From the NCBI RefSeq assembly GCF_900129905.1, contig NZ_FQXG01000002.1:620001-684000 (forward strand): a stretch of DNA of 64,000 bases, written 5' to 3'. Below are positions 1 to 64,000 of this stretch, one piece after another. The notes beneath the pieces are model-generated. The model was not told where the DNA came from. It saw only the letters and a list, made by a program, of their open reading frames with translations, and did not search any database. The DNA comes from Ferrimonas marina. GTDB taxonomy: Bacteria; Pseudomonadota; Gammaproteobacteria; Enterobacterales; Shewanellaceae. Position 1 is the stretch's first letter; the number at the start of each line of letters is the position of its first letter. The translations under genes were made by a program, and so were the position numbers.

Positions 1-1264
1 CTGACGCGGGCTCCAGCTTACCCCGGTTGTAGTCGAGCATCAGCTGACGGTAGTAGCGTACCGCGCCCTGCTTGAGGTTGGAGCTGTACTGGTTGGTGCG
101 GGCGCTGACGATCTCACCGGTCAGCGGATTGGCGGCGGAGGGGCCGTAACCGGCCAGACCGTTGTCCAGCGGCTCATCGAACAGGCTGATGAAGCTGTAG
201 CGCAGATCGCCATGACGCTTGTCACCGGCACGCTCGAGCACGATCGGCGGTAAACCGGTATGGAAGATCCGGTTCTGAATGTTGATGGCATCCACCGTCT
301 CCTTAGCGGAGTCCAGGTAGGCCTGGTTCTTCGGCAGGTAAAAGTTGTTGCTCAGGTAGTAGGTGATCTGAGGCAACGCCGGGTTAAAGCGGTTGAGGTA
401 GGTACGCACGTAGCCGTCGCTGCCGGCGGCGTGATTGGCGTCCCGGTAGCGATGCTCGGTGGTGAAGAAGCCAAAGGTGCCATCCTCATTCTGGGCATAG
501 GGCACCGGCTGGTAATCCGGCGACGCCAGCTGGTCCACCGCCACGATGGAGATGAACTCGGTGGTGGTGAAGGAGAAGTTGTCGAAGTTGCCTTGGTAGT
601 AGGCATCCAGGCAGCTAGGCGAGACCCGGTAGGTGTGCTCGATCTCCAGGTTGATCACCCCCTTGTCCAGGTCCATCTCATGGCCCCGCCAGTTGCCATC
701 CTGCACCAGCCGCGGTGCCTCGGACTCACTGACGCAGGTCTTATCCAGGGCAAACAGGTCATTGACGCTGAGCTCGGCGATCTGGGTGGCGGCAAAGTCC
801 GGCACAAAGTAGCCCTTGTCGTACCATTTCTGGTCCGCATCGGTATTGAGCTGCTCTACGTTGACGCAGTCGCCCCAGCGATCCTCAGTGCAGCGGTAAT
901 CCACGTACTGACCCGGGATGGTCAGCACCGGCGCCTGGTTGTAGCCGTTGTCGCTGAACCGGCTGTCGTGATCCAGGCCGATGGTATCTCTATCCACCTG
1001 GCGCACCTGGATGCCGTTCTCGGTGCGGTGCAGGGTCACCAGCTTGGGGGTGCCCTGGAAGAAGCCGCGGATGTTAGCGGCGTAGCGCGGCGCCTTGCCA
1101 ACGCTGCGAATGTACATGTACTGCCGGTCGGTGGCCTGATCGATGGCCTGAGTGGTCACCTGATCGACGTCTTTCGGTAACTCCCGGTAGGGCTCGTCAC
1201 CAGCGCCACAGGCATTCAGCAGGACGAGGCTCCCTGCCAGGGAGAGGATTCTAAACAGCTTCAT
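1..1264 (-). CDS. Putative zinc-dependent metalloprotease lipoprotein (partial, C-terminus beyond left edge)
   Basis: About 421 residues are visible, and the reading frame stays open to the left edge. The start at 1264 has a very strong ribosome binding site (AGGAGG, six bases away). The N-terminus is a lipoprotein signal with lipobox LNAC, the cysteine being residue 19, so the product should be anchored in the envelope. The last visible part contains a GYGPSAANPLTGEIVSA stretch, which I associate with large lipoproteins annotated as zinc-dependent metalloproteases (DUF5117/DUF4953 type). The HExxH motif expected for that family would lie beyond the edge, so peptidase activity is inferred. 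It starts 15 bases after an outer-membrane barrel gene and is probably cotranscribed with it. Confidence 0.72.
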   Translation of the reverse strand, partial: MKLFRILSLAGSLVLLNACGAGDEPYRELPKDVDQVTTQAIDQATDRQYMYIRSVGKAPRYAANIRGFFQGTPKLVTLHRTENGIQVRQVDRDTIGLDHDSRFSDNGYNQAPVLTIPGQYVDYRCTEDRWGDCVNVEQLNTDADQKWYDKGYFVPDFAATQIAELSVNDLFALDKTCVSESEAPRLVQDGNWRGHEMDLDKGVINLEIEHTYRVSPSCLDAYYQGNFDNFSFTTTEFISIVAVDQLASPDYQPVPYAQNEDGTFGFFTTEHRYRDANHAAGSDGYVRTYLNRFNPALPQITYYLSNNFYLPKNQAYLDSAKETVDAINIQNRIFHTGLPPIVLERAGDKRHGDLRYSFISLFDEPLDNGLAGYGPSAANPLTGEIVSARTNQYSSNLKQGAVRYYRQLMLDYNRGKLEPAS

Positions 1265-1279
1265 AATCAGCCTCCTTGA

Positions 1280-2140
1280 TTAGAACGAAAAGGTGGTGGC
1301 GAGGTAGAAGGTGGAGCTTCGACGGTCGTACAGCTCGAAGCCCTGGCCGGGGCCGTACTCCGGGTCGTAGAACCGGCCGGCGTTGCTGTGGCCAAGAGCC
1401 AGGCTCCAATGGGGCGTCACTTCCCAGCCCAGCTCCTCGCTCGCGGTAAAGCGGGTGTCCAGGCTGCGGCCATAGAAGTTGCGGGCCCAGCCCAGGCTGC
1501 CGTTGACGTCCAGGTACCAATCCGGACGGAAGTGCCACAGGGCATCCACCGCCACGCTGGCCTGGTGCTCGGTCAGCACTTGCTCACCGGCGGTCTGGTA
1601 GCGGTACTGGTTGTAGCGATAACGCGGCGACAGATAGAACTGCCAATCGCCCTCCGGCCGCCAGAACAGGTAAGCCCGGGCCTGGGGGGCGTACTCAAGC
1701 CGATCTTTGCGACTGGTGCGGCTGGCGGGCAGGTAGACCCCGACGCCGCCCTGCCAGCTCAGACTGTCGGACAGAGCCCAGGTGGGGGTGCGGTACTCCA
1801 GCAAGGGGTCAAACCAGCTGGACTGTTCGCCGTGCAACAGCTCCTGCTCGCCACCGAAGGTGAGGCGCAGCTGGCCCCAGTCCTGGCGGTAGCGCAGCGA
1901 GCCATCAACGGTGACCGCCTGGTAGGCGGCGTAGGCCGAGGCATCGTAGCTGTTGCGAAAGTAAGACAGGGTGGCGGCGCCGGAGAGGGGCGAGGCCTGG
2001 CGGCTCAGCTCCTGCTCCAGCTCCAGCTCCGACTCAGCCCTGAGCTGGGGGCTGGCCACCAGCCCCAGCAGCAGGAGCACAGCGGCACCCTGGCTTGACC
2101 AGGCCGGATAAAACCGGCACGGATGCGCACGAGATTGCAT
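1280..2140 (-). CDS. Outer-membrane beta-barrel protein, function unknown
   Basis: The 286-residue product has a signal peptide of about 35 residues with likely cleavage after LRA. The rest is rich in alternating aromatic and polar residues typical of transmembrane beta strands, and it ends in Phe-Ser-Phe, the terminal aromatic read by the BAM machinery. The start is supported by an AGGAGGTT ribosome binding site. I do not recognise a specific family. Size and composition suggest a barrel of about 12 strands, but strand number is a guess. It lies between a small exported protein upstream and a metalloprotease-like lipoprotein downstream, all on the minus strand, which suggests one envelope operon. 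Confidence 0.7.
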   Translation of the reverse strand: MQSRAHPCRFYPAWSSQGAAVLLLLGLVASPQLRAESELELEQELSRQASPLSGAATLSYFRNSYDASAYAAYQAVTVDGSLRYRQDWGQLRLTFGGEQELLHGEQSSWFDPLLEYRTPTWALSDSLSWQGGVGVYLPASRTSRKDRLEYAPQARAYLFWRPEGDWQFYLSPRYRYNQYRYQTAGEQVLTEHQASVAVDALWHFRPDWYLDVNGSLGWARNFYGRSLDTRFTASEELGWEVTPHWSLALGHSNAGRFYDPEYGPGQGFELYDRRSSTFYLATTFSF

Positions 2141-2217
2141 AACAACCTCCTGTAGAGTGAATAGTTATCTTTTTGGGTGGTGCGATAGCGCTTGGGCGCC
2201 CGGGCGTGACAACCCGA

Positions 2218-2565
2218 TTAAGAGGGGGTGCCGACGATCGGCTTGATCCAGTCCTGGACCAGGGAGTAGCGGCTTTGCGCAGGGCGCGGGGCGATGCCAG
2301 CGGGACGCTGGGCATAGGGTTGGGTGGCAAACATCACCACCAGGAAGAGGCAGACCGGCAACATCTCAGCTTCAGCGATGCGCTGTTCCGCCGCCTGGGA
2401 GGCCCACTGCTGCAGGGAGATCGCAGCATAAGTGTCGGCATCAGCATTACACTGAAGGGCGAACACCGGGGCCAGGTCAGCGGCCATAGGTGCAGTATTA
2501 CCCTGGGGTTCAGCCGCCGTCTGGGCCAGCAGCAGGGTGATCAACATCACAAAGAGGTAACGCAT
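2218..2565 (-). CDS. Small exported or membrane protein, unknown
   Basis: The 115-residue ORF has a strong AGGAGGTGAG ribosome binding site before the ATG at 2565, which makes it a likely real gene. Residues 1-18 look like a signal peptide (MRYLFVMLITLLLAQTAA). A second hydrophobic run near residues 68-84 begins with Met and itself looks like a signal sequence followed by AQ. The protein may have one internal membrane segment, or two small ORFs may have fused. Two cysteines are visible. No family is recognised. It is the first gene of the minus-strand envelope cluster, 77 bases before the barrel gene. Confidence 0.5.
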   Translation of the reverse strand: MRYLFVMLITLLLAQTAAEPQGNTAPMAADLAPVFALQCNADADTYAAISLQQWASQAAEQRIAEAEMLPVCLFLVVMFATQPYAQRPAGIAPRPAQSRYSLVQDWIKPIVGTPS

Positions 2566-2735
2566 GGGCTCACCTCCTGTTTGTGAGTTGCGTTGTGTTC
2601 TTTCTCATCGGACCACAGGCTGTGGCCTCAGTTCCACCATAGCCAGACTGAATGCATATTCAAAATGCATCTTTGGCAATCTGTGCGACACAGCACACTT
2701 TTCCACCAGCGGATGTAAAAGGCAGGCAATCGATT

Positions 2736-2790
2736 ATTGAGTCATTCGTGATACTTTCTTGATAACTCCGTGAAGCCCCCTTGATAAAGC
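2736..2790 (+). promoter_or_regulatory. Five 11-bp direct repeats, candidate response-regulator binding array
   Basis: Successive 11-base units start at 2736, 2747, 2758, 2769 and 2780. Their first eight bases are ATTGAGTC, CGTGATAC, CTTGATAA, CGTGAAGC and CTTGATAA, so TGA sits in the same phase in all five. Eleven-base spacing on one DNA face is the usual arrangement of half-sites for OmpR/PhoB-type regulators. The last unit also resembles a -35 box (TTGATA), with TAGGAC 18 bases on as a weak -10. The array ends 44 bases before the first spondin gene, and an OmpR-type regulator is encoded downstream, so autoregulation is the natural inference. Confidence 0.6.
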
Positions 2791-2834
2791 CTTCTTAGAC
2801 TGGCTAGGACTTGGTAACCACGGAGAGCAACACC

Positions 2835-3533
2835 ATGAACCTGCGAGCCCTGACCCTGGCCACCCTGGTGGCCGCCCCACTGAGCCAGGCACAAACCCTC
2901 ACCATTGACGTCACCAACCTGACCCAGGGGGTTTACTTCACCCCGCTGCTGCTGACCGCCCATGATGCCCAGTACAACCTGTTCCGGGTTGGCGAAGCGG
3001 CGATCCCCGAGCTGCAGGCGATGGCCGAGGGCGGCGACATTGCCGGCCTGGTCACCATCGCCGACAGCATCGGCGCGGTGTCCGCGGCCAATCCGGCTGA
3101 GGGCTTGTTGGGCCCAGCAATGACCACCCAGGCTGTGCTGGAGGACGTGGTGGCTGGCTCTGTGCTATCGGTCACCGCCATGGTGCTGCCCAGCAACGAT
3201 GGCTTTGTCGGTCTGGACAGCTGGACCGTGCCGGAGGAGCCGGGCACCTACATGGTGTATCTCAACGCCTACGATGCCGGCACTGAGGCCAATGATGAGC
3301 TGCTGATCGAGGGCGGCGGTGCCCCGGGCATGGCGGGTATGCCGGCTATCCCCGGTGACTTTGGCGGTACCGGTGGCACCGGGGTGACCACCGAGGAGCC
3401 CAACGCCACCGTACACATCCACCGCGGCACCCTGGGGGACACCGATCCCGCCGGTGGCCTGAGTGACGCCGACGCCCGGATCCACCGTTGGCTCAACCCG
3501 GTGGCCCGACTGACCATCACCGTGGCGGAATAA
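2835..3533 (+). CDS. Secreted spondin-domain protein
   Basis: The start at 2835 is preferred over an in-frame start at 2811 because it gives a clean signal peptide (cleavage after LSQA, about residue 19). The mature protein matches the bacterial Spond_N type: an N-terminal strand TLTIDVTNLTQ, a 'GFVGLDSW' core, YDAGTEANDE, and a closing IHRWLNPVARLTITV. The 232-residue product should be periplasmic or secreted. It is followed 12 bases later by a lipoprotein paralogue and then by a two-component system. Spondin domains in eukaryotes mediate extracellular binding. The bacterial role is not known to me. A Gly-rich loop around residues 168-185 is an insertion relative to the core. Confidence 0.8.
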   Translation: MNLRALTLATLVAAPLSQAQTLTIDVTNLTQGVYFTPLLLTAHDAQYNLFRVGEAAIPELQAMAEGGDIAGLVTIADSIGAVSAANPAEGLLGPAMTTQAVLEDVVAGSVLSVTAMVLPSNDGFVGLDSWTVPEEPGTYMVYLNAYDAGTEANDELLIEGGGAPGMAGMPAIPGDFGGTGGTGVTTEEPNATVHIHRGTLGDTDPAGGLSDADARIHRWLNPVARLTITVAE

Positions 3534-3545
3534 CGGGAGGCTGGC

Positions 3546-4274
3546 ATGAAGATGCGATTAATGATGCTGCCGCTGTTCGCTGCGGCTTTGCTTACCGGGT
3601 GTGATGATGACGACAACGGCACGGTCACGGTGGAACCCAGTCCGGCCCCGCCGGCGCCGGCGGCCGAACCCGCCAGCTTCGACATCACCGTGGTGAACCT
3701 GACCTCCGCCCAACCGATGTCGCCCCTGGCGGCCTACCTGCACGCCGGTGACGTCTCCGGCTGGACCTTTGGCATGCCCGCCAGTGAAGGCCTGGAGATC
3801 CTGGCCGAAGCGGGGGATGGCAGCCAATGGTTGACCATGGCCGACGAGGCCGGCGCCCTGGCCAGTGGCAGCGGTGACGGCATCCTGATGCCCGGCGCCA
3901 GCCAGACCCTGACCCTGGAGCTGGAGGCGGAAGGGATGGCCTACCTCACCCTGGCCACCATGCTGGTCAACACCAACGACGCCTTTGCCGGCATCAATGG
4001 CAAAGACCTGATGGCGTTAGCGGTGAGTGAAAGCATGACGATGAACCTGCCGGTGTACGATGCGGGCACCGAGGGCAACTCGGAGTTGGCCGCGACCATT
4101 CCCGGCCCGGCCGGCGGTGGTGCAGGCTACGACGCGATGCGGGATGACGTGGATTACGTGGCGCGCCATCCCGGTGTGGTTACCGCCGATGACGGCTATG
4201 TCGACTCGGCCCTGGCGTCAATCCATCGTTTTGATGCGCCAGTGGCTAGGCTGGTTGTAACACGCACCCGTTAG
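3546..4274 (+). CDS. Spondin-domain lipoprotein
   Basis: The 242-residue product begins with a lipoprotein signal and lipobox LLTGC (cysteine near residue 19) followed by four Asp. Asp at +2 is the classical Lol-avoidance signal in E. coli, so inner-membrane retention is possible, though the rule is not universal. A Pro/Ala linker (residues 30-42) leads into a Spond_N domain with the same landmarks as its neighbour: FDITVVNLT, NDAFAGING, YDAGTEGNSE and IHRFDAPVARL. The two genes are tandem paralogues, one soluble and one membrane-anchored. GGGAGG precedes the start. A long hairpin separates this gene from the response regulator. Confidence 0.8.
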   Translation: MKMRLMMLPLFAAALLTGCDDDDNGTVTVEPSPAPPAPAAEPASFDITVVNLTSAQPMSPLAAYLHAGDVSGWTFGMPASEGLEILAEAGDGSQWLTMADEAGALASGSGDGILMPGASQTLTLELEAEGMAYLTLATMLVNTNDAFAGINGKDLMALAVSESMTMNLPVYDAGTEGNSELAATIPGPAGGGAGYDAMRDDVDYVARHPGVVTADDGYVDSALASIHRFDAPVARLVVTRTR

Positions 4275-4278
4275 CCCC

Positions 4279-4318
4279 GGTCTGATGTCAGGGCACCAGG
4301 AGGGTGCCCTGACAGACC
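4279..4318 (+). other. Long intercistronic hairpin without a T-run
   Basis: An outer stem GGTCTG (4279-4284) pairs with CAGACC (4313-4318), and an inner GTCAGGGCACC stem pairs with GGTGCCCTGA around a short loop, with a two-base bulge. No T-run follows and the response-regulator start is 12 bases downstream. It is more likely an RNA stability or partial-attenuation element than a full terminator, and could lower expression of the regulators relative to the spondin proteins. Confidence 0.5.
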
Positions 4319-4330
4319 GAGGATAACGCC

Positions 4331-5029
4331 ATGGCCGATTTGCTGGTGATCGAGGACGAGCAGGACATCAACGCCCTGATCACCATGAACCTGGAGTCAC
4401 TCAATCACCGGGTGACCAGCTGCGACGACGGACGCCGCGGCTACGAGCTGGCCTCGAACCAGCGCTTTGACCTGATTGTGTTGGACCTGATGCTGCCGGG
4501 GATGGACGGGCTGAGCCTGTGCCAGCAACTGCGGCAGCACGGCTGCCATACCCCGATCCTGATGCTCACCGCCCGCAACAGCGAGCTGGACCGGGTAGTG
4601 GGACTGGAGAGTGGTGCCGACGACTACCTTACCAAGCCGTTTAGCGTGAGGGAGCTGCAGGCCCGGGTGAAGGCCCACCTGCGTCGAGCCCAGCTGACCG
4701 TGCCGCCCCCGGAGCCGGAACCCGCCGCCCTGCGGCGTGGCCCGCTGACCCTGGATGCCGGCCGACGGGCCTGTGAGCTCAACGGCAAGGCGGTGGAGCT
4801 GACCGGTACCGAGTTCGACCTGCTCTGGTACCTGTCGCAGCACCCCGGCCGGGTCTATCGCCGCGACGACCTGCTTAGCGCCGTCTGGGGCTACCAGCAC
4901 AACGGCTACCAACACACGGTGAACTCCCACATCAACCGGCTGCGGGCCAAGCTGGAGCAGGATCCGGCTCACCCCGAACTTGTCCTCACTGTCTGGGGCG
5001 TAGGATACAAATTTAATGACCAGATTTAA
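4331..5029 (+). CDS. OmpR/PhoB-family response regulator
   Basis: The 232-residue protein has an N-terminal receiver domain with the acidic pair E8/D9, phospho-acceptor Asp52 in VLDLMLPGMDG, and the switch Thr and Lys in MLTAR and YLTKPF. A C-terminal winged-helix DNA-binding domain follows (LTGTEFDLLWYL, then GVGYKFN at the end). The partner kinase gene overlaps its 3' end by 14 bases, which implies translational coupling. It lies downstream of two spondin-domain genes whose promoter carries five 11-bp-phased repeats, a plausible binding array for this regulator. The signal it answers to is unknown. Confidence 0.9.
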   Translation: MADLLVIEDEQDINALITMNLESLNHRVTSCDDGRRGYELASNQRFDLIVLDLMLPGMDGLSLCQQLRQHGCHTPILMLTARNSELDRVVGLESGADDYLTKPFSVRELQARVKAHLRRAQLTVPPPEPEPAALRRGPLTLDAGRRACELNGKAVELTGTEFDLLWYLSQHPGRVYRRDDLLSAVWGYQHNGYQHTVNSHINRLRAKLEQDPAHPELVLTVWGVGYKFNDQI

Positions 5030-6479
5030 TTCGCTGTTTGCCCGACTGGCCTGGGTGTTGCTGGCCACCTTTCTGTTGCTGGGCCTGGTGCTGGTGGCGG
5101 TCAGCCGCCAGCTGGACTCCGGCTACGAGGATGAGATCACCCAGCGGCTGCACTACGCCCTGGCCCAACACATCGCCATGGAAGGCCCCATCTTCCAAGG
5201 CGGCGAACCGGACCCGGCGGCGGTAGAGAAGGCGTTTCACAATATGATGATCCTGGGTAAGGGCTTCGAGTTCTACCTGCTAGATCCCCAGGGCCGCCTA
5301 CTCAACTATTCGGCGCCGGAGGAGAAGATCCAGCGGCGCCAGATCTCGATGGACGCGATCCAAAGCTACCTCAGTCCCAACCCTACCCTGCCGATGCGCG
5401 GCCCGGATCCCCGCTCGCCGGACCGGGACAAGATCTTCTCGGTGGCGCCGCTGTACGAGAACGAGGCGCTGACCGGCTACCTCTACATCATCATCAATGG
5501 CGAGATCTACGACAGCCTGGCCGCCCGGGTGCATCAGAAGCACTGGTGGGATCTGCCCGCCCTGGTGGTGGGGCTGGCCTGCCTGTTTGGCCTGCTCTCC
5601 TCGCTGGGCCTGCTGGCCTGGCTAACCCGGCCGCTGCGCCAGCTCACCGGTGAGATCGAAGGGCTGCAGCGCCAGGGCTTTACCGGCCAGCTGCGCCTGC
5701 GCGAGCACGGACCGGACGAAACCCAGCGGCTCAGCCATGCCTTCAACGCCCTTTCAGAGCGACTGGAGCAGCAGTATGACCGGGTCCGCAGCGTCGACGA
5801 GATGCGCCGGGAGCTGCTGGCCCACGTCAGCCACGACCTGCGCACCCCGTTGGCAGCACTGCAGGGCTACCTGGAGACCTGGCAGCTGCAGCACAAGCAG
5901 CATGGCGAAGCAGACCCGCGCTACATCACCATCGCCCACCAAAACGCCGAGAAGATCCATAAGATGGTGGACCAGCTGATGGAGCTGGCCCGGCTGGAGA
6001 GCGACCAGGTGCCGATGCAGATCGAGCCGATCAACATTGCCGAATTGGTGCAGGATGTGCTGCAGAAGTACCAGCCGGCGGCGGAGGCCAAGCAGGTGCT
6101 GCTGGACGTGCAACCCAAGGATCCCAGCCTGCAGGTGGCCGCCGACATCGAGAAGCTGGAGCGAGTGTTTACCAACCTAGTGGACAACGCCCTTCGCCAT
6201 TGCCAAAGCGGCGATACCATCACGGTACGACTCTCAGCCCGGCCTGAGCACCTGCACGTCACCGTGTGCGACAGCGGCATCGGTATCCCCGCCTCGGATC
6301 TGCCCCACATCTTCGATCCCCACTACAAGGCCGCCAACAGCGTCCGTGGTGACAGTGCGCATAGCGGTTTGGGGCTGGCGATCACCCGCAAGCTGCTGTC
6401 GCTGCACAACAGCGAGATCGAGGTGGCCAGCCAGGTTCAGGAAGGGACGGAGTTTCGCTTTAACCTGAGCTGGGCCTGA
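5016..6479 (+). CDS. Membrane sensor histidine kinase with HAMP domain
   Basis: The 487-residue protein has a transmembrane segment near residues 9-32, a periplasmic sensor region of about 145 residues, a second membrane segment near 178-202 and a HAMP linker. A HisKA domain follows with phospho-acceptor motif HVSHDLRTPL (His near 271), then an HATPase domain with the N box (NLVDNALRH), DSGIGI and GLGLAI. The periplasmic part is a double-Cache-like size but has no motif I can name. It overlaps the response-regulator gene by 14 bases and is its obvious partner. The ligand could involve the spondin proteins encoded upstream, but nothing here shows this directly. Confidence 0.9.
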   Translation: MTRFNSLFARLAWVLLATFLLLGLVLVAVSRQLDSGYEDEITQRLHYALAQHIAMEGPIFQGGEPDPAAVEKAFHNMMILGKGFEFYLLDPQGRLLNYSAPEEKIQRRQISMDAIQSYLSPNPTLPMRGPDPRSPDRDKIFSVAPLYENEALTGYLYIIINGEIYDSLAARVHQKHWWDLPALVVGLACLFGLLSSLGLLAWLTRPLRQLTGEIEGLQRQGFTGQLRLREHGPDETQRLSHAFNALSERLEQQYDRVRSVDEMRRELLAHVSHDLRTPLAALQGYLETWQLQHKQHGEADPRYITIAHQNAEKIHKMVDQLMELARLESDQVPMQIEPINIAELVQDVLQKYQPAAEAKQVLLDVQPKDPSLQVAADIEKLERVFTNLVDNALRHCQSGDTITVRLSARPEHLHVTVCDSGIGIPASDLPHIFDPHYKAANSVRGDSAHSGLGLAITRKLLSLHNSEIEVASQVQEGTEFRFNLSWA

Positions 6480-7352
6480 TCACTTGGACCTGATCACCAG
6501 GGCCAGGCCGCCCAGTACCAGCAGCGAGGCCAGCAGCAGGGTCAGGGTCAGCGGCTCCTCGGCAAACAGGCTGCCGCCCAGGGCCGCCAGGATCGGCACC
6601 AGCAACTGCACCGTTGCCGCGGTGCTGGTGCCCAGCCCCGGCAGCACCCGGTACCAGAGGGCGTAGCCCAGCCCGGAGGTCACCGCCCCTGAAATCAGCG
6701 CCAGCACTATCCCCTCGGTGGTACCCTGCCAGTAGGGCCAGCTCAGCAGCGCCAGGCCCAGACACCAGGGCAGAGTGCGAAAGAAGTGCCAGGCGGTATC
6801 ACCCAGGGGATCGGCACTGCCCCGCCCCAACAGGGTGTAGCCCCCCCAGGCTGCACCGGCGAGGATCATCAGGCCACTGCCCAGCAGTCCCGGCAGGGAC
6901 AGATCCGGCCACACCAATACCACCAGCCCCAGCAACGCCAGGCCACTGCCCGCCAGTTGGCGCACCGTCAGCGCCTGGCCACGCCAGCGGGCCAGCGCCA
7001 GCATGGTGATCTGCACCGAGCCGAACAGCAGCAGCGCCCCTGTGCCGGTATCCAGGGTGATGTAGGCAAAGGAGAAGGCGATGGCGTAGAGAAACAGCAA
7101 GGCGCCGCCTAACGCCCGCCCTTGGGGGCGACGGAGCCCCTGGCGCCAGGCCAGCAGTAGCCCCAGTGTCAGCGCTGCGGAGATCAGTCGCACCAGGGTG
7201 AAAGCGGCGGGGTCGATCGCCTCCGACTTGAGCGCCAGGCGGCACAGCACCGAGTTACCGGCAAAGGCCAGCAATGCCAATAGGGTCAGGCCAATGCGGG
7301 TCAGGCCGGCGCGGGTCAGCGTCGAGGCGGTATTAGACTCAGCCACCGGCAT
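6480..7352 (-). CDS. EamA/DMT-superfamily transporter
   Basis: The 290-residue protein has ten predicted hydrophobic helices arranged as two EamA repeats, typical of the drug/metabolite transporter superfamily. Landmarks include the N-terminal FAGNSVLCRLAL and the second-repeat SGAVTSGLGYALWYRVLP. Substrates in this family range from amino acids to metabolites and cannot be read from sequence. Its start lies within the last codons of marC (14-base overlap), so it is translationally coupled. Its stop abuts the end of the convergent histidine kinase gene with no terminator between them. Confidence 0.85.
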   Translation of the reverse strand: MPVAESNTASTLTRAGLTRIGLTLLALLAFAGNSVLCRLALKSEAIDPAAFTLVRLISAALTLGLLLAWRQGLRRPQGRALGGALLFLYAIAFSFAYITLDTGTGALLLFGSVQITMLALARWRGQALTVRQLAGSGLALLGLVVLVWPDLSLPGLLGSGLMILAGAAWGGYTLLGRGSADPLGDTAWHFFRTLPWCLGLALLSWPYWQGTTEGIVLALISGAVTSGLGYALWYRVLPGLGTSTAATVQLLVPILAALGGSLFAEEPLTLTLLLASLLVLGGLALVIRSK

Positions 7353-7965
7353 TGGGCAGCGCAGCGATGGCGCCGGCTATCCCCTCCAGCGCCATCTGGG
7401 TGCCGATCACCGCCAGGATCAGCCCCATCAGGCGGGTGATGATGGTCATGCCACTCTCGCCAACGAAGCTGACCAGCCGGTCGCCCATCATGAAACAGGC
7501 GTAGCTGATGACGCAGAGCAGGGCGAACATGGCGATGGTGACGCTCACCGCTCCCAGCCCGCCCTGGGCGGAGAAGCTCATGGCGGTGGCCAGGGTACCG
7601 GGCCCGGCCAGGATCGGCACCGCCAGCGGCGACAGGGCGATGTCGTTGTCCGGCTCCTCGCCCTTGTGCAGATGGGAGCTTTGGCCCTGCAGCATGTGAA
7701 AGCCGATCAAGAACACCAAGATCCCGCCGGTGATCCGCAGCGCCGGCAGGGTGATGCCAAACAGGTGGAACAGCGCCTTACCCACCAGGGCGAACACCGC
7801 GACGATGCAGAAGGCGATCAGCAGCGCCCGAAAGGCGCTTTGGCGGCGCTGCTGGGGCGCCTGCTCGGCAGTCAGGCCGAGAAACACCGCGGTGTTGGCC
7901 AGCGGGTTCATGATGGCAAAAAAGCCCAGAAACACCGTGATCATGGTGTTGAACAGATCGCCCAT
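7339..7965 (-). CDS. MarC-family integral membrane protein
   Basis: The start at 7965 is chosen because AGGAGGCGGG precedes it. The upstream in-frame extension to 8061 is polar, lacks a ribosome binding site and runs into the GH43 gene. The 208-residue product has six hydrophobic helices and MarC landmarks: FFAIMNPLANTAVFLGLT near the start and PLAVPILAGPGTLATAM in the middle. MarC proteins were once linked to multiple antibiotic resistance but their function is unsettled. It follows the GH43 gene by 58 bases and overlaps the downstream EamA gene, suggesting one transcript. Confidence 0.88.
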   Translation of the reverse strand: MGDLFNTMITVFLGFFAIMNPLANTAVFLGLTAEQAPQQRRQSAFRALLIAFCIVAVFALVGKALFHLFGITLPALRITGGILVFLIGFHMLQGQSSHLHKGEEPDNDIALSPLAVPILAGPGTLATAMSFSAQGGLGAVSVTIAMFALLCVISYACFMMGDRLVSFVGESGMTIITRLMGLILAVIGTQMALEGIAGAIAALPNAGG

Positions 7966-8023
7966 CCCGCCTCCTGGCCCCGTTGTGTTGCTCTGCAATG
8001 GCCCCAAGGATAGCGTAACTGCC

Positions 8024-9634
8024 CTATTTGGCGTCGAATTCCTGGTACTCAAACCAATCAAAATCGGCGTGCTGCCCCTGCCCGGTCAGGTCACAGGCAA
8101 ACAGCCCCACCATTGTGCCGGTGAAGCGGAACACGTCGTTGCCCCCCTCATCGGACAGCGGGGTGCTGTTCAGCGCCGGTCCGATCGACTGCCAGTGCTC
8201 ACCATCCAGGGAGTAGCGGAAGCGGTACCACTGGTGATCCAGGGTCACCTCCAGCTGGACCGGGCCGGTGGCAGGGACTGACACCGCTGGGTGCTCGTCG
8301 TACTGATCGCCGACGAACTGCACCAGTTGCAGCAGCGCCTGGCCCTGATCATCGACACTCTGTTTCAGCAGGTAGTGGCCGCCGCGGGCGTAATAGACCA
8401 CCAGCCCCGCCATCTGCATCGGATGCTCGGGGGCAAAGCGCATCTCGGTGCGGGCCCGGGCATGAAATGCCTGCCAGCGCCGGGCTACCAGGCTCTGCTG
8501 ATAACGGGAGTAGAGGTAGTGGCGGCCAATCAAGCGCAGATGGCCGGGATTGGCACTGAGGCTGAGCCAGTCGGCGCTGACCGGCTCGCGCAGGGTCTGC
8601 CAACATAGCGCCAGCTCCGGGCCATTAAACTCATCCCGAACAGGCTCGACCGGCCAGGGGTGAGGCGGCAGATCCGGCCCTTCGACCCAGCGCTGCGGGG
8701 TACGGCCGCCTGCAGCCAGGTAGGGCCAGCCGTCGCGCCAGCGGATCCGCTGCAGCGCCGACTCCCGTCCGAGGATGCTGAACCCCTCCCCTTGCGGATG
8801 GGGCGTGCCTTCGGGGTCTGCCAGGGGGCGACCACACAGGTGCGACAGATACCACTCACCGCCCTGGGTCTCAACCAAGAAACCATGGCCGGCGCGCTGC
8901 AGCTTCGCCTGGGGCTGATGATGGGAGGTCAGCAGCGGGTTGTCGGGGTGCACCTCATAGGGGCCCCACACCGAGCGACTGCGAGCCACGGTCACCGCAT
9001 GGCGGTACTCGGTGCCCCCTTCGGCGGTGATCAGGTAGTAGTAGCCATCCTTCTTGAGGATCTGCGGCCCCTCGGTGCAGCCCAGCTCGGTACCGGCAAA
9101 GATGGTCTTTACCGGGCCAACTAAAATGCCCCGCTCGGCGTCAAACTGCTGCAACAGGATACCGGCAAAATGGTTGTGGTCCTTGCGGCCGTCCCACTGC
9201 ATGTTGACCATGTATTTGCGGCCATCGTCGTCGTGAAACAGCGAGGGGTCAAAGCCGTAGTTTCCAAAGGGCACCGGGGCACTCCAGGGTCCCTGGATAT
9301 CCTCGGCGCTGGTGACAAAGCAGGGGGTGGCCATCCAGGAGAAGCCGCGGCAGCTGTGCACATTGGAGAAACAGAGCCAGAAGCGGCCATCGGCGTAGCT
9401 CAGCGCCGGGGCATAAACCCCCTCGGAGTTGTCCATGCCACGCATATCCAGCAGCTCGGTGGTGGTCAGCACCCGGGTCAGCAGGCGCCAGTGCACCAGG
9501 TCTTTGGAATGGTGGATCTGCACCCCGGGGAACCACTCGAAGGTGGAGGTGGCGATGTAGTAGTCGTCGCCCACCCGGCAGATGGAGGGATCCGGGTTGA
9601 ATCCTGGCAGGATGGGATTGTCGATCAGCGCCAT
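8024..9634 (-). CDS. Glycoside hydrolase family 43 beta-xylosidase/arabinofuranosidase, cytoplasmic
   Basis: The 536-residue protein from the start at 9634 (AGGA seven bases upstream) matches the size of XynB-type beta-xylosidases. The five-bladed propeller has the catalytic base Asp15 in NPDPS, the pKa-modulating Asp129 in GFDPS and the acid Glu188 in CTEGP. The C-terminal third is the beta-sandwich domain usual for this subgroup. No signal peptide is present, so it should act on imported xylo-oligosaccharides in the cytoplasm. An alternative ATG is at 9652. No xylose transporter or isomerase lies nearby, so it looks like an isolated acquisition. A perfect palindrome lies just upstream. Confidence 0.88.
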   Translation of the reverse strand: MALIDNPILPGFNPDPSICRVGDDYYIATSTFEWFPGVQIHHSKDLVHWRLLTRVLTTTELLDMRGMDNSEGVYAPALSYADGRFWLCFSNVHSCRGFSWMATPCFVTSAEDIQGPWSAPVPFGNYGFDPSLFHDDDGRKYMVNMQWDGRKDHNHFAGILLQQFDAERGILVGPVKTIFAGTELGCTEGPQILKKDGYYYLITAEGGTEYRHAVTVARSRSVWGPYEVHPDNPLLTSHHQPQAKLQRAGHGFLVETQGGEWYLSHLCGRPLADPEGTPHPQGEGFSILGRESALQRIRWRDGWPYLAAGGRTPQRWVEGPDLPPHPWPVEPVRDEFNGPELALCWQTLREPVSADWLSLSANPGHLRLIGRHYLYSRYQQSLVARRWQAFHARARTEMRFAPEHPMQMAGLVVYYARGGHYLLKQSVDDQGQALLQLVQFVGDQYDEHPAVSVPATGPVQLEVTLDHQWYRFRYSLDGEHWQSIGPALNSTPLSDEGGNDVFRFTGTMVGLFACDLTGQGQHADFDWFEYQEFDAK

Positions 9635-9659
9635 GGTCACGTCCTGTGTCATTGTTACG

Positions 9660-9674
9660 TATCCTGACAGGATA
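9660..9674 (-). promoter_or_regulatory. 15-bp perfect palindrome before the GH43 gene
   Basis: TATCCTG and CAGGATA flank a single central base, 26 bases upstream of the chosen GH43 start. The size and symmetry fit an operator for a sugar-responsive repressor, but no regulator gene is adjacent. Part of it could also serve as a ribosome binding site for the alternative start at 9652. A second palindrome, AACGTACGTT, lies at 9716-9725. Confidence 0.35.
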
Positions 9675-9814
9675 CCTTGGCCACACACCGGCCCTGGGTG
9701 CGTTATTTGGTTCCCAACGTACGTTTTTGCGTCAGCCAATACCAGTGCCAAGTGCACCTGGGCGCTATCAGCATTACACTATCGACACTCTGATTTTTAT
9801 AAGGAAATTCACCG

Positions 9815-10666
9815 ATGTTCCGAGCTCTTTTGGCCACCGTACTGGCTGCCCTGACGCTGTCCGTCAGTGCCGAGACCCTCACCTTCACCGCCATTCCGGA
9901 CCAGGACGAGAGCCAGCTGCGCACCCGTTTTGAGCAGGTGGGCCAGTACCTCAGTGCCGAGCTTGGGGTGGAGGTGCAGTACCTGCCGGTGAAGTCCTAC
10001 GCCGCCGCGGTCACCGCCTTTCGCAACAACCAGGTCCAGCTGGCCTGGTTCGGCGGCCTTTCCGGGGTCCAGGCCCGTCGCCTGGTGCCCGGCTCCCAGG
10101 CCATCGCCCAGGGGGTGGAAGATCCGGAGTTCAAGACCTACCTGATCGCCCACCACAGCACCGGCCTGGCACCGATGGCGGAGCTGAGCCGCGACGCCCT
10201 GGCCGGGATGACCTTCACCTACGGCTCCAAGGGCTCCACCTCCGGCCGGCTGATGCCGCAGTACTACCTGACCCAGAGCCTGGGCGAGCCGGAGCAGGTG
10301 TTCAGCCGGGTAGGCTTCTCCGGCGATCACAGCCGCACCATCAGCCAGGTGGAAGCCGGCGCCTACCAACTGGGCGCGGTGAACTACAAGGTGTGGGAGC
10401 AGGCGGTGGCCGATGGCAAGGTGGACACCGACAAGGTGCAGAAGGTGTGGCAGACCCCGGGCTACCCGGACTACCACTGGACGGTACGCGGTGATCTGGA
10501 CCAGCGCTTTGGCGACGGCTTTGCCAAGCGACTGCAGCAGGCGCTGCTGGAGCTGGATGATCCGGCCATCCTCGGCGCCTTCCCCCGCAAGGGCTTTATC
10601 GAAGCCAGCAACGCCGACTACGCGCCGGTGGAGCAGGTGGCCAGCGAGCTGGGCCTGATCCGTTGA
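9815..10666 (+). CDS. PhnD-like ABC substrate-binding protein, putative selenate-related
   Basis: The 283-residue protein has a 19-residue signal peptide (cut after SVSA) and a periplasmic-binding fold of the phosphonate-binding (PhnD) family. Typical features are the start of the mature chain (TLTFTAIPDQDES), the NNQVQLAWFGGLSGV segment and GSKGSTSGRLMPQYYL. It resembles the subgroup annotated as putative selenate ABC transporter binding protein. The substrate is inferred from that subgroup, not shown here. AAGGAAA precedes the start. It is the first gene of a tightly overlapped three-gene importer and is divergent from the GH43 gene. Confidence 0.8.
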   Translation: MFRALLATVLAALTLSVSAETLTFTAIPDQDESQLRTRFEQVGQYLSAELGVEVQYLPVKSYAAAVTAFRNNQVQLAWFGGLSGVQARRLVPGSQAIAQGVEDPEFKTYLIAHHSTGLAPMAELSRDALAGMTFTYGSKGSTSGRLMPQYYLTQSLGEPEQVFSRVGFSGDHSRTISQVEAGAYQLGAVNYKVWEQAVADGKVDTDKVQKVWQTPGYPDYHWTVRGDLDQRFGDGFAKRLQQALLELDDPAILGAFPRKGFIEASNADYAPVEQVASELGLIR

Positions 10667-11319
10667 GTTTGTTGCAACTGCCGTCGCAGGTGCTGAGCCG
10701 CGGCGGCAAACCGGTTCTGACCCTGCCGGCACTAAATATCGATGCCGGCGAGCGGGTGGCCCTGCTGGGCCACTCCGGGGTGGGCAAATCCACCCTGCTG
10801 GAGGCGCTGTACCGGCTCCAGCCCAAACAGGTGGCCTGGTGCCCACAACGATTGGGGCTGGTGGAGCCCCTGTCGGTCTACCACAACGTCTACATGGGCC
10901 GACTGCCACGCTACTCGCTGCTCTACAACCTGGTCAACCTGGTACGGCCCTGGCGCAAGCGCCAGCAGGAGGTACTTGAGCTGCTGACGCCACTGGGGCT
11001 GGATGACAAGCTGACCACCCCGGTCAGCCAGCTGTCCGGCGGCCAGGCACAACGCACCGCCTTAGGCCGGGCGCTGTACCAGCAACGCCCCATCTTCCTC
11101 GGCGACGAGCCGGTCACCGGCATCGATCCCAGCCAGAGTCGACGGCTGCTGACCCAGCTGCTGCAGGCCCACCAGACCGCGGTGGTTGCCCTGCACGATG
11201 CCGAGCTGGCACTGGCCTGCTGCGACCGCATCCTGGGGCTGAAGCAAGGCCAACTGCAGTTTGACCTGGCCAGCAGCCAGGTGACCCCAGACCATCTCGA
11301 GCAGCTGTACGGCCAATGA
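10663..11319 (+). CDS. ABC transporter ATP-binding protein (PhnC-like)
   Basis: The 218-residue ATPase has Walker A GHSGVGKST at residues 36-44, signature LSGGQ at 124-128, Walker B ending in Asp148-Glu149, and an H-loop His near 178. The start is a TTG whose last two bases are shared with the TGA of the binding-protein gene, the UUG counterpart of the common ATGA overlap, so translation is probably coupled. It should energise the PhnD-like importer encoded on either side. Confidence 0.88.
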   Translation: MSLLQLPSQVLSRGGKPVLTLPALNIDAGERVALLGHSGVGKSTLLEALYRLQPKQVAWCPQRLGLVEPLSVYHNVYMGRLPRYSLLYNLVNLVRPWRKRQQEVLELLTPLGLDDKLTTPVSQLSGGQAQRTALGRALYQQRPIFLGDEPVTGIDPSQSRRLLTQLLQAHQTAVVALHDAELALACCDRILGLKQGQLQFDLASSQVTPDHLEQLYGQ

Positions 11320-12740
11320 GCAGCGTCAAACCCTTCACCCTGGGGCTGGCCCTGCTCAGCCTGCTGGCGCTGCTCGGCGGTGACTGGCAGCTGACCGCCA
11401 CCGACGCCAGTGCCGAATGGAGCCGCTTCCTGCAGGGCCTGGTGCTACCGGATTTTGCCGCCATCGAACACCCCCTGGATGCGCTGCTGACCACGGTGGC
11501 CATCGCCCTGCTGGGGGTGATCCTGGGGGTTGTGCTGGCCATCGCCCTGCTGCCGATCTACCACTGGGCCCCGATCCGCTGGCTCTGCACCGCCACCCGC
11601 TCGGTGCACGAGCTGTTCTGGGCCATGCTGTTTCTGCAGCTGTTTGGTTTGTCGACCCTCACCGCCCTGCTGGCCCTGGCGCTGCCCTACGGCGCCACCT
11701 TCGCCCGCATCTACCACGACATCCTGCAGCAGGCCCCCAAGGCGGTGCGCCAGGCACTGGCACCGGGCACCGGCTGGTTGATGACCCTGCTGTATGGCCA
11801 GATCCTGCCGGTGTGGCCGCAACTGGTCAGCTACACCCGCTACCGCTTCGAGTGCGCCCTGCGGGCCTCGGCGGTGCTGGGCTTTGTCGGCCTGCCGACC
11901 CTGGGCTTTCACCTCGAGACCGCCTATCGCCAGGGCCAGTACGCCGAAGGCGGTGCACTGCTGTGGATGCTGTTTGTGATGATCGGGACCCAGAACCTGT
12001 GGCTGCGGCGCTGGAGCTGGCCGTTGCTGGCGCTGCTGTCGCTGTTGTGGCTGCCCTGGTCTTTGCATTTCGAGCCGGCCTGGGCCTGGCAGTTCGTCAG
12101 CCAGGAGATCTGGCCCCAGACCCAGTACAGCAATGACTCGCTGTGGCAGTGGCTGCAGCTTTGGGGGCCGGAAGCCCTCCATGGCCTTTGGGGCACCCTG
12201 ATGATGGCGCTGATGGCACTGGCGCTCAGTGCCGTGCTTTGCCTGCTGCTATGGCCCTTTGCCACCCCCCGGCTGTTTCCCCGCGCACGCTGGCTTGGCC
12301 ACGGGGTGCTGCTGGTGGGGCGCTCGCTGCCGGAGCTGCTGCTGGCCTTTTTGCTGCTGATGCTGCTGGGCCCGTCGATGCTGCCGGCGGCGCTGGCCCT
12401 GGCCCTGCACAACGGCACCCTGATCGCCCACCTGCTGGCCCAGAGGGCGCAGGATCTGCCCCAGCGGCTGGATAACGGCACCACACCGTCGGACTGGCTC
12501 TATCACTACCTGCCCCGGCTCTACCCCGGGGCGCGGGATCTGCTCACCTACCGGTTCGAGATCATGGTGCGGGAGACCGCGATGCTGGGGATGCTCGGCG
12601 TGGCCAGCCTGGGCTTCTACGTCGACAGCGCCTTCGAGCTGTTCCATTTCGACATCGCCTTCGCCCTGATCCTGGTCACCGCCACCCTAAACCTGACCAT
12701 CGCTGCGCTGTGTCGCTGGGCGCTGTACCGGGGGGATTGA
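11316..12740 (+). CDS. ABC transporter permease with two fused PhnE-like halves
   Basis: The 474-residue protein overlaps the ATPase gene by four bases (ATGA). It carries two PhnE-like membrane domains in tandem, roughly residues 1-245 and 285-474. Each has the landmark region before the ATPase-coupling loop: RSVHELFWAML in the first half and RSLPELLLAFL in the second, followed later by ASAVLGFVGLPTLGF and ETAMLGMLGVASLGF. A fused pair makes a complete transmembrane unit from one gene, whereas classic phosphonate importers use one PhnE homodimer or two genes. The substrate is unproven. Confidence 0.85.
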   Translation: MSSVKPFTLGLALLSLLALLGGDWQLTATDASAEWSRFLQGLVLPDFAAIEHPLDALLTTVAIALLGVILGVVLAIALLPIYHWAPIRWLCTATRSVHELFWAMLFLQLFGLSTLTALLALALPYGATFARIYHDILQQAPKAVRQALAPGTGWLMTLLYGQILPVWPQLVSYTRYRFECALRASAVLGFVGLPTLGFHLETAYRQGQYAEGGALLWMLFVMIGTQNLWLRRWSWPLLALLSLLWLPWSLHFEPAWAWQFVSQEIWPQTQYSNDSLWQWLQLWGPEALHGLWGTLMMALMALALSAVLCLLLWPFATPRLFPRARWLGHGVLLVGRSLPELLLAFLLLMLLGPSMLPAALALALHNGTLIAHLLAQRAQDLPQRLDNGTTPSDWLYHYLPRLYPGARDLLTYRFEIMVRETAMLGMLGVASLGFYVDSAFELFHFDIAFALILVTATLNLTIAALCRWALYRGD

Positions 12741-12793
12741 ATTTGATTGAAGGACGGTCGCCTATCTGTGGCAGTATCCCCCGGAGAACCGCC

Positions 12794-13276
12794 ATGTTTC
12801 GCTGTTATTGGCTGTTGCTGGTCCTGCTGACCGGCTGTGCACAGACCCCTGATTCATCACTCACGGCTAAGAGCCCGCTCACCACTCAGGCCCCTCATAA
12901 AAACGAGGCCACGGTGAGCCAGACCCTGCTGAGCCAACATCAACAATGGCAGGGGGTGCCCCACCGCTGGGGTGGCGAGGACCGCCGCGGCCTGGACTGC
13001 TCGGCGCTGGTACAACTGACCTACGCCCAGCACTTCGCCCTGGCCCTGCCCCGCACCACCGCGGGCCAGGCACTTGTTGGCCAGGCCATCCCCCGCCAGC
13101 AGGTGCAGGCGGGGGATCTGGTGTTCTTCAAGACCGGACCCAGCCAGCGCCATGTGGGCATGATGGTGGATCAGCAGCGCTTCCTGCACGTCTCCAGCAG
13201 CAAGGGGGTGATCCTGTCCCAGCTGGACAACCCCTACTGGCGCCGCCACTACTGGCAGATGCGCCGGGTGCTCTAG
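12794..13276 (+). CDS. NlpC/P60-family cell-wall peptidase lipoprotein
   Basis: The ATG at 12794 follows a GGAGAACCGCC ribosome binding site and gives a lipoprotein signal with lipobox LLTGC, cysteine 15. The longer in-frame start at 12710 would destroy the signal. After a Ser/Thr-rich linker, the NlpC/P60 domain has the catalytic Cys69 in GLDCSALVQLTY, His120 in RHVGMMV and a third polar residue, His132, in FLHVSS. The 160-residue product is Spr-like in size and probably cuts peptidoglycan stem peptides in the periplasm. It ends four bases from the convergent GrpB-like gene. Confidence 0.88.
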   Translation: MFRCYWLLLVLLTGCAQTPDSSLTAKSPLTTQAPHKNEATVSQTLLSQHQQWQGVPHRWGGEDRRGLDCSALVQLTYAQHFALALPRTTAGQALVGQAIPRQQVQAGDLVFFKTGPSQRHVGMMVDQQRFLHVSSSKGVILSQLDNPYWRRHYWQMRRVL

Positions 13277-13279
13277 CCG

Positions 13280-13783
13280 CTACACTGACTCGCCAAGCTC
13301 GGTGCTGACCTCGCCCGCCAGCACCGCTTCGACAAAGCGCCGCTTATGGCTTCGGTACTCGTCCGCAGCCATCCCCTGGCAACGCCATTTCAGCGCGCTG
13401 TACTGCTGACACAGCGCCGGTGAGGCGCGCAGGGCATCGCGAAAGCGCAGAAACCCCACCGGATCCCCCGCCACCAACTGCAGCGCGATATCCTCACCGC
13501 CCTGGAATTCCAGCATGCACAGGTTCGGTAACCTCAGGGTGTCGGCCTTGATGGCAAAGCCCAGCTGGCATAGGGGCTCGATGGCCGCGGCCAGCGCCGC
13601 CTCGTCCGCCAGCGCCACCAGCATGTCCAGATCGCCCTTGGACACCAGTCCCGGTACCGCCGAGGCACCGATATGCTCAACCTGGGCCTGGGGACAGCAG
13701 CGCAGGATCTCACCCTTTAGCTGGTCGAAACGGCCATTGGCCCATTCCTGGTACTGCTCTGCGGTAACAAACACCATGCCCAT
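13280..13783 (-). CDS. GrpB-like nucleotidyltransferase-fold protein (UPF0157)
   Basis: The start at 13783 has AGGAG seven bases upstream and gives 167 residues. The core VEHIGASAVPGLVSKGDLDMLVAL is the family hallmark: GS/GA-S followed by an Asp-x-Asp-like metal site of the nucleotidyltransferase fold. GrpB-like proteins have no settled bacterial function, although some members fuse with or resemble dephospho-CoA kinase partners. The two-residue change from the usual IGSTAVPGL to IGASAVPGL is conservative. It is a single-gene unit convergent with the NlpC/P60 gene. Confidence 0.82.
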   Translation of the reverse strand: MGMVFVTAEQYQEWANGRFDQLKGEILRCCPQAQVEHIGASAVPGLVSKGDLDMLVALADEAALAAAIEPLCQLGFAIKADTLRLPNLCMLEFQGGEDIALQLVAGDPVGFLRFRDALRASPALCQQYSALKWRCQGMAADEYRSHKRRFVEAVLAGEVSTELGESV

Positions 13784-13883
13784 GCGCCAACTCCTTGTTT
13801 GAAAAGGCAACCTTGTGCCCGGACGCCCCAGCCTAACCGACAAGCATCAACGAATACAGTAAGTTAGCCATGTAAGGCACAAC

Positions 13884-13913
13884 AAAAAAGGCCACCCTAA
13901 GGGTGGCCTTTTT
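13884..13913 (-). terminator. Bidirectional rho-independent terminator
   Basis: GGCCACCC (13890-13897) and GGGTGGCC (13901-13908) form an eight-base stem around TAA, flanked by A-runs on the left and T-runs on the right. It lies just after acuI on the minus strand. Confidence 0.85.
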
Positions 13914-13929
13914 GTGTGTCGCTAACGGC

Positions 13930-14910
13930 TTACAGGGTGATCACCACCCGGCCGGTAACCTGGCCGCGGGTGATGGCATCGGCGAACTCCGGCACCTGCT
14001 CCAGGCTGATCTCCTGGCAGGCCTGCTGGTAGAAGCTCTCGGGCAGCAGGGTGACCAGACGCTGCCAGGCCTGCTGACGCTGCTCGAACGGGCACATCAC
14101 CGAATCGACCCCCAGCAGGGCCACGTTGCGCAGGATAAAGGGCATCACCGTGGTGGGCAGGTCGAAGCCACCGGCCAGGCCACAGGCCGCCACCGCACCG
14201 TTGTAGTGGGTTTGTGCCAGTACGTTGGCCAGCACGGTGCTGCCGACGGTGTCCACCGCCCCGGCCCAGCGCTGCTTGTCCAACGGACGACCCGGCTCGG
14301 CCAGTTCGGCACGGTCCACCAGGGTGGTGGCCCCCAGCGCCTTAAGCATCTCACCATTCTCCTCCACCCGACCGGTGAGAGCCTCCACCTGGTAACCGAG
14401 CTGCGCCAGCAGGGTGACCGCCACCGAGCCGACACCGCCACTGGCGCCGGTGACCAGGATCGGGCCGCGCTCCGGGGTCAGTCCAGCCCGCTCCAGCGCC
14501 TGGACACACAGCATGGCGGTGAGGCCGGCGGTGCCGATCATCATCGCCTGCTTGCCGGACATGCCGTCCGGCAGCGGCACCAGGTGATCCGCCTTAAGCC
14601 GGGCCTTTTCCGCCATGCCACCCCAGTGGTTTTCGCCCACGCCCCAGCCGGTCAGTACCACGGCATCGCCGGCCTGGTAGCGGTTATCGCTGGACTCCAG
14701 CACCTCGCCGACCAGGTCGATGCCCGGCACCATGGGGAAGTTGCGCACGATCTTGCCCTTGCCGGTGATGGCCAGGCCGTCTTTATAGTTCAGCGAGGAG
14801 TGCGCCACCGCGATCAGCACCTCGCCCTCCGGCAGCTGGGCCTCGTCGATGGTCTCGACGCTGGCCAGGGTCTTCTTCTCTTCTTGGTTCAGGATCAGTG
14901 CCTTAAACAT
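13930..14910 (-). CDS. acuI: Acrylyl-CoA reductase (NADPH), AcuI/YhdH family
   Basis: The 326-residue protein from the ATG at 14910 is a medium-chain dehydrogenase/reductase without the zinc ligands. It has the AcuI-type start MFKALILNQ, the substrate-loop HSSLNYKDGLAITGKGKIVR, and the nucleotide-binding VTGASGGVGSVAV near residues 150-165. AcuI reduces acryloyl-CoA to propionyl-CoA with NADPH, for example during dimethylsulfoniopropionate or 3-hydroxypropionate use, and protects against acrylate toxicity. It is a monocistronic unit with its own terminator. The ORF can be extended to 14979 but without family similarity. Confidence 0.9.
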   Translation of the reverse strand: MFKALILNQEEKKTLASVETIDEAQLPEGEVLIAVAHSSLNYKDGLAITGKGKIVRNFPMVPGIDLVGEVLESSDNRYQAGDAVVLTGWGVGENHWGGMAEKARLKADHLVPLPDGMSGKQAMMIGTAGLTAMLCVQALERAGLTPERGPILVTGASGGVGSVAVTLLAQLGYQVEALTGRVEENGEMLKALGATTLVDRAELAEPGRPLDKQRWAGAVDTVGSTVLANVLAQTHYNGAVAACGLAGGFDLPTTVMPFILRNVALLGVDSVMCPFEQRQQAWQRLVTLLPESFYQQACQEISLEQVPEFADAITRGQVTGRVVITL

Positions 14911-15211
14911 GGCTGGAACTCCATAGCTGGAAAATGTCTGGGAAACCAATGGGGTGCAGTCTAGTCGCCGGACCAACATGAACCCAGTGATATCTCTTCA
15001 TAAAAACCATGCGTCATACGCATATGTGAACTCAATCGCCCTCTCACTTAACCACGGTCGAGATCACAACCCCATTCGACCTATGGGTAGGCCCGGTGGG
15101 CACGAGTGGGCAGCTCATGCAGATAATTCATGCCTGCTCTGAGCAATACTCATTTGAATCATGAACTCCCTGCCGGTAGGCTTGCCGCTCCCAATTTCCA
15201 GGAGCGACGCC
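14911..15211. other. Intergenic region, no gene seen
   Basis: This 301-base gap between divergent acuI and the His-rich gene must hold promoters for both. A short ORF (14954-15142) has no ribosome binding site and no recognisable product. Bases 15143-15157, read on the minus strand, begin TCAAATGAGTATTGC and loosely resemble part of a Fur box, but the match is too weak to call. Confidence 0.5.
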
Positions 15212-15424
15212 GTGTTGTCCCAATCCCTGCCCGCCCAGCTGGCCCGTTGGCTGCTGCTGTTGCTGCTGACCCTGGTGGCGGTACACCACTGCCAGCCGTT
15301 GCTGGACGCCCTGGCCCGTGATGCCGTCAGCGCCGGTTGTCACAGTATGGAGCCGGGCCAGGAGCACGCCCAAGAGCACGCCACGGATCATCATCACCAT
15401 CATCACCACCACGGACACCACTGA
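15212..15424 (+). CDS. Small membrane protein with histidine-rich tail
   Basis: A GTG at 15212 has AGGAG seven bases upstream and gives 70 residues. The in-frame ATG at 15161 has no such site. A hydrophobic helix spans roughly residues 12-25, HHC follows at 25-27 and another Cys-His pair at 43-44. The protein ends in eight consecutive histidines, then Gly-His-His. This looks like a metal-binding tail on a single-pass or secreted peptide. The stop is two bases before the MFS transporter start, so the two are coupled. The family is not recognised. A metal chaperone or metal sensor role is only inferred from the His and Cys content. Confidence 0.6.
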   Translation: MLSQSLPAQLARWLLLLLLTLVAVHHCQPLLDALARDAVSAGCHSMEPGQEHAQEHATDHHHHHHHHGHH

Positions 15425-15426
15425 GT

Positions 15427-16635
15427 ATGAGCATCTTTCGTTTTCCCCTGTTGGTCTGGATGGGGATCGCCGTCCTGATCGTGAGCCTGGGGATCCGTCA
15501 GTCCTTCGGCATCTTTATGCTGCCCATCAGCGACACCTTCGGCGGTGGCCGTGAACTGTTCAGCCTGGCCATCGCCCTGCAAAACCTGCTGTTTGGCGCC
15601 TTTCAGCCCTTTGTTGGCATGGCGGCAGATCGCTTTGGTGCCCGCCGGATCATCGGCCTGGGGGCAGTGGCCTACGCCGCCGGTCTGGCCCTGACGGCGG
15701 TCACCAGCGACGCCAACATGCTCTACCTCTCCCTCGGGGTGTTGGTGGGCCTGGGCCTGTCCTGCACCAGCTACGTCATCATCCTGGGCGCGGTGGCCAA
15801 GGCGGTGCCTGCCGAGCACACCGCCAAGGCCTTTGGCCTGACCACCGCAGCCGGCTCCTTCGGCATGTTCGCGGTGATCCCCGGCGCCCAGTCGCTGCTG
15901 AACCAATTTGACTGGCAAACCGCGTTCTGGGTGTTTGCCGCTGCCTGTGCCCTGATGATCGCCTTCTCCGCCTTTATCCGCACTGCGTCCAGCGACAACT
16001 CGGCCGATCAGGCTGAGCCGGAGCAGAGCCTCAAGCAGGCGCTGCAGGAGGCCTTTGCCCACAAGGGTTACTGGCTGATCCACGCCGGCTTCTTCGTCTG
16101 TGGCTTCCATGTGATGTTCATCGCCACCCACCTGCCCAGCTACCTGGCGGACAAGGGGATGCCCGGCTCTGCCGCTGCCCTGGCCCTGGCCTACGTGGGG
16201 ATCTTCAACATCTTCGGCTCCTACTTCTGGGGCCTGATGGGAGATCGCTTCGACAAGCGCCACGTGATGGCGGTGCTCTACCTGCTGCGGGCGCTGGTGA
16301 TCGCCGCCTTCGTGGTGCTGCCGGTGAACGAACACACCGCCACCGCCTTTGGCGCCGCCATCGGCTTCGTCTGGCTGGGGACGGTGCCGCTCACCTCCGG
16401 CCTGGTGCGGCAGATCTTCGGTGCCCGCTACCTGTCGACCCTTTATGGCCTGGTGTTCTTTACCCACCAGCTGGGCTCCTTCCTCGGTGCCTGGGTCGGC
16501 GGTCGGGTGTTCGACGCCACCGGCAGCTACGAGCCGATCTGGTGGGCCACCGTGGTGCTGGCCACCGCCGCGGCGCTGCTGCACCTGCCGATCAACGCCA
16601 AACCTGTGCCACGACTGCAGCCCCAGCCTGCTTGA
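15427..16635 (+). CDS. Major facilitator superfamily transporter
   Basis: The ATG at 15427 follows the His-rich gene by two bases and gives 402 residues with twelve predicted helices. The MFS loop motif between helices 2 and 3 is visible as GMAADRFGARR, and the equivalent in the second half as GLMGDRFDKRH. The start SLGIRQSFGIFMLP resembles oxalate/formate and monocarboxylate-type MFS carriers. The substrate cannot be read from sequence. Pairing with a His-rich peptide hints at a metal or metal complex, but this is speculative. A LysR regulator follows 96 bases downstream and might control it. Confidence 0.85.
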   Translation: MSIFRFPLLVWMGIAVLIVSLGIRQSFGIFMLPISDTFGGGRELFSLAIALQNLLFGAFQPFVGMAADRFGARRIIGLGAVAYAAGLALTAVTSDANMLYLSLGVLVGLGLSCTSYVIILGAVAKAVPAEHTAKAFGLTTAAGSFGMFAVIPGAQSLLNQFDWQTAFWVFAAACALMIAFSAFIRTASSDNSADQAEPEQSLKQALQEAFAHKGYWLIHAGFFVCGFHVMFIATHLPSYLADKGMPGSAAALALAYVGIFNIFGSYFWGLMGDRFDKRHVMAVLYLLRALVIAAFVVLPVNEHTATAFGAAIGFVWLGTVPLTSGLVRQIFGARYLSTLYGLVFFTHQLGSFLGAWVGGRVFDATGSYEPIWWATVVLATAAALLHLPINAKPVPRLQPQPA

Positions 16636-16731
16636 AGCGGTATAAACCGGCCTGAATCGCCGGGGTGTGGTCCCCCCGCTGCCGTGCTAACGTCAAGGCG
16701 GGGGCCAATGGCGGCCCGGCGGGGAGAGACT

Positions 16732-17673
16732 ATGGATCTGGATGCGATCTTTCGAAAGGACCTGAATCTGCTGGTGGCACTGAAGATCCTGCTGGAGGAG
16801 GGCAGCGTCAGCGCTGCGGCCGAGCGGCTTAACCTGAGCCAGTCCGCCGCCAGCCGGATCCTGGGGCGGCTACGCAGCCTCACCGGCGACCCGCTGTTTA
16901 TCCGCCAGGGCCAGCGACTGGTCCCCACCGAGCGGGCACTGCAACTGGGCCAGGCGCTGGGGGAGCCGCTCTCCACCCTGGGGCAACTGCTCACCCCGGA
17001 CAGCTTTGACCCCGGCCAGTGCCAGCAACGTTTTACCATCGCCGCCACCGACTACGCAGTGCAGACCATCCTGCCCTTCGCCCTGCCCCGCCTGTATGAC
17101 GCCGCCCCCAACATCGAGCTGGACTTTACCCCGGTTCAACATGATCGCTTGCTGGAACAGCTGACCTCCGGCGGCGGCGATATGGCGATTTGCCGCAAGA
17201 ACCGCTCGATTGAGCCACTGCAATCGGTGGACCTGGGCCCGGTGGGGGTGTTCTGCCTGCTGGCGCCGGATCACCCGCTGGCGAACGAGCCCCTCACCCT
17301 GGAGGGCTACCTGCACTACCCCCATGCCCTGATCGCCATCAGCGACGGGGTTAAGGCGCTGCTGGACGACGCCCTGGCCAGCCATCCGCCGCGCAAACTG
17401 GTATTGCGTGCCTATCACCTGCAGACCGCCCTGGCGGTGCTGGACACCCTGCCGCTGATCCTGACGGTGCCGGCAGACCTGGCCTACCTGGTGGCGAAGG
17501 AGCATGGCCTGTTGATCCGGCCGCTGCCGTTTGAGTTTCAGCCGTTCCAATACTCGTTGATCTGGCACCCGCGCTGTGAGTTCGCCCCGGCCCAGGCCTG
17601 GCTGCGAGGCGAGCTGCAGAGCGCCTGTACTGAGCTGATTAACGATCGGATCCGGGCGATGGGACTGGCGTAA
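16732..17673 (+). CDS. LysR-family transcriptional regulator
   Basis: The ATG at 16732 has GGGGAGAG upstream. The 313-residue product has the N-terminal LysR helix-turn-helix (GSVSAAAERLNLSQSAASRILGRLR, about residues 24-48) and an effector domain typical of the NodD/LeuO-like subgroup (TIAATDYAVQTILP, then LDFTPVQHDRLLEQLTSGGGDMAI). Target and ligand are unknown. It is on the same strand as the MFS transporter 96 bases upstream. Its 3' end faces the small gene that closes the pst operon. Confidence 0.88.
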   Translation: MDLDAIFRKDLNLLVALKILLEEGSVSAAAERLNLSQSAASRILGRLRSLTGDPLFIRQGQRLVPTERALQLGQALGEPLSTLGQLLTPDSFDPGQCQQRFTIAATDYAVQTILPFALPRLYDAAPNIELDFTPVQHDRLLEQLTSGGGDMAICRKNRSIEPLQSVDLGPVGVFCLLAPDHPLANEPLTLEGYLHYPHALIAISDGVKALLDDALASHPPRKLVLRAYHLQTALAVLDTLPLILTVPADLAYLVAKEHGLLIRPLPFEFQPFQYSLIWHPRCEFAPAQAWLRGELQSACTELINDRIRAMGLA

Positions 17674-17703
17674 GCAAAAGAGTAAGGCTGAATGAGCCCA
17701 GGT

Positions 17704-18084
17704 TCAGAGGGTCTTGTCAGCAGAGGCCGGAACAGGCGTTGAGGTGGATGCATTCCCCGTTGCAGGAATGGTTGCCGACGATTCGTGATCGGCCGGGTTT
17801 TCTCGAGTTACCTGTCGCTGGGCCTGCAGCTGCTCGGCGGTGTGCCGGGCCATCAGGTTGTAGCCCCGACGCTCCAAGGAGGCCAGAAGCTGGATCTCCA
17901 GCTCCCTGGCCTGCGCTTGCCCGTCGGGCTGTTGCTGCAGCTGTTGGATCTGCTCCAGCAGGTGGGATTCCATCCGCTTGCGCGGAGGTGGGGCGGAGGA
18001 TAGAGATTGCTCTGGCTGCGCCGGCTTGAGCCGGGCCAGCCAGTCGCGGATCTTGCTTTCGCTAAGCAGGTCGAACAGCCCCAT
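17704..18084 (-). CDS. Hypothetical protein at the end of the pst operon
   Basis: The 126-residue protein starts 16 bases after phoU on the same strand. It begins MGLFDLLSESKIRDWLARLK, an amphipathic helix. A Gln-rich helical region (residues 41-92) could form a coiled coil, and a Ser/Thr/Pro/Ala-rich disordered tail follows. No signal peptide, membrane segment or catalytic motif is seen. I do not recognise the family. Its place in the operon suggests a link to phosphate uptake or PhoU signalling, but that is positional inference only. Confidence 0.6.
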   Translation of the reverse strand: MGLFDLLSESKIRDWLARLKPAQPEQSLSSAPPPRKRMESHLLEQIQQLQQQPDGQAQARELEIQLLASLERRGYNLMARHTAEQLQAQRQVTRENPADHESSATIPATGNASTSTPVPASADKTL

Positions 18085-18100
18085 TACGCCCGCTGTCCGG

Positions 18101-18808
18101 TTACTTCAGCAGGTCTTCCACCTGGGTCATATCCAGGTGGCGGATGTCCTTGCCCTTGACGTAGTAGATGACGTATTCGCAGATGTTCTGACAGCGGTCA
18201 CCCACCCGCTCCAGCGACCGGGCCGCCCAGAGCACGTCCAGGATCTCAGGGATGGAGCGAGGGTCCTCCATCATGAAGGTCATCAACTGGCGCACCACCC
18301 CTTCGTAGGCGTCATCCAGCTTGACGTCCTCCTTGTGGATCCGCATCGCCGCGTCCACATCCATCCGGGCAAATGCATCCAGCACGTCATGCAGCATCCG
18401 CTGGGTCTGACGCCCCATCGCCTCCATCGCCACCAGCATGCCGCGGTGGCGCTTGCCGTGGGATTCCGCCGCCAAACGGGCAATGCGTTCGGCGGAGTCA
18501 CCGATGCGTTCCAGATCCGTCACCGCCTTGGAGATCGCCAGCACCAGGCGCAGATCCGAGGCCGCCGGCTGGCGCTTGGCGATGATGCGGGTGCACTCCT
18601 CGTCGATGGCCACCTCCATGGTGTTGACCTGGCGGTCCCGGGCTACCACCTTGGCCGCCAGCTGTTCGTCACAGCTGGCCATCACCTCCAGCGCCTGGGC
18701 CAGCTGCTGCTCCACCAGCCCGCCCATCGCCATCACCTTGTTTCGCACGTCCTCCAGCTCAAGGTTGAACTGGCCGGAGATGTGTTTGCTGATATTGAAG
18801 TTGTCCAT
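18101..18808 (-). CDS. phoU: Phosphate signalling protein PhoU
   Basis: The 235-residue protein contains two PhoU three-helix repeats. Metal-binding signature regions are visible as [25 protein letters not shown] (repeat 1) and [13 protein letters not shown] (repeat 2). PhoU binds the Pst transporter and PhoR and keeps the Pho regulon off when phosphate is plentiful. It lies directly after pstB (16-base gap), the standard order. Confidence 0.95.
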
Positions 18809-18824
18809 TGTGCTTATCTCGGTG

Positions 18825-19643
18825 CTAGCCGTAACGGCCGGTGATGTAGTCTTCGGTCTGTTTCTTGCCGGGCATGGTGAACAGGGTGTTGGTGTCGCTG
18901 TATTCGATCAGTGAGCCCAGGTACATAAAGGCGGTGTTGTCCGAGACCCGGGCCGCCTGCTGCATGTTGTGGGTGACGATCACCACGGTGTACTTGCGCT
19001 TGAGCTCGGTGATCAGCTCCTCGATGGTGAGGGTGGAGATCGGGTCCAGCGCCGAGGTGGGCTCATCCAGCAGCAACACCCTGGGTTCGATGGCGATGGC
19101 CCGGGCGATCACCAGACGCTGCTGCTGACCGCCGGACAGGCCATAGGCGTTATCGCCCAGTCTGTCTTTCACCTCATCCCACAGCGCCGCGGCCTTCAGC
19201 GCCTTCTCTGCCGCCTCATCCAGGCGGCGGCGGTCGTTGATCCCCTGCAGGCGCAGGCCGTAGACCACGTTCTCGTACACCGATTTGGGGAAGGGGTTGG
19301 GGCGCTGGAACACCATGCCGACGTTGCGCCGCAGTGCCGCCACATCCACCGCCTTATGGTGGATATCGTCCCCCTCGAGCAGGATCTTACCCTCAATACG
19401 ACAGTCGTCGATCAGGTCATTCATCCGGTTGAGGCAGCGCAGCAGGGTGGACTTGCCACAACCGGAGGGGCCGATAAAGGCGGTCACCTGGTTTTTGGGG
19501 ATCTTCATGCTGATGTCCGTCAACGCAGCCTTGTCGTCGTAGAACAGGTTCAGCCCCTGGATCTCAAAGGCGGTCTGCTCCGGCGTTAAGGCACTCAAGT
19601 CGGGCACATCAGGACGCAAGGTTTGGGTGTCAATCGACAGCAT
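18825..19643 (-). CDS. pstB: Phosphate ABC transporter ATP-binding protein PstB
   Basis: The 272-residue ATPase has Walker [10 protein letters not shown] at residues 58-66, LSGGQQQRL signature, Walker [13 protein letters not shown] and the H-loop in VIVTHNM. It carries an N-terminal extension of about 25 residues relative to E. coli PstB. GAGG five bases before the ATG supports the start. It energises phosphate import through PstC and PstA encoded upstream. Confidence 0.97.
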
Positions 19644-19655
19644 GGTGGCCTCAAA

Positions 19656-21305
19656 TCAATCTTCAAAGTGGCGGAAGCGCTGGCGCAGGTGGTTGCGCAC
19701 GCCGATGGCGGTCAGGTTCAGGGCGACAATAACGCTGACCAGCAGGAACGAGGTCGCGTACACCAGTGGCCGCGCCGCCTCCACGTTGGGGCTTTGGAAA
19801 CCCACATCATAAATGTGGAAGCCCAAGTGCATAAATTTACGATCCAGGTGAACAAAGGGGAAGTTGCCGTCCACCGGCAGCTGCGATGCCAGCTTCACTA
19901 CCCCCACCAGCATCAGCGGCGCCACCTCGCCGGCGGCCCGGGCTACCGCCAGGATAAGCCCGGTCATGATCGCCGGGCTGGCCATCGGCAGCACGATGCG
20001 CCACAGGGTCTCCGATTGGGTCGCTCCCAGGGCCAGGCTGCCCTGGCGTACCGATTTGGGGATCCGCGCCAGCCCCTCCTCGGTGGACACGATCACCACC
20101 GGCAGGGTCAGGATCGCCAGGGTCAGGGCGGCCCACAGCACGCCGGGGGTACCAAAAGTGGGATTGGGCAGCGCCTCGGCGTAGAACAGCTGGTCGATGC
20201 TGCCCCCCAGCATGTAAACGAAGAAGCCCAGGCCAAACACGCCGTAGACGATGGAGGGCACCCCGGCGAGGTTCACCACCGAGATGCGGATAAAGCGGGT
20301 CAGGGCGTTGTTCTTGGCGTACTCGTGCAGGTAGACCGCCGCCAGAACGCCGAAGGGGGTGACGATCACCGCCATCAGCATCACCATAAAGACGGTGCCG
20401 AAGATGGCCGGGAACACCCCGCCCTCGGTGTTGGCCTCACGGGGATCGTCGCTGACGAAGGCGGCAATGCCCTTGGCCCAGTGCTTCAGCTTCTGGCCCA
20501 GCCCCATCCGGTTGGGAAACTGGACCGTCAGTACCTGGTCAAGACGGATCCGCACCCGTTCGCCGTTCATCTCCCGCACCATCAGGTAGTCCCGGGCCGC
20601 TTCTTCCCGCAGGTTAAACAGTCGCTGCTCCAACCCCTGGTACTGCTGTTCCAGCTGTTCGCGCTGGGCGGCGATCGCCGCCAGCTGCTCCGGTGTGTCC
20701 CGTCCCTGCAGCTCCAGCTTGCGCTGCTGCAGGCGCAGTCGCTCCAGCTGGTGATTGATGCGGCCGATCTCAACCTCTTGCAGCTGAGAGCCTTCCTCAC
20801 TGAGCAGGTTCGACAAGGCAACTGCCTGGCTTAGCTCGGCCTCCAGGGTGGCCCCCTCGATCACCTGCCCATCCAGTACCAGCTGCTCAAGGTAGCCGTA
20901 GAAATTGCCGTTGCGGCGACGCTCGATCACCGCCAGGTCCGCCGGGGTCTGCTCCGACACCACCCAGGGCTGCCAGACCCAGCGAAAATCCAGCGGGACC
21001 CGCTCCCGGTTACCGGTTTTGACCAGGAAGCGGGTGACAAACTCACCCTCCACCTCGAAGCTCAGCCCGGCATCCTCGAGCCGCTCCCGCGGCACCGACT
21101 CGCGGTCGTAGCGCTCGCCAATCACGGTGCTGAGCTGGCCCTGGTCGTCCATCACCTGCCACTGGTACACCGGTGCCGGCCAGAAGTAGGTCAGGCCGCG
21201 GCTGGCGATCAGCAGCAGCAGGCCCAGCACCGCGATCAGCGACAGGCTGACGGCGCCGCCGGTCATCCAGATCCAGGGTGAGCCCGATTTAAACCAATTT
21301 CTCAC
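19656..21305 (-). CDS. pstA: Phosphate ABC permease PstA with long N-terminal extension
   Basis: The 549-residue protein is nearly twice E. coli PstA. After the first membrane helix (about residues 12-34), a soluble region to about residue 280 includes a strongly Gln/Leu/Glu-rich coiled coil (roughly 160-245). The classical permease domain follows with a membrane core and the ATPase-coupling loop SLALGATQSETLWRIVLPMASPAI. Such long forms are known in Shewanella- and Pseudomonas-type Pst systems, though the role of the extension is not established. The start is a GTG at 21305, 12 bases after pstC. Confidence 0.92.
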   Translation of the reverse strand: MRNWFKSGSPWIWMTGGAVSLSLIAVLGLLLLIASRGLTYFWPAPVYQWQVMDDQGQLSTVIGERYDRESVPRERLEDAGLSFEVEGEFVTRFLVKTGNRERVPLDFRWVWQPWVVSEQTPADLAVIERRRNGNFYGYLEQLVLDGQVIEGATLEAELSQAVALSNLLSEEGSQLQEVEIGRINHQLERLRLQQRKLELQGRDTPEQLAAIAAQREQLEQQYQGLEQRLFNLREEAARDYLMVREMNGERVRIRLDQVLTVQFPNRMGLGQKLKHWAKGIAAFVSDDPREANTEGGVFPAIFGTVFMVMLMAVIVTPFGVLAAVYLHEYAKNNALTRFIRISVVNLAGVPSIVYGVFGLGFFVYMLGGSIDQLFYAEALPNPTFGTPGVLWAALTLAILTLPVVIVSTEEGLARIPKSVRQGSLALGATQSETLWRIVLPMASPAIMTGLILAVARAAGEVAPLMLVGVVKLASQLPVDGNFPFVHLDRKFMHLGFHIYDVGFQSPNVEAARPLVYATSFLLVSVIVALNLTAIGVRNHLRQRFRHFED

Positions 21306-21317
21306 GCAGCACTGTCC

Positions 21318-23537
21318 CTATAACGACGAGTAACGACGCCGCAGACCCAGACGGATGTATTCGGCGAAGGTGTTAAAGATAAAGGTGAAGACAAACAGCA
21401 CGAAGGCGGTCAGGAACAGCACCCGGTAATGGGTACTGTCGATGGCCGACTCCGGCATCTCCACCGCAATATTGGCGGCCAGGGTGCGCATCCCCTCGAA
21501 GATGTTCCACTCCATCAGTGGGGTATTGCCTGTGGCCATCAGCACGATCATGGTCTCCCCGACGGCACGGCCAAAGCCCATCATCACCGCCGAGAAGATC
21601 CCCGGGCTGGCGGTCAGCAGCACCACCCGGGTCAGGGTTTGCCACTGGGTGGCACCCAATGCCAGTGAGCCTGTGACCAGGTGGCGGGGCACCGAGTAGA
21701 CCGCGTCCTCAGCGATGGAGAAGATGGTGGGGATCACGGCAAAGCCCATCGCCATCCCCACCACCAGGGCGTTGCGCTGGTCGTAGGCGATGCCCAGCTC
21801 GTTGGTGACGAAGCCGCGGGCATCGCCATCCATCAACACCAGCTCCAGCCAGGGACTGACAGCCAGACAAGCCCAGCCGGTAAACAGCAACAGCGGAATG
21901 AGCAGCAGCTCGCGGTACTGGCCCAGGCGGGAGTGGGACCAACGCTCAGGCAGGCGGTGCCACAGGTAGGCACTGAGCAGCATCACCAGCGGCAGCACGA
22001 TCAGCAACAACAGGATCCCCGGCAGGGTCTGCTCAACGATGGGAGCCAGCCACAAGCCTGCCAGGAAGCCCAGGATCACCGTTGGCAGCGCTTCCATGAT
22101 CTCCACCGTGGGCTTCACCATCGCCCGTACCTTGGGCGACATGAAGAAGGCGGTGTAGATCGCCCCGGCCACCGCCAGCGGCACCGCAAACACCATGGCG
22201 TACAGCGCCGCCTTAAGGGTGCCAAACACCAGCGGCATCAGGCTGAACTTGGGCTCAAAGTCGTCGGAGCCAGAGGTAGACTGCCAGATGTAGTCGGGCT
22301 CGGGATAACCCTCGTACCAGACCTGTTGCCACAGTGCCGACCAGGACACCTCAGGGTGGGGATTGTCCACCGCAAACAGCTTGATGGCCGCACCGCTCTC
22401 GACGATAAAACCATTCCCCGCCGGGGCGAAGGCCGCCTGGGCAATGCGGGCGCCGGACAGCTGAATCTGGGCCAAAGAGCGTTCAGAGGTAGTGTGGTAG
22501 AGGCTCAGGCCCCCCTCGGCGTCCCCGGCGATAAAGCCCCGGCGGTAATGCTCCGAGGCCAGGGCGGTCACCGGCCGGTCGTGGCGGAATTGCCGGGCCT
22601 GATGGTAGCGGCGCTCGCCGTCGATGCGGGACTGAAACCACTGCCCCACCTCGCCGTTGTCGTGGCCGATCAACAAGGAGCTGGCACCGGCCATCAGGGC
22701 GATGTCAGTGATGCGGGCACCGGACTGGGCCTCCAGCACCTGGCGCAGCTGCGGGTGGCCGGGCTCGTCGATCTGCCACACCTCCACCCGGTTGTCGGCC
22801 CACAGGAACAGCTGACGCTGATCAGGACTGATCAGCATCTCCTGCTGGCCCCGGGGCAACGCGCTGAGGGTGAAGTCCCGGCGCAGCCACTCCACCTCAT
22901 CAGTGAGAAAGTCGAGCTCCGCCCAGTACTGGGTCAGGGTCAGCGGGCCGTCACTGGGGCCCCATACAAGGGTGGTGGACTCCGCATCCGCCTCAAACAC
23001 CAGCCGTTCAATCGGCTGGCCCAGTGGCGACAGCGCTAACCGGCTGCTGCCCATGGGATAGACCAGCTTGGGGGTCACAGTACGAACATCATTGGGGTAG
23101 CTGACGTCAAATCTGGGCTGGCTGATCAGCACCTCACCGTTATCCAGCCCCAGGGCCAACAGATCACTGGAGAGATGGGCGGAAGCGGCGCTGACGATGC
23201 TCGCCCCGTCGGGCATATCCAGCCCCATCGACTGGTGCTCGCCATTGCGCTGGTAAAACTCCACCGTACCCATCTGGGTATAGCGGTAGCCGTACTGGCG
23301 CGACTCCTCCACCCCCAGCTTGAGGGTGGCCGCCGGTGACAGCGGCTGAGCCTGGAACAGCGGCTCGAAGCGCGCCCCCTTGAACATGGGGGTCACCACG
23401 TAGAGCAGATAAAAGAAGATCAGCAGTAACGCCACCAGCACCATCGACCCACCGATCACGATGCCGGTACGGGCGATCCGATCCTTCCATAGTCGGTGTT
23501 GGCTACTTTTAAAGCGATTGGATTCAGCGATTTCCAT
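21318..23537 (-). CDS. pstC: Phosphate ABC permease PstC with large periplasmic insert
   Basis: The 739-residue protein is more than twice E. coli PstC (319). A first helix (about residues 27-49) is followed by some 360 residues of soluble sequence with repeated short strands (ALGLDNGEVLIS, LLIGHDNGEVGQW, FIAGDAEGGLSLY) that look like WD40-type propeller blades. The permease core starts near residue 440 and carries the coupling loop SLALGATQWQTLTRVVLLTASPGI. CGGAGAG supports the ATG at 23537. The promoter region holds candidate PHO boxes, one next to a TATAAT. It is the first gene of pstC-pstA-pstB-phoU plus a small extra gene. pstS lies elsewhere, by phoBR. Confidence 0.93.
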   Translation of the reverse strand: MEIAESNRFKSSQHRLWKDRIARTGIVIGGSMVLVALLLIFFYLLYVVTPMFKGARFEPLFQAQPLSPAATLKLGVEESRQYGYRYTQMGTVEFYQRNGEHQSMGLDMPDGASIVSAASAHLSSDLLALGLDNGEVLISQPRFDVSYPNDVRTVTPKLVYPMGSSRLALSPLGQPIERLVFEADAESTTLVWGPSDGPLTLTQYWAELDFLTDEVEWLRRDFTLSALPRGQQEMLISPDQRQLFLWADNRVEVWQIDEPGHPQLRQVLEAQSGARITDIALMAGASSLLIGHDNGEVGQWFQSRIDGERRYHQARQFRHDRPVTALASEHYRRGFIAGDAEGGLSLYHTTSERSLAQIQLSGARIAQAAFAPAGNGFIVESGAAIKLFAVDNPHPEVSWSALWQQVWYEGYPEPDYIWQSTSGSDDFEPKFSLMPLVFGTLKAALYAMVFAVPLAVAGAIYTAFFMSPKVRAMVKPTVEIMEALPTVILGFLAGLWLAPIVEQTLPGILLLLIVLPLVMLLSAYLWHRLPERWSHSRLGQYRELLLIPLLLFTGWACLAVSPWLELVLMDGDARGFVTNELGIAYDQRNALVVGMAMGFAVIPTIFSIAEDAVYSVPRHLVTGSLALGATQWQTLTRVVLLTASPGIFSAVMMGFGRAVGETMIVLMATGNTPLMEWNIFEGMRTLAANIAVEMPESAIDSTHYRVLFLTAFVLFVFTFIFNTFAEYIRLGLRRRYSSL

Positions 23538-23585
23538 TGCTCTCCGGTGGGGTTTAGCGGCTGGCGTTACAATTCAAGGGCGCAC

Positions 23586-23619
23586 ATTATATGTCGTTTT
23601 TATGACACCTCGGTTACAG
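23586..23619 (-). promoter_or_regulatory. PHO box and -10 element of the pst operon
   Basis: Read on the minus strand, CTGTAAC (23613-23619), GTGTCAT (23602-23608) and ACGACAT (23591-23597) are spaced exactly 11 bases apart. A perfect TATAAT at 23586-23591 lies ten bases after the second half-site. This is the layout expected for a PhoB-activated promoter, about 50 bases before the pstC start. Confidence 0.8.
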
Positions 23620-23747
23620 CGTTCATTTCCCGCCCGCTGAGGCATTCAATCCAGCCTGACATCCTCTCAAGGATCTCAGGGCGACCAAAATACTCGACTG
23701 ACCAAGTCCCACCACCTAGCTGTCCTGCTCACTGTGACGCCATTTTT

Positions 23748-23765
23748 ATGACAACGTGGTGACAA
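23748..23765 (-). promoter_or_regulatory. Second PHO box upstream of pstC
   Basis: On the minus strand TTGTCAC (23759-23765) and TTGTCAT (23748-23754) are 11 bases apart with an A-rich continuation. Both half-sites match the PhoB consensus CTGTCAY in six of seven positions. It lies 211 bases before pstC and could act as an upstream site for either divergent gene. Confidence 0.65.
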
Positions 23766-23775
23766 CCGAGGTCGG

Positions 23776-23791
23776 AGTGATCCAGATCACA
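23776..23791. promoter_or_regulatory. CRP-like binding site between pstC and ppk
   Basis: AGTGA-TCCAGA-TCACA fits the CRP/Vfr consensus TGTGA-N6-TCACA with one mismatch and has a symmetric GTGATC/GATCAC core. It sits between divergent pstC and ppk and suggests that carbon status could tune phosphate uptake or polyphosphate synthesis. Confidence 0.55.
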
Positions 23792-23913
23792 ACTGAAACC
23801 TGGGCATTACGCATAAAATATTGGTTTACTGAGACTTTGCTACGATTTTCGTGGATTGGGTCCATACTCAGTAGCGCGACAACAACACCCTAACTCCTCG
23901 CACTCAGCCCGGC

Positions 23914-23947
23914 ATGTCATTTCCATGACATCTTGTTGACCCAGACT
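23914..23947 (+). promoter_or_regulatory. Possible PHO box before ppk
   Basis: ATGTCAT (23914-23920) and ATGACAT (23925-23931) are 11 bases apart on the plus strand and also form a seven-base inverted repeat. A weak -10 candidate, CAGACT, begins ten bases after the second half. The start codon at 23987 follows about 40 bases later. Confidence 0.5.
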
Positions 23948-23986
23948 GTGGCGCCGCGAATGACGACCGTTCAAAGGATCTTTACC

Positions 23987-26056
23987 GTGCAGACCGCGTT
24001 TCCCTACCTAGAAAAAGAACTCAGCTGGCTCAGCTTTAACGAACGCGTGCTGCAGGAAGCCGCCGACAGCGAAAACCCGGTGATCGAACGAGTTCGCTTT
24101 CTCGGCATCTTCTCCAACAACCAGGATGAGTTCTTCCGGGTGCGTGTGGCCGGGGTACGTCGCCGCATCCTGATCGAGGAGTCCCGCGGTGGCGGCGAGG
24201 CCTCCCGCACCCTGCTGGCCCAGATCAACCAGAAGGTGCTGGCACTGCAGACCCGCTTCGACGAGATCTATCGTCAGCTGCTGTTGGACCTGGCCCGCCG
24301 TAACATCTTCCTGGTCAGCGAGAGTCAGCTGTCCGACTACCATGGCAAGTGGCTGAAGAAACACTTCCGCGACAAGATCCGGCGCCACATCATCCCGGTG
24401 CTGCTGGGGCCCGATACCAAGCTGGACCTCTGCCTGGAGGATGGCCTCACCTACCTGGTAGCGGAGCTGCGCAAAGACGACCAGATCCAGTACGCCTTTA
24501 TCCCGGTGCCCTCGGACAAGACCGCGCGCTTCACCCAGCTGCCAGCGGAGGAGTCCAAGAACCGCAAAACATTGATTCTGCTGGACAACATTATCCGCCA
24601 CTGCGTGGACGAGCTGTTCAACGGCATCGTCGAGTTCGACAGCGTACGTTGCTACTCGATGAAGCTGACCCGGGACGCCGAGTACGGCCTCTCCAACGAG
24701 ATTGACCTGAGCCTGCTGGAAAAGATGTCCTCCGGCCTGAAGCAGCGCCTGACCGCGGAGCCGGTGCGGTTGGTGTACGACCGGGAGATGCCGCAAAGCA
24801 TGTTGGAGATGCTGGTGGAGCAACTGGGCCACACCAACTACGACAGCCTGATGCCCGGCGGCCGTTATCACAACTTCCGCGACTTCATGTCCTTCCCCAA
24901 CCCGGGCCGCAAGTACCTGGAGAACAGCAAGCTGCCGGCCATCTCCAGCAACCAGTTCACCCGCTACAGCACCGCGTTCGAGGCGATCAGTGCCGGCGAC
25001 ATCCTGCTCAACTACCCCTTCCACAAGTTCGCCCACCTGACCGAGTGGCTGCGCCAAGCCGCCTACGATCCGGCGGTGCGCAGCATCAAGATCAACATCT
25101 ACCGGGTGGCCAAGGACAGCCAGGTGATCAACGCCCTGACCGAGGCGGTGAAGAACGGCAAGGACGTTACCGTGGTGGTGGAACTGCAGGCCCGTTTCGA
25201 CGAGGAGGCCAACATCGAGTGGGCCAAACTCCTCACCGATGCCGGGGTGCGGGTCAGCTTCGGTGTGCCGACGCTGAAGATCCACTCCAAGCTGGCACTG
25301 ATCAGCCGCATCGAGGAGGGCGAGCTGGTGCACTACGCCCACGTCGGCACCGGCAACTTCCACGAGAAGACCGCCAAGATCTACACCGACTACGCCCTGT
25401 TCACCCGCCATCCGGAGATCACCAAAGAGGTGGAGATGGTGTTCGACTTCATCGATCACCCCTACCGCCGCTTCAAGTTCCAGCACCTGCTGATCTCGCC
25501 GGTGGATAACCGTCGCAAGCTTTATTCGCTGATCGACCGCGAGATCCAGAACCGTCTGGCAGGCAAACCGGCGGGCATCACCCTCAAGGTCAACAACCTG
25601 GTGGACTCAGGGCTGATCAAGCGCCTTTATGATGCCTCCCGTAACGGGGTTAAGGTGCGGCTGATCATCCGCGGCATGTGTTCGCTGGTGACCGAGGTGC
25701 CCGGGGTGTCCGACAACATCCGCGCCATCTCGGTGGTGGATCGCTTCCTTGAGCACCCCAGGGTGATGGTGTTTGAGAACGGCGGCGACACCCGGGTATT
25801 CATCACCAGCGCCGACTGGATGGGCCGCAACATCGACAGCCGCATCGAGGTGGGCTGCCCCATCTACGACCCGAGGCTGAAGCGGGTCATCCTCGATACC
25901 CTGGAGATCCAGTGGAACGACACCCAGAAGGCCCGGGTGCTCAACCGGGCCCAGGACAACCCCTATGTGAAGCGGGGCAACCGGCGTAAGTTGCGAAGCC
26001 AGCTGGAGATTTACGAATATCTGCTGGAGATGGAACAAGCGCTTTTGGCAAAATAG
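23987..26056 (+). CDS. ppk: Polyphosphate kinase 1
   Basis: From the GTG at 23987 (AAAGGA eight bases upstream) the product is 689 residues, almost the same as E. coli PPK1 (688). An ATG at 23960 is in frame but has no ribosome binding site. The N-terminal domain begins FPYLEKELSWLSFNERVLQEA. The kinase core includes KINIYRVAKDSQV and HVGTGNFHEKTAKIYTD, with the histidine region used for autophosphorylation, and the second phospholipase-D-like half has LIIRGMCSL and the closing NRRKLRSQLEIYEYL. It makes polyphosphate from ATP. ppx follows 39 bases downstream. Confidence 0.95.
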   Translation: MQTAFPYLEKELSWLSFNERVLQEAADSENPVIERVRFLGIFSNNQDEFFRVRVAGVRRRILIEESRGGGEASRTLLAQINQKVLALQTRFDEIYRQLLLDLARRNIFLVSESQLSDYHGKWLKKHFRDKIRRHIIPVLLGPDTKLDLCLEDGLTYLVAELRKDDQIQYAFIPVPSDKTARFTQLPAEESKNRKTLILLDNIIRHCVDELFNGIVEFDSVRCYSMKLTRDAEYGLSNEIDLSLLEKMSSGLKQRLTAEPVRLVYDREMPQSMLEMLVEQLGHTNYDSLMPGGRYHNFRDFMSFPNPGRKYLENSKLPAISSNQFTRYSTAFEAISAGDILLNYPFHKFAHLTEWLRQAAYDPAVRSIKINIYRVAKDSQVINALTEAVKNGKDVTVVVELQARFDEEANIEWAKLLTDAGVRVSFGVPTLKIHSKLALISRIEEGELVHYAHVGTGNFHEKTAKIYTDYALFTRHPEITKEVEMVFDFIDHPYRRFKFQHLLISPVDNRRKLYSLIDREIQNRLAGKPAGITLKVNNLVDSGLIKRLYDASRNGVKVRLIIRGMCSLVTEVPGVSDNIRAISVVDRFLEHPRVMVFENGGDTRVFITSADWMGRNIDSRIEVGCPIYDPRLKRVILDTLEIQWNDTQKARVLNRAQDNPYVKRGNRRKLRSQLEIYEYLLEMEQALLAK

Positions 26057-26095
26057 ACCACACTTAGCCCCAGTGTGAACAGCTGCCAAGCGTTT

Positions 26096-27607
26096 ATGAG
26101 TATTGAAAAAGCCCGGATCGGTGACACCATCGCCGCCATCGATCTGGGCTCCAACAGCTTCCACCTCGCCATCGCGCGGGTGCTGGAGAACCGGGTGCAG
26201 ATCCTGCACCGCATCAAGCAGCGGGTCCAGCTCGCCGAAGGGATGGACCGGGCCGGCAACCTGGCAGAAAGCGCCATGGAGCGCGGCCTCGACTGTCTCG
26301 CCCAATTCGCACAACACCTTCAATCCAGCCAGATTAATCAAGTCCGTGTGGTGGCCACCTACGCCCTGCGCCGCGCCCCCAATCGCCACAAGTTCGTCAA
26401 GCGAGCCAACAAGATCCTGGGCACCCAGATCGACGTGATCCCCGGACGGGAGGAGGCGCGCCTGATCTACCGCGGCGTCGCCCTCAGTCGCGAGCTGGAC
26501 CAGGGCAACCTGGTGATCGATATCGGCGGTGGCAGCACCGAGCTGATAATCGGCCAGGGCACGGATCCGGTGCTGCTGGAGAGCCTGGACATGGGCTGCG
26601 TCAGCTACCAGGACCGCTTTTTTGACGAGGGTAAGCTCAGTGCCAAGCGGTTCCAACGCGCCATCCTGGCAGCCCAGCAGCAGCTTGAGCCCTTGCTGGA
26701 GCGCTACCGAAACCAGGGCTGGCAACATGCCATTGGCTGCTCCGGCACCATCAAGGCTCTGACCCTGCTATGCCACGGTGATACCGAGGCCAGTCTGAGC
26801 CGGGATGACCTGGAGCAGCTGCGCGAGCGGATCATCGACCAGGGCCTCAGCGGCAAGGGCTTTGAAACCATGAGCGAGGCGCGACTGCGGGTTCTGCCCG
26901 CCGGCCTGTCGGTGCTGCTGGCCTGCTTCCGCAGCCTTAAGATTGACCAGCTCCAGTTCTGTGACTCCGCCCTGCGCGAAGGGGTGATCCTGGAGATGAG
27001 CGGCGAGCAGGCGCAAAGCTCAGTGTGCGCCGAGACCGTAGCGGCGATGGAGCGACTGCACCATGTGGACACCCACCATGGCCAACAGGTGGCGGCCACC
27101 GCCCGGGGCTTGTTCAGTCAGCACCCGGAGCAAAGCCCCGAATGCCTGGCACTGCTGGGCTGGGCGGCCCGGCTGCATGAGGTGGGCCTGTCGCTGAACT
27201 TCAAGGGGATGCATCGCCATACCGGCTACATCCTCGGCAACAGCAACCTGCCGGGCTTCACCGTCGAGCAGCAACAGCTGCTGGCCTTCTTGGGACGCTA
27301 TCAACGCAAGAGGCTGGATGAATGCCAGCCGCTGGTGCTGCAACTGGCTTCAGGCCAGGTGCAGTTGGCGATGCTGTTGTGCCTGCGCCTGTCGGTACTT
27401 TGGCACCTGGGCCGGCGCCACGATATCCCGGTACCGCTGCCAACGTGGGCCACACACTCCCTGACCCTGGCGCTGCCTGAGAGCCTGGTGTCGGACCCCT
27501 TGCTGCGGGCTGATCTGCTGCAGGAACAGCAGTACCTGGAGGGCCTGGGCTGGCAGCTGGAGCTGCAGGACGAGCAGGGCCAGGTCCTGACACCGCTCGA
27601 GCCTTAG
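26096..27607 (+). CDS. ppx: Exopolyphosphatase
   Basis: The 503-residue protein (E. coli PPX has 513) starts at the ATG at 26096. It shows the actin-like phosphatase motifs AAIDLGSNSFHLAIARV near the N-terminus, VIPGREEARLIYRGV and the glycine-rich VIDIGGGSTELIIG. The C-terminal half has the HD-like helical domain of the PPX/GppA family. It removes terminal phosphate from polyphosphate and, with ppk just upstream, sets the size of the polyphosphate pool. The ribosome binding site is weak, consistent with coupling to ppk. Its last four bases overlap the convergent S41 gene. Confidence 0.94.
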   Translation: MSIEKARIGDTIAAIDLGSNSFHLAIARVLENRVQILHRIKQRVQLAEGMDRAGNLAESAMERGLDCLAQFAQHLQSSQINQVRVVATYALRRAPNRHKFVKRANKILGTQIDVIPGREEARLIYRGVALSRELDQGNLVIDIGGGSTELIIGQGTDPVLLESLDMGCVSYQDRFFDEGKLSAKRFQRAILAAQQQLEPLLERYRNQGWQHAIGCSGTIKALTLLCHGDTEASLSRDDLEQLRERIIDQGLSGKGFETMSEARLRVLPAGLSVLLACFRSLKIDQLQFCDSALREGVILEMSGEQAQSSVCAETVAAMERLHHVDTHHGQQVAATARGLFSQHPEQSPECLALLGWAARLHEVGLSLNFKGMHRHTGYILGNSNLPGFTVEQQQLLAFLGRYQRKRLDECQPLVLQLASGQVQLAMLLCLRLSVLWHLGRRHDIPVPLPTWATHSLTLALPESLVSDPLLRADLLQEQQYLEGLGWQLELQDEQGQVLTPLEP

Positions 27608-29034
27608 AGTCCCGCCTCGTCGGTCGCCGCCAACGCGGCGGCCAGATCCCCATCCGCTTCCCCTGGCATGCTGGCCGCGACCCGGATATCCGGTGCCAGT
27701 CCGTCGTTCTCCGCCGTGTCCGGGCCGAAGTAGCCGATCAGTGGCAGGTCCAGCTCCAGTCCACTATTAGGCAGGCGCAGGAACAGGATCTGCCCTCCGT
27801 TGATGCCGCGCAGGTTGCCGCCGGTGGTGCGGCCCACCAGGGTCGCCCTGCCCCACTGCTTGAGCTGCTGAGCCAGCAGCAGGGTAGCGGAGCGGTTAGC
27901 CCCGTCCACCAGCAGACTGATGCGGCCAGCAAAGCGATTGGGGTTTGGGGTCAGCATTGGGCCCAGGGTCGGAGGCAGGATGTAGTAGCCGTCATCGCCG
28001 GGCTCGGCCTGCTGACCCAGCTGGCGCCAATCGTCCTGCCAGCTGGACAGGTGGGGCAACAGGGTATCGGGTACCGAGCTAAAACGCAGGCGCTGCTGCC
28101 AGGGCGTCAGCTGCACCGGCTGCTGGATCAGGTAACGCAGCAACACCTCCACCACCTCAGTAGTGCCACCGCCGTTGCCACGGATGTCGAGTACCAGGTG
28201 TTCGGCATCGGACTGACTGATCTCGGTAAAGGCCCGGTTTAGAAAGGCACGCCAGTCGAAGTCAAAGTTCCAGGTGGTGAAGCTGGAGAGCCGTAACAGT
28301 GCGGTCTGGGGATGGGGAAAGCTCAGCGCCCAAACCTCGGGCTGGGGTGCCAGCTGAGCCTGGCGATCTTCTCGGCTCATCCCCGCCACCGTGACCTGGC
28401 GGCCATCGACCAGCTGCAGACGGTACTGCTCGGCACCGAACAGCAGGGGAAAATAGACATCAAAGGGCTCGTAACGACCGTAGCCACTGAGCTCCAGCTG
28501 TTGCCAGCGCGCGGCCTGGTTGGCCCCATCCGCCGCCATCAGCGGCAGCAACGCCGACCAGACCACGGTTAACGGCATCTGGTTTATTAGCTGCACCCGG
28601 TCGCCCTGCTGTAAGCCACTGTCGGCCAGGGCCAGTTGATCGATCACCATCTGGCCCTGCTGCAGGCGGAAGGTGAAGGGCAGGCTGAGGTGCTGATCAA
28701 ACAGCTGGGCCTGGACCGCTTCGTCCTGGTTCCAGAAGTTGGGGTAGGTGTGGCCGCACTGCAGCTGTGCACTCCAGCGGGCCAGGGCGAGGAAGGTGTC
28801 GGTCTGGCTCGCGCCGCGGGCCAACTCGGAGCGAAGCTGTGACAGGCTGTGGTTAAGCTCCTCCTCGCTGAGGTAGCGATACAGCCCCGGATGAAGCGCC
28901 CGAACCGCCTGCTCCAGCAGGTCCACGTCCTTCAGTAGTGCCTCGCCATCCAGCTCCACCGGTGCCGGCGCGGCCCAGGCTGTGAGCGACAACCAAACCA
29001 CTCCCAACCAACGCCAAGCCACTCTACCCACCAT
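27604..29034 (-). CDS. Exported S41-family peptidase-like protein
   Basis: The 476-residue protein has a signal peptide cut after about residue 22. It belongs to the S41 fold, with HLVLDIRGNGGGTTEVV and SLLVDGANRSATLLLAQQL carrying the presumed nucleophile Ser. In Ctp-type members the Lys of the Ser-Lys dyad lies 25 residues later. Here that position is Asn in GRTTGGN, while a GHT motif is present near residue 94, so it fits the non-Ctp branch that uses a different catalytic set. The substrate is unknown. It is convergent with ppx, overlapping by four bases, and has no PDZ domain I can see. Confidence 0.75.
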   Translation of the reverse strand: MVGRVAWRWLGVVWLSLTAWAAPAPVELDGEALLKDVDLLEQAVRALHPGLYRYLSEEELNHSLSQLRSELARGASQTDTFLALARWSAQLQCGHTYPNFWNQDEAVQAQLFDQHLSLPFTFRLQQGQMVIDQLALADSGLQQGDRVQLINQMPLTVVWSALLPLMAADGANQAARWQQLELSGYGRYEPFDVYFPLLFGAEQYRLQLVDGRQVTVAGMSREDRQAQLAPQPEVWALSFPHPQTALLRLSSFTTWNFDFDWRAFLNRAFTEISQSDAEHLVLDIRGNGGGTTEVVEVLLRYLIQQPVQLTPWQQRLRFSSVPDTLLPHLSSWQDDWRQLGQQAEPGDDGYYILPPTLGPMLTPNPNRFAGRISLLVDGANRSATLLLAQQLKQWGRATLVGRTTGGNLRGINGGQILFLRLPNSGLELDLPLIGYFGPDTAENDGLAPDIRVAASMPGEADGDLAAALAATDEAGL

Positions 29035-29148
29035 GCCACGCTCCCTGTGCCGGATCCTGCCCGTTGTTTAGCCTAGTGCAGATACGGTGCCAAGGCAGGG
29101 CGATGATCACTCCCGGGCGATGGATAACATAGTCGGGGCCAAAAGCAG

Positions 29149-29171
29149 CGACCCCGCCATTGGCGGGGTCG
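29149..29171 (-). terminator. Terminator after pstS
   Basis: A ten-base GC-rich stem, CGACCCCGCC and its complement, closes around ATT just downstream of the pstS stop. On the minus strand it is followed by a short T-run (TTTT), so termination may be partial. Confidence 0.6.
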
Positions 29172-29176
29172 TTAAA

Positions 29177-30145
29177 TTAGAGGGGTATCCCCAGCGCCGC
29201 CAGGTCCCGGGCGATCACCGTTCGGGGCAGCGATACGTAGCCATCCCGGGCGACGATGGCCTGGCCCTGCTCGGACAAAACGTAACGCAGGAATTCAGCC
29301 ACCAGCGGGTCTAACGGCTGATTGGGGTGCTTGTTGACGTAGACATACAGGTAACGACTCAGCGGGTAGTTGCCGGTGGCCGCATTGGCGGCGGTGGCTT
29401 CGATGAAATCCCGGCCACGCTTGGACAGCGGCACCGCTCGCACCCCGGCGGTCAGGTAGCCGATGCCGGAATAGCCCACCGCGTTGAGGGAGGTGGATAT
29501 CGACTGCACCACGGAGGCGGAGCCCGGCTGCTCATTAACCTTGGCCTTGAAGTCGCCGTTGCACAGCGCCCGCTTCTTAAAGTAGCCATAGGTGCCGGAT
29601 ACCGAGTTGCGGCCATACAGCTGCAGGTCCCGCTGCTGCCAGCCACCGCTCAGGCCCAGATCGCCCCAGCGCAACACAGGTTCGCCACCGCAATTCTGGT
29701 TGGCGGAGAAGATCCCATCCACCTGCTGGAGGGTCAGCCCCTCGATGGGGTTGTCCTTGTGAACAAACACCGCCAGGGCATCGATGGCCACTCGCACGGC
29801 AGTGGGCTTGTAGCCGTAGCGTTTCTCGAACGCCTCCACCTCGTTGGGCTTCATCTTGCGACTCATCGGGCCTAGCTGGGAGGTGCCCTCGGTCAGCGCC
29901 GGTGGTGCGGTGGAGGAGCCTGCCGCCTGGATCTGCGGGTTGATGTTGGGGTAATGGTTGCGAAACCCTTCGGCCCAGCGAGTCATCATGTTGGCCAGGG
30001 TGTCGGAACCCACTGAGGAGAGGTTGCCAGAAACGCCACTGACCTTTTCATAGCGTGGCAGTTCGGTTGACTCCGGCGCCGACCAGGCCGGGGCCAGCAG
30101 GCCCAGCCACAGGGCCAGCAGGGAACGTCGGGCGGCAAACTTCAT
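29177..30145 (-). CDS. pstS: Phosphate ABC transporter substrate-binding protein PstS
   Basis: The ATG at 30145 has AGGAG seven bases upstream and opens a 23-residue signal peptide cut after AWSA. The 322-residue product has the phosphate-binding landmarks [25 protein letters not shown] and [17 protein letters not shown], the last forming the anion pocket. It captures phosphate in the periplasm for PstC/PstA/PstB encoded 6 kb away. The gene follows phoR by 82 bases on the same strand. A PHO-like array in that gap suggests it can be transcribed on its own. Confidence 0.94.
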
Positions 30146-30179
30146 CTTGGGGCTCCTGTCCTTTGGCGCGATGCCATCC

Positions 30180-30224
30180 AGTGTGGCGGGGATTTGTGAC
30201 CCCCTATCGACGGTTGCGTGACCG
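30180..30224 (-). promoter_or_regulatory. Possible PHO box before pstS
   Basis: On the minus strand CGGTCAC (30218-30224), CCGTCGA (30207-30213) and GGGTCAC (30196-30202) repeat every 11 bases. A CACACT hexamer starts ten bases after the third unit, and the pstS start follows 35 bases later. The half-sites are poorer than those at pstC, so this is a candidate only. Confidence 0.42.
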
Positions 30225-30227
30225 GCC

Positions 30228-31523
30228 TCAGCTCTCGGCCACCAGGGCGGTGGGCAAACGGAAGCTGAAACGGCTGCCCTGCCCCACCTCGGACTCAATG
30301 CTCAGCTGGCTGTTGTGATGGCTCAGGGCATGCTTGACGATGGCCAGGCCAAGGCCACTGCCGCCGGTTTCCCGGGAGCGGGCCTTGTCCACCCGGTAGA
30401 AGCGCTCGGTCAGACGGGGCAGGTGCTCCGCTTCGATCCCCTCGCCCTGGTCGGTCACCAGGAAGTTGGCCCCCTCGGCGTCGTTGCGCCAGCGAACCTG
30501 GATCTGGCTGCCCTCCGGACTGTAGCGGATGGCGTTCTGCACCAGGTTGGCGCAGGCACTGTGCAGCTGCATCTCGTCACCATACACCTTGAGCTCGGGG
30601 TCGATATCAAACTGCAGCTGGTGGCGTCCAGCGGACAGCTCCAGCGCCTCCTGCTCGACGGTTTTCAGCAGCGCCGGCATGTCCACCACATGGGCAAAGT
30701 CGATGTCGGTGGAGGACTCGATGCGCGACAGGGTCAGCAGCCGCTCTACCAGGTTCTTCATCCGCTCGGACTGGTCTTCCATCGCCTGGTACTGCTTGGC
30801 CACCATGGAGTCCGGCTCGCAGGTCATCTGCATCATCTCGACGTAGCCCTGCAGCACGGTCAATGGGGTCTTCAGCTCATGGGAGACGTTGGCAACAAAG
30901 TCGCGGCGCATCTGCTCCAGCTGGCGCAACCGGGTGACGTCCCGGGCGATCAGCAGGCGCTGGTTGTCGCCGTAGGGGATGATCCGGATCTCGAGCTGGC
31001 GCTCCTCGTTGGTAGGAGAGACCAGCTCGAGGGGATCGCTGAAGCGGCGGCGATTCCAGTATTTTACAAAGCGGGGGTGGCGCAGCAGGTTATGGATGCG
31101 GTTGCCGGAGTCTTTGGGCCAGCGGATCCCCAGCAGGTGCTCCGCCAGGCGGTTGCTCCACAGGATCTGCCCTTGCGGGCCCAGCACCAGGGTGGCATCC
31201 GGCAGTGCCTCGGCCCCCTCGCGGAAGCGGGACAGCATCCGCGCCAGTTGCGCGCGACGACGGCGATTCTTGCCCTGCAGTCGATAGATGCCATTGAAGA
31301 TCGGCTCCCAGCTGCCACTGCCGTGGGGCGGTGTCAGGCTGCGGTCGTGCCAGAGCCAGTGGGCCAGGCGGGTCAGGTGCCGATAGTGCCAGAACATCAG
31401 TGCCCAGGTCCCCAGCAGCAGCATCCAGGCCAGTTGCTCAAACACCAGGCCCAGGATCAGGAAGGGGACAAACCACAGCACCAGCCGCAGCATCAATCGT
31501 GGACCGGAGTATTCTTCAAACAT
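30228..31523 (-). CDS. phoR: Phosphate-regulon sensor histidine kinase PhoR
   Basis: The 431-residue kinase has two short N-terminal membrane helices (about residues 11-46) with almost no periplasmic part, as in E. coli PhoR. A PAS domain (about 100-200), HisKA with phospho-acceptor His215 in [11 protein letters not shown], and an HATPase domain with [17 protein letters not shown] and [11 protein letters not shown] follow. It phosphorylates PhoB when Pst and PhoU signal phosphate shortage. It lies 85 bases after phoB, and an imperfect terminator-like hairpin sits in that gap. Confidence 0.95.
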
Positions 31524-31546
31524 CTAAAGACTCTAACAAAAACAAA

Positions 31547-31592
31547 TCCGCCACGCGCTCACAGGGTCGAACCCGGTGTACTGCATGGCGGA
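31547..31592 (-). other. Terminator-like inverted repeat between phoB and phoR
   Basis: Arms 31547-31556 and 31583-31592 pair over nine of ten bases, with a small GGGT/ACCC hairpin inside. On the minus strand the structure is followed by a T-rich tail (TTTGTTTTTG). It may partly stop transcription after phoB and so set the regulator-to-kinase ratio. Confidence 0.45.
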
Positions 31593-31608
31593 CATTAACT
31601 TGGACGAC

Positions 31609-32298
31609 TCAGGTCTTGGTGGAGAAGCGGTAGCCCGCTCCGCGCACGGTCTGGATCAACTTATCGTGGCCCTTGAGCTGGATCGCTTTGCGCAGACGAC
31701 GGATGTGCACATCGACGGTGCGGTCCTCTACGTACACGTTGGTGCCCCAGACGTTATCCAGCAGCTGCTCACGGCTGTAGACCCGCTCAGGGTGGGTCAT
31801 AAAGAAGTGCAGCAGGCGGAACTCGGTGGGGCCCATGTCCAGGCTCTCCTCATCGACGGTCACCCGGTGGGACACCGGATCCAGGCGCAGGCCATGCACC
31901 TCAACCGCTTCCTCCAGACGGGTCGGGGCCGCGCGGCGCAGTACCGCCTTGATGCGGGCCACCAGCTCCTTGGGGGAGAACGGCTTGGTGATGTAGTCGT
32001 CGGCACCGACCTCGAGGCCACGGACACGATCTTCCTCTTCGCCGCGGGCGGTCAGCATGATGATGGGGATCTGACGGGTGTGCTCCTGCTGGCGCAGGGT
32101 CTTGGCCAGCTGAATGCCGCTGCCACCGGGTAGCATCCAGTCCAGCAGGACCAGGTCCGGGTAGGGCTCATTGATCGACTCCAGACCCTGATCATAGTCG
32201 GCGGCACTGGTAGTACGGAATCCGTGCTGATCCAGCACAAAGGTCAACATCTCGCGGATAGCAGATTCGTCTTCAACAATCAGGATATTGGCAGTCAT
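31609..32298 (-). CDS. phoB: Phosphate-regulon response regulator PhoB
   Basis: The 229-residue protein has a receiver domain with acidic residues E9/D10, phospho-acceptor Asp53 in [11 protein letters not shown] and [16 protein letters not shown] winged-helix effector domain follows, with [31 protein letters not shown], a near-exact PhoB signature. Phosphorylated PhoB binds PHO boxes, and candidate boxes are visible before pstC, phoB itself and the nearby porin. It leads the phoB-phoR unit. Confidence 0.96.
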
Positions 32299-32337
32299 AG
32301 GTCTCGATATGATCCACAGGCTTTGGTTTCGCCGCAG

Positions 32338-32371
32338 ATTATCTGGCAGTTTGATGACAGAAATATGATAA
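32338..32371 (-). promoter_or_regulatory. PHO box and -10 element of phoB
   Basis: On the minus strand TTATCAT (32365-32371), CTGTCAT (32354-32360) and CTGCCAG (32343-32349) are spaced 11 bases apart. GATAAT at 32338-32343 lies ten bases after CTGTCAT, the same geometry as at pstC. This predicts autoactivation of phoB. Confidence 0.75.
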
Positions 32372-32483
32372 CCCCATACTTGAGCCAGGTAAAAATCAAG
32401 AAATAGACAGGGGAATCATGGGGCTAACCACCAAGCTGGTAACATGATGGCTACAAGCAGGGCGGTAACAGGGCAACAAGACG

Positions 32484-32510
32484 CAAAAAGGGGCCGCAAG
32501 GGCCCCTTTG
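32484..32510 (-). terminator. Rho-independent terminator of the porin gene
   Basis: A GGGGCC/GGCCCC stem is followed on the minus strand by five T. It lies 38 bases after the porin stop, toward phoB. Confidence 0.8.
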
Positions 32511-32547
32511 TATTGCATGGCATCACCGCGAAGGGCGACAGCCAGGC

Positions 32548-33462
32548 TTAGAAGTCGTAGCGTACGCCAACAGCGAAGTAGGAGTCGTCGTCGGCACCGT
32601 CAAACTCCAGACCGGTGTAGTAGGCGTTCAGACGCATGGCGGAGGAGAGCTTGTGCTCGGCGCCCACGCTGTAGGAGGTGTTGGCCTTGCCCGGGACGTC
32701 ACCGTCGACAAACTGGGCTTTCAGCTTGGTGTTACCCAGACCGTAAGCGGCGGAGACCAGGATGGCGTCGCCGGAGGCACCAGAGGAGACCACCTCTTCG
32801 TCGGAGAACATGAAGCCCAGCTCGACGCCGGCCAGCTTACCGCCAGCGGTGACACGCAGGATGTCACGGTCGGAGACTTCACTGTCGTAACCGATGGCGG
32901 CGTAGAACGGCTGCGCCTTGTAGTTGGCGTCACCGGCCATGGCAGCAACGGAGAAACCGTTCTCGCCGTTGCCGTTTTCGGTCAGGTAGGTCACCTCACC
33001 TTTGAACATGCCAGCGATGGTCGGGGTGGCGTAGGACACCTGTTGGGAGGCACGAACCTCACCGCCCATCACCTTGCCCAGGTCACCGTCGAAGTCGTTG
33101 AACTGGTCAACCTTACCCTGGGACAGCTTCAGCGCGGTGTCACGACGACCGATGGTGGTGGAACCGAAGTCTCCACGCAGGCCAATGAACTGGTTACGGT
33201 TGGAGAAGGGGTCGCTACCGGTAACGCTCAGGCCCCACTCGGCCTGGTAGAAGGCTTCCAGGCCCGCGGAGATCTCATGGCTACCCTTTACGCCGAAACG
33301 CGAGGAGTGGCTGGCCACTTTGGTCTCGCTTTCGCCAGCTACGTCGGTAGCTTGCAGGGTCAGGTTCAGACGGCCGTAAACGTCAACGTCGTTGGCGGAT
33401 ACCGCGGCAGGCAGGGTGGCAGCGGCAACAGCGGCAGCCAGGACAGTACGCTTGATAGACAT
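32548..33462 (-). CDS. Gram-negative general porin, possibly phosphate-regulated
   Basis: The protein has a 23-residue signal peptide (cut after AVSA) and a mature start NDVDVYGRLNLTLQ, with KVASHSSRFGVKG and GLEAFYQAEWGL, the classic start of OmpC/OmpU-like 16-strand porins. It ends FAVGVRYDF with the terminal Phe. I chose the ATG at 33462, 11 bases after AAGGA. An ATG three codons earlier (33471) is also possible. At 304 residues it is a small trimeric porin. A PHO-like box upstream and phoB as neighbour suggest a PhoE-like role in anion uptake during phosphate shortage. That is an inference. Confidence 0.9.
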   Translation of the reverse strand: MSIKRTVLAAAVAAATLPAAVSANDVDVYGRLNLTLQATDVAGESETKVASHSSRFGVKGSHEISAGLEAFYQAEWGLSVTGSDPFSNRNQFIGLRGDFGSTTIGRRDTALKLSQGKVDQFNDFDGDLGKVMGGEVRASQQVSYATPTIAGMFKGEVTYLTENGNGENGFSVAAMAGDANYKAQPFYAAIGYDSEVSDRDILRVTAGGKLAGVELGFMFSDEEVVSSGASGDAILVSAAYGLGNTKLKAQFVDGDVPGKANTSYSVGAEHKLSSAMRLNAYYTGLEFDGADDDSYFAVGVRYDF

Positions 33463-33521
33463 GGTGTTCATGTTCCTTGTTAAATTCGGGTGTTTTCCGG
33501 GTTCAGGAGAAAACGAGGCGC

Positions 33522-33555
33522 AGTGTGACAACTGTATGTGACAGTTATATTTCAT
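33522..33555 (-). promoter_or_regulatory. Possible PHO box before the porin gene
   Basis: On the minus strand ATGAAAT (33549-33555), ATAA and CTGTCAC (33538-33544) match the 18-base PHO box layout, although the first half is weak. CACACT (33522-33527) starts ten bases later as a poor -10. Extra GTGACA-type motifs lie at 33525 and 33562 but off the 11-base phase. Confidence 0.45.
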
Positions 33556-33818
33556 GTTTCCGTGACATTTTTATTACGTGGAGAAACCATGTTCAACCGG
33601 TAACAGTGCGTTTACCGACGGGTGATCGCCGTCACACCAACGCTCGATACTGAGAGCAATCCCCTGCCAAAAAGCCCCACTGCAGCGGAAGTTAAAGCAC
33701 ACCAAACAGACTGTTCTTTCTGCAGAACGGTGGCCGGCGCGGGGTTTCAATTGAACCGCTGCGGCCTTTTCCCTAAACTGCCGCTCCGCAATCACGCTAA
33801 TCGATATCAGGTGCATCC

Positions 33819-34733
33819 ATGTGGTTTAAGAACGCGCAGCCCTACCGGCTCACCAAACCCCTGAACTGGCAAACCGAGGAGCTGGAACAGCAACTCGAGT
33901 CCCTGGCCTTCGTCCCGGCCAACAGCCAGGAGGTCAGCAAACTGGGCTTCGTCGCCGCCCTGGGCAACAAGGCCGGCCGCTCCCTGGTCCACGAAGTGGA
34001 AGGCAGCCTGCTGATCGCGATCGAGAAAGAGGAGAAGATGCTGCCGGCCTCGGTGATCCGCGAAGAACTGGAAGAGCGGGTCCGCCAGCTGGAAAGCGAG
34101 CAGGGCCGTCCCGCCCGTAAGGCGGAGAAGGAAGCGATGAAGGAAGATATCGTCGCCGTGCTGCTGCCGCGGGCGTTCAGCCGCCGCACCCAGATCCGTG
34201 CGCTGATCCTGCCCAAGGCCCAACTGGTGCTGGTGGACACCTCCAGCGCCAACCGCGCCGAAGAGCTGCTGTCGCTGCTGCGCCAGGCGATGGGCTCGCT
34301 GCCGATCGCCCCGCTGATGCCCAACACCCTGCCGGAAGAAGCGATGGCGGACTGGGTTCGCACCGGCGCCATCGGCAACAACCTGACCCCGCTGGAAGAG
34401 GCGGAGCTGAAGAGCCTGGCGGAAACCGGCGGCAGCGTGAAGCTGAAGGACCTGCCGCTGGACAGCGACGAGGTGCGCGCCTACCTCGACAGCGGCCTGC
34501 TGGTCAGCAAGCTGGGCCTGGACTGGGCCGACAGCCTGACCTTCGTGCTTAATGCCGACATGTCCCTGAAGCGCATCAAGTTCTCCGATGTGATCCAGGA
34601 GCAGAACGACGACATCGATAAGGAAGACCTGGCAGCGCGCCTGGATGCGGACCTGGTGCTGATGGCCGGCGAGTTCAACCGCCTGTGGCCGGATCTGCTG
34701 GACGCCATGGGTGGCGTTGACGACACCATCTGA
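33819..34733 (+). CDS. rdgC: Recombination-associated protein RdgC
   Basis: The 304-residue protein matches E. coli RdgC (303) from its start MWFKNAQPYRL through KEDIVAVLLPRAFSRRTQIRALILP and LTFVLNADMSLKRIKF. RdgC forms a ring-shaped dimer around double-stranded DNA and limits RecA loading in replication and recombination. It is monocistronic and is followed by a strong terminator. No LexA box is apparent upstream. Confidence 0.96.
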   Translation: MWFKNAQPYRLTKPLNWQTEELEQQLESLAFVPANSQEVSKLGFVAALGNKAGRSLVHEVEGSLLIAIEKEEKMLPASVIREELEERVRQLESEQGRPARKAEKEAMKEDIVAVLLPRAFSRRTQIRALILPKAQLVLVDTSSANRAEELLSLLRQAMGSLPIAPLMPNTLPEEAMADWVRTGAIGNNLTPLEEAELKSLAETGGSVKLKDLPLDSDEVRAYLDSGLLVSKLGLDWADSLTFVLNADMSLKRIKFSDVIQEQNDDIDKEDLAARLDADLVLMAGEFNRLWPDLLDAMGGVDDTI

Positions 34734-34750
34734 GTCGTCGGAGAGAAAAA

Positions 34751-34776
34751 GCGGGCCCCTGGGGGCCCGCTTTTTT
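34751..34776 (+). terminator. Rho-independent terminator of rdgC
   Basis: A perfect nine-base GCGGGCCCC stem closes on a two-base loop and is followed by six T. Confidence 0.93.
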
Positions 34777-34799
34777 GTTGATTCTTTTCATATTTTGCG

Positions 34800-35185
34800 G
34801 GGTTAGCTCTCACTCGTGAGAGTCTCCCCTCTCTGCTTCGTAACTTTGTCGCGTTGGCGACAGCAACCAAAGGGGCGCTCCGCCCCCTTGGAACCCCCGT
34901 TGCCTCCAATCGGTGCTGAATCCTCGCATCGACGGCATCGACTGGCGGCAATGACCAGAGTCGGCTTCCATGCCTCCGCTGGTCACTCGGGCCGTCCTGG
35001 CCCTCAGCCTTGCCAATGACGCCTCTACTCGGGCACCTCAAAGTCGGCGCAAGAGTCATTGCTTCATCATGCCTGGGAGGGCAAATCAAGCTTGGCTTCG
35101 CGGATTTAGCTTACTGCAAGAGCTTCAGTGTGCTGTTGCCCCTGGAGTTCCGCAGTGAAGCTTTTTTAATGCTTGGCTATGTGCC
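34800..35185. repeat. Structured non-coding region with a chain of inverted repeats
   Basis: No gene with a ribosome binding site is seen in these 386 bases. Six inverted repeats follow one another: CTCTCAC/GTGAGAG (34807-34822), GTCGC/GCGAC (34848-34861), a ten-of-eleven stem at 34867-34891, TGACCAG/CTGGTCA (34952-34985), GGGCC/GGCCC (34989-35003) and AATGAC/GTCATT (35015-35060). The AACCAAAGGGGC...CCCCCTTGGAACCCCC core recalls dispersed structured intergenic elements seen in many gammaproteobacteria. It may be such a repeat or a non-coding RNA. Short ORFs here are not convincing. Confidence 0.5.
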
Positions 35186-36961
35186 TCAAAGCTGCTCGAA
35201 CGGCCAGGCGACGCCACTCCAAAGGGCAAAGCGCTGACGCTGGGCCTCGGTCGCTGACTCCAGAGGTACAATCTTGGGGGTGCCCTTGGGGCGCTGCTGC
35301 AGGGTCAAAGGCAGTTCCATCAGGCGCTGACGGCGAAACAGGCTGAGCATCACCTGCTGCCCCGCCTCGGCCTGGGCCAACAGGCTGGGCCAGTCGCTGC
35401 CAAGCCAGCGACGTCCATCCACCGCCACCAACTCATCCCCTACGGTCAGTCCGGCCTGCCAGGCCGGGCCATCCCGGCGCACCTGAACGATCTTGCCGCT
35501 GTCCTTCTCCGTGGTCAGTCCCAGGTCCCACTCCTGCTCCTCGGGCCACTGCAGTTGCAGGCCGGTTTGCGCCAGCAGCGCGGCCAGGTCCAGTTGCAGC
35601 GGACCGTCGATGTGCTGCGACCACCACACACTGGGATCCCGCCCTACCAACTCCGTTAAGCGCTGTTGCAACCGGGCGCTGTCGTAGCTGCCGGGCAAGG
35701 GGTCTTGCTGGTACAGGCTCTGGTGCAGTGCCTGGATCCCCACCCCATCGCGGGAGCCCATGATGAAGTGATCCAGCGCCCAGGAGGCCAGGTAGCCCTC
35801 ACTGTAGAAGCTGACGCTGTGATTGAGGCCATAGTCGCCGCCGCGGGCGATCCAGCCGTCGAAGCTGGCCTGGGCCACGCTTTGCCAATCCCGGCCGGGC
35901 CGATTCAGGTGGCTGTTGAGCCGCTTGGCCAGATCCGCCAGGAACTCCTCCGGGGTCATTAGCCCGGCCTGCAGCAACCAGCGGTTCTGCAAATAGCTGG
36001 TACCGCCCTCGGCAAACCACAGCAGCGGGGTGTAGTTGTCCTGCTGGTAGCGATAGGGGACCAGGCCGGCGGGACGGTAGGCCTTGACGTTCCAGGTGTG
36101 GATCAGTTCATGGGCGGCGGTAGCGAGAAAGCTCAGGTAGTCTGCCCGCTCGGCAAAGCGCCAGCGGGGGCGCTGGATCACCGTCGAGTTGAGGTGCTCT
36201 GTGGCCCCTCGAGCTCCGTCGGTGGCGTGGACAATAAACAGGTAGTAGTCGTAGGGGTACTGATGGTCGTAGTAGGCACCGCCCACCTCCACCAGCGCCT
36301 TAAGATCGGCCACCATCTGCTCGGCGTCGTAGTTGCCCTCGCCCCAGATCACCAGCTCATAGTCCCGTCCCCTGACCTGGAACTGGAAATCCTGGTGGAT
36401 GCCGGTTTCAATCGGGCTGTCCACCAGCACGTGGTAGTCCTTAGCGGCAAAGCGGTGCGGTCCCAGTCGCCGCATACCGGAGACCGAGCGCCAACCCTTG
36501 GGCACGGTCAGTGCAACCTCAAGCGGCCGGTCGATACCGTCCAGGTCGTACATCAGCACCCCGGAGGCGTCCAGGTAGGCGTGGCTGTCGTCGATATGGC
36601 GGCTGCGGTCCCCCAGCTCGGTGGCGTGCACCTGGTAGCGTAAACGGACCTCCCCCGGCTCGGTGACCTGCACCTGCCAGGTGGCGCGGCGTACCTTCTG
36701 CCAGGCCAGGGGGCGGCCCTGACTATCCACCGCCTCGAAGGCGCGGATCCCATCCGCCATCGGCAGGATCTGGTAGCGGCCGGTGCGCCAGTTGGGTAGG
36801 GCCAGCTGCAATGGGCCGGGCTCGATCTGGGGTAACACCATCTCCACCTGGGCGATGTGATGCCCGGGTTCACTCAAATCGATGTGGTATTGGGTCGTGG
36901 CGGCAGCCACGGAGGTACTGACGAACAACCAGAAAATGGCCAGCAGCTCCCTTAGCTTCAT
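35186..36961 (-). CDS. M61-family metallopeptidase with PDZ domain
   Basis: The start at 36961 has AAAGGA six bases upstream and gives 591 residues with a 21-residue signal peptide. Longer in-frame sequence to 37240 overlaps the divergent gene and is spurious. The N-terminal beta domain leads to the zinc site HELIH (284-288) with WN after it and the third ligand Glu318 in WFAEGG. A C-terminal PDZ domain (about residues 490-570) holds VRRDGPAWQAGLTVGDELVAVDG. M61 (glycyl aminopeptidase) enzymes trim peptides with N-terminal Gly or Ala. Here it should be periplasmic. It is divergent from the TPR gene, sharing an 87-base promoter region. Confidence 0.92.
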   Translation of the reverse strand: MKLRELLAIFWLFVSTSVAAATTQYHIDLSEPGHHIAQVEMVLPQIEPGPLQLALPNWRTGRYQILPMADGIRAFEAVDSQGRPLAWQKVRRATWQVQVTEPGEVRLRYQVHATELGDRSRHIDDSHAYLDASGVLMYDLDGIDRPLEVALTVPKGWRSVSGMRRLGPHRFAAKDYHVLVDSPIETGIHQDFQFQVRGRDYELVIWGEGNYDAEQMVADLKALVEVGGAYYDHQYPYDYYLFIVHATDGARGATEHLNSTVIQRPRWRFAERADYLSFLATAAHELIHTWNVKAYRPAGLVPYRYQQDNYTPLLWFAEGGTSYLQNRWLLQAGLMTPEEFLADLAKRLNSHLNRPGRDWQSVAQASFDGWIARGGDYGLNHSVSFYSEGYLASWALDHFIMGSRDGVGIQALHQSLYQQDPLPGSYDSARLQQRLTELVGRDPSVWWSQHIDGPLQLDLAALLAQTGLQLQWPEEQEWDLGLTTEKDSGKIVQVRRDGPAWQAGLTVGDELVAVDGRRWLGSDWPSLLAQAEAGQQVMLSLFRRQRLMELPLTLQQRPKGTPKIVPLESATEAQRQRFALWSGVAWPFEQL

Positions 36962-37048
36962 AGCAAATCCTTTTGTTTGAATTATTGTTATGTCATTGGT
37001 GGGCTGGCAGTATATCAAGCCGATAACAAAAATAGGGAAGGAGACGGG

Positions 37049-39172
37049 ATGAGATCTGCCATCCTCGGCCTGCTTTGGGTGTGTGCGTTGCCTGCCCTGG
37101 CCTTTGACAGCAAAGATCTGCAGCTGGCTCGTGAGCAGCTGGTGGACAACCCGCAAGCCCTGTTGCAACGCTACGGCACACAACCCTCCGAACTGCCCGC
37201 CCTGGAGACCGAACGCCTGCTGCTGGTGGGCTTCGCCCACCTGGAACTCTCCAACCAGCCTGAGCTGGCCCTAGCCATCGAGCAACTGCACCAACGCCCG
37301 CTGACCCCGATACAACAGAATCGATTGCTGCTGCTCGAGGGCAGTTACGTCGGCGCCATGCTCAGCGAGTTTGAGCACGCCCTGGAGCTGTTTGCCAGTG
37401 CCAACCTGGCCCTGGCAGCGATGTCGGAGCCCGAAGCCCTGTCGCTGCACATCGACGTGCTGCTCAAATCCGGCTCGCTACTGCGCTACCTGCGTCGCAC
37501 CCCCGAGGCGATCGAGGTGCTGGGTAAGGCCCGCAAACGGGCGCTGCTGGCGGGGGACAACGCTCGTCTGGCCAAGGTGGAGCATCACCTGGGGCGCAGC
37601 TACCGGCTCAGCCAGATGCACGGTGAGGCGGTGGAACACTACCGCTCTGCCATCAGCCTCTCCAACGAGATCCGCGACCCGGACTTCCCGGTGATGCTGT
37701 CGATGGAGCTGGCCCGACTGCTGCGCGAAACCGGTGAGTACGAGGAGGCGCTGGATTACGCCCACCAGGCGGCCCAGCAAGCCCAGGAGATCAACGAGCG
37801 CCACCTGCTGGCCAACGCCCTGTCCGAGGTGGCCTATGTGCATGAGCGCCGCGAAGACCACTCCCAGGCCCTGCATTACCACCTGCTGGCACTGACCAAC
37901 CTGGAGCGGATCGACACCCCGCTTGGGGTCGCCGCCGCCCGTCACGACATCGGCCGGGTCTACCTCGACAGCGCCCAGGCGGAGAAGGCGCTGGAGTATT
38001 TCAACAAGGCGCAGCCGGTGTTCGAGCAGCGCGGCCACCGTCGCTATCTGTTCGTTAACGGCCTGCGCATGGCCCAGGCCCATGTCAGCCTGGACCAGCT
38101 GGAGCAGGCCCAACGGGCGGCAGCGCCGCTTAAGGCGATCGCCGAACAGCAGCAGGAGCGCGACCTGCAGCGGGAGTTCTGGCACACCCTGGCCACCATC
38201 AACAAATTACTGGGCCAGGATGAGCTGGCCTGGGGCCAGCTGAGCAAGGCCCTGAACATCCACGTGCCCACCACCGACATCACCGGGGTGCAGTCCTCCA
38301 AGGCACTCTCCTCCCAACAGCTCAAATCGGATCTGAGCCAGCGTGACCGCCAGTTGGCCCAGCAGGGGCTGGAGCTGCAGCGCTTGCAGGTGCAGCGACA
38401 GATTGGCGGTGCCAGCTTGGTGCTGCTGGTGCTGATCCTGCTGACCCTGTGGCGCCGTCATCACCTGCAGGGTCGCCACCTGAGCAAAAGCCGCGCCGCC
38501 CTGCTGACCGAGCCGGTCAGTGGCGCCGGCAACCGCCAGGCGCTGGTGCAGGCACTGGATCAGACCCCTGCCGGTGCCCTGGTGCTGCTGCAGCTGGGCT
38601 CGCTGGCCCAAGGGGAGCTGGAGGTGGGTCAGCATCGCCACAGCCTCGACCGACGTGCCCTGACCCGCCAACTGGCGGAGATCCAGGGAGTCAGCCAGGT
38701 GTTGGAGATCAGCCCCGGCGCCTTTGCCCTGGTGGTCCAGACCGGGGCGATCCAGGAGTGGCTACCCCTGCTGCTGAGCCGGGCCCAGGCCTGGCCGGAG
38801 CTGAGCCGCTATCGTGACCTCCCCATCGCCGCCGGCAGTATCCCCCTGCCGTTCCAGCCCGGCTCGATGCTGCGCCTGGCCGCCAGCCAATCGCTCGAGC
38901 TGTGTCAGCTGGCGTTGTGGTCGGCCATTCGTGCGGCGCAAGAGGCTGGGCAACCGCGTTATGTGCTGCTGCAGCCCATCGCGCTCAATGCACCGCTGCT
39001 GCAACCGGACCAGGTGTACGAAAGTGCCACCAAGTGCATCCAGAACGGGGTGATCCGCTGCATCAGCAACCACCAGCAGGAGCTCTCACTGCCCAACCCT
39101 GCGGAGCAGGACAGTGTGATCACGCTAACAAATCCATCGCCGAACCCTGCGCTCAAACGAGCCGGGCTCTAA
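37049..39172 (+). CDS. Periplasmic TPR protein with membrane helix and decayed GGDEF domain
   Basis: The ATG at 37049 (AAGGAG five bases upstream) gives 707 residues. An 18-residue signal peptide is followed by TPR repeats from about residue 100 to 400 (for example HHLGRSYRLSQMHGEAVEHY and RHDIGRVYLDSAQAEKALEY), a short coiled coil, a membrane helix at about 452-468, and a cytoplasmic domain. The latter starts TEPVSGAGNRQAL, matching the DPLTGLGNRRAL entry of GGDEF domains, but the catalytic loop is replaced by EISPGAFAL near residue 553. It therefore cannot make c-di-GMP and may act as a sensor or receptor. An active-looking cyclase gene follows. Confidence 0.75.
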   Translation: MRSAILGLLWVCALPALAFDSKDLQLAREQLVDNPQALLQRYGTQPSELPALETERLLLVGFAHLELSNQPELALAIEQLHQRPLTPIQQNRLLLLEGSYVGAMLSEFEHALELFASANLALAAMSEPEALSLHIDVLLKSGSLLRYLRRTPEAIEVLGKARKRALLAGDNARLAKVEHHLGRSYRLSQMHGEAVEHYRSAISLSNEIRDPDFPVMLSMELARLLRETGEYEEALDYAHQAAQQAQEINERHLLANALSEVAYVHERREDHSQALHYHLLALTNLERIDTPLGVAAARHDIGRVYLDSAQAEKALEYFNKAQPVFEQRGHRRYLFVNGLRMAQAHVSLDQLEQAQRAAAPLKAIAEQQQERDLQREFWHTLATINKLLGQDELAWGQLSKALNIHVPTTDITGVQSSKALSSQQLKSDLSQRDRQLAQQGLELQRLQVQRQIGGASLVLLVLILLTLWRRHHLQGRHLSKSRAALLTEPVSGAGNRQALVQALDQTPAGALVLLQLGSLAQGELEVGQHRHSLDRRALTRQLAEIQGVSQVLEISPGAFALVVQTGAIQEWLPLLLSRAQAWPELSRYRDLPIAAGSIPLPFQPGSMLRLAASQSLELCQLALWSAIRAAQEAGQPRYVLLQPIALNAPLLQPDQVYESATKCIQNGVIRCISNHQQELSLPNPAEQDSVITLTNPSPNPALKRAGL

Positions 39173-39329
39173 GCTATAGGCGTTGCCGCTACCCTGTGTT
39201 ATAACCATCGCATATGTACTTGAATCCCTTTACTGTTCTTAAGGCCAAGCAAGGCCTTCGCAATCTGGCATCGGGAGACGGCTTGAACTGCACCACCCGC
39301 CGACAGGGGCACCACGAGGACACCGAGGC

Positions 39330-40895
39330 ATGAGTGAAACCTCTACCCAGCCCCTCGAGCGCAGCATGCTCGAACAACAACTGAAACGGGCCCAGCAGGC
39401 ACAACGCAAGTTGCTGGAGCTCAACGAGGTCAACCAGCGGCAGATCCGCGGACTGGTCGAGTGTGTCCATCATCTCAGCATCAGCTGCAAAGGGCAGAAC
39501 CTGGAGCTGGACAATCGGCTCGCCAAACTGCGATCACGACTGGCCAGTGAGAAGCAGGTCGACGCCCTGCTGCCGGAGTTGGCGGCGCTGTGCCGCACCC
39601 TGCAATCCCAGGCACAACATTCCCAGCGCGAGGTCAAAGGCAGTCAGGAAGCGATGGCCAGCCTGGCCAAGCGCCTGACCCAGCTGGCCGACCTGCCCGA
39701 GGGACTGCAGCGGGAGCTCACCTTCTTCCAGCAGGAGATGAAGAAGCCGGTCTACAGCATCTGGGAGCACCTGCCGCAGCTGCGTCGCCTGGTCGGCTAC
39801 TACGAGGCGCTGCTTAGCGAGCGCCTGGCCAGCAACACCCCACTGGAGGTCAGCCCCAAGCATCAGCAGATGGCCCACGAACTGGCACAACTGCTGTCGG
39901 AGCTGGAGTTCCGCCCGGAGAACCGCTCCACTATCGCCGCCGTCAAGGCGGAATTGGCTGGCGAGATCGGGGTTGAGAGCCTGCTGGACGCCTATCAGCA
40001 GGTACTGGATCTGCTCACCGGTGAGATTGTCCGCGAGAAAAACTCCTCCCAGCAGTTCCTGTTTGCCATCAACGACGCCCTCAACGTGGTGCGCGAAGCG
40101 GTATCGGACAACTGGAACCTGACGGTCCGCAACTTCGGCAACCAGCGCGAGCTCAATCGCAAGCTGTCCAGTCAGTGCAACGCCCTGGGTGACTCGGTCG
40201 CCAACGCCACCGAGCTGGAGCAGCTTAAGCAGCACGTCAGCAAGGAGCTGGCGCAGTTGCGGGGGATGCTGGAGAAGCGGGAGCAGGAAGACCAGCGCGA
40301 GTTTATGAAGCTCAAGGAGTCGATGGAGCAGATGCGCAAGGAGCTGTCGGCCATCACTAACGAGGCCAGCAGCTATAAAGAGAAGCTGGTGGAGCAGCAG
40401 CGCCTCAATATGCTCGACGCCCTGACCCAACTGCCCAACCGGGCGGCGCTGGAGGACCGGCTCAAGCGGGAGTATCGCAATGTCCGGCGCTACGGCAGCA
40501 AGCTGTGGGTGGCGGTGGTAGATATCGATCACTTCAAGTCGATCAACGACAACTTCGGCCACACCACCGGCGATAAAACCCTCCAGGTGATCGCGATGGC
40601 GCTGAAAAACGCGTTGCGAAAAGAGGAGTTTGTCGCACGCTACGGCGGTGAGGAGTTTGTCCTATTATTGCCAGAAGTGGACGAAGAACACGTGGCGCTG
40701 ATCCTCAACCGGACCCGTGAGCGGATCAAGGCCATCCCCTTCAAGTTCCGTAATGACCGGCTGACCGTCACCATCTCGGTGGGGGCTGCGCTGGTGGCGG
40801 GCAACGAAACCATCCAGGAAACCTTCGAACGGGCTGACGCGGCGCTCTACCGGGCCAAGCGCCAGGGCCGCGACCGGGTGGAAATCGATAACTGA
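39330..40895 (+). CDS. Cytoplasmic diguanylate cyclase
   Basis: The 521-residue protein lacks membrane segments. Residues 1-345 are helical and Gln/Leu/Glu-rich with coiled-coil stretches (for example 285-345), a likely dimerisation and sensing region of unknown family. The GGDEF domain begins [17 protein letters not shown], has [14 protein letters not shown] and the active loop RYGGEEF at about 436-442, so c-di-GMP synthesis is expected. The product-inhibition site RxxD five residues before the loop reads RKEE, so feedback control may be weakened. It follows the TPR/decayed-GGDEF gene by 157 bases, suggesting functional pairing. Confidence 0.9.
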
Positions 40896-40948
40896 GACGC
40901 GTGCGCCGTGCCACTGCGGCGCACCCGTTCCTGTCAGGAGTGCCGACG

Positions 40949-42307
40949 ATGCAGATCCAGGTACGTCCCCGGGGCAGCCTGGACCAGCTGTCTCAACTGG
41001 AGGTGGAACGGCTGCGGGAAAGCGCCGCCTCCGATCTCTACCAACTGTTCCGTAACTGCTCCCTGGCGGTATTGGCCGCCGGGGTCAAAAGCGACGACAG
41101 CGAAGCGCTGTTTCAGCGCTACCAGGATTTCCAGATCCGGGTGCTGCGCCAGGAGCGCGGCGTCATCCTTGAGCTGACCAACCCGCCGGAAGAGGCCCTG
41201 GTGGATGGCAAGCTGATGCGCAGTATCCAGGAGCACCTGTTTGCGGTGCTGCGCGACCTGCTCTACATCAACGACCGCTACGAGAACCTGCGCCACATCA
41301 ACCTCACCAACGCCACTCACATCACCAACGTGGTGTTTGAGATCCTGCGAAACGCCAAGGTGATCCCCACCGGCGGCAAGACCAACCTGGTGGTGTGCTG
41401 GGGTGGCCACAGCATCAACGACAGCGAGTACCAATACACCCGCGAGGTGGGCTTTGAGCTGGGGCTGCGTGATCTCAACATCTGTACCGGCTGTGGCCCG
41501 GGTGCGATGGAGGGGCCGATGAAAGGGGCCGCCATCGCCCACGCCAAGCAGCGCAACAAGGACGGGCGCTTCCTGGGGCTGACCGAGCCCTCCATCATCG
41601 CCGCCGAGCCGCCAAACCAGATCGTCAACGAGCTGGTGATCCTGCCGGACATCGAGAAGCGGCTGGAGGCCTTCGTTCGCCTGGGCCACGGCATCGTCAT
41701 CTTCCCCGGCGGGGTGGGCACCGCCGAGGAGCTGCTCTACCTGCTGGGGATCCTGCTGCACGAGCAAAACGCCGCTGAGCCCTTGCCGGTGGTGCTCACC
41801 GGGCCGGAATCGAGCCGGGCCTACTTCGATGAGATCAACGCCTTTATCGGCGCCACCTTAGGTCCCCGGGCCCAGGCCCGCTACCACATCATCATCGACG
41901 ATCCCGTCGCGGTAGCTCGCTGCCTCAAACACCACATCCCCACGGTTAAGGCCCACCGGCAACAGACCCACGATGCCTTCGCCTACAACTGGGGCCTGAA
42001 GATCGAACCGGAGTTTCAATTGCCCTTTGAGCCCAGCCACGAGGCGATGGCCAATCTGCCTCTGCGCCCACAAAAGAACCTGTCCCAACTGGCCGCCACC
42101 CTGCGCAAGGCGTTCTCCGGCATCGTCGCCGGTAACGTCAAGGCCCAGGGGATCCGCGCCATCGCCAAACAGGGGCCGTTCCAGCTGCAGGGGGATCCAG
42201 CCTTGATGCGGCGGATGGATGCCCTGCTGCAGGCCTTTGTCGACCAGGGACGGATGAAGCTGCCCGGCAGCACCTACACCCCCTGCTACGAGATCCGCCA
42301 CCCATGA
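40949..42307 (+). CDS. ppnN: Nucleotide 5'-monophosphate nucleosidase PpnN
   Basis: The ATG at 40949 (CAGGAG eight bases upstream) gives 452 residues, close to E. coli PpnN (454). The Rossmann-like LOG domain has [24 protein letters not shown] and the PGGVGTAEE motif near residue 252. PpnN splits purine and pyrimidine monophosphates into base and ribose 5-phosphate and is controlled by (p)ppGpp in E. coli. It heads a tightly packed set: xni overlaps it by four bases. Confidence 0.94.
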
Positions 42308-43068
42308 CGCTGCGGTTGTTACTGGTCGATGCCCTCAACCTGGTGCGTCGTATCCACGCCGCGGTGCCCGAAGGCGACGGTGATGCCCTCTGTCTGCGTT
42401 GCCAGCAGGCACTGCGTAAGGCCCTCAACCTGCACCAGCCCAGCCACGCCATCCTGGTCTGGGATGGCGGTCATGAGCAGAGCTGGCGGCGCCGCCTCTA
42501 CCCGGACTACAAGGCCCAGCGCAAGCCGATGCCGGAGGATCTGGCCCAGTTGCTGCCGCGGCTGAGGGCAGAGATGGAGGCCACCGGGATCCGCTCGGTG
42601 CAGCAGGCGGACGTGGAAGCGGACGACCTGATCGGCACCATCGCCCACAAGGTGGCGCAGCACGGCGGTCAGGTCATGATCCTCTCCACCGACAAGGGCT
42701 TTGGTCAGCTCCACTGTGACGCCATCGGCCAATGGGACCACTTTGCCGGCAGCGCCATCGATGCCGACAGCCTGCAGTCGCGGGTCGGGGTGGCCCCAGC
42801 TCAGCTGCTGGATTTCTGGGCCCTGGCCGGCGACAGCGGCAACGGTATCCCCGGAGTACCAGGCATCGGCAAGAAAACCGCTCAGAAGCTGCTATCGGAG
42901 TACGGCAGCCTGGCCCAGCTGTTTGCTGGCCCCCTGCCAGAGGGTAAGCTGGGGGAGAAACTGGCACACCATCAACAACAGGCCCGAATGAGTTACGCCC
43001 TGGTTCGACTGCGGCGTGACCTGCAACTGGGGCTGGATCTCAAACAGTTCAGAAGGGAGACACCATGA
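42304..43068 (+). CDS. xni: Flap endonuclease Xni (ExoIX)
   Basis: The 254-residue protein overlaps ppnN by ATGA. It has the FEN/5'-exonuclease fold with [36 protein letters not shown], an acidic metal site in VEADDLIGT and the helix-hairpin-helix [17 protein letters not shown]. It matches E. coli Xni (251), a flap endonuclease without the polymerase domain that acts on branched DNA during repair. SDR and DUF3192 genes follow in the same operon. Confidence 0.93.
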
Positions 43069-43757
43069 CACAAAGGGTTTTGATCACCGGGGCCAACCGC
43101 GGCATCGGCCTGGCATTCTGCCACCACTACCTGGCACAAGGGGCGGAGGTGATCGCTTGCTGCCGCCAGCCGGAGCAGGCGGAGGCGTTGCTGGCCCTGG
43201 CGGAGTCCCACCCTCATACCCTGTCACTGGTGGGCCTGGACCTGGCAAAACCGGAGCAACTCAGCGCGCTCTGTGCCTTTGTCCAGGACCAGCCGCTGGA
43301 TCTGTTGATCAGCAATGCCGGCGTCTATGGCCCCAAGGGGATCGCCCTGGGGGATTACCAGGCGGCCCCGTTCGATGAGATCATGCAGGTTAATGTGCTG
43401 GCGCCACTGCTGCTGGTGCAGGCGCTGCAGCCCCACCTGGCCCCCGGGGCCAAGGTGGCCCTGCTCAGCTCCAAGATGGGCTCGATGACCGACAACGGCA
43501 GCGGCGGTGCTTACTTCTATCGCGCCTCCAAGGCGGCGGTGAATGCCATCGGTCGCAGCCTGGCGGTTGACCTGGCTCCGCAGCAGGTGGCGGTTGCCCT
43601 GCTCCACCCCGGCTGGGTGAAAACCGAGATGGGCGGGGCCCATGCTCTGATCGACACAGATACCTCGGTACAGGGGATGAGCCAGGTGATCGCCGAACTT
43701 AACCTCGAGCGCAGCGGTCAGTTCTACAATTACGACGGTCAGACGATCGGCTGGTAA
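43065..43757 (+). CDS. Short-chain dehydrogenase/reductase
   Basis: The 230-residue protein overlaps xni by ATGA. It has the SDR dinucleotide motif TGANRGIGLAF, the NAG motif (SNAGVY), catalytic Ser in LLSSKMGS and YRASKAAVN supplying Tyr and Lys. The C-terminus VHPGW-type motif reads LLHPGWVKTEMGG. The substrate is unknown. Members of this subgroup often sit beside nucleotide or stress genes without a defined role. Confidence 0.9.
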   Translation: MTQRVLITGANRGIGLAFCHHYLAQGAEVIACCRQPEQAEALLALAESHPHTLSLVGLDLAKPEQLSALCAFVQDQPLDLLISNAGVYGPKGIALGDYQAAPFDEIMQVNVLAPLLLVQALQPHLAPGAKVALLSSKMGSMTDNGSGGAYFYRASKAAVNAIGRSLAVDLAPQQVAVALLHPGWVKTEMGGAHALIDTDTSVQGMSQVIAELNLERSGQFYNYDGQTIGW

Positions 43758-43769
43758 GCGGAGGGGCAG

Positions 43770-44150
43770 ATGAAGCAACAAGGAAAGAGCAAGGTACTGC
43801 CCATCATGCTGGGGCTGCTGGCGGCCTACCTGATGTTCGCTGCGGTGGTGGTGCTCAACTGGGAGCCGGACTCGCTGGAGCAGATGGACTGGGATGATCG
43901 CCAGCGCCATAACGCTGCCACCATTGCCCAGCTGGAGCCGGGCATGGCCAAGGCCGAGGTGATGGCCAGCCTGGGTCAGCCGGATTTCTCCGAGGCCCAC
44001 CAGCGGGATGGCATCACCATCCAGGTGCTGCGCTATCGCACCCACCGCACCAAGGGCGACGGTGAAACCACCCTGGATGAGACCACGCCACTGCTGTTCC
44101 ACGATGGGGTCCTCACCGCCTGGGGCGAGGCGGCTCTCGCCTCCCAGTAG
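43770..44150 (+). CDS. DUF3192 membrane-anchored protein
   Basis: The 126-residue protein has one N-terminal membrane helix (about residues 9-30). The rest is a small exported domain with the PGMAKAEVMASLGQPDFSEA segment that marks DUF3192 and resembles BamE/SmpA-type folds. The function is unknown. It closes the ppnN-xni-SDR operon, 12 bases after the SDR gene, and a terminator follows. Confidence 0.82.
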   Translation: MKQQGKSKVLPIMLGLLAAYLMFAAVVVLNWEPDSLEQMDWDDRQRHNAATIAQLEPGMAKAEVMASLGQPDFSEAHQRDGITIQVLRYRTHRTKGDGETTLDETTPLLFHDGVLTAWGEAALASQ

Positions 44151-44164
44151 ACCATCCCATAACG

Positions 44165-44189
44165 AAAAAAGGGGCCTTATGGCCCCTTT
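44165..44189. terminator. Bidirectional terminator
   Basis: A GGGGCC/GGCCCC stem with loop TTAT is flanked by six A on the left and TTT on the right. It lies between the convergent DUF3192 and methyltransferase genes. Confidence 0.85.
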
Positions 44190-44204
44190 GTTGTGGGTTA
44201 GCGG

Positions 44205-45041
44205 TTACTTCTCAACGATGCAGGTCAGCGAAGGAATGAAATACTTGGCGGCCTCACGCACATAGCGCTTGGGCACCGTACCCAGTACCTGCTCACACAG
44301 CGAGAAATAGAGATAGGGCAAACGGAAGTCGATCCCCTTACCGTTCCAGTGGGTGGTGACACTGGAGAACTTCAGCTCCTGGATCAGCGTCTTGATCTCG
44401 GCGTAGGTCCACTCCTTGAGATGGAAGCACTGGGGCTCATCGGAGAAATAGCGGGACACATCGTGGGGCCCGGTCAGGGAGTGGGGAGTACGGAAGATGT
44501 AGCGCCCACCCGGTCGCAGGATCCGGTGCACCAACTGAAAGTGCTGCTTGGTGTCATCGGGATGAAAGTGTTCGATCAGCTGGTCGCTGAACACCAGGTC
44601 GATCGATTCATCCGCCACCGTATCCAGGTTGTAGCCGTCATATACAATCAGCTCAAAGTTGTCCGGCGTGCCATCCTCCGGGTTTTGTTGATCCGAGATG
44701 TCCACCCCGATCGCCTTCTCAACGTGCTGAGCCACCTCCTTAACGAAGCGGCAATCCCCCGGCGCAAACTCGAGAAAATGGCTGGTGGGGGTGAGAAACT
44801 TGCTGACGGAGGCCAGTTTGACCTTGGTGGTTTTGCTGGAAAGATCGAGCGATTCCCGTCGTGTCAGTCGGGGGTGATCCGGCACCTTGGCGAACAGCTC
44901 ATCGTACATGGTGGAATAGATCCGTTTCCGCTCCTCCCAGTTGGACGCCTTGAGGCGTTCGGCGATCGCCTTCTCGACCAGGTAGTGGTTGGTTACCTGC
45001 TCAAGGCTGCGACTGGGGGGCAGTGTCCGCTTTAACTCCAT
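44205..45041 (-). CDS. Class I SAM-dependent methyltransferase
   Basis: The ATG at 45041 has GGAGA five bases upstream. An upstream GTG at 45080 is less likely. The 278-residue protein has the SAM-binding loop HFLEFAPGDCRFVKEV (a variant without the usual GxGxG), an acidic strand end in AIGVDIS, and the post-motif region IDLVFSDQLIEHFHPDD followed by LRPGGRYIFRTPHS. The type-11 methyltransferase pattern is typical of small-molecule, lipid or sugar modifiers. The SDQLIEH pattern also occurs in surface-polysaccharide enzymes. The substrate is unknown, and it stands alone. Confidence 0.85.
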   Translation of the reverse strand: MELKRTLPPSRSLEQVTNHYLVEKAIAERLKASNWEERKRIYSTMYDELFAKVPDHPRLTRRESLDLSSKTTKVKLASVSKFLTPTSHFLEFAPGDCRFVKEVAQHVEKAIGVDISDQQNPEDGTPDNFELIVYDGYNLDTVADESIDLVFSDQLIEHFHPDDTKQHFQLVHRILRPGGRYIFRTPHSLTGPHDVSRYFSDEPQCFHLKEWTYAEIKTLIQELKFSSVTTHWNGKGIDFRLPYLYFSLCEQVLGTVPKRYVREAAKYFIPSLTCIVEK

Positions 45042-45416
45042 TGGGTTCTCCGATATGGCGTGATGCTGCTCGGACGACACTTCCCTCTCTGAGTGACGTC
45101 CGCACTACGATAAAACCGTCCCTAAATCATGGAGAACACTGAGCCTGGACCGGCACAACGCACCGGCGTCCCATTACCCCGACGCAACCGTCCCCTGGTG
45201 AGTAACCTGATGTTCAGTTTGGCTCTTCGGCCATAGGGTTACTCAACCACCCACAAGGGCACGGCAGCCCGGAGCCTGCCAAGCAAAGCGGCTTTAAGCC
45301 TAGTACAGGCCAATGGGGTCGATGCGACTAATTAGCATTTGAATCCGGGTAAAGCCGCAGGATGGATAAGCACTGGTTATCGATGCTTCTGCTGGATTCC
45401 TGCCTAACCCCTTCAC
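45042..45416. other. Intergenic region with an inverted repeat, no gene seen
   Basis: This stretch between the methyltransferase start and the S9 peptidase terminator has no convincing ORF. GAGTAACC (45200-45207) and GGTTACTC (45237-45244) form an eight-base stem with a small TGGC/GCCA hairpin inside. There is no T-run. It could be part of a non-coding RNA or a 5' leader. Confidence 0.45.
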
Positions 45417-45466
45417 AAAAAAGCCCCTTTGTTGGCAGCGCATCGGCGACAGCAACAAAGGGGCTT
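45417..45466 (-). terminator. Strong terminator of the S9 peptidase gene
   Basis: A perfect 14-base stem (45421-45434 with 45453-45466) closes an 18-base loop and is followed on the minus strand by six T. Confidence 0.9.
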
Positions 45467-45482
45467 GGAGTTAAATGGGGTG

Positions 45483-48164
45483 CTACTCCGACTCGGGGTC
45501 TGGCTGCTTGTAGGGCTGGCCATGCAGCCACCACTCCGGCGCGGCCTCCCCTTTGAGGGTGTGGTTGAAGAAGTCCATCATCTTCAGGCTGTAATCCACC
45601 TTGTTGGGGTAGCGCTTGAGGTGGTGGGGTTCGCCCTGGTACTGCAGCATCACCACCGGCTTGCCCAGCCGGCGCATCGCCAGGTAGAGCTCGATACCCT
45701 GTTCATAGGGCACCGCATCGTCCTCGTCACCGAACATGATTACCATCGGCGTCTGCACCTTGTCGGCATGGAAGATGGGGCTGTTCTCGATGTACAGCTC
45801 CGGCGCCCGGTACAGGCTTTGACCGATGCGGCTTTGGCCCGCTTCGTACTGGAACTGACGGGCCAGGCCACTGCCTAAGCGAATGCCGGTGTAGGCCGAG
45901 GTCATGTTAGACACCGGGGCACCGGTGACGACGGCCTTGAAGGCGTTGCTTTGGGTCACCAGATGGGCGCTTTGGTAGCCGGCCCAGGAGTGGCCCTGCA
46001 GTCCTACCGCGTTGGGATCGGTGATCCCCAGCTCCACCAAGCGCTCGACCCCGGGCAGGATCGCCTGGCCGGTGGAGCGACCCGGGTGGCCGATCTCAAA
46101 GCGGATGTCCGGCAGGAAGATGGCGTAGCCCTCACTGGCAAACCAGGGGAAGTTAGGGCGGTGATTGAGCGCCATCTGCGGGAACTGGTGCAGGCGATCG
46201 CTCATAAAGCGGTAGAAGTAGACGATGGTGGGCAGCGGGGTACGACCGTCCCATCCCGGTGGGGTGATCACCACCCCCTGCAGGTTCTGACCGGTCTGGG
46301 AGCGCCAATTGACCATCCGGGACTGACCCCAGTCGAGGTTGTCCAGCTGCTTGCCCAGGTCGGAGGCCTGCTGCCACTCGCCGCGCCAGCCCTGACTCAG
46401 CTGCAGATCGGGATACAGGTCATAGCGCTCCTGGGTAAACAGGGCCGCCTCACTGTTGCTGGCCTTGGCAACAAAGCGCAGGCGAGCGTCACTCTGGCGC
46501 CAGGGCACCAGGGTGGCAGTGATCACCTGCATCCGGTGCAGCCCTTCATTACGCTGACGCTCATCGATGGTGTGCACCAGCAGGTCCTGCCCCATCGGCG
46601 CCCACAGTGCGTCCGGGTCGGTTTCCACCACCCGGTGGATGATGCGATCCCGTCGGCCCAGGGTCAGGGCCTCGATCTTACCGGCCTTGGCGCGCCAGAT
46701 GTCGTACTTGTCGTACAGCAGCACCCCTTCGCCGGCATCCAGCCAGGGGCCAAAGCCATAGCCGGGCGCCGGGCTTGGGTAGTCGTGATCCTCGTTGGCA
46801 AAGCCGTTGGCAATGCTGCGGGTGCTGTTGGCGCGAACGTCATGCCAGAACAGCTCTCCGCGCACGTGCCAGACCACCGCGTCATCGTGGGGTGACAGGG
46901 TGGGCTTGTCCTCGGACAGGGTCTGTACCACCAGGCGTCGACGCTGGCCATTGCGCAGGTCTACCAGGTACCAGTCGCGGTAGAAGCCGGCCCAGGTGAT
47001 CATCTTGCGGTAGAGCACGTCGCTGGAGGCAAGCAGGTAGCGAGCATTGTCTGCCAGCTCCAGATCCGGCACCACCGGGTCCGCCAGCTGAATGAAGCGC
47101 TCGCCATCCAGGTGCCAAACCCCCTGGTATACCCGCTTAAACTCGTCGTCGTAGCGCTTCTGTTCCTGCGGCTTGATGTGGGCATCGTCACCGTGCCAGA
47201 GCACCAGGTCCGCGTGGGCTTCCAGTTGTGCCCGGTTGGTCAGACTGTCCTGGGTGTAATCCTCCGGGGCCTTGATCTCAGGCTGGCGGGCCTGGCGGCC
47301 GATAAACAGCCGCTGGCCATCACGGGAGAACTGCAAGGTGCTGAAGGCACTCACCATAAAGTCGGCGTGGTTGAGCTCCTGCCAGCGCAGCTTATCGTCC
47401 TGCCAGTGGCCTACCTTGTGCTCTCGCTGGCGTGCGGGCTGCTCTGCCAGGCCCCAGCTGAAGGCCAGTTGCTTACCATCGCGGCTCAGGCTCAGGGTTG
47501 CGGCACGCCAGTTGGCCTCCTGGTGCACCGGCAGCAGCTCACCGCTGCGCTGCAGCAGGAACACGCCGTTTTCACCGCTGGGGGTGCGGGTGGCCAGGGC
47601 AACGGCGTCCCCCTGCTCTGCCAGCACCAGCTGGTCGACGTGCTCAATGCGCAGCTCGGCACCGCTGCGCAGTTCGCGCCGCACCAGGGTGGAGCCGATG
47701 TTCCCCTCCTGCTCCTCCTCCGGCTCCAGCCAGAGGTAGAGGTAGCGGCCAGCCTGGCCAAACTCGGCCTGCTTGACCCGCTCGAACTCGGTCCGTTTGC
47801 CGGTGCGGGTATGGATCAGCACCCGGCCGCTTTTCAGCGCTTTGCGCTCCTTGGCGCCGGCGTTCTCCCGCTCCAGCAAGCTGGCGGGACGCTCAAACAG
47901 GGCGTGCAGGCCATCGGCAGAGAGCTGCGGCTTTTCCGCCCCGCGCAGGCGAAACAGTTGTCCATCCGGGCGGCGGACATGGCCGACCGGATCGCCCCGG
48001 TCCGGCATTGCCGTGTACGCCACCACTTCACCGTTGTCGGCGATCACCGGCTGTTTCAGGGTCTGGAATGCCATCACCGCCTCCGGGGTAACCGGTGCGG
48101 CCTGCAATGCCAGGCTGAACCATGCCAGGGGCGCCAACAGCCAAGCTGTATACTTCTTCAACAC
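45483..48164 (-). CDS. Exported S9-family prolyl oligopeptidase-like serine peptidase
   Basis: The 893-residue protein has a signal peptide of about 22 residues, a long beta-propeller region (about 30-600) and a C-terminal alpha/beta hydrolase. The catalytic Ser lies in GLQGHSWAGYQ (about 725), the Asp in FGDEDDAVP (about 815) and the His in GEPHHLKR (about 847). The listed start is a GTG, but the next codon, TTG at 48161, is better spaced from GAGG and gives a typical MKKYTAWLL signal. The enzyme probably degrades peptides in the periplasm. It is monocistronic with a strong terminator. Confidence 0.9.
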   Translation of the reverse strand: MLKKYTAWLLAPLAWFSLALQAAPVTPEAVMAFQTLKQPVIADNGEVVAYTAMPDRGDPVGHVRRPDGQLFRLRGAEKPQLSADGLHALFERPASLLERENAGAKERKALKSGRVLIHTRTGKRTEFERVKQAEFGQAGRYLYLWLEPEEEQEGNIGSTLVRRELRSGAELRIEHVDQLVLAEQGDAVALATRTPSGENGVFLLQRSGELLPVHQEANWRAATLSLSRDGKQLAFSWGLAEQPARQREHKVGHWQDDKLRWQELNHADFMVSAFSTLQFSRDGQRLFIGRQARQPEIKAPEDYTQDSLTNRAQLEAHADLVLWHGDDAHIKPQEQKRYDDEFKRVYQGVWHLDGERFIQLADPVVPDLELADNARYLLASSDVLYRKMITWAGFYRDWYLVDLRNGQRRRLVVQTLSEDKPTLSPHDDAVVWHVRGELFWHDVRANSTRSIANGFANEDHDYPSPAPGYGFGPWLDAGEGVLLYDKYDIWRAKAGKIEALTLGRRDRIIHRVVETDPDALWAPMGQDLLVHTIDERQRNEGLHRMQVITATLVPWRQSDARLRFVAKASNSEAALFTQERYDLYPDLQLSQGWRGEWQQASDLGKQLDNLDWGQSRMVNWRSQTGQNLQGVVITPPGWDGRTPLPTIVYFYRFMSDRLHQFPQMALNHRPNFPWFASEGYAIFLPDIRFEIGHPGRSTGQAILPGVERLVELGITDPNAVGLQGHSWAGYQSAHLVTQSNAFKAVVTGAPVSNMTSAYTGIRLGSGLARQFQYEAGQSRIGQSLYRAPELYIENSPIFHADKVQTPMVIMFGDEDDAVPYEQGIELYLAMRRLGKPVVMLQYQGEPHHLKRYPNKVDYSLKMMDFFNHTLKGEAAPEWWLHGQPYKQPDPESE

Positions 48165-48329
48165 TTCACCTCACAAAAATCCGTTTTTTGCGACTACGAC
48201 CTTCCGACAACTGTAAGTGGCCTGTGAAAAGCGGTAGACTCTGCTCCGCAACATGCTAACAAAGCCCCCATCCTCTGTCACAGGAACAAGAAGGGCTTGG
48301 ATTTCAACGCCAACGTGGAAGGAAGTGCG

Positions 48330-49334
48330 ATGTCCACCACCATTACCGTGATCCCCGGAGATGGGATCGGCCCCGATATTGTCGAGGCAACGCTCAAGGT
48401 CCTGGATAAGGCCGGGTGCGACTTCAACTACGAGTTTGCCGATGCCGGTCTGACGGCCCTGGAGAAGCACGGTGAACTGGTCCCGGAAGAGACCCTCAAG
48501 CTGATTGAGAAGAACAAGGTGGCACTGAAAGGCCCCCTGACCACGCCCATCGGCGAAGGCTTCACCTCCATCAATGTCAGCCTGCGCAAAACCTTTAACC
48601 TCTACGCCAACGTCCGTCCGGTGCTGTCCCTCAAGGGGACCCGCGCTCGCTACGACAACGTCGATATCATCACCATCCGGGAAAACACCCAGGGGATGTA
48701 CTCCGGCGCCGGTCAGAAGGTCTCCGAGGATGGCACCACCGCCGAGGCGATGAGCATCATCACCCGGGAAGGCGCTGAGCGGATCTGCACCTTTGCCTAC
48801 GAGCTGGCCCGTAAAGAGGGTCGCAAGAAGGTGACCGCGGTGCACAAGGCCAACATCATGAAATCCACCTCAGGCCTGTTCCTGAAGGTGGCCCGTGAGG
48901 TCGCTGCCCGTTACCCGGACATCGAGTCGGAAGAGATGATCGTGGACGCCACCTGCATGAAGCTGGTGATGGACCCGAGCCAGTTCGACGTGATTGTCAC
49001 CACCAACCTGTTTGGTGACATCCTGTCGGATCTGTGTGCCGGCCTGATCGGCGGTCTGGGCCTGGCCCCGGGCGCCAACATCGGCCAGGACGCGGCCATC
49101 TTTGAAGCGGTGCACGGCAGTGCCCCGGACATCGCCGGCCAGGACCTGGCCAACCCCACCGCGCTGATCCTGGCGGCGGTGCAGATGCTGGAGTACCTGG
49201 GCATGGCGGACAAGGCCAGCCAGATCCGTGACGCGGTGCGTGACACCATCGCCGCCGGCGACAGCGTTACCCGCGACCTGGGTGGCAGCGCCGGCACCGT
49301 GGCCTTCACCGACGCCATCCTGGCACGGCTGTAA
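48330..49334 (+). CDS. NAD-type isocitrate dehydrogenase
   Basis: The ATG at 48330 follows GGAAGGA and gives 334 residues. It belongs to the beta-decarboxylating dehydrogenase family, with [16 protein letters not shown], the substrate loop [20 protein letters not shown], metal-binding Asp in [25 protein letters not shown] and GSAPDIAG at the cofactor site. Size and loop match the short NAD-dependent isocitrate dehydrogenases of Shewanella rather than the 416-residue NADP enzyme of E. coli. It would convert isocitrate to 2-oxoglutarate. Homoisocitrate or isopropylmalate use cannot be fully excluded. Confidence 0.88.
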
Positions 49335-49363
49335 GGCTGACCCGAGCCCGGATCTTCAGGCAC

Positions 49364-49396
49364 AAAAAAGGCGTCGCTGTTGCGACGCCTTTTTTT
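49364..49396. terminator. Bidirectional rho-independent terminator
   Basis: GGCGTCGC and GCGACGCC form an eight-base stem around TGTT, with six A before and seven T after. It separates isocitrate dehydrogenase from the convergent small membrane gene. Confidence 0.92.
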
Positions 49397-49598
49397 ACAA
49401 CCGAATCTCGAGGCAGTGGCAGCGCCGCTGCATCCGATAGACCCACCAGGCCGGATAGGAGAAGCTGAAGGCCGCCAATGCCCAGCCCACCTGGCGCCAG
49501 CCACAGCGGCGGGGGTCCCGCAGTACCAGGTAGCCTGGCAGCATCCACAGGGTCATCAGTAGCAGCATCACGCTCAAGCTCAGGGTCAAACTCAGCAC
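49395..49598 (-). CDS. Small membrane protein downstream of rlmM
   Basis: The 67-residue ORF starts with GTG at 49598, with GGAG eight bases upstream, 15 bases after the rlmM stop. Two hydrophobic helices (about residues 2-27 and 34-53) flank a basic loop, DPRRCGWRQ, and the C-terminus is basic. No family is recognised. The ribosome binding site and tight spacing support expression with ygdD and rlmM. Confidence 0.55.
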
Positions 49599-49613
49599 GG
49601 CCTCGTCTCCAGA

Positions 49614-50681
49614 TCAGTTCAACCGACGCAGGTAGACGGTGATCTCCTCGCGGTCGTGGTAAAGGTGTTTGGCTTTGAGCTCACACCCTACCCCAGCGGA
49701 TTGAAGGATGTCTGTTAACTGGTTCAAACAATCGCACACGCTGGCGTAACGTTGTTTCATCGGCAGCTTGAGGTTGAAGATGGCCTGCTCACACCAGCCC
49801 TTGATCATCCAGCGCGCCATCAGCTGGGCCACCCGGTCCGGCTTCTCCACCATGTCACACACCAGCCAGTGGTTGCCGGGCTTCTCTGGCTCGAACTTGA
49901 AGCCATCCACCGGGTGGTGGCTGACCTGGCCGGTCTCCATCAGGCTCTGGGCCATGGCGCCGTTGTCCACCGCCGCCACGAACATGCCACGACGCACCAG
50001 TTGATAGGTCCAGCCGCCGGGACAGGCGCCCAGGTCCACTGCCCGCATGCCGGAACGAACCCGCTGCTCCTGCTGCTCCGGGGTCAGGAATACTGAGAAC
50101 GCCTCATCCAGCTTCAGGGTGGAGCGGCTGGGGGCGTCGGCAGGGAACTTCAGCCGTTCGATCCCCATATAGAAGGGCGAGCCGTTGTCGGAGCGGCTGT
50201 AGCCCAGGTAGCCGTTGGCGCTGTCGGTGAGAAACAAGTGGATGCGGGGCATCTTGTCCTTCTCATTCTTGGTCAGCAGGCCGTTTTGGCGCAGCGCCTG
50301 GCGCAGCGGCACGGTGAACTTACGGCAGAAGGAGAGCAGTGAGCGGTAATCGTCGCCATCGCCGCTCTCCACCCACAGCTTACCCGCCTTGGGCAGCCCC
50401 TCGGCGGCGGCCATCACCGCGCTGATCCGATCCTCCGGATCCATCTGGGCCAGCTCGGCGGTCACCACGAACCAGCTGCGGGCGAAGATCAGCTGGTCAA
50501 ACGCCAGGGTCTGCATCAGCTGCTCACCGTCGTTCTCACCGTAGCCCTCGAACAGCACAAAGCCACTGCCGTTTTCCAGCCGAGGGTAACCGTAAACCCC
50601 GGCCTCGGCGGCCAGGGCCTGGATCTCCGCCGCACAATCTTTCTCAAAGCCAGGACGGCAATGCAGCAAGATCTTATTCAT
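49614..50681 (-). CDS. rlmM: 23S rRNA 2'-O-ribose C2498 methyltransferase RlmM
   Basis: The 355-residue protein has an N-terminal THUMP-like domain and a C-terminal Rossmann methyltransferase with the SAM loop MRAVDLGACPGGWTYQLV and the catalytic Lys-Asp-Lys-Glu set typical of RNA 2'-O-methyltransferases (for example KFPAD, CDMVEKP and FNLKLPMK). It methylates C2498 of 23S rRNA. Its start overlaps the end of ygdD by eight bases, as in many enterobacterial relatives. Confidence 0.95.
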   Translation of the reverse strand: MNKILLHCRPGFEKDCAAEIQALAAEAGVYGYPRLENGSGFVLFEGYGENDGEQLMQTLAFDQLIFARSWFVVTAELAQMDPEDRISAVMAAAEGLPKAGKLWVESGDGDDYRSLLSFCRKFTVPLRQALRQNGLLTKNEKDKMPRIHLFLTDSANGYLGYSRSDNGSPFYMGIERLKFPADAPSRSTLKLDEAFSVFLTPEQQEQRVRSGMRAVDLGACPGGWTYQLVRRGMFVAAVDNGAMAQSLMETGQVSHHPVDGFKFEPEKPGNHWLVCDMVEKPDRVAQLMARWMIKGWCEQAIFNLKLPMKQRYASVCDCLNQLTDILQSAGVGCELKAKHLYHDREEITVYLRRLN

Positions 50682-51060
50682 TCACGCTCTCCCAACGCCA
50701 GGCGCCGACCATCAACAGCGCCCAGCCAATCATCAAGGTCATGCCCCCCATCGGGGTGATGGGGCCAAAAAATTTGTTACCCACCAGCACCAAAGCATAG
50801 ATGGAGCCGGAAAAGCCCAGGCTTCCGACAATAAAGCAGGCCCCTGCCCCCTGCAGCCAGCGCTCGCCGCCGCGGCCACGCAGAGCCAGGGCTACCCCGA
50901 ACAGGGCCAGGGCATGGAAAAACTGGTACTGCACCGCGGTCTGAAAGCTCTCCAGCAAGCTGGCAGACACCCGTCCGGGCAGTCCGTGGGCGCCATAGGC
51001 ACCAAGAATGGTCGCCAGCAGCGCAGAGGCGGCGGCGATCATGGCATAGAGTCGAGCCAT
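50674..51060 (-). CDS. ygdD: DUF423 membrane protein YgdD
   Basis: The 128-residue protein has four predicted membrane helices and the DUF423 landmarks LGAYGAHGL, TAVQYQFFHALAL and GPITPMGGMTLMIGW. The role is unknown. Linkage to rlmM is conserved in gammaproteobacteria. It starts three bases after the end of the alpha/beta hydrolase gene. Confidence 0.9.
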   Translation of the reverse strand: MARLYAMIAAASALLATILGAYGAHGLPGRVSASLLESFQTAVQYQFFHALALFGVALALRGRGGERWLQGAGACFIVGSLGFSGSIYALVLVGNKFFGPITPMGGMTLMIGWALLMVGAWRWESVNE

Positions 51061-51063
51061 GGG

Positions 51064-51705
51064 TTACTCCCTGTTAAGAAAGGTCTGACAGGCCCCGGCG
51101 GCCTGTTCAATAAGCTGTTGCTGGGTAAAGCCACTGCGCTTGGTGGGGACCAGGCTGTGATCGCCACTGTCGAGCCAGTGCAGCCCGACGGTCTCGGGCA
51201 GGGTATGGGCTGCCAGCTCGGCCTGGCTGCCAAAGTTGTCCCGGCTGCCCTGACAGATCAGCAGTGGCACCGGACACTGTTGCAGCGGCTGCCAACGCCA
51301 GCGCTCCGGCTCGGTTTTACCCACCGGGTGAAACGGGTAGCCAAAGGCCAGCACCGCCTGGGCATCGACCTGCTGGGCCACCAGGGCGGCAGCGCGGCTG
51401 CCCATGGACTTGCCTGCCAGCACCAGCTGGGCCTGGGGGTGGGCTATCTTAGCGGCCTCGGCCCAGCGTTGAAAGCATTCAACCAGTTTGGGCAGGCGAT
51501 CCGGTGGTCGGCGCTTGTCCAGCGCCCGGGCCTGCACCATGTAATCGAACTCGAACCGCACCACCTGGGTCTGGTCATCCGCCAGGGCGCTGGCCATGGC
51601 CGCCATAAAGGGGTGGTCCATGCCCGCCCCGGCCCCGTGGGCCAGCAGGATCAGCCGTTGCGGTTGCTCGGCACCGTCGTGCCGGGCTAACTCAGGCCAG
51701 GCCAT
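51064..51705 (-). CDS. Small alpha/beta-hydrolase-fold protein (KANL3/Tex30 type)
   Basis: The 213-residue protein starts with the fold's first strand and oxyanion loop LILLAHGAGAGMDHPFM. It has a nucleophile elbow AGKSMGSRAA with Ser, an Asp candidate in QGSRDNFG and a His in SGDHSLVP. This matches the KANL3/Tex30-like hydrolases often predicted as esterases or dienelactone-type hydrolases. The substrate is unknown. It sits between gcvA and ygdD with one-base and three-base gaps, so all are likely cotranscribed. Confidence 0.85.
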   Translation of the reverse strand: MAWPELARHDGAEQPQRLILLAHGAGAGMDHPFMAAMASALADDQTQVVRFEFDYMVQARALDKRRPPDRLPKLVECFQRWAEAAKIAHPQAQLVLAGKSMGSRAAALVAQQVDAQAVLAFGYPFHPVGKTEPERWRWQPLQQCPVPLLICQGSRDNFGSQAELAAHTLPETVGLHWLDSGDHSLVPTKRSGFTQQQLIEQAAGACQTFLNRE

Positions 51706-51706
51706 G

Positions 51707-52624
51707 CTACTCCACCCCCGGGATCAGATCGCTGTGGGCTTCCTCGGCGAAGCTCTGGATCAGCCAGTCGCGGAACGCCTGGATCTTGCCCAGATCTTCC
51801 TGGCTCTGGTGACACACCAGGTAGTAGGCGTTCTTATTGAGCAGCACCTTATCGAAGGGACACACCAGGCGGCCGGCTTCCACCTCGGGACGGGCCAGTA
51901 CCGAGGAGCCCAGGGCGATCCCCTGGCCATGGATGGCGGCCTGCAGCACCAGCGATGAGTGGCTGAAGATCGGGCCGGTGTTGACGCTGGGCAGCACCTG
52001 CTCGTGCTGCTTGGCCCAGGCCTTCCAGTTGTGTCGGCTCATGTCGTGCAGCAGGGTGTGTTTACTCAGATCCTCGATGCTGCGCAGCGGCTTGGCGCCA
52101 TTGAGCAATCGAGGGGAGCAGACCGGCACCAGGCATTCACTGCGCAGCTTATCGGCACGCAGCCCCGGCCAGTTGCCCCGGCCAAAGTAGATCGCCACGT
52201 CCACGTCTTCGGTTAAGGATCCCTCATCCTGGTCCACCGCCTTGATCCGCACATCGACCTCCGGGTGCAGCTCGGAGAACCGGGCCAGCTTGGGTACCAG
52301 GGATTGAATGGCAAAACTGGGGGTCATACTGACGGTGAGTGAGCCGGTGGCACTGCGCGCCAGCAGTCGTTCGGTGGCGTCCGCCAGCTGGGTGAACAGA
52401 TCCTTGATATCGAGGAAATACCCTTGCCCTTCCTCGGTTAACAGCAAGGAGCGGTTGCGACGTCGGAACAGCTTCAGGCCCAGGTGTTCTTCCAGCGCCT
52501 TGATCTGATGACTGACCGCCGCCTGGGTCACAAACAGCTCCTCCGCCGCCCGGGTAAAACTGAGGTGACGGGCAGCGGCTTCAAACGCCTTGACCGCATT
52601 TAGGGGCGGTAAACGACGGGACAT
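51707..52624 (-). CDS. gcvA: Transcriptional regulator GcvA
   Basis: The ATG at 52624 has GAGGTGG upstream and gives 305 residues, the same as E. coli GcvA. The LysR helix-turn-helix region reads RHLSFTRAAEELFVTQAAVSHQIKALEEHLG, and MSRRLPPLNAVKAFEAAARH is the typical GcvA start. GcvA controls glycine cleavage genes in E. coli. A palindrome of two CTAAT motifs lies 15 bases upstream of the start, at the expected place for autoregulation. Whether it controls glycine cleavage in this organism is inferred. Confidence 0.9.
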   Translation of the reverse strand: MSRRLPPLNAVKAFEAAARHLSFTRAAEELFVTQAAVSHQIKALEEHLGLKLFRRRNRSLLLTEEGQGYFLDIKDLFTQLADATERLLARSATGSLTVSMTPSFAIQSLVPKLARFSELHPEVDVRIKAVDQDEGSLTEDVDVAIYFGRGNWPGLRADKLRSECLVPVCSPRLLNGAKPLRSIEDLSKHTLLHDMSRHNWKAWAKQHEQVLPSVNTGPIFSHSSLVLQAAIHGQGIALGSSVLARPEVEAGRLVCPFDKVLLNKNAYYLVCHQSQEDLGKIQAFRDWLIQSFAEEAHSDLIPGVE

Positions 52625-52638
52625 GATCCACCTCACAC

Positions 52639-52665
52639 TATTAGAAAAACTAATAATGGATTGTA
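52639..52665 (-). promoter_or_regulatory. GcvA-type operator and gcvA promoter -10
   Basis: TATTAG and CTAATA flank five A at 52639-52655. CTAAT is the motif reported in E. coli GcvA sites. On the minus strand TACAAT (52660-52665) is a good -10 for gcvA, which would put the transcription start within the palindrome, consistent with autorepression. Confidence 0.6.
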
Positions 52666-52749
52666 CATTAACTCGTTTGTTGACAACACCCTGCATGGCT
52701 AAAGTTTGAGCCATCAAAAGCTTCCTTAACCAACGCATCTTGGAGTGTC

Positions 52750-52968
52750 ATGATGTCTGCCATGCTGATTTTGTCCTCCGCCCTGGTTCTGCTGCCACTT
52801 AGCCCAGAGCCGGTCACTGTCGACAGCGCCAGCCTGCATCAGCAGGTCAACCAGGGTCTGCAGCAGGACCGTGAAGAGCTGTACCATTCATTCGAGTCGA
52901 TGGAACTGGGCACCCCGCTGCTGCTGGCCCAGGAGCAGGACAGCGACGACAAAGAGTCTGCCGAGTAA
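52750..52968 (+). CDS. Small exported protein divergent from gcvA
   Basis: The 72-residue ORF has GGAG four bases before ATGATG. A hydrophobic N-terminus (residues 3-17) is followed by an acidic, Gln-rich chain ending DSDDKESAE. It may be exported, but the signal peptide has no clear cleavage site. No family is recognised. It occupies the place where E. coli carries the gcvB small RNA divergent from gcvA, shares the CTAAT operator region and has its own terminator. Confidence 0.5.
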   Translation: MMSAMLILSSALVLLPLSPEPVTVDSASLHQQVNQGLQQDREELYHSFESMELGTPLLLAQEQDSDDKESAE

Positions 52969-52973
52969 GATCA

Positions 52974-53000
52974 AACAAGCCGCCCAATGGGCGGCTTGTT
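52974..53000. terminator. Terminator between the small ORF and the acyl-CoA-binding gene
   Basis: A perfect 12-base stem (52974-52985 with 52989-53000) closes on AAT. T-runs are short on both strands, so it may stop transcription from both sides only moderately. Confidence 0.7.
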
Positions 53001-53010
53001 GCGTTTCGGC

Positions 53011-53277
53011 TCAGGCCCTGTCGGTCAGGGCATCCACCAGCTGGATATAGCGCGTCATGGCGTCGTCCTCCGACATGCCCCGCAGGTTCTCCCAGGCGGC
53101 GTACTTGGCCCCGGCCTTGAAATCAAAGAACCCGGGGCGGTCGCCCTGAACATCCCCCTCGGTGGCCTGCTTAAAGGCACCATAAAGGTTGAGCAGCTGC
53201 TCGTCGGTGGGTCGTGCGCTGAGCGCTTTCACCCGGGCTTGGGCCTGCTCAAAGGCCTGGGGCAGTGGTGTCGTCAT
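53011..53277 (-). CDS. Acyl-CoA-binding protein
   Basis: The 88-residue protein is a complete ACBP domain. It has LLNLYGAFKQATEGDVQGDRPGFFDFKAGAKYAAWENLRGMS, the Tyr and Lys set that binds the CoA phosphate, and a C-terminal helix with YIQLVDAL. ACBPs buffer long-chain acyl-CoA and are mainly eukaryotic, though scattered in bacteria. AGGAG precedes the start. The gene stands between kdsA and the small gene beside gcvA and has no clear metabolic partner here. Confidence 0.93.
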   Translation of the reverse strand: MTTPLPQAFEQAQARVKALSARPTDEQLLNLYGAFKQATEGDVQGDRPGFFDFKAGAKYAAWENLRGMSEDDAMTRYIQLVDALTDRA

Positions 53278-53371
53278 CCTGACTCTCCTTTTTGAACACT
53301 ACCCCGACCCTAACGGCCGCCGGAATTTTGCTCAACCCTGGCGGCCATAACCCGGATACCGATCGCGAAGA

Positions 53372-54292
<921 letters not shown>

Positions 54293-54320
54293 CTACCCCG
54301 GCTTTTGCCCACAGCGGCAG

Positions 54321-54349
54321 AAAAAAACCGGAGCCAGGCTCCGGTTTTT
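54321..54349. terminator. Bidirectional terminator between sirB2 and kdsA
   Basis: A CCGGAG/CTCCGG stem extends into flanking A and T runs (seven A before, five T after), a typical two-way terminator after sirB2 on the minus strand. Confidence 0.85.
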
Positions 54350-54366
54350 GTTCAGAAAGACAAGTA

Positions 54367-54747
54367 CTAACCCAGTAACAGCGGCGTCTTGGTCTGGGCC
54401 AGCACAAACATGTAGTAGACCCAGCCCAGCGAGCCGAGGAAGGCAAACACCCGGAACAGGGTGCCGCGCTGCGCCTTGAAGGTGATCACCCCAAGGATGA
54501 TGTAGGCCACCAGGGCCAGCATCTTCTCGGTCAGCCAGGGGTCTCGGATCGGGTTCCAGCCGGTGGCCATGATCAGCGCCACCCCGGACAGCAGCAGCAG
54601 GGTATCGATGACGTGGGGCAGCACCTTGGCCCATTTGCGCTGCAGCACACCGGACTGCAGCATCAGCAGCACAAAGCGCAGGATGAACAGGCCGACGCTT
54701 GCGCCGATCAGTGTCAGATGGATGTGTTTCAGGGCGACGTAAGGCAT
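54367..54747 (-). CDS. SirB2-family membrane protein
   Basis: The 126-residue protein has four helices and the SirB2 features ALKHIHLTLIGASVGLFILRF, LPHVIDTLLLLSG and WLTEKMLALVAYIILG. The function is unknown. In E. coli the equivalent gene lies in hemA-prfA-prmC-sirB2-sirB1-kdsA. Here sirB1 is absent. AAAGGA six bases upstream supports the start. Confidence 0.88.
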   Translation of the reverse strand: MPYVALKHIHLTLIGASVGLFILRFVLLMLQSGVLQRKWAKVLPHVIDTLLLLSGVALIMATGWNPIRDPWLTEKMLALVAYIILGVITFKAQRGTLFRVFAFLGSLGWVYYMFVLAQTKTPLLLG

Positions 54748-54780
54748 GAGAGGTCCTTTCTCTATCAGATTGAGGCTATC

Positions 54781-55629
54781 TTAGCGGGGTGCCCGCCCGA
54801 TTGTATAGCGATCCCGCCGACCCAGGTCCTGACCGGTGCTGACCTGCACCAGTCCCGCCTCGGCAAAGATCCCCCGCACCGCCTCGCCCTGGTCATGGCC
54901 ATGCTCCACCATCAACACCCCGCCGGGATGGAGGTGGGTCTGGGCCTGCTGGGCCAGGTGACGGATGTCCGCCAGCCCCTGCTGGGGCGCGATCAGCGCA
55001 CTGCGCGGCTCGAACCGCACGTCCCCCTGGTCCAGGTGGTGATCCACAGGATCGATGTAAGGGGGGTTGGAGACCACCAGGTCAAAGCGCTGGCCCTGCA
55101 GCGGCTGATACCAGCTGCCCTGGTGCACCGGCACATCCAGGCCGTGGCGCTGGGCGTTGCGCCGGGCCAGGGCGGCGGCCTCGGCACTGTACTCCACCGC
55201 ACACACCTGCCACTGCGGGCGTTCACTGGCCAAGGCCAGGGCGATGGCGCCGGTGCCGGTACCCAGGTCAACCACCCGGGCCGACTGCGGCAACGGCAGC
55301 GCCAGCGCCGCCTCCACCAGTGACTCGGTGTCCGGCCGCGGGATCAGGGTACTGGCGTTGGTCTCCAGGGTCAGGGTCCAGAACTCGCGGTGGCCGGTGA
55401 TGTGGGCCACCGGCTCGCCGTCAAAGCGGCGCTGCAGATCCTCAGCCAGCTGCGCCTGCAGCGCTTCGCTGAGCTGCTGATCCGGCCAGGTAAACAGGAA
55501 GCTGCGGGGCTTGTCTAAGCGGCTCAGCAACAGCACCTCGGCGTCGATACCGGGGCTGTCCGGATCGCTCTGGCTGCCCGCCTCCGCCAGTTTGGCACTG
55601 GCTAGGCGCAGCCACTGGTCAATGCGCAT
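54781..55629 (-). CDS. prmC: Release factor glutamine methyltransferase PrmC
   Basis: The 282-residue protein has the N-terminal helical release-factor-binding domain and a Rossmann methyltransferase domain with VVDLGTGTGAIALALA and the substrate motif VVSNPPYIDP. It methylates the GGQ glutamine of release factors. It begins one base after prfA on the same strand, so the enzyme and its substrate are cotranscribed. Confidence 0.96.
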   Translation of the reverse strand: MRIDQWLRLASAKLAEAGSQSDPDSPGIDAEVLLLSRLDKPRSFLFTWPDQQLSEALQAQLAEDLQRRFDGEPVAHITGHREFWTLTLETNASTLIPRPDTESLVEAALALPLPQSARVVDLGTGTGAIALALASERPQWQVCAVEYSAEAAALARRNAQRHGLDVPVHQGSWYQPLQGQRFDLVVSNPPYIDPVDHHLDQGDVRFEPRSALIAPQQGLADIRHLAQQAQTHLHPGGVLMVEHGHDQGEAVRGIFAEAGLVQVSTGQDLGRRDRYTIGRAPR

Positions 55630-55630
55630 C

Positions 55631-56710
55631 TCAGTCTTCCGCCAGCGCCGCCAGTTGATCGGCCTGGTGCTCCTGCAGGATCGGCTCCATCAGGGCATTG
55701 AGATCCCCCTCCATCACCTCGGCCAGGCGGTAGAGGGTCAGGTTGATACGGTGATCGGAGACCCGGCCCTGGGGGTAGTTGTAGGTGCGGATCCGCTCGG
55801 AGCGGTCACCGGAGGCCACCAGCGAGCGACGGGTGTCGGTCTCCTCGGCCTTGCGCTTCTCATCTTCAGCCTGCTGCAGCCGTGCGCCCAGCACCGCCAT
55901 CGCCTTGGCCCGGTTCTTGTGCTGGGAACGGTCGTCCTGGCACTCCACCACGGTACCGGTGGGGATGTGGGTTATGCGGATGGCGGAATCGGTCTTGTTA
56001 ACGTGCTGACCACCGGCACCGGAGGCGCGGAAGGTGTCGACCTTGAGATCCGCCGGGTTGATGGTGATCGCTTCCGCTTCCGGGATCTCCGGCATCACCA
56101 CCACGGTGCAGGCGGAGGTGTGGATACGACCCTGGGATTCGGTGGCCGGTACCCGCTGAACCCGGTGACCACCGGATTCGAACTTCATCTTGCCGTAAAC
56201 GGCGTCGCCGGAGATCTTGGCGATCACCTCTTTGTAGCCACCGTGATCGCCCTCGTTGGCGGACATCATCTCCACCTTCCAGCCCACGGTTTCGGCGAAA
56301 CGGCTGTACATCCGCATCAGATCACCGGCAAAGATGGCGGCCTCGTCACCGCCGGCACCGGCACGGATCTCAACAAAGCAGTTGTTGTCGTCCTTGGGAT
56401 CCCGGGGCAGCAGCAGGATCTGCAGCTCGCCCTCGAGTCGCTCGCAGTTGGCCTTGGCCTCGGCGAGCTCTTCGGCGGCCATCTCAGCCATGTCCGGATC
56501 GCTGAGCATCTCCTGGGCGGTCTCGATGTCTTCCTGGCCCTGCTGGTAGTCCTGGAACGCCTTAACCACGTCCTCAAGCTGGGCATATTCCTTGTTCAGG
56601 TTGCGAAAGCGGTCCTGATCGGCAATCACGTCGGGCTCACTCATCAGCGCCTGAACCTCTTCATAGCGCTCGACCAGGCCTTCCAATTTTGCGTAAACGG
56701 AGGGTTTCAT
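55631..56710 (-). CDS. prfA: Peptide chain release factor 1
   Basis: The 359-residue protein has RF-1 features: [20 protein letters not shown], the GGQ motif in [18 protein letters not shown], and the codon-recognition domain ending in [18 protein letters not shown]. It reads UAA and UAG stops. It lies between hemA and prmC, with a palindromic hairpin in the 70-base gap after hemA. Confidence 0.97.
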
Positions 56711-56726
56711 TGTCTACCTTGATAAT

Positions 56727-56754
56727 GCAAAACGGCCCGTTTAAACGGGCCGTT
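56727..56754 (-). terminator. Palindromic hairpin between hemA and prfA
   Basis: A perfect 24-base palindrome with GGCCCG arms lies at 56731-56754, followed on the minus strand by four T. It may attenuate hemA transcripts before prfA or act as a two-way terminator. Confidence 0.6.
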
Positions 56755-56780
56755 GTCGTAAAGTTTGCGGTGCGTCTGGG

Positions 56781-58031
56781 TTAATTGTCGTTGATACCCA
56801 GTGCCGATCGCAAGAGCTCAAGGCTATCGAGGTCACCACTGCGGGCGGCCTTGGACAACGCCTGGGTCGGCGAGTGGATCAGTTTGTTGGTCAACTTGTT
56901 GGCCAACTCATTGACCACCGCTGAGGCCTCGTCGCCCCGCTCCAGTCGCTCTACCGCCCGCTGTAAGGCCTCAACCTTGAGCTGTTCGCTCTGGCTGCGG
57001 TAGGCACGAATGGTGGCGACCGAATCGAGGCCACGCAGCCAGTTGAGGAACTCCACCGATTGCTCCTGGGCAATCAGCTCCGCCTGCTCCGCCGCTTCCA
57101 GGCGTGAAGCCATGTTTTTCTCAACGATGCCCTGCAGATCATCGACGGTGTAGAGGTAGGCATTCTCCAGATCCCCCACCTCGGACTCGATATCCCGGGG
57201 CACCGCGATGTCCACCAGCAGCATCGCCTGCTGGCGGCGCTGCTTCAGCGCGTTCTCCACCATCCCCTTACCGAGGATCGGCAGCGGTGATGCGGTGGAA
57301 GAGATCACGATGTCACACTCGTGCAGGTGCTCCGGGATCTGCGGCAGGGTCACGGCGGTGGCGCCAAACTCGGCGGCCATCCCCTCGGCCCGGGCCAGGG
57401 TCCGGTTGGCGACGATGATGTCCGTTACGCCGCGCTCGGTGAGGTGACGAGCCACCAGCTCGACGGTCTCACCGGCCCCCACCAGCATCACCTTGGACTT
57501 GGACAGGTCATCAAAGATGTGTTTGGCCAGGTTTACCGCGGCGAAGGCGACAGATACGGCAGAGGTGCCGATCTCGGTCTCGGTGCGGATCTGCTTGGCC
57601 ACTTTGAAGGTGTGCTGGAACAGACGGTCCAGGGTGTGGGCAATGGTGCCGGTATCCCGGGCATCGAAGAAGGCTTTCTTGATCTGGCCGAGGATCTGGG
57701 GTTCACCCAGGACCAAGGAGTCCAAACCGGAGGAGACGCGCAGCAGGTGCTGCACCGCCTTTTGGCCGGTGTGGAGGTAGATGGAACGCCGCAGCTCCGC
57801 TTCATCGAGGTTGTGAAACTGACTGAGCCACTGGACCAGTGCTTCACTTTCCACCTGATTGGTGTACAACTCGGTACGGTTACAGGTAGAGACGATCACC
57901 GCCTCACCAGTGCGGGTTTGTGCCGCCAAGCTTTTTAGGGCATCGGCGAGAATGTCCGGCCCGAAGGCGACTTTTTCTCGCAGCGATACGCTGGCGGTCT
58001 TGTGATTGATCCCAATTGCAACTAACGTCAT
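56781..58031 (-). CDS. hemA: Glutamyl-tRNA reductase
   Basis: The 416-residue protein starts [20 protein letters not shown], has the catalytic Cys in STCNRTELY (about residue 50), the NADPH domain with [17 protein letters not shown], and [12 protein letters not shown]-terminal dimerisation helix closes it. It makes glutamate-1-semialdehyde from glutamyl-tRNA, the first step of heme synthesis. It is divergent from lolB-ispE-prs, a gammaproteobacterial hallmark order. Confidence 0.97.
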
Positions 58032-58181
58032 GGCTTAAATTAGCTTATTCGCCCCGTTTCTTTTCAATCCTTTGGCGCAGGGCAATTCTATGCACAAAGT
58101 GTGTCACGGGGAAACACAATCTCGGACACACGGGCAGCATTCCCTTCATGATTGCGGAGCAGCGCACAAAGTTGGATAAAA

Positions 58182-58775
58182 ATGTTTAACCATCCGTTCA
58201 AACTCACCCTCTCCTTGTTACTCCTGACATTGCTGGCTGGTTGTGCCAGCTATCAGGCAGCGGATGCCGACGACCCGCTGGCGCAGACCCCCAACTGGCA
58301 CCTGCGCGGCAAGCTGGGGATCATCACCCCGGAGGAGCGGGTCTCCGCCAGCCTGCACTGGCGCCACCTGGGGCGCACCGGCCAGGACGATCTGCGCCTG
58401 ACCGGCCCGTTCGGCCAGACCCTGCTGGCACTCAATGCCCGCCCGGGCTTCGCCGAGGTGGAGCTGGATGGTCGTCGCCACCAGGGCGACAGCCCGGAGC
58501 AACTGATCCAGCGCCTGACCGGCTGGCAGTTGCCGCTGTCGCAGCTGAGCCGTTACCTGCTGGGGGATACCGCCAGCAATCCCACCACCAGCTACGACGA
58601 GCAGGGCCATCCTGTACGGCTCGACCTGGTCCACCCCGGCACCGGAGAGCAGTGGCAGCTGACCTACAACGGCTGGCAACAACTGTCTCAGCATCGCCTG
58701 CCGCGCGAGTTGGAGTTGCGCCAGGGCCCGCAACGAATAAAATTGGCCATCTCTCACTGGCAACCCGAGTTGTAA
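58182..58775 (+). CDS. lolB: Outer-membrane lipoprotein insertase LolB
   Basis: The ATG at 58182 gives 197 residues with lipobox LLAGC (cysteine near residue 20). An upstream start at 58152 is less likely. The LolB domain shows WHLRGKLGIITPEERVSASLHW and DLRLTGPFGQTLL. LolB takes lipoproteins from LolA and inserts them in the outer membrane. ispE begins six bases after its stop. Confidence 0.92.
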   Translation: MFNHPFKLTLSLLLLTLLAGCASYQAADADDPLAQTPNWHLRGKLGIITPEERVSASLHWRHLGRTGQDDLRLTGPFGQTLLALNARPGFAEVELDGRRHQGDSPEQLIQRLTGWQLPLSQLSRYLLGDTASNPTTSYDEQGHPVRLDLVHPGTGEQWQLTYNGWQQLSQHRLPRELELRQGPQRIKLAISHWQPEL

Positions 58776-58781
58776 CCTTCG

Positions 58782-59624
58782 ATGACCCAAGCCCCCTGGT
58801 GGCCCGCCCCCGCCAAGCTCAATCTCTGCCTGCACATCAATGGCCGCCGTGAAGACGGCTATCACGAACTGCAGACCCTGTTCCAATTCCTGGATTGGGG
58901 CGACCGACTGCGTTTCACCCCGCGGGATGACGGCCTGGTTACCCTCAGCCCGGCGCTGCCCGGCGTGGCGGACGAGGACAACCTAGTGGTGCGTGCCGCC
59001 CGGCTGCTGCAACAGGCCAGTGGCACCACCCTGGGTGCCGACATTGAGCTGGATAAGCAACTGCCCATGGGCGGTGGCATCGGTGGCGGCTCCTCCGATG
59101 CGGCCACCACCCTGGTGGTGCTCAACCACCTTTGGCAAACCGGCCTGGACGAGGACGCCCTGGCCGAGCTTGGCTTGAGCCTGGGCGCGGACGTGCCGGT
59201 GTTTGTCCGAGGTCGCGCTGCCATGGCGGATGGCGTCGGTGAAGCCCTGCGTCCGGTGGAGATCGCCGAGCCCTGGTACCTGTTGCTGGTGCCCGAGGTG
59301 GAGGTCAGCACCGCCGAGGTGTTTGGTCACCCGCAGCTGACCCGGGACACACCTAAGATCCCAGGGCTGGAAAGCCAGCCCCAGCGCTGGCAAAACGACT
59401 GCCAGGCAGTGGTTTGCCAAGCCTATCCTCAAGTTGCAAAGGCTTTAAGCTGGTTGCTAGAATATGCGCCGTCAAAAATGACCGGCACCGGCAGCTGCGT
59501 GTTTGGCGAATTTGCCAACCGGGCTGATGCCGAAGCCGCAAGGGCGGGATTGCCCGAAGGGTGGGTGGGCCAAGTGACCCAAGGCCGCAACCAGTCACCC
59601 CTTCTGGCCATGCTCGGCCAATAA
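58782..59624 (+). CDS. ispE: 4-diphosphocytidyl-2-C-methylerythritol kinase
   Basis: The 280-residue GHMP kinase has [21 protein letters not shown], the ATP-binding loop [17 protein letters not shown] and [12 protein letters not shown]. It phosphorylates CDP-methylerythritol in the isoprenoid MEP pathway. It is coupled to lolB and followed by prs after a 185-base leader with hairpins. Confidence 0.96.
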
Positions 59625-59631
59625 TAAATCA

Positions 59632-59712
59632 GCCGGCGACGCCTTCGGGTTCACGCCGGCCTGTGTTTGTCCCGTCCGAGGACGGACAATTGTCCCGCTT
59701 TACAGCGGACAA
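59632..59712 (+). other. Three hairpins in the ispE-prs gap
   Basis: GCCGGCG/CGCCGGC (59632-59660), a bulged TGTCC/GGACA stem (59669-59689) and TTGTC-CGCT/AGCG-GACAA (59690-59712) follow one another. None has a strong T-run. They could form a structured leader of prs or a processing site. No PurR box is visible. Confidence 0.4.
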
Positions 59713-59809
59713 CAGATAGAACTGTGCCAACATAACAACTGGTTCTTCGCCGGTTTGGTCTGGGCAGGGTCCCGGCCAAACCAAAGCAAACAAGCCTGAG
59801 GTTCATCCC

Positions 59810-60757
59810 GTGCCCGACATTAAGCTGTTTACCGGTAATGCCAACCCGGAACTGGCAAAACTGATTGCCCAACGCCTTTACTCCGCCCTTGGCAGCGCCG
59901 AAGTTGGCCGTTTCTCTGACGGTGAGATCAGCGTTCAAATCAACGAAAACGTGCGTGGTTCTGACGTCTTCATCATCCAGTCCACCTGTGCCCCCACCAA
60001 CGACAACCTGATGGAGCTGGTGGTGATGGTGGATGCCCTGCGTCGCGCCTCTGCCGGTCGTATCACTGCGGTGATCCCCTACTTCGGCTACGCCCGTCAG
60101 GACCGTCGTGTCCGCTCCGCCCGGGTGCCGATCACCGCCAAGGTAGTGGCTGACTTCTTGTCCAGCGTAGGCGTTGACCGGGTACTGACCTGCGACCTGC
60201 ACGCTGAGCAGATCCAGGGCTTCTTCGATGTGCCGGTAGACAACGTGTTCGGCAGCCCGGTGCTGCTGGAAGACATGCAGCGTCGTGATCTGGACAACCC
60301 GGTGGTGGTTTCCCCGGACATCGGTGGTGTGGTTCGTGCCCGTGCCGTGGCCAAGCTGCTGGACGACAGCGACCTGGCGATCATCGATAAGCGTCGCCCC
60401 CGCGCCAACGTCTCCCAGGTGATGCACATCATCGGTGACGTCAAGGACCGTGACTGCATCATCGTTGATGACATGATCGACACCGGCGGCACCCTGTGCA
60501 AGGCGGCAGAAGCGCTGAAAGAGCACGGCGCCCGTCGCGTGTTTGCCTACGCTACCCACCCGATCTTCTCCGGCAACGCGCCGAAGAACATCAGCGAGTC
60601 CGTCATCGACGAGGTGATCGTCACCGACACCGTGCCGCTGTCTGACGCGATGAAGGCCACCGGCAAGGTGACCCAGCTGACCATGTCCGGTGTGATGGCC
60701 GAAGCGATCCGCCGGGTCAGCAACGAAGAATCTATCTCGGCGATGTTCGAGCACTAA
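59810..60757 (+). CDS. prs: Ribose-phosphate pyrophosphokinase
   Basis: The 315-residue protein starts with GTG (GAGG eight bases upstream). It contains [12 protein letters not shown], the ATP-site [22 protein letters not shown] and the PRPP loop [16 protein letters not shown]. It makes PRPP for nucleotides, His and Trp. It has its own terminator, and its coding sequence is rich in favoured codons, as expected for a highly expressed gene. Confidence 0.97.
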
Positions 60758-60778
60758 GCTGCCCGACGCTGAGAACAA

Positions 60779-60808
60779 CGCCCCGTTTGCCGACGGGGCG
60801 TTTTTTTT
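60779..60808 (+). terminator. Rho-independent terminator of prs
   Basis: CGCCCCGT and ACGGGGCG pair around a six-base loop and are followed by eight T. Confidence 0.95.
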
Positions 60809-60943
60809 GCGCCTTGATCCAGACTGAGGCGAATTTGAGCCAATCGGCGTCAAAGTGGTAAACTGTCGCGCCTTTGTCTACAAGGAAGAGGTCCGTTTCT
60901 GGTCGCGGAGACGGCAACCACACCAACAAAAGGAGTTACAACC

Positions 60944-61579
60944 ATGTCAGATTTCGAGTTTGACGCTGAGATCCGTACCGATCTAGGCACCGGAGCGAGC
61001 CGCCGGTTGCGTCGGGAAGGGCTGGTGCCCGCGGTGTTGTACGGTGGAGACAAGGAGCCAGTGTCACTGACGTTGGCCCACAACAAGATCAACAAGGCAC
61101 AGGAGAACGAGGCGTTTTACAGCCACGTGCTGACCTTGAACATCAACGGCCAGGCGGAAGAGGCGATCGTGAAGGCGATCCAGCGTCACCCCTACAAGCC
61201 CAAGCTGATGCACCTGGACTTCCAGCGAGTGGTCCGTGGCACCGCCATGACCGCCACCGTGCCGCTGCACTTCGTCAACGAAGAGGACAGCGCCGGGGCT
61301 CGCGCCGGTGGCACCGTGATGCACCTGCTTAACGAGGTGGAAGTCCGTTGTCTGCCGCGTCATCTGCCGGAGTTCATTGAGGTGGATATCCTCAGCCTGG
61401 ACACCGGTCATAGCCTGCACCTCAGCGATATCCAGATGCCCGAAGGGGTCGAACTGGTGGCACTGAGCAAGGGCGACGACAGCCAGGATCTGTCCGTAGT
61501 CACCATCAAGCCGCCTAAGGGCGCCAGTGACGACGAGGCCGAAGACGGCGAAACCCCAGAGCAACCAACAGAAGAGTAA
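60944..61579 (+). CDS. rplY: 50S ribosomal protein L25 (Ctc/TL5 long form)
   Basis: The 211-residue protein has the N-terminal 5S rRNA-binding L25 domain ([22 protein letters not shown]) and a C-terminal TL5/Ctc beta domain, ending in an acidic tail. E. coli L25 is only 94 residues and lacks the second domain. AAAGGAG precedes the start. pth follows two bases later, a conserved pairing. Confidence 0.96.
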
Positions 61580-61581
61580 CG

Positions 61582-62178
61582 GTGAGCAGTAACATCCGTT
61601 TAATCGTGGGCCTGGCAAACCCAGGCCCCGAATACGCCCAAACCCGCCACAATGCCGGCGAGTGGCTGGTTAACGAACTGGCCCGACAACACAACGTCAG
61701 CCTCAAGACCGAGAGCAAGTTCTTTGGTAAGACCGGTCGGATCCAGGCCCCGGGCATGGACCTGCGACTGTTGATCCCCACCACCTTTATGAACCTCTCT
61801 GGCAAGGCGATCGGTGCCATGGCCAACTTCTACGGCATCGCGCCGGAGGAGATCTTGGTGGTGCACGACGAGATGGACCTGCCCCCCGGGGTGGCTCGCT
61901 TCAAGCAAGGGGGTGGCCATGGCGGCCACAACGGCTTGAAGGACACCATTGCCCGACTGGGCAACAACAAGAATTTTTACCGGCTGCGCGTCGGCATCGG
62001 CCATCCGGGCGATCGCAACCGCGTGACCGGCTATGTGCTGGGCAAGGCCCCGGCCAATGAACAGCGCGCCATGGACGAGGCGATCGACGAGGCGTGCCGC
62101 TGCATGGATCTGCTACTCAAAGAGGGCATGACCAAGGCACAGAACCGCCTCCATACTTTTTCGGCCCAACCGGCCTAA
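61582..62178 (+). CDS. pth: Peptidyl-tRNA hydrolase
   Basis: The 198-residue protein starts with GTG, two bases after rplY. It has [23 protein letters not shown], with the catalytic His, and [21 protein letters not shown] and [11 protein letters not shown]. It frees peptides from stalled peptidyl-tRNA. ychF follows 28 bases downstream. Confidence 0.97.
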
Positions 62179-62206
62179 CAGACGATCAAGAAAGGTTAAC
62201 ACTACC

Positions 62207-63298
62207 ATGGGTTTTAAATGTGGCATCGTGGGTCTGCCCAACGTCGGCAAATCCACCCTGTTCAATGCACTGACCAAGGCCGGCATCGAAGCCGCCAACT
62301 TCCCGTTTTGCACCATCGAGCCGAACACCGGCGTGGTACCGGTGCCGGATCATCGCCTCAATGCGCTGGCCGAGATCGTCAACCCGCAGCGCGTGCTGCC
62401 CACCACCATGGAATTCGTCGACATCGCCGGCCTGGTGAAGGGTGCCTCCACCGGGGAAGGCCTGGGTAACAAGTTCCTGGCCAACATCCGTGAGACCGAC
62501 GCCATCGGTCACGTGGTGCGCTGCTTCGAGAACGACAACATCGTTCACGTCGCCGGCGGGGTAAACCCGGCCGAGGACATCGAGGTGATCAACACCGAGC
62601 TGGCCCTGGCGGATCTGGACGCCGTCGAGAAGGCGCTGCTGCGCCTGGCCAAGCGTGCCAAGGGCGGTGACAAGGACGCCAAGGCGGAGATCCTGGTGCT
62701 GGAGAAGATCCTGCCGACCCTGGAAGCCGGCGGCATGGCCCGCTCTGTTGAGCTGGATAAGGATGAGAAAGCCCGCATCCAGTACATGGGCCTGCTGACC
62801 CTCAAGCCGACCATGTACATCGCCAACGTCAATGACGACGGCTTCGAGGACAACCCCTACCTGGACCAGGTACGGGCCATCGCCGCCGAAGAGAACGCCG
62901 TGGTGGTGCCGGTGTGTGCCGAGATCGAATCCGAGATCGCCGAGCTGGAAGCTGAAGAGCGCGACGAGTTCATGGCCGATCTGGGCATCGACGAGCCGGG
63001 GCTGAACCGGGTGATCCGCTCCGGTTACGAGCTGCTCAACCTGCAGACCTACTTCACCGCCGGGGTGAAGGAAGTGCGCGCCTGGACCGTCCCGGTGGGT
63101 GCCACCGGCCCGCAGGCCGCCGGTAAGATCCACACCGACTTCGAGCGTGGCTACATCCGCGCCGAGGTGATCGGCTACGACGACTACATCGAGCTGGGTG
63201 GCGAGAACGCTGCCAAGGAAGCCGGCAAGAAGCGCTCTGAAGGCAAGGACTACGTGGTTAAAGACGGCGACGTCATCCACTTCCTGTTCAACGTGTGA
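62207..63298 (+). CDS. ychF: Redox-regulated ATPase YchF
   Basis: The 363-residue OBG-family protein has the P-loop [22 protein letters not shown] and a C-terminal TGS domain ending VIHFLFNV. The G4 position reads NVND rather than NKxD, in agreement with the ATP rather than GTP preference of YchF/OLA1. It binds ribosomes and is linked to oxidative-stress control. AAAGG precedes the start. Confidence 0.97.
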
Positions 63299-63313
63299 GC
63301 CACCCCGCTTAAC

Positions 63314-63345
63314 AAAAAGCCCGACATCTCGTCGGGCTTTTTTTT
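63314..63345 (+). terminator. Rho-independent terminator of ychF
   Basis: GCCCGAC and GTCGGGC form a stem around ATCTC and are followed by eight T. Confidence 0.93.
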
Positions 63346-63397
63346 GTGCGCTGATCTGGCATAGTCAGCCAGGACTGATTATCCGACTGGAAAGTAC

Positions 63398-64000
63398 ATG
63401 ATGAATAAAGGATTTTTGGCTGCTGCCCTGGCCACTGTGGTGGCTATCCCGGCCGCAAGCTGGTACACGGGCCAGCAATATCAGAAGATCGTCGAACAGC
63501 AGATGGCGCTGGCTTCTGAGATGCCCAACGTCGAGGTGACGCTAGAGGTGATGGACGATTCCCTGTTTGGCCGCACAGAGCGCTACCTGTACCTGATGGA
63601 CGATCCCAGCCTGGAGATAGCGCTGGAGTTTGCCGCCACCCAGACCCTGAGCTTCTGGCCGCTTTTTTTGCGCGGCGAGGTGGCGCTGGACTTTGAGCAT
63701 GGCACCCTGGCGGAGTTTGCCCAGCAGCTGGAGACGCTGCCCCAGATGCGGGGTGGCTGGAGCGCCTTTATCCCTGGCGGCAAGGCCAAGGTCGACCTGC
63801 AGCTGGATGCCATGGCGCTCACCCTGCCAGACGGCGAGGCCCACCTGGCACTCTCCCCCATCCATTACCGGGGAGACTTTGCCCTGGACCTGTCGACCAG
63901 TTACGGCGAACTGAGCCTGGCCAGCCTGACTTTCCGCGTGCCAGATAACGACGGTGAACTGCTGATCACCGATCTGCACTTTTCCGGTGATGCAGTGATG
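63398..64000 (+). CDS. DUF945/YdgA-family protein (partial, C-terminus beyond right edge)
   Basis: The 201 visible residues begin with a hydrophobic signal or anchor (about 5-19) and the SWYTGQQY motif typical of DUF945 (YdgA-like) proteins. Beta-rich sequence follows, with alternating pattern (LEIALEFAATQTLSFWPLFLRGEVAL). The family is periplasmic or inner-membrane-anchored and of unclear function. GGAAAG lies seven bases before the first of two successive ATG codons. The frame is open to the window edge. Confidence 0.78.
   Translation, partial: MMNKGFLAAALATVVAIPAASWYTGQQYQKIVEQQMALASEMPNVEVTLEVMDDSLFGRTERYLYLMDDPSLEIALEFAATQTLSFWPLFLRGEVALDFEHGTLAEFAQQLETLPQMRGGWSAFIPGGKAKVDLQLDAMALTLPDGEAHLALSPIHYRGDFALDLSTSYGELSLASLTFRVPDNDGELLITDLHFSGDAVM

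Follow-up and report, generated by a model that had tools for sequence, protein, structure and literature searches.

The DNA analysed here is a 64,000-nucleotide stretch of the Ferrimonas marina genome (contig NZ_FQXG01000002.1, positions 620,001 to 684,000), referred to below as the window. Near its start lies an operon of four genes, encoding two spondin-domain proteins, a response regulator and a histidine kinase, preceded by a promoter region that carries a row of short direct repeats (Table 1). The receiver domain of the regulator (PF00072, 103 bits against a cut-off of 30.2) and its winged-helix Trans_reg_C domain (PF00486, 98.2 bits against a cut-off of 26.2) both score above cut-off, in agreement with the OmpR/PhoB type to which it had been assigned earlier. 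Among the best 25 of 100 NCBIfam families, the regulator reaches the cut-off of none. The window has no Rfam match at the gathering threshold, and an RNA feature was therefore rejected. Two genes on the opposite strand, at 1280-2140 and 2218-2565, adjoin the promoter and match nothing in Pfam or NCBIfam at E 0.01; by eye, the product of the first resembles an exported barrel-like protein and that of the second a small exported protein.

Table 1. Repeat units, promoter elements and genes of the spondin operon, in window coordinates.
Feature	Position	Strand	Description
Unit 0, TTGAG	2737..2741	+	In phase; mostly unconserved among relatives
Unit 1, GTGAT	2748..2752	+	Conserved half-site
Unit 2, TTGAT	2759..2763	+	Conserved half-site; commonest form in relatives GTGAT
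Unit 3, GTGAA	2770..2774	+	Conserved half-site
Unit 4, TTGAT	2781..2785	+	Promoter-proximal conserved half-site; 10 bp to the -10-like hexamer
-10-like hexamer, TAGACT	2796..2801	+	Begins 15 nt downstream of the first base of unit 4; absent from the original prediction
GGAG	2822..2825	+	Likely ribosome binding site, assigned from its letters
Spondin-domain protein 1 (232 aa)	2835..3533	+	Predicted exported, signal peptide by eye; NF038123 193.4 bits (cut-off 40), PF06468 36.4 bits (cut-off 24)
Spondin-domain protein 2 (242 aa)	3546..4274	+	Lipoprotein-like N-terminus by eye; NF038123 175 bits (cut-off 40), PF06468 26.4 bits (cut-off 24)
OmpR/PhoB-type response regulator (232 aa)	4331..5029	+	Candidate binder of the array; PF00072 and PF00486
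Membrane histidine kinase (487 aa)	5016..6479	+	HAMP-HisKA-HATPase; 5' end of the gene overlaps the 3' end of the regulator gene

Read from position 2736, the window runs ATTGAGTCATT CGTGATACTTT CTTGATAACTC CGTGAAGCCCC CTTGATAAAGC, with TGA starting at 2738, 2749, 2760, 2771 and 2782 and with the sequence CTTGATAA present twice, at 2758 and 2780. The original prediction had described five TGA-bearing repeats in exact 11-bp phase, with two identical copies and a phasing that is rare by chance, and on each of these points the sequence bears it out: the five-TGA pattern at 11-bp spacing matches once in the window when both strands are searched, and none of 100 dinucleotide shuffles of the whole window contains such a run. 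A looser pattern of three KTGA motifs at 11-bp spacing gives three overlapping matches, all at the array, compared with a shuffle mean of 0.04. In the 4.98-Mb genome of the organism, the four-TGA pattern has three matches, two of them overlapping at the array and one elsewhere (L078), with one match in the control, while a sequence-only model finds the array as its only match at E values up to 10 (E 1.2e-11; 150 of 189 first-look candidates scored). With 11-bp direct repeats upstream of a promoter, the array has the form of an OmpR/PhoB-type tandem operator. A separate short direct repeat, AATGCATATT / AATGCATCTT, lies upstream of the array at 2651-2673, measures 13 bp from start to start and falls outside the conserved operator.

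Spondin protein 1 was searched in 60 relatives and in 394 genomes of the order, two sets that overlap, and gave matches in 38 of the relatives at E 1e-8 and in 107 of the order genomes at E 1e-25. Upstream DNA was compared at 117 of these loci, 37 from the relatives set and 80 more from the order set. Seven of 87 new places (G166:C93, G064, G293:C15, G352, G284:C7, G178:C12 and G110:C26) lie outside this count, with arrays later found by other routes at G284:C7, G178:C12 and G110:C26, and a spondin match in G045 (E 3.6e-9) was excluded as too distant. Orthologous promoters carry the repeats, as the original prediction requires: a refined matrix places an array upstream of spondin 1 at 110 of the 117 loci (at least 20 bits), with six of the remaining seven scoring -14 or less and one 11.2, a count that is partly circular because 111 of the same loci trained the matrix and the cut-off of 20 was chosen after the scores were seen. 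A fixed motif of four GTGAT units, searched in the last 200 nt upstream, was untrained, the motif itself having been read from relatives; at a period of 11 it scores at least 15 in 87 of 116 upstream regions (window excluded), at each of the remaining eleven periods between 6 and 17 in 0 or 1 of 116, and in shuffled sequence in 0 of 1160. Distances of 11, 22 and 33 between TGA trinucleotides were observed 148, 91 and 45 times, compared with expected counts of 11.0, 10.2 and 10.3. Of the 14 genomes of the genus, 10 possess both operon and array and the other four have neither, and the sole strong model match per genome is the spondin operon promoter (E 4.8e-9 or better, with all others at 0.155 or weaker).

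The proposed five-unit extent holds for the four downstream units and mostly fails for the first. At the position of unit 0, TGA is found in 4 and any NGA in 20 of the 109 other array-bearing loci; most neighbouring offsets have NGA in 0-7 loci and a few in 10-13, so that an additional upstream unit is present in some lineages. At its downstream end the conserved feature takes in the -10-like hexamer, and it spans about 2748-2801. In registers set by the array alone, 86 of 90 loci have an xAxxxT hexamer at an offset of 15 nt from the point where unit 4 begins, and the next best offset accounts for 18 of 90. The -35 place at 17-bp spacing, 2773-2778, reads AAGCCC, and a scan of 2200-5100 for consensus sigma-70 promoters found 0. 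The layout of a class-II activator promoter, with a site at a fixed distance from the -10 and without a -35, is present here, the absence of the -35 being taken from the window sequence alone.

This layout resembles that of PhoB class-II promoters. Pho box half-sites are arranged head-to-tail, each as a 7-bp repeat followed by 4 bp, giving 22 bp for two (PMC4971064; PMC4415409), and the pho box usually substitutes for the -35 in Escherichia coli (PMC4971064). The array likewise consists of 11-bp half-sites close to a -10, lacks a -35 and is accompanied by a gene for an OmpR/PhoB-type regulator. Unlike the two-unit pho box, it has four conserved units, and its half-site is GTGAT rather than the CTGTCAT given in PMC4415409; no CTGTCAT-type pho box occurs in the array, whose units read GTGAT, TTGAT, GTGAA and TTGAT. 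The regulator falls below the cut-off of the PhoB model (TIGR02154, 201.7 bits against 296.2) and the kinase below that of PhoR.

Half-sites that end 10 bp before a -10 without a -35 reproduce the geometry of a pho-box promoter and therefore suggest an autoregulated class-II activator. We consider it likely that the array is a PhoB-like activator operator for the operon's own regulator, standing in for the -35. In this process, the co-encoded kinase would phosphorylate the regulator, the product of the third gene in the operon, and the phosphorylated regulator would bind the four 11-bp half-sites, which run head-to-tail over about 2748-2791 with the consensus GTGAT-N6 and would be occupied by two tandem regulator dimers. 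The last half-site would then sit near the -35 place, 10 bp upstream of TAGACT, where bound regulator could recruit sigma-70 polymerase and make up for the absent -35, in the manner of PhoB at pho boxes. The spondin-spondin-regulator-kinase operon would then be transcribed from this promoter, resulting in positive feedback. We infer binding by the regulator, its dependence on phosphorylation, the direction of the bound dimers and activation over repression.

The array and the adjacent regulator gene occur together. At 114 assessable loci (G140, G126 and G248 were omitted, their loci being cut by contig ends), both are present at 105, the array only at 2, the regulator only at none and neither at 7; the corresponding p-value of 8.7e-10 overstates independence, since five of the seven array-less loci belong to one genus. 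The two array-only exceptions strengthen the link, because G036 holds the regulator and kinase elsewhere in its genome and G090 holds them divergently upstream of the spondin gene. A single distant relative from a scan of genome contigs for spondin 1, Alteromonas indica (L031; spondin 37% identical, outside the 117-locus set), has no array (best score 12 of 20) and no regulator or kinase match in the 10.5 kb at its locus. Residues H195, T196, V197, N202, R203 and R205 are invariant across 110 translations of the regulator, of which 88 are distinct, and we take these to lie in the recognition-helix region.

Genome-wide similarity to the regulator failed to separate array-bearing from array-less genomes. 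In six array-less genomes the best regulator match is 1.6e-49 or weaker, with one lacking a match at 1e-45, and five of 17 array-bearing genomes tested (G018, G216, G225, G235 and G378) overlap with them, having no match better than 9.5e-49 anywhere because their adjacent regulators have diverged or were partly matched. The link between array and regulator thus rests on adjacency. In G108 the regulator is present and a second spondin copy has no clear array (11.2). In G199, where the array is among the weakest (22.5), the regulator match (G199:C1:1718168-1718842) holds one in-frame TAG, and the system there is possibly decaying.

It is improbable, in our view, that the array is instead bound by another regulator encoded elsewhere, such as a CreB-like or other OmpR-family protein, with the neighbouring regulator a mere passenger of the operon. 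In spacing and letters, GTGAW-N6-GTGAW resembles TTCACnnnnnnTTCAC, the cre/blr tag of CreB and BlrA-type regulators (PMC3660660), when the tag is read as its reverse complement; this tag is also an 11-bp direct repeat, and its TTCAC read backwards gives GTGAA, one base from GTGAT. The exact TTCACnnnnnnTTCAC is absent from either strand of the array, in which only unit 3 reads GTGAA and its neighbours read TTGAT; the regulator falls below the CreB cut-off (NF008296, 194.7 bits against 273), and the target genes of the cre/blr system are unlike those of the spondin operon. Binding by another protein would also fit the divergence of the adjacent regulator at some array-bearing loci and the array in G051, which stands before another gene in a genome with no regulator match at 1e-45. 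However, the G051 assembly is 91% complete with 4% contamination, and the contig may be foreign. Further against a passenger role, none of the 114 loci holds the adjacent regulator without the array, the array is kept where the regulator and kinase are unlinked, and a regulator at E 5.0e-69 or better is present in each of the six genomes in which arrays precede unlinked spondin genes.

The neighbouring regulator could also bind the array and act as a repressor, with the last unit covering the spacer beside the -10 and blocking polymerase. In favour of this, the start of unit 4 lies 15 nt before the -10-like hexamer, within the region covered by polymerase. However, there is no recognisable -35, with AAGCCC in its place and no promoter found by the scan, and the near-invariant spacing fits a pho box that replaces the -35 (PMC4971064). 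We regard repression as unlikely. We rejected DNA curvature or chance as the source of the phasing, an explanation that is scarcely credible: in many relatives the sequence that separates the half-sites is rich in A and T, but the conserved letters are GTGA and not A-tracts, a period of 10 gives 0 of 116 where a period of 11 gives 87 of 116, and the shuffles of the window and of the KTGA pattern, together with the array at 110 of 117 loci, speak against chance.

An autoregulated activator operator of this kind belongs to an operator type that is already known, and the two-component system itself is claimed by no NCBIfam cut-off among the best 25 matches. The claim that the array exceeds the customary number of two to four repeats does not stand: its fifth unit is mostly unconserved, and ArcA sites in E. 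coli consist of two to five direct repeats, mostly spaced 11 bp from centre to centre, with a four-repeat site footprinted over 44 bp (PMC3798270). The rest of the original proposal, that these are OmpR/PhoB-type half-sites and that the neighbouring regulator is their likely binder, gains support from the conserved phase and the co-occurrence. The array shares the 11-bp spacing of direct repeats with ArcA sites. In contrast to ArcA, a global regulator with variable architecture over 158 sites in that source, it has one layout and one strongly matching promoter per genome of the genus. In the open-licence literature, part of which was screened by title, we found no spondin two-component system and no function for bacterial spondin-domain proteins or for the regulator pair.

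Further arrays in the order were sought with a sequence-only model (R1, built from 26 loci) and by pattern search. The model gave 101 matches in 89 of the 394 genomes; matches in G171, G204, G267, G300, G348, G377 and G316 were among those left out of the reading, the one in G316 being a simple repeat by its letters. From the pattern listing, 13 stretches were inspected in one reading and most other entries were left out. In the genome of F. marina itself, the model finds no target besides the spondin operon array at E values up to 10. Arrays precede spondin genes that are unlinked to the regulator genes in the six genomes mentioned above: G038 (E 2.1e-9, on the same contig as the regulator genes and about 110 kb away), G110 (E 2.7e-5), G284 (E 9.7e-4), G293 (E 0.0011), G178 (E 0.0013) and G054 (E 0.031, two units).

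Other genes follow such arrays in one genus, g6, where the regulator is present at about 51% identity in 10 of 10 further genomes, chosen for their array matches. At least two units stand before a YHS-domain gene in seven genomes (G036, G061, G082, G101, G118, G159 and G195), before YceI genes in five (weakly in G036, and in G101, G118, G147 and G159) and before Dabb-domain genes in three (G101, G133 and G183); one member of each group was assigned with Pfam (the YHS gene of G101, the YceI gene of G118 and the Dabb gene of G101), and the others are alike by eye. Single cases elsewhere include arrays before genes for methionine sulfoxide reductase A/B (MsrA/B) in G370 and G051, the latter made up of four perfect GTGAT units and followed by a correctly spaced -10-like hexamer (L184:3182-3236, reverse strand), before di-haem peroxidase genes in G108 and G324, and before a DUF1223 gene in G387. 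In G036, a catalase-family gene has three GTGAT units in front of it and a gene that is cytochrome b561-like by eye behind it (L227:1406-2639, forward strand). G082 has an array, one step of which measures 10 bp, before an unclassified gene (L240) and another before a short unclassified gene (L242), and in G063 an array precedes the gene for a short exported-looking protein of no assigned family (L250). These extra-target matches are weak to moderate and were picked after many places had been viewed, with model E-values that are rough.

The additional arrays suggest a theme of envelope protection or protection from oxidative damage, which we treat as a lead rather than a result. A wider reading, which we put forward tentatively and hold to be possible though doubtful, is that this undescribed two-component system controls, through 11-bp-phased GTGAT arrays, a regulon for envelope protection and oxidative-damage repair that would comprise linked and unlinked spondins, YHS, YceI, MsrA/B, di-haem cytochrome c peroxidase and catalase-family proteins. 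The kinase would sense oxidative damage outside the cytoplasm, and the spondins would form part of the response. The array offers a precise and portable motif, four GTGAT units in 11-bp phase with the -10 at 15 nt, by which candidate targets of the regulator pair can be listed across the order and the signal then guessed from the targets. In addition, the approximately 110 natural promoters with a near-invariant distance between activator site and -10 form a natural series suited to studying how a -35 is replaced by tandem dimers of OmpR-family regulators.

Several matches were not accepted as targets. These are three places in G040; matches in G023, G043, G055, G166, G322, G071 and G402 (42%); G133:C102:12317; an array in G025 located where a receptor-like gene has its start codon; and matches in G228, G262 and G274, which have no regulator match at 1e-52. 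The GTGACCAAACC family from the pattern search is repetitive and distinct from the spondin operon array. A near-identical GTGACCAAACCGTGACCATTTCGTGAC stretch (L195, L198-L204 and L209) recurs up to three times per genome, mostly in family f25, and looks repetitive and unrelated to the spondin operator.
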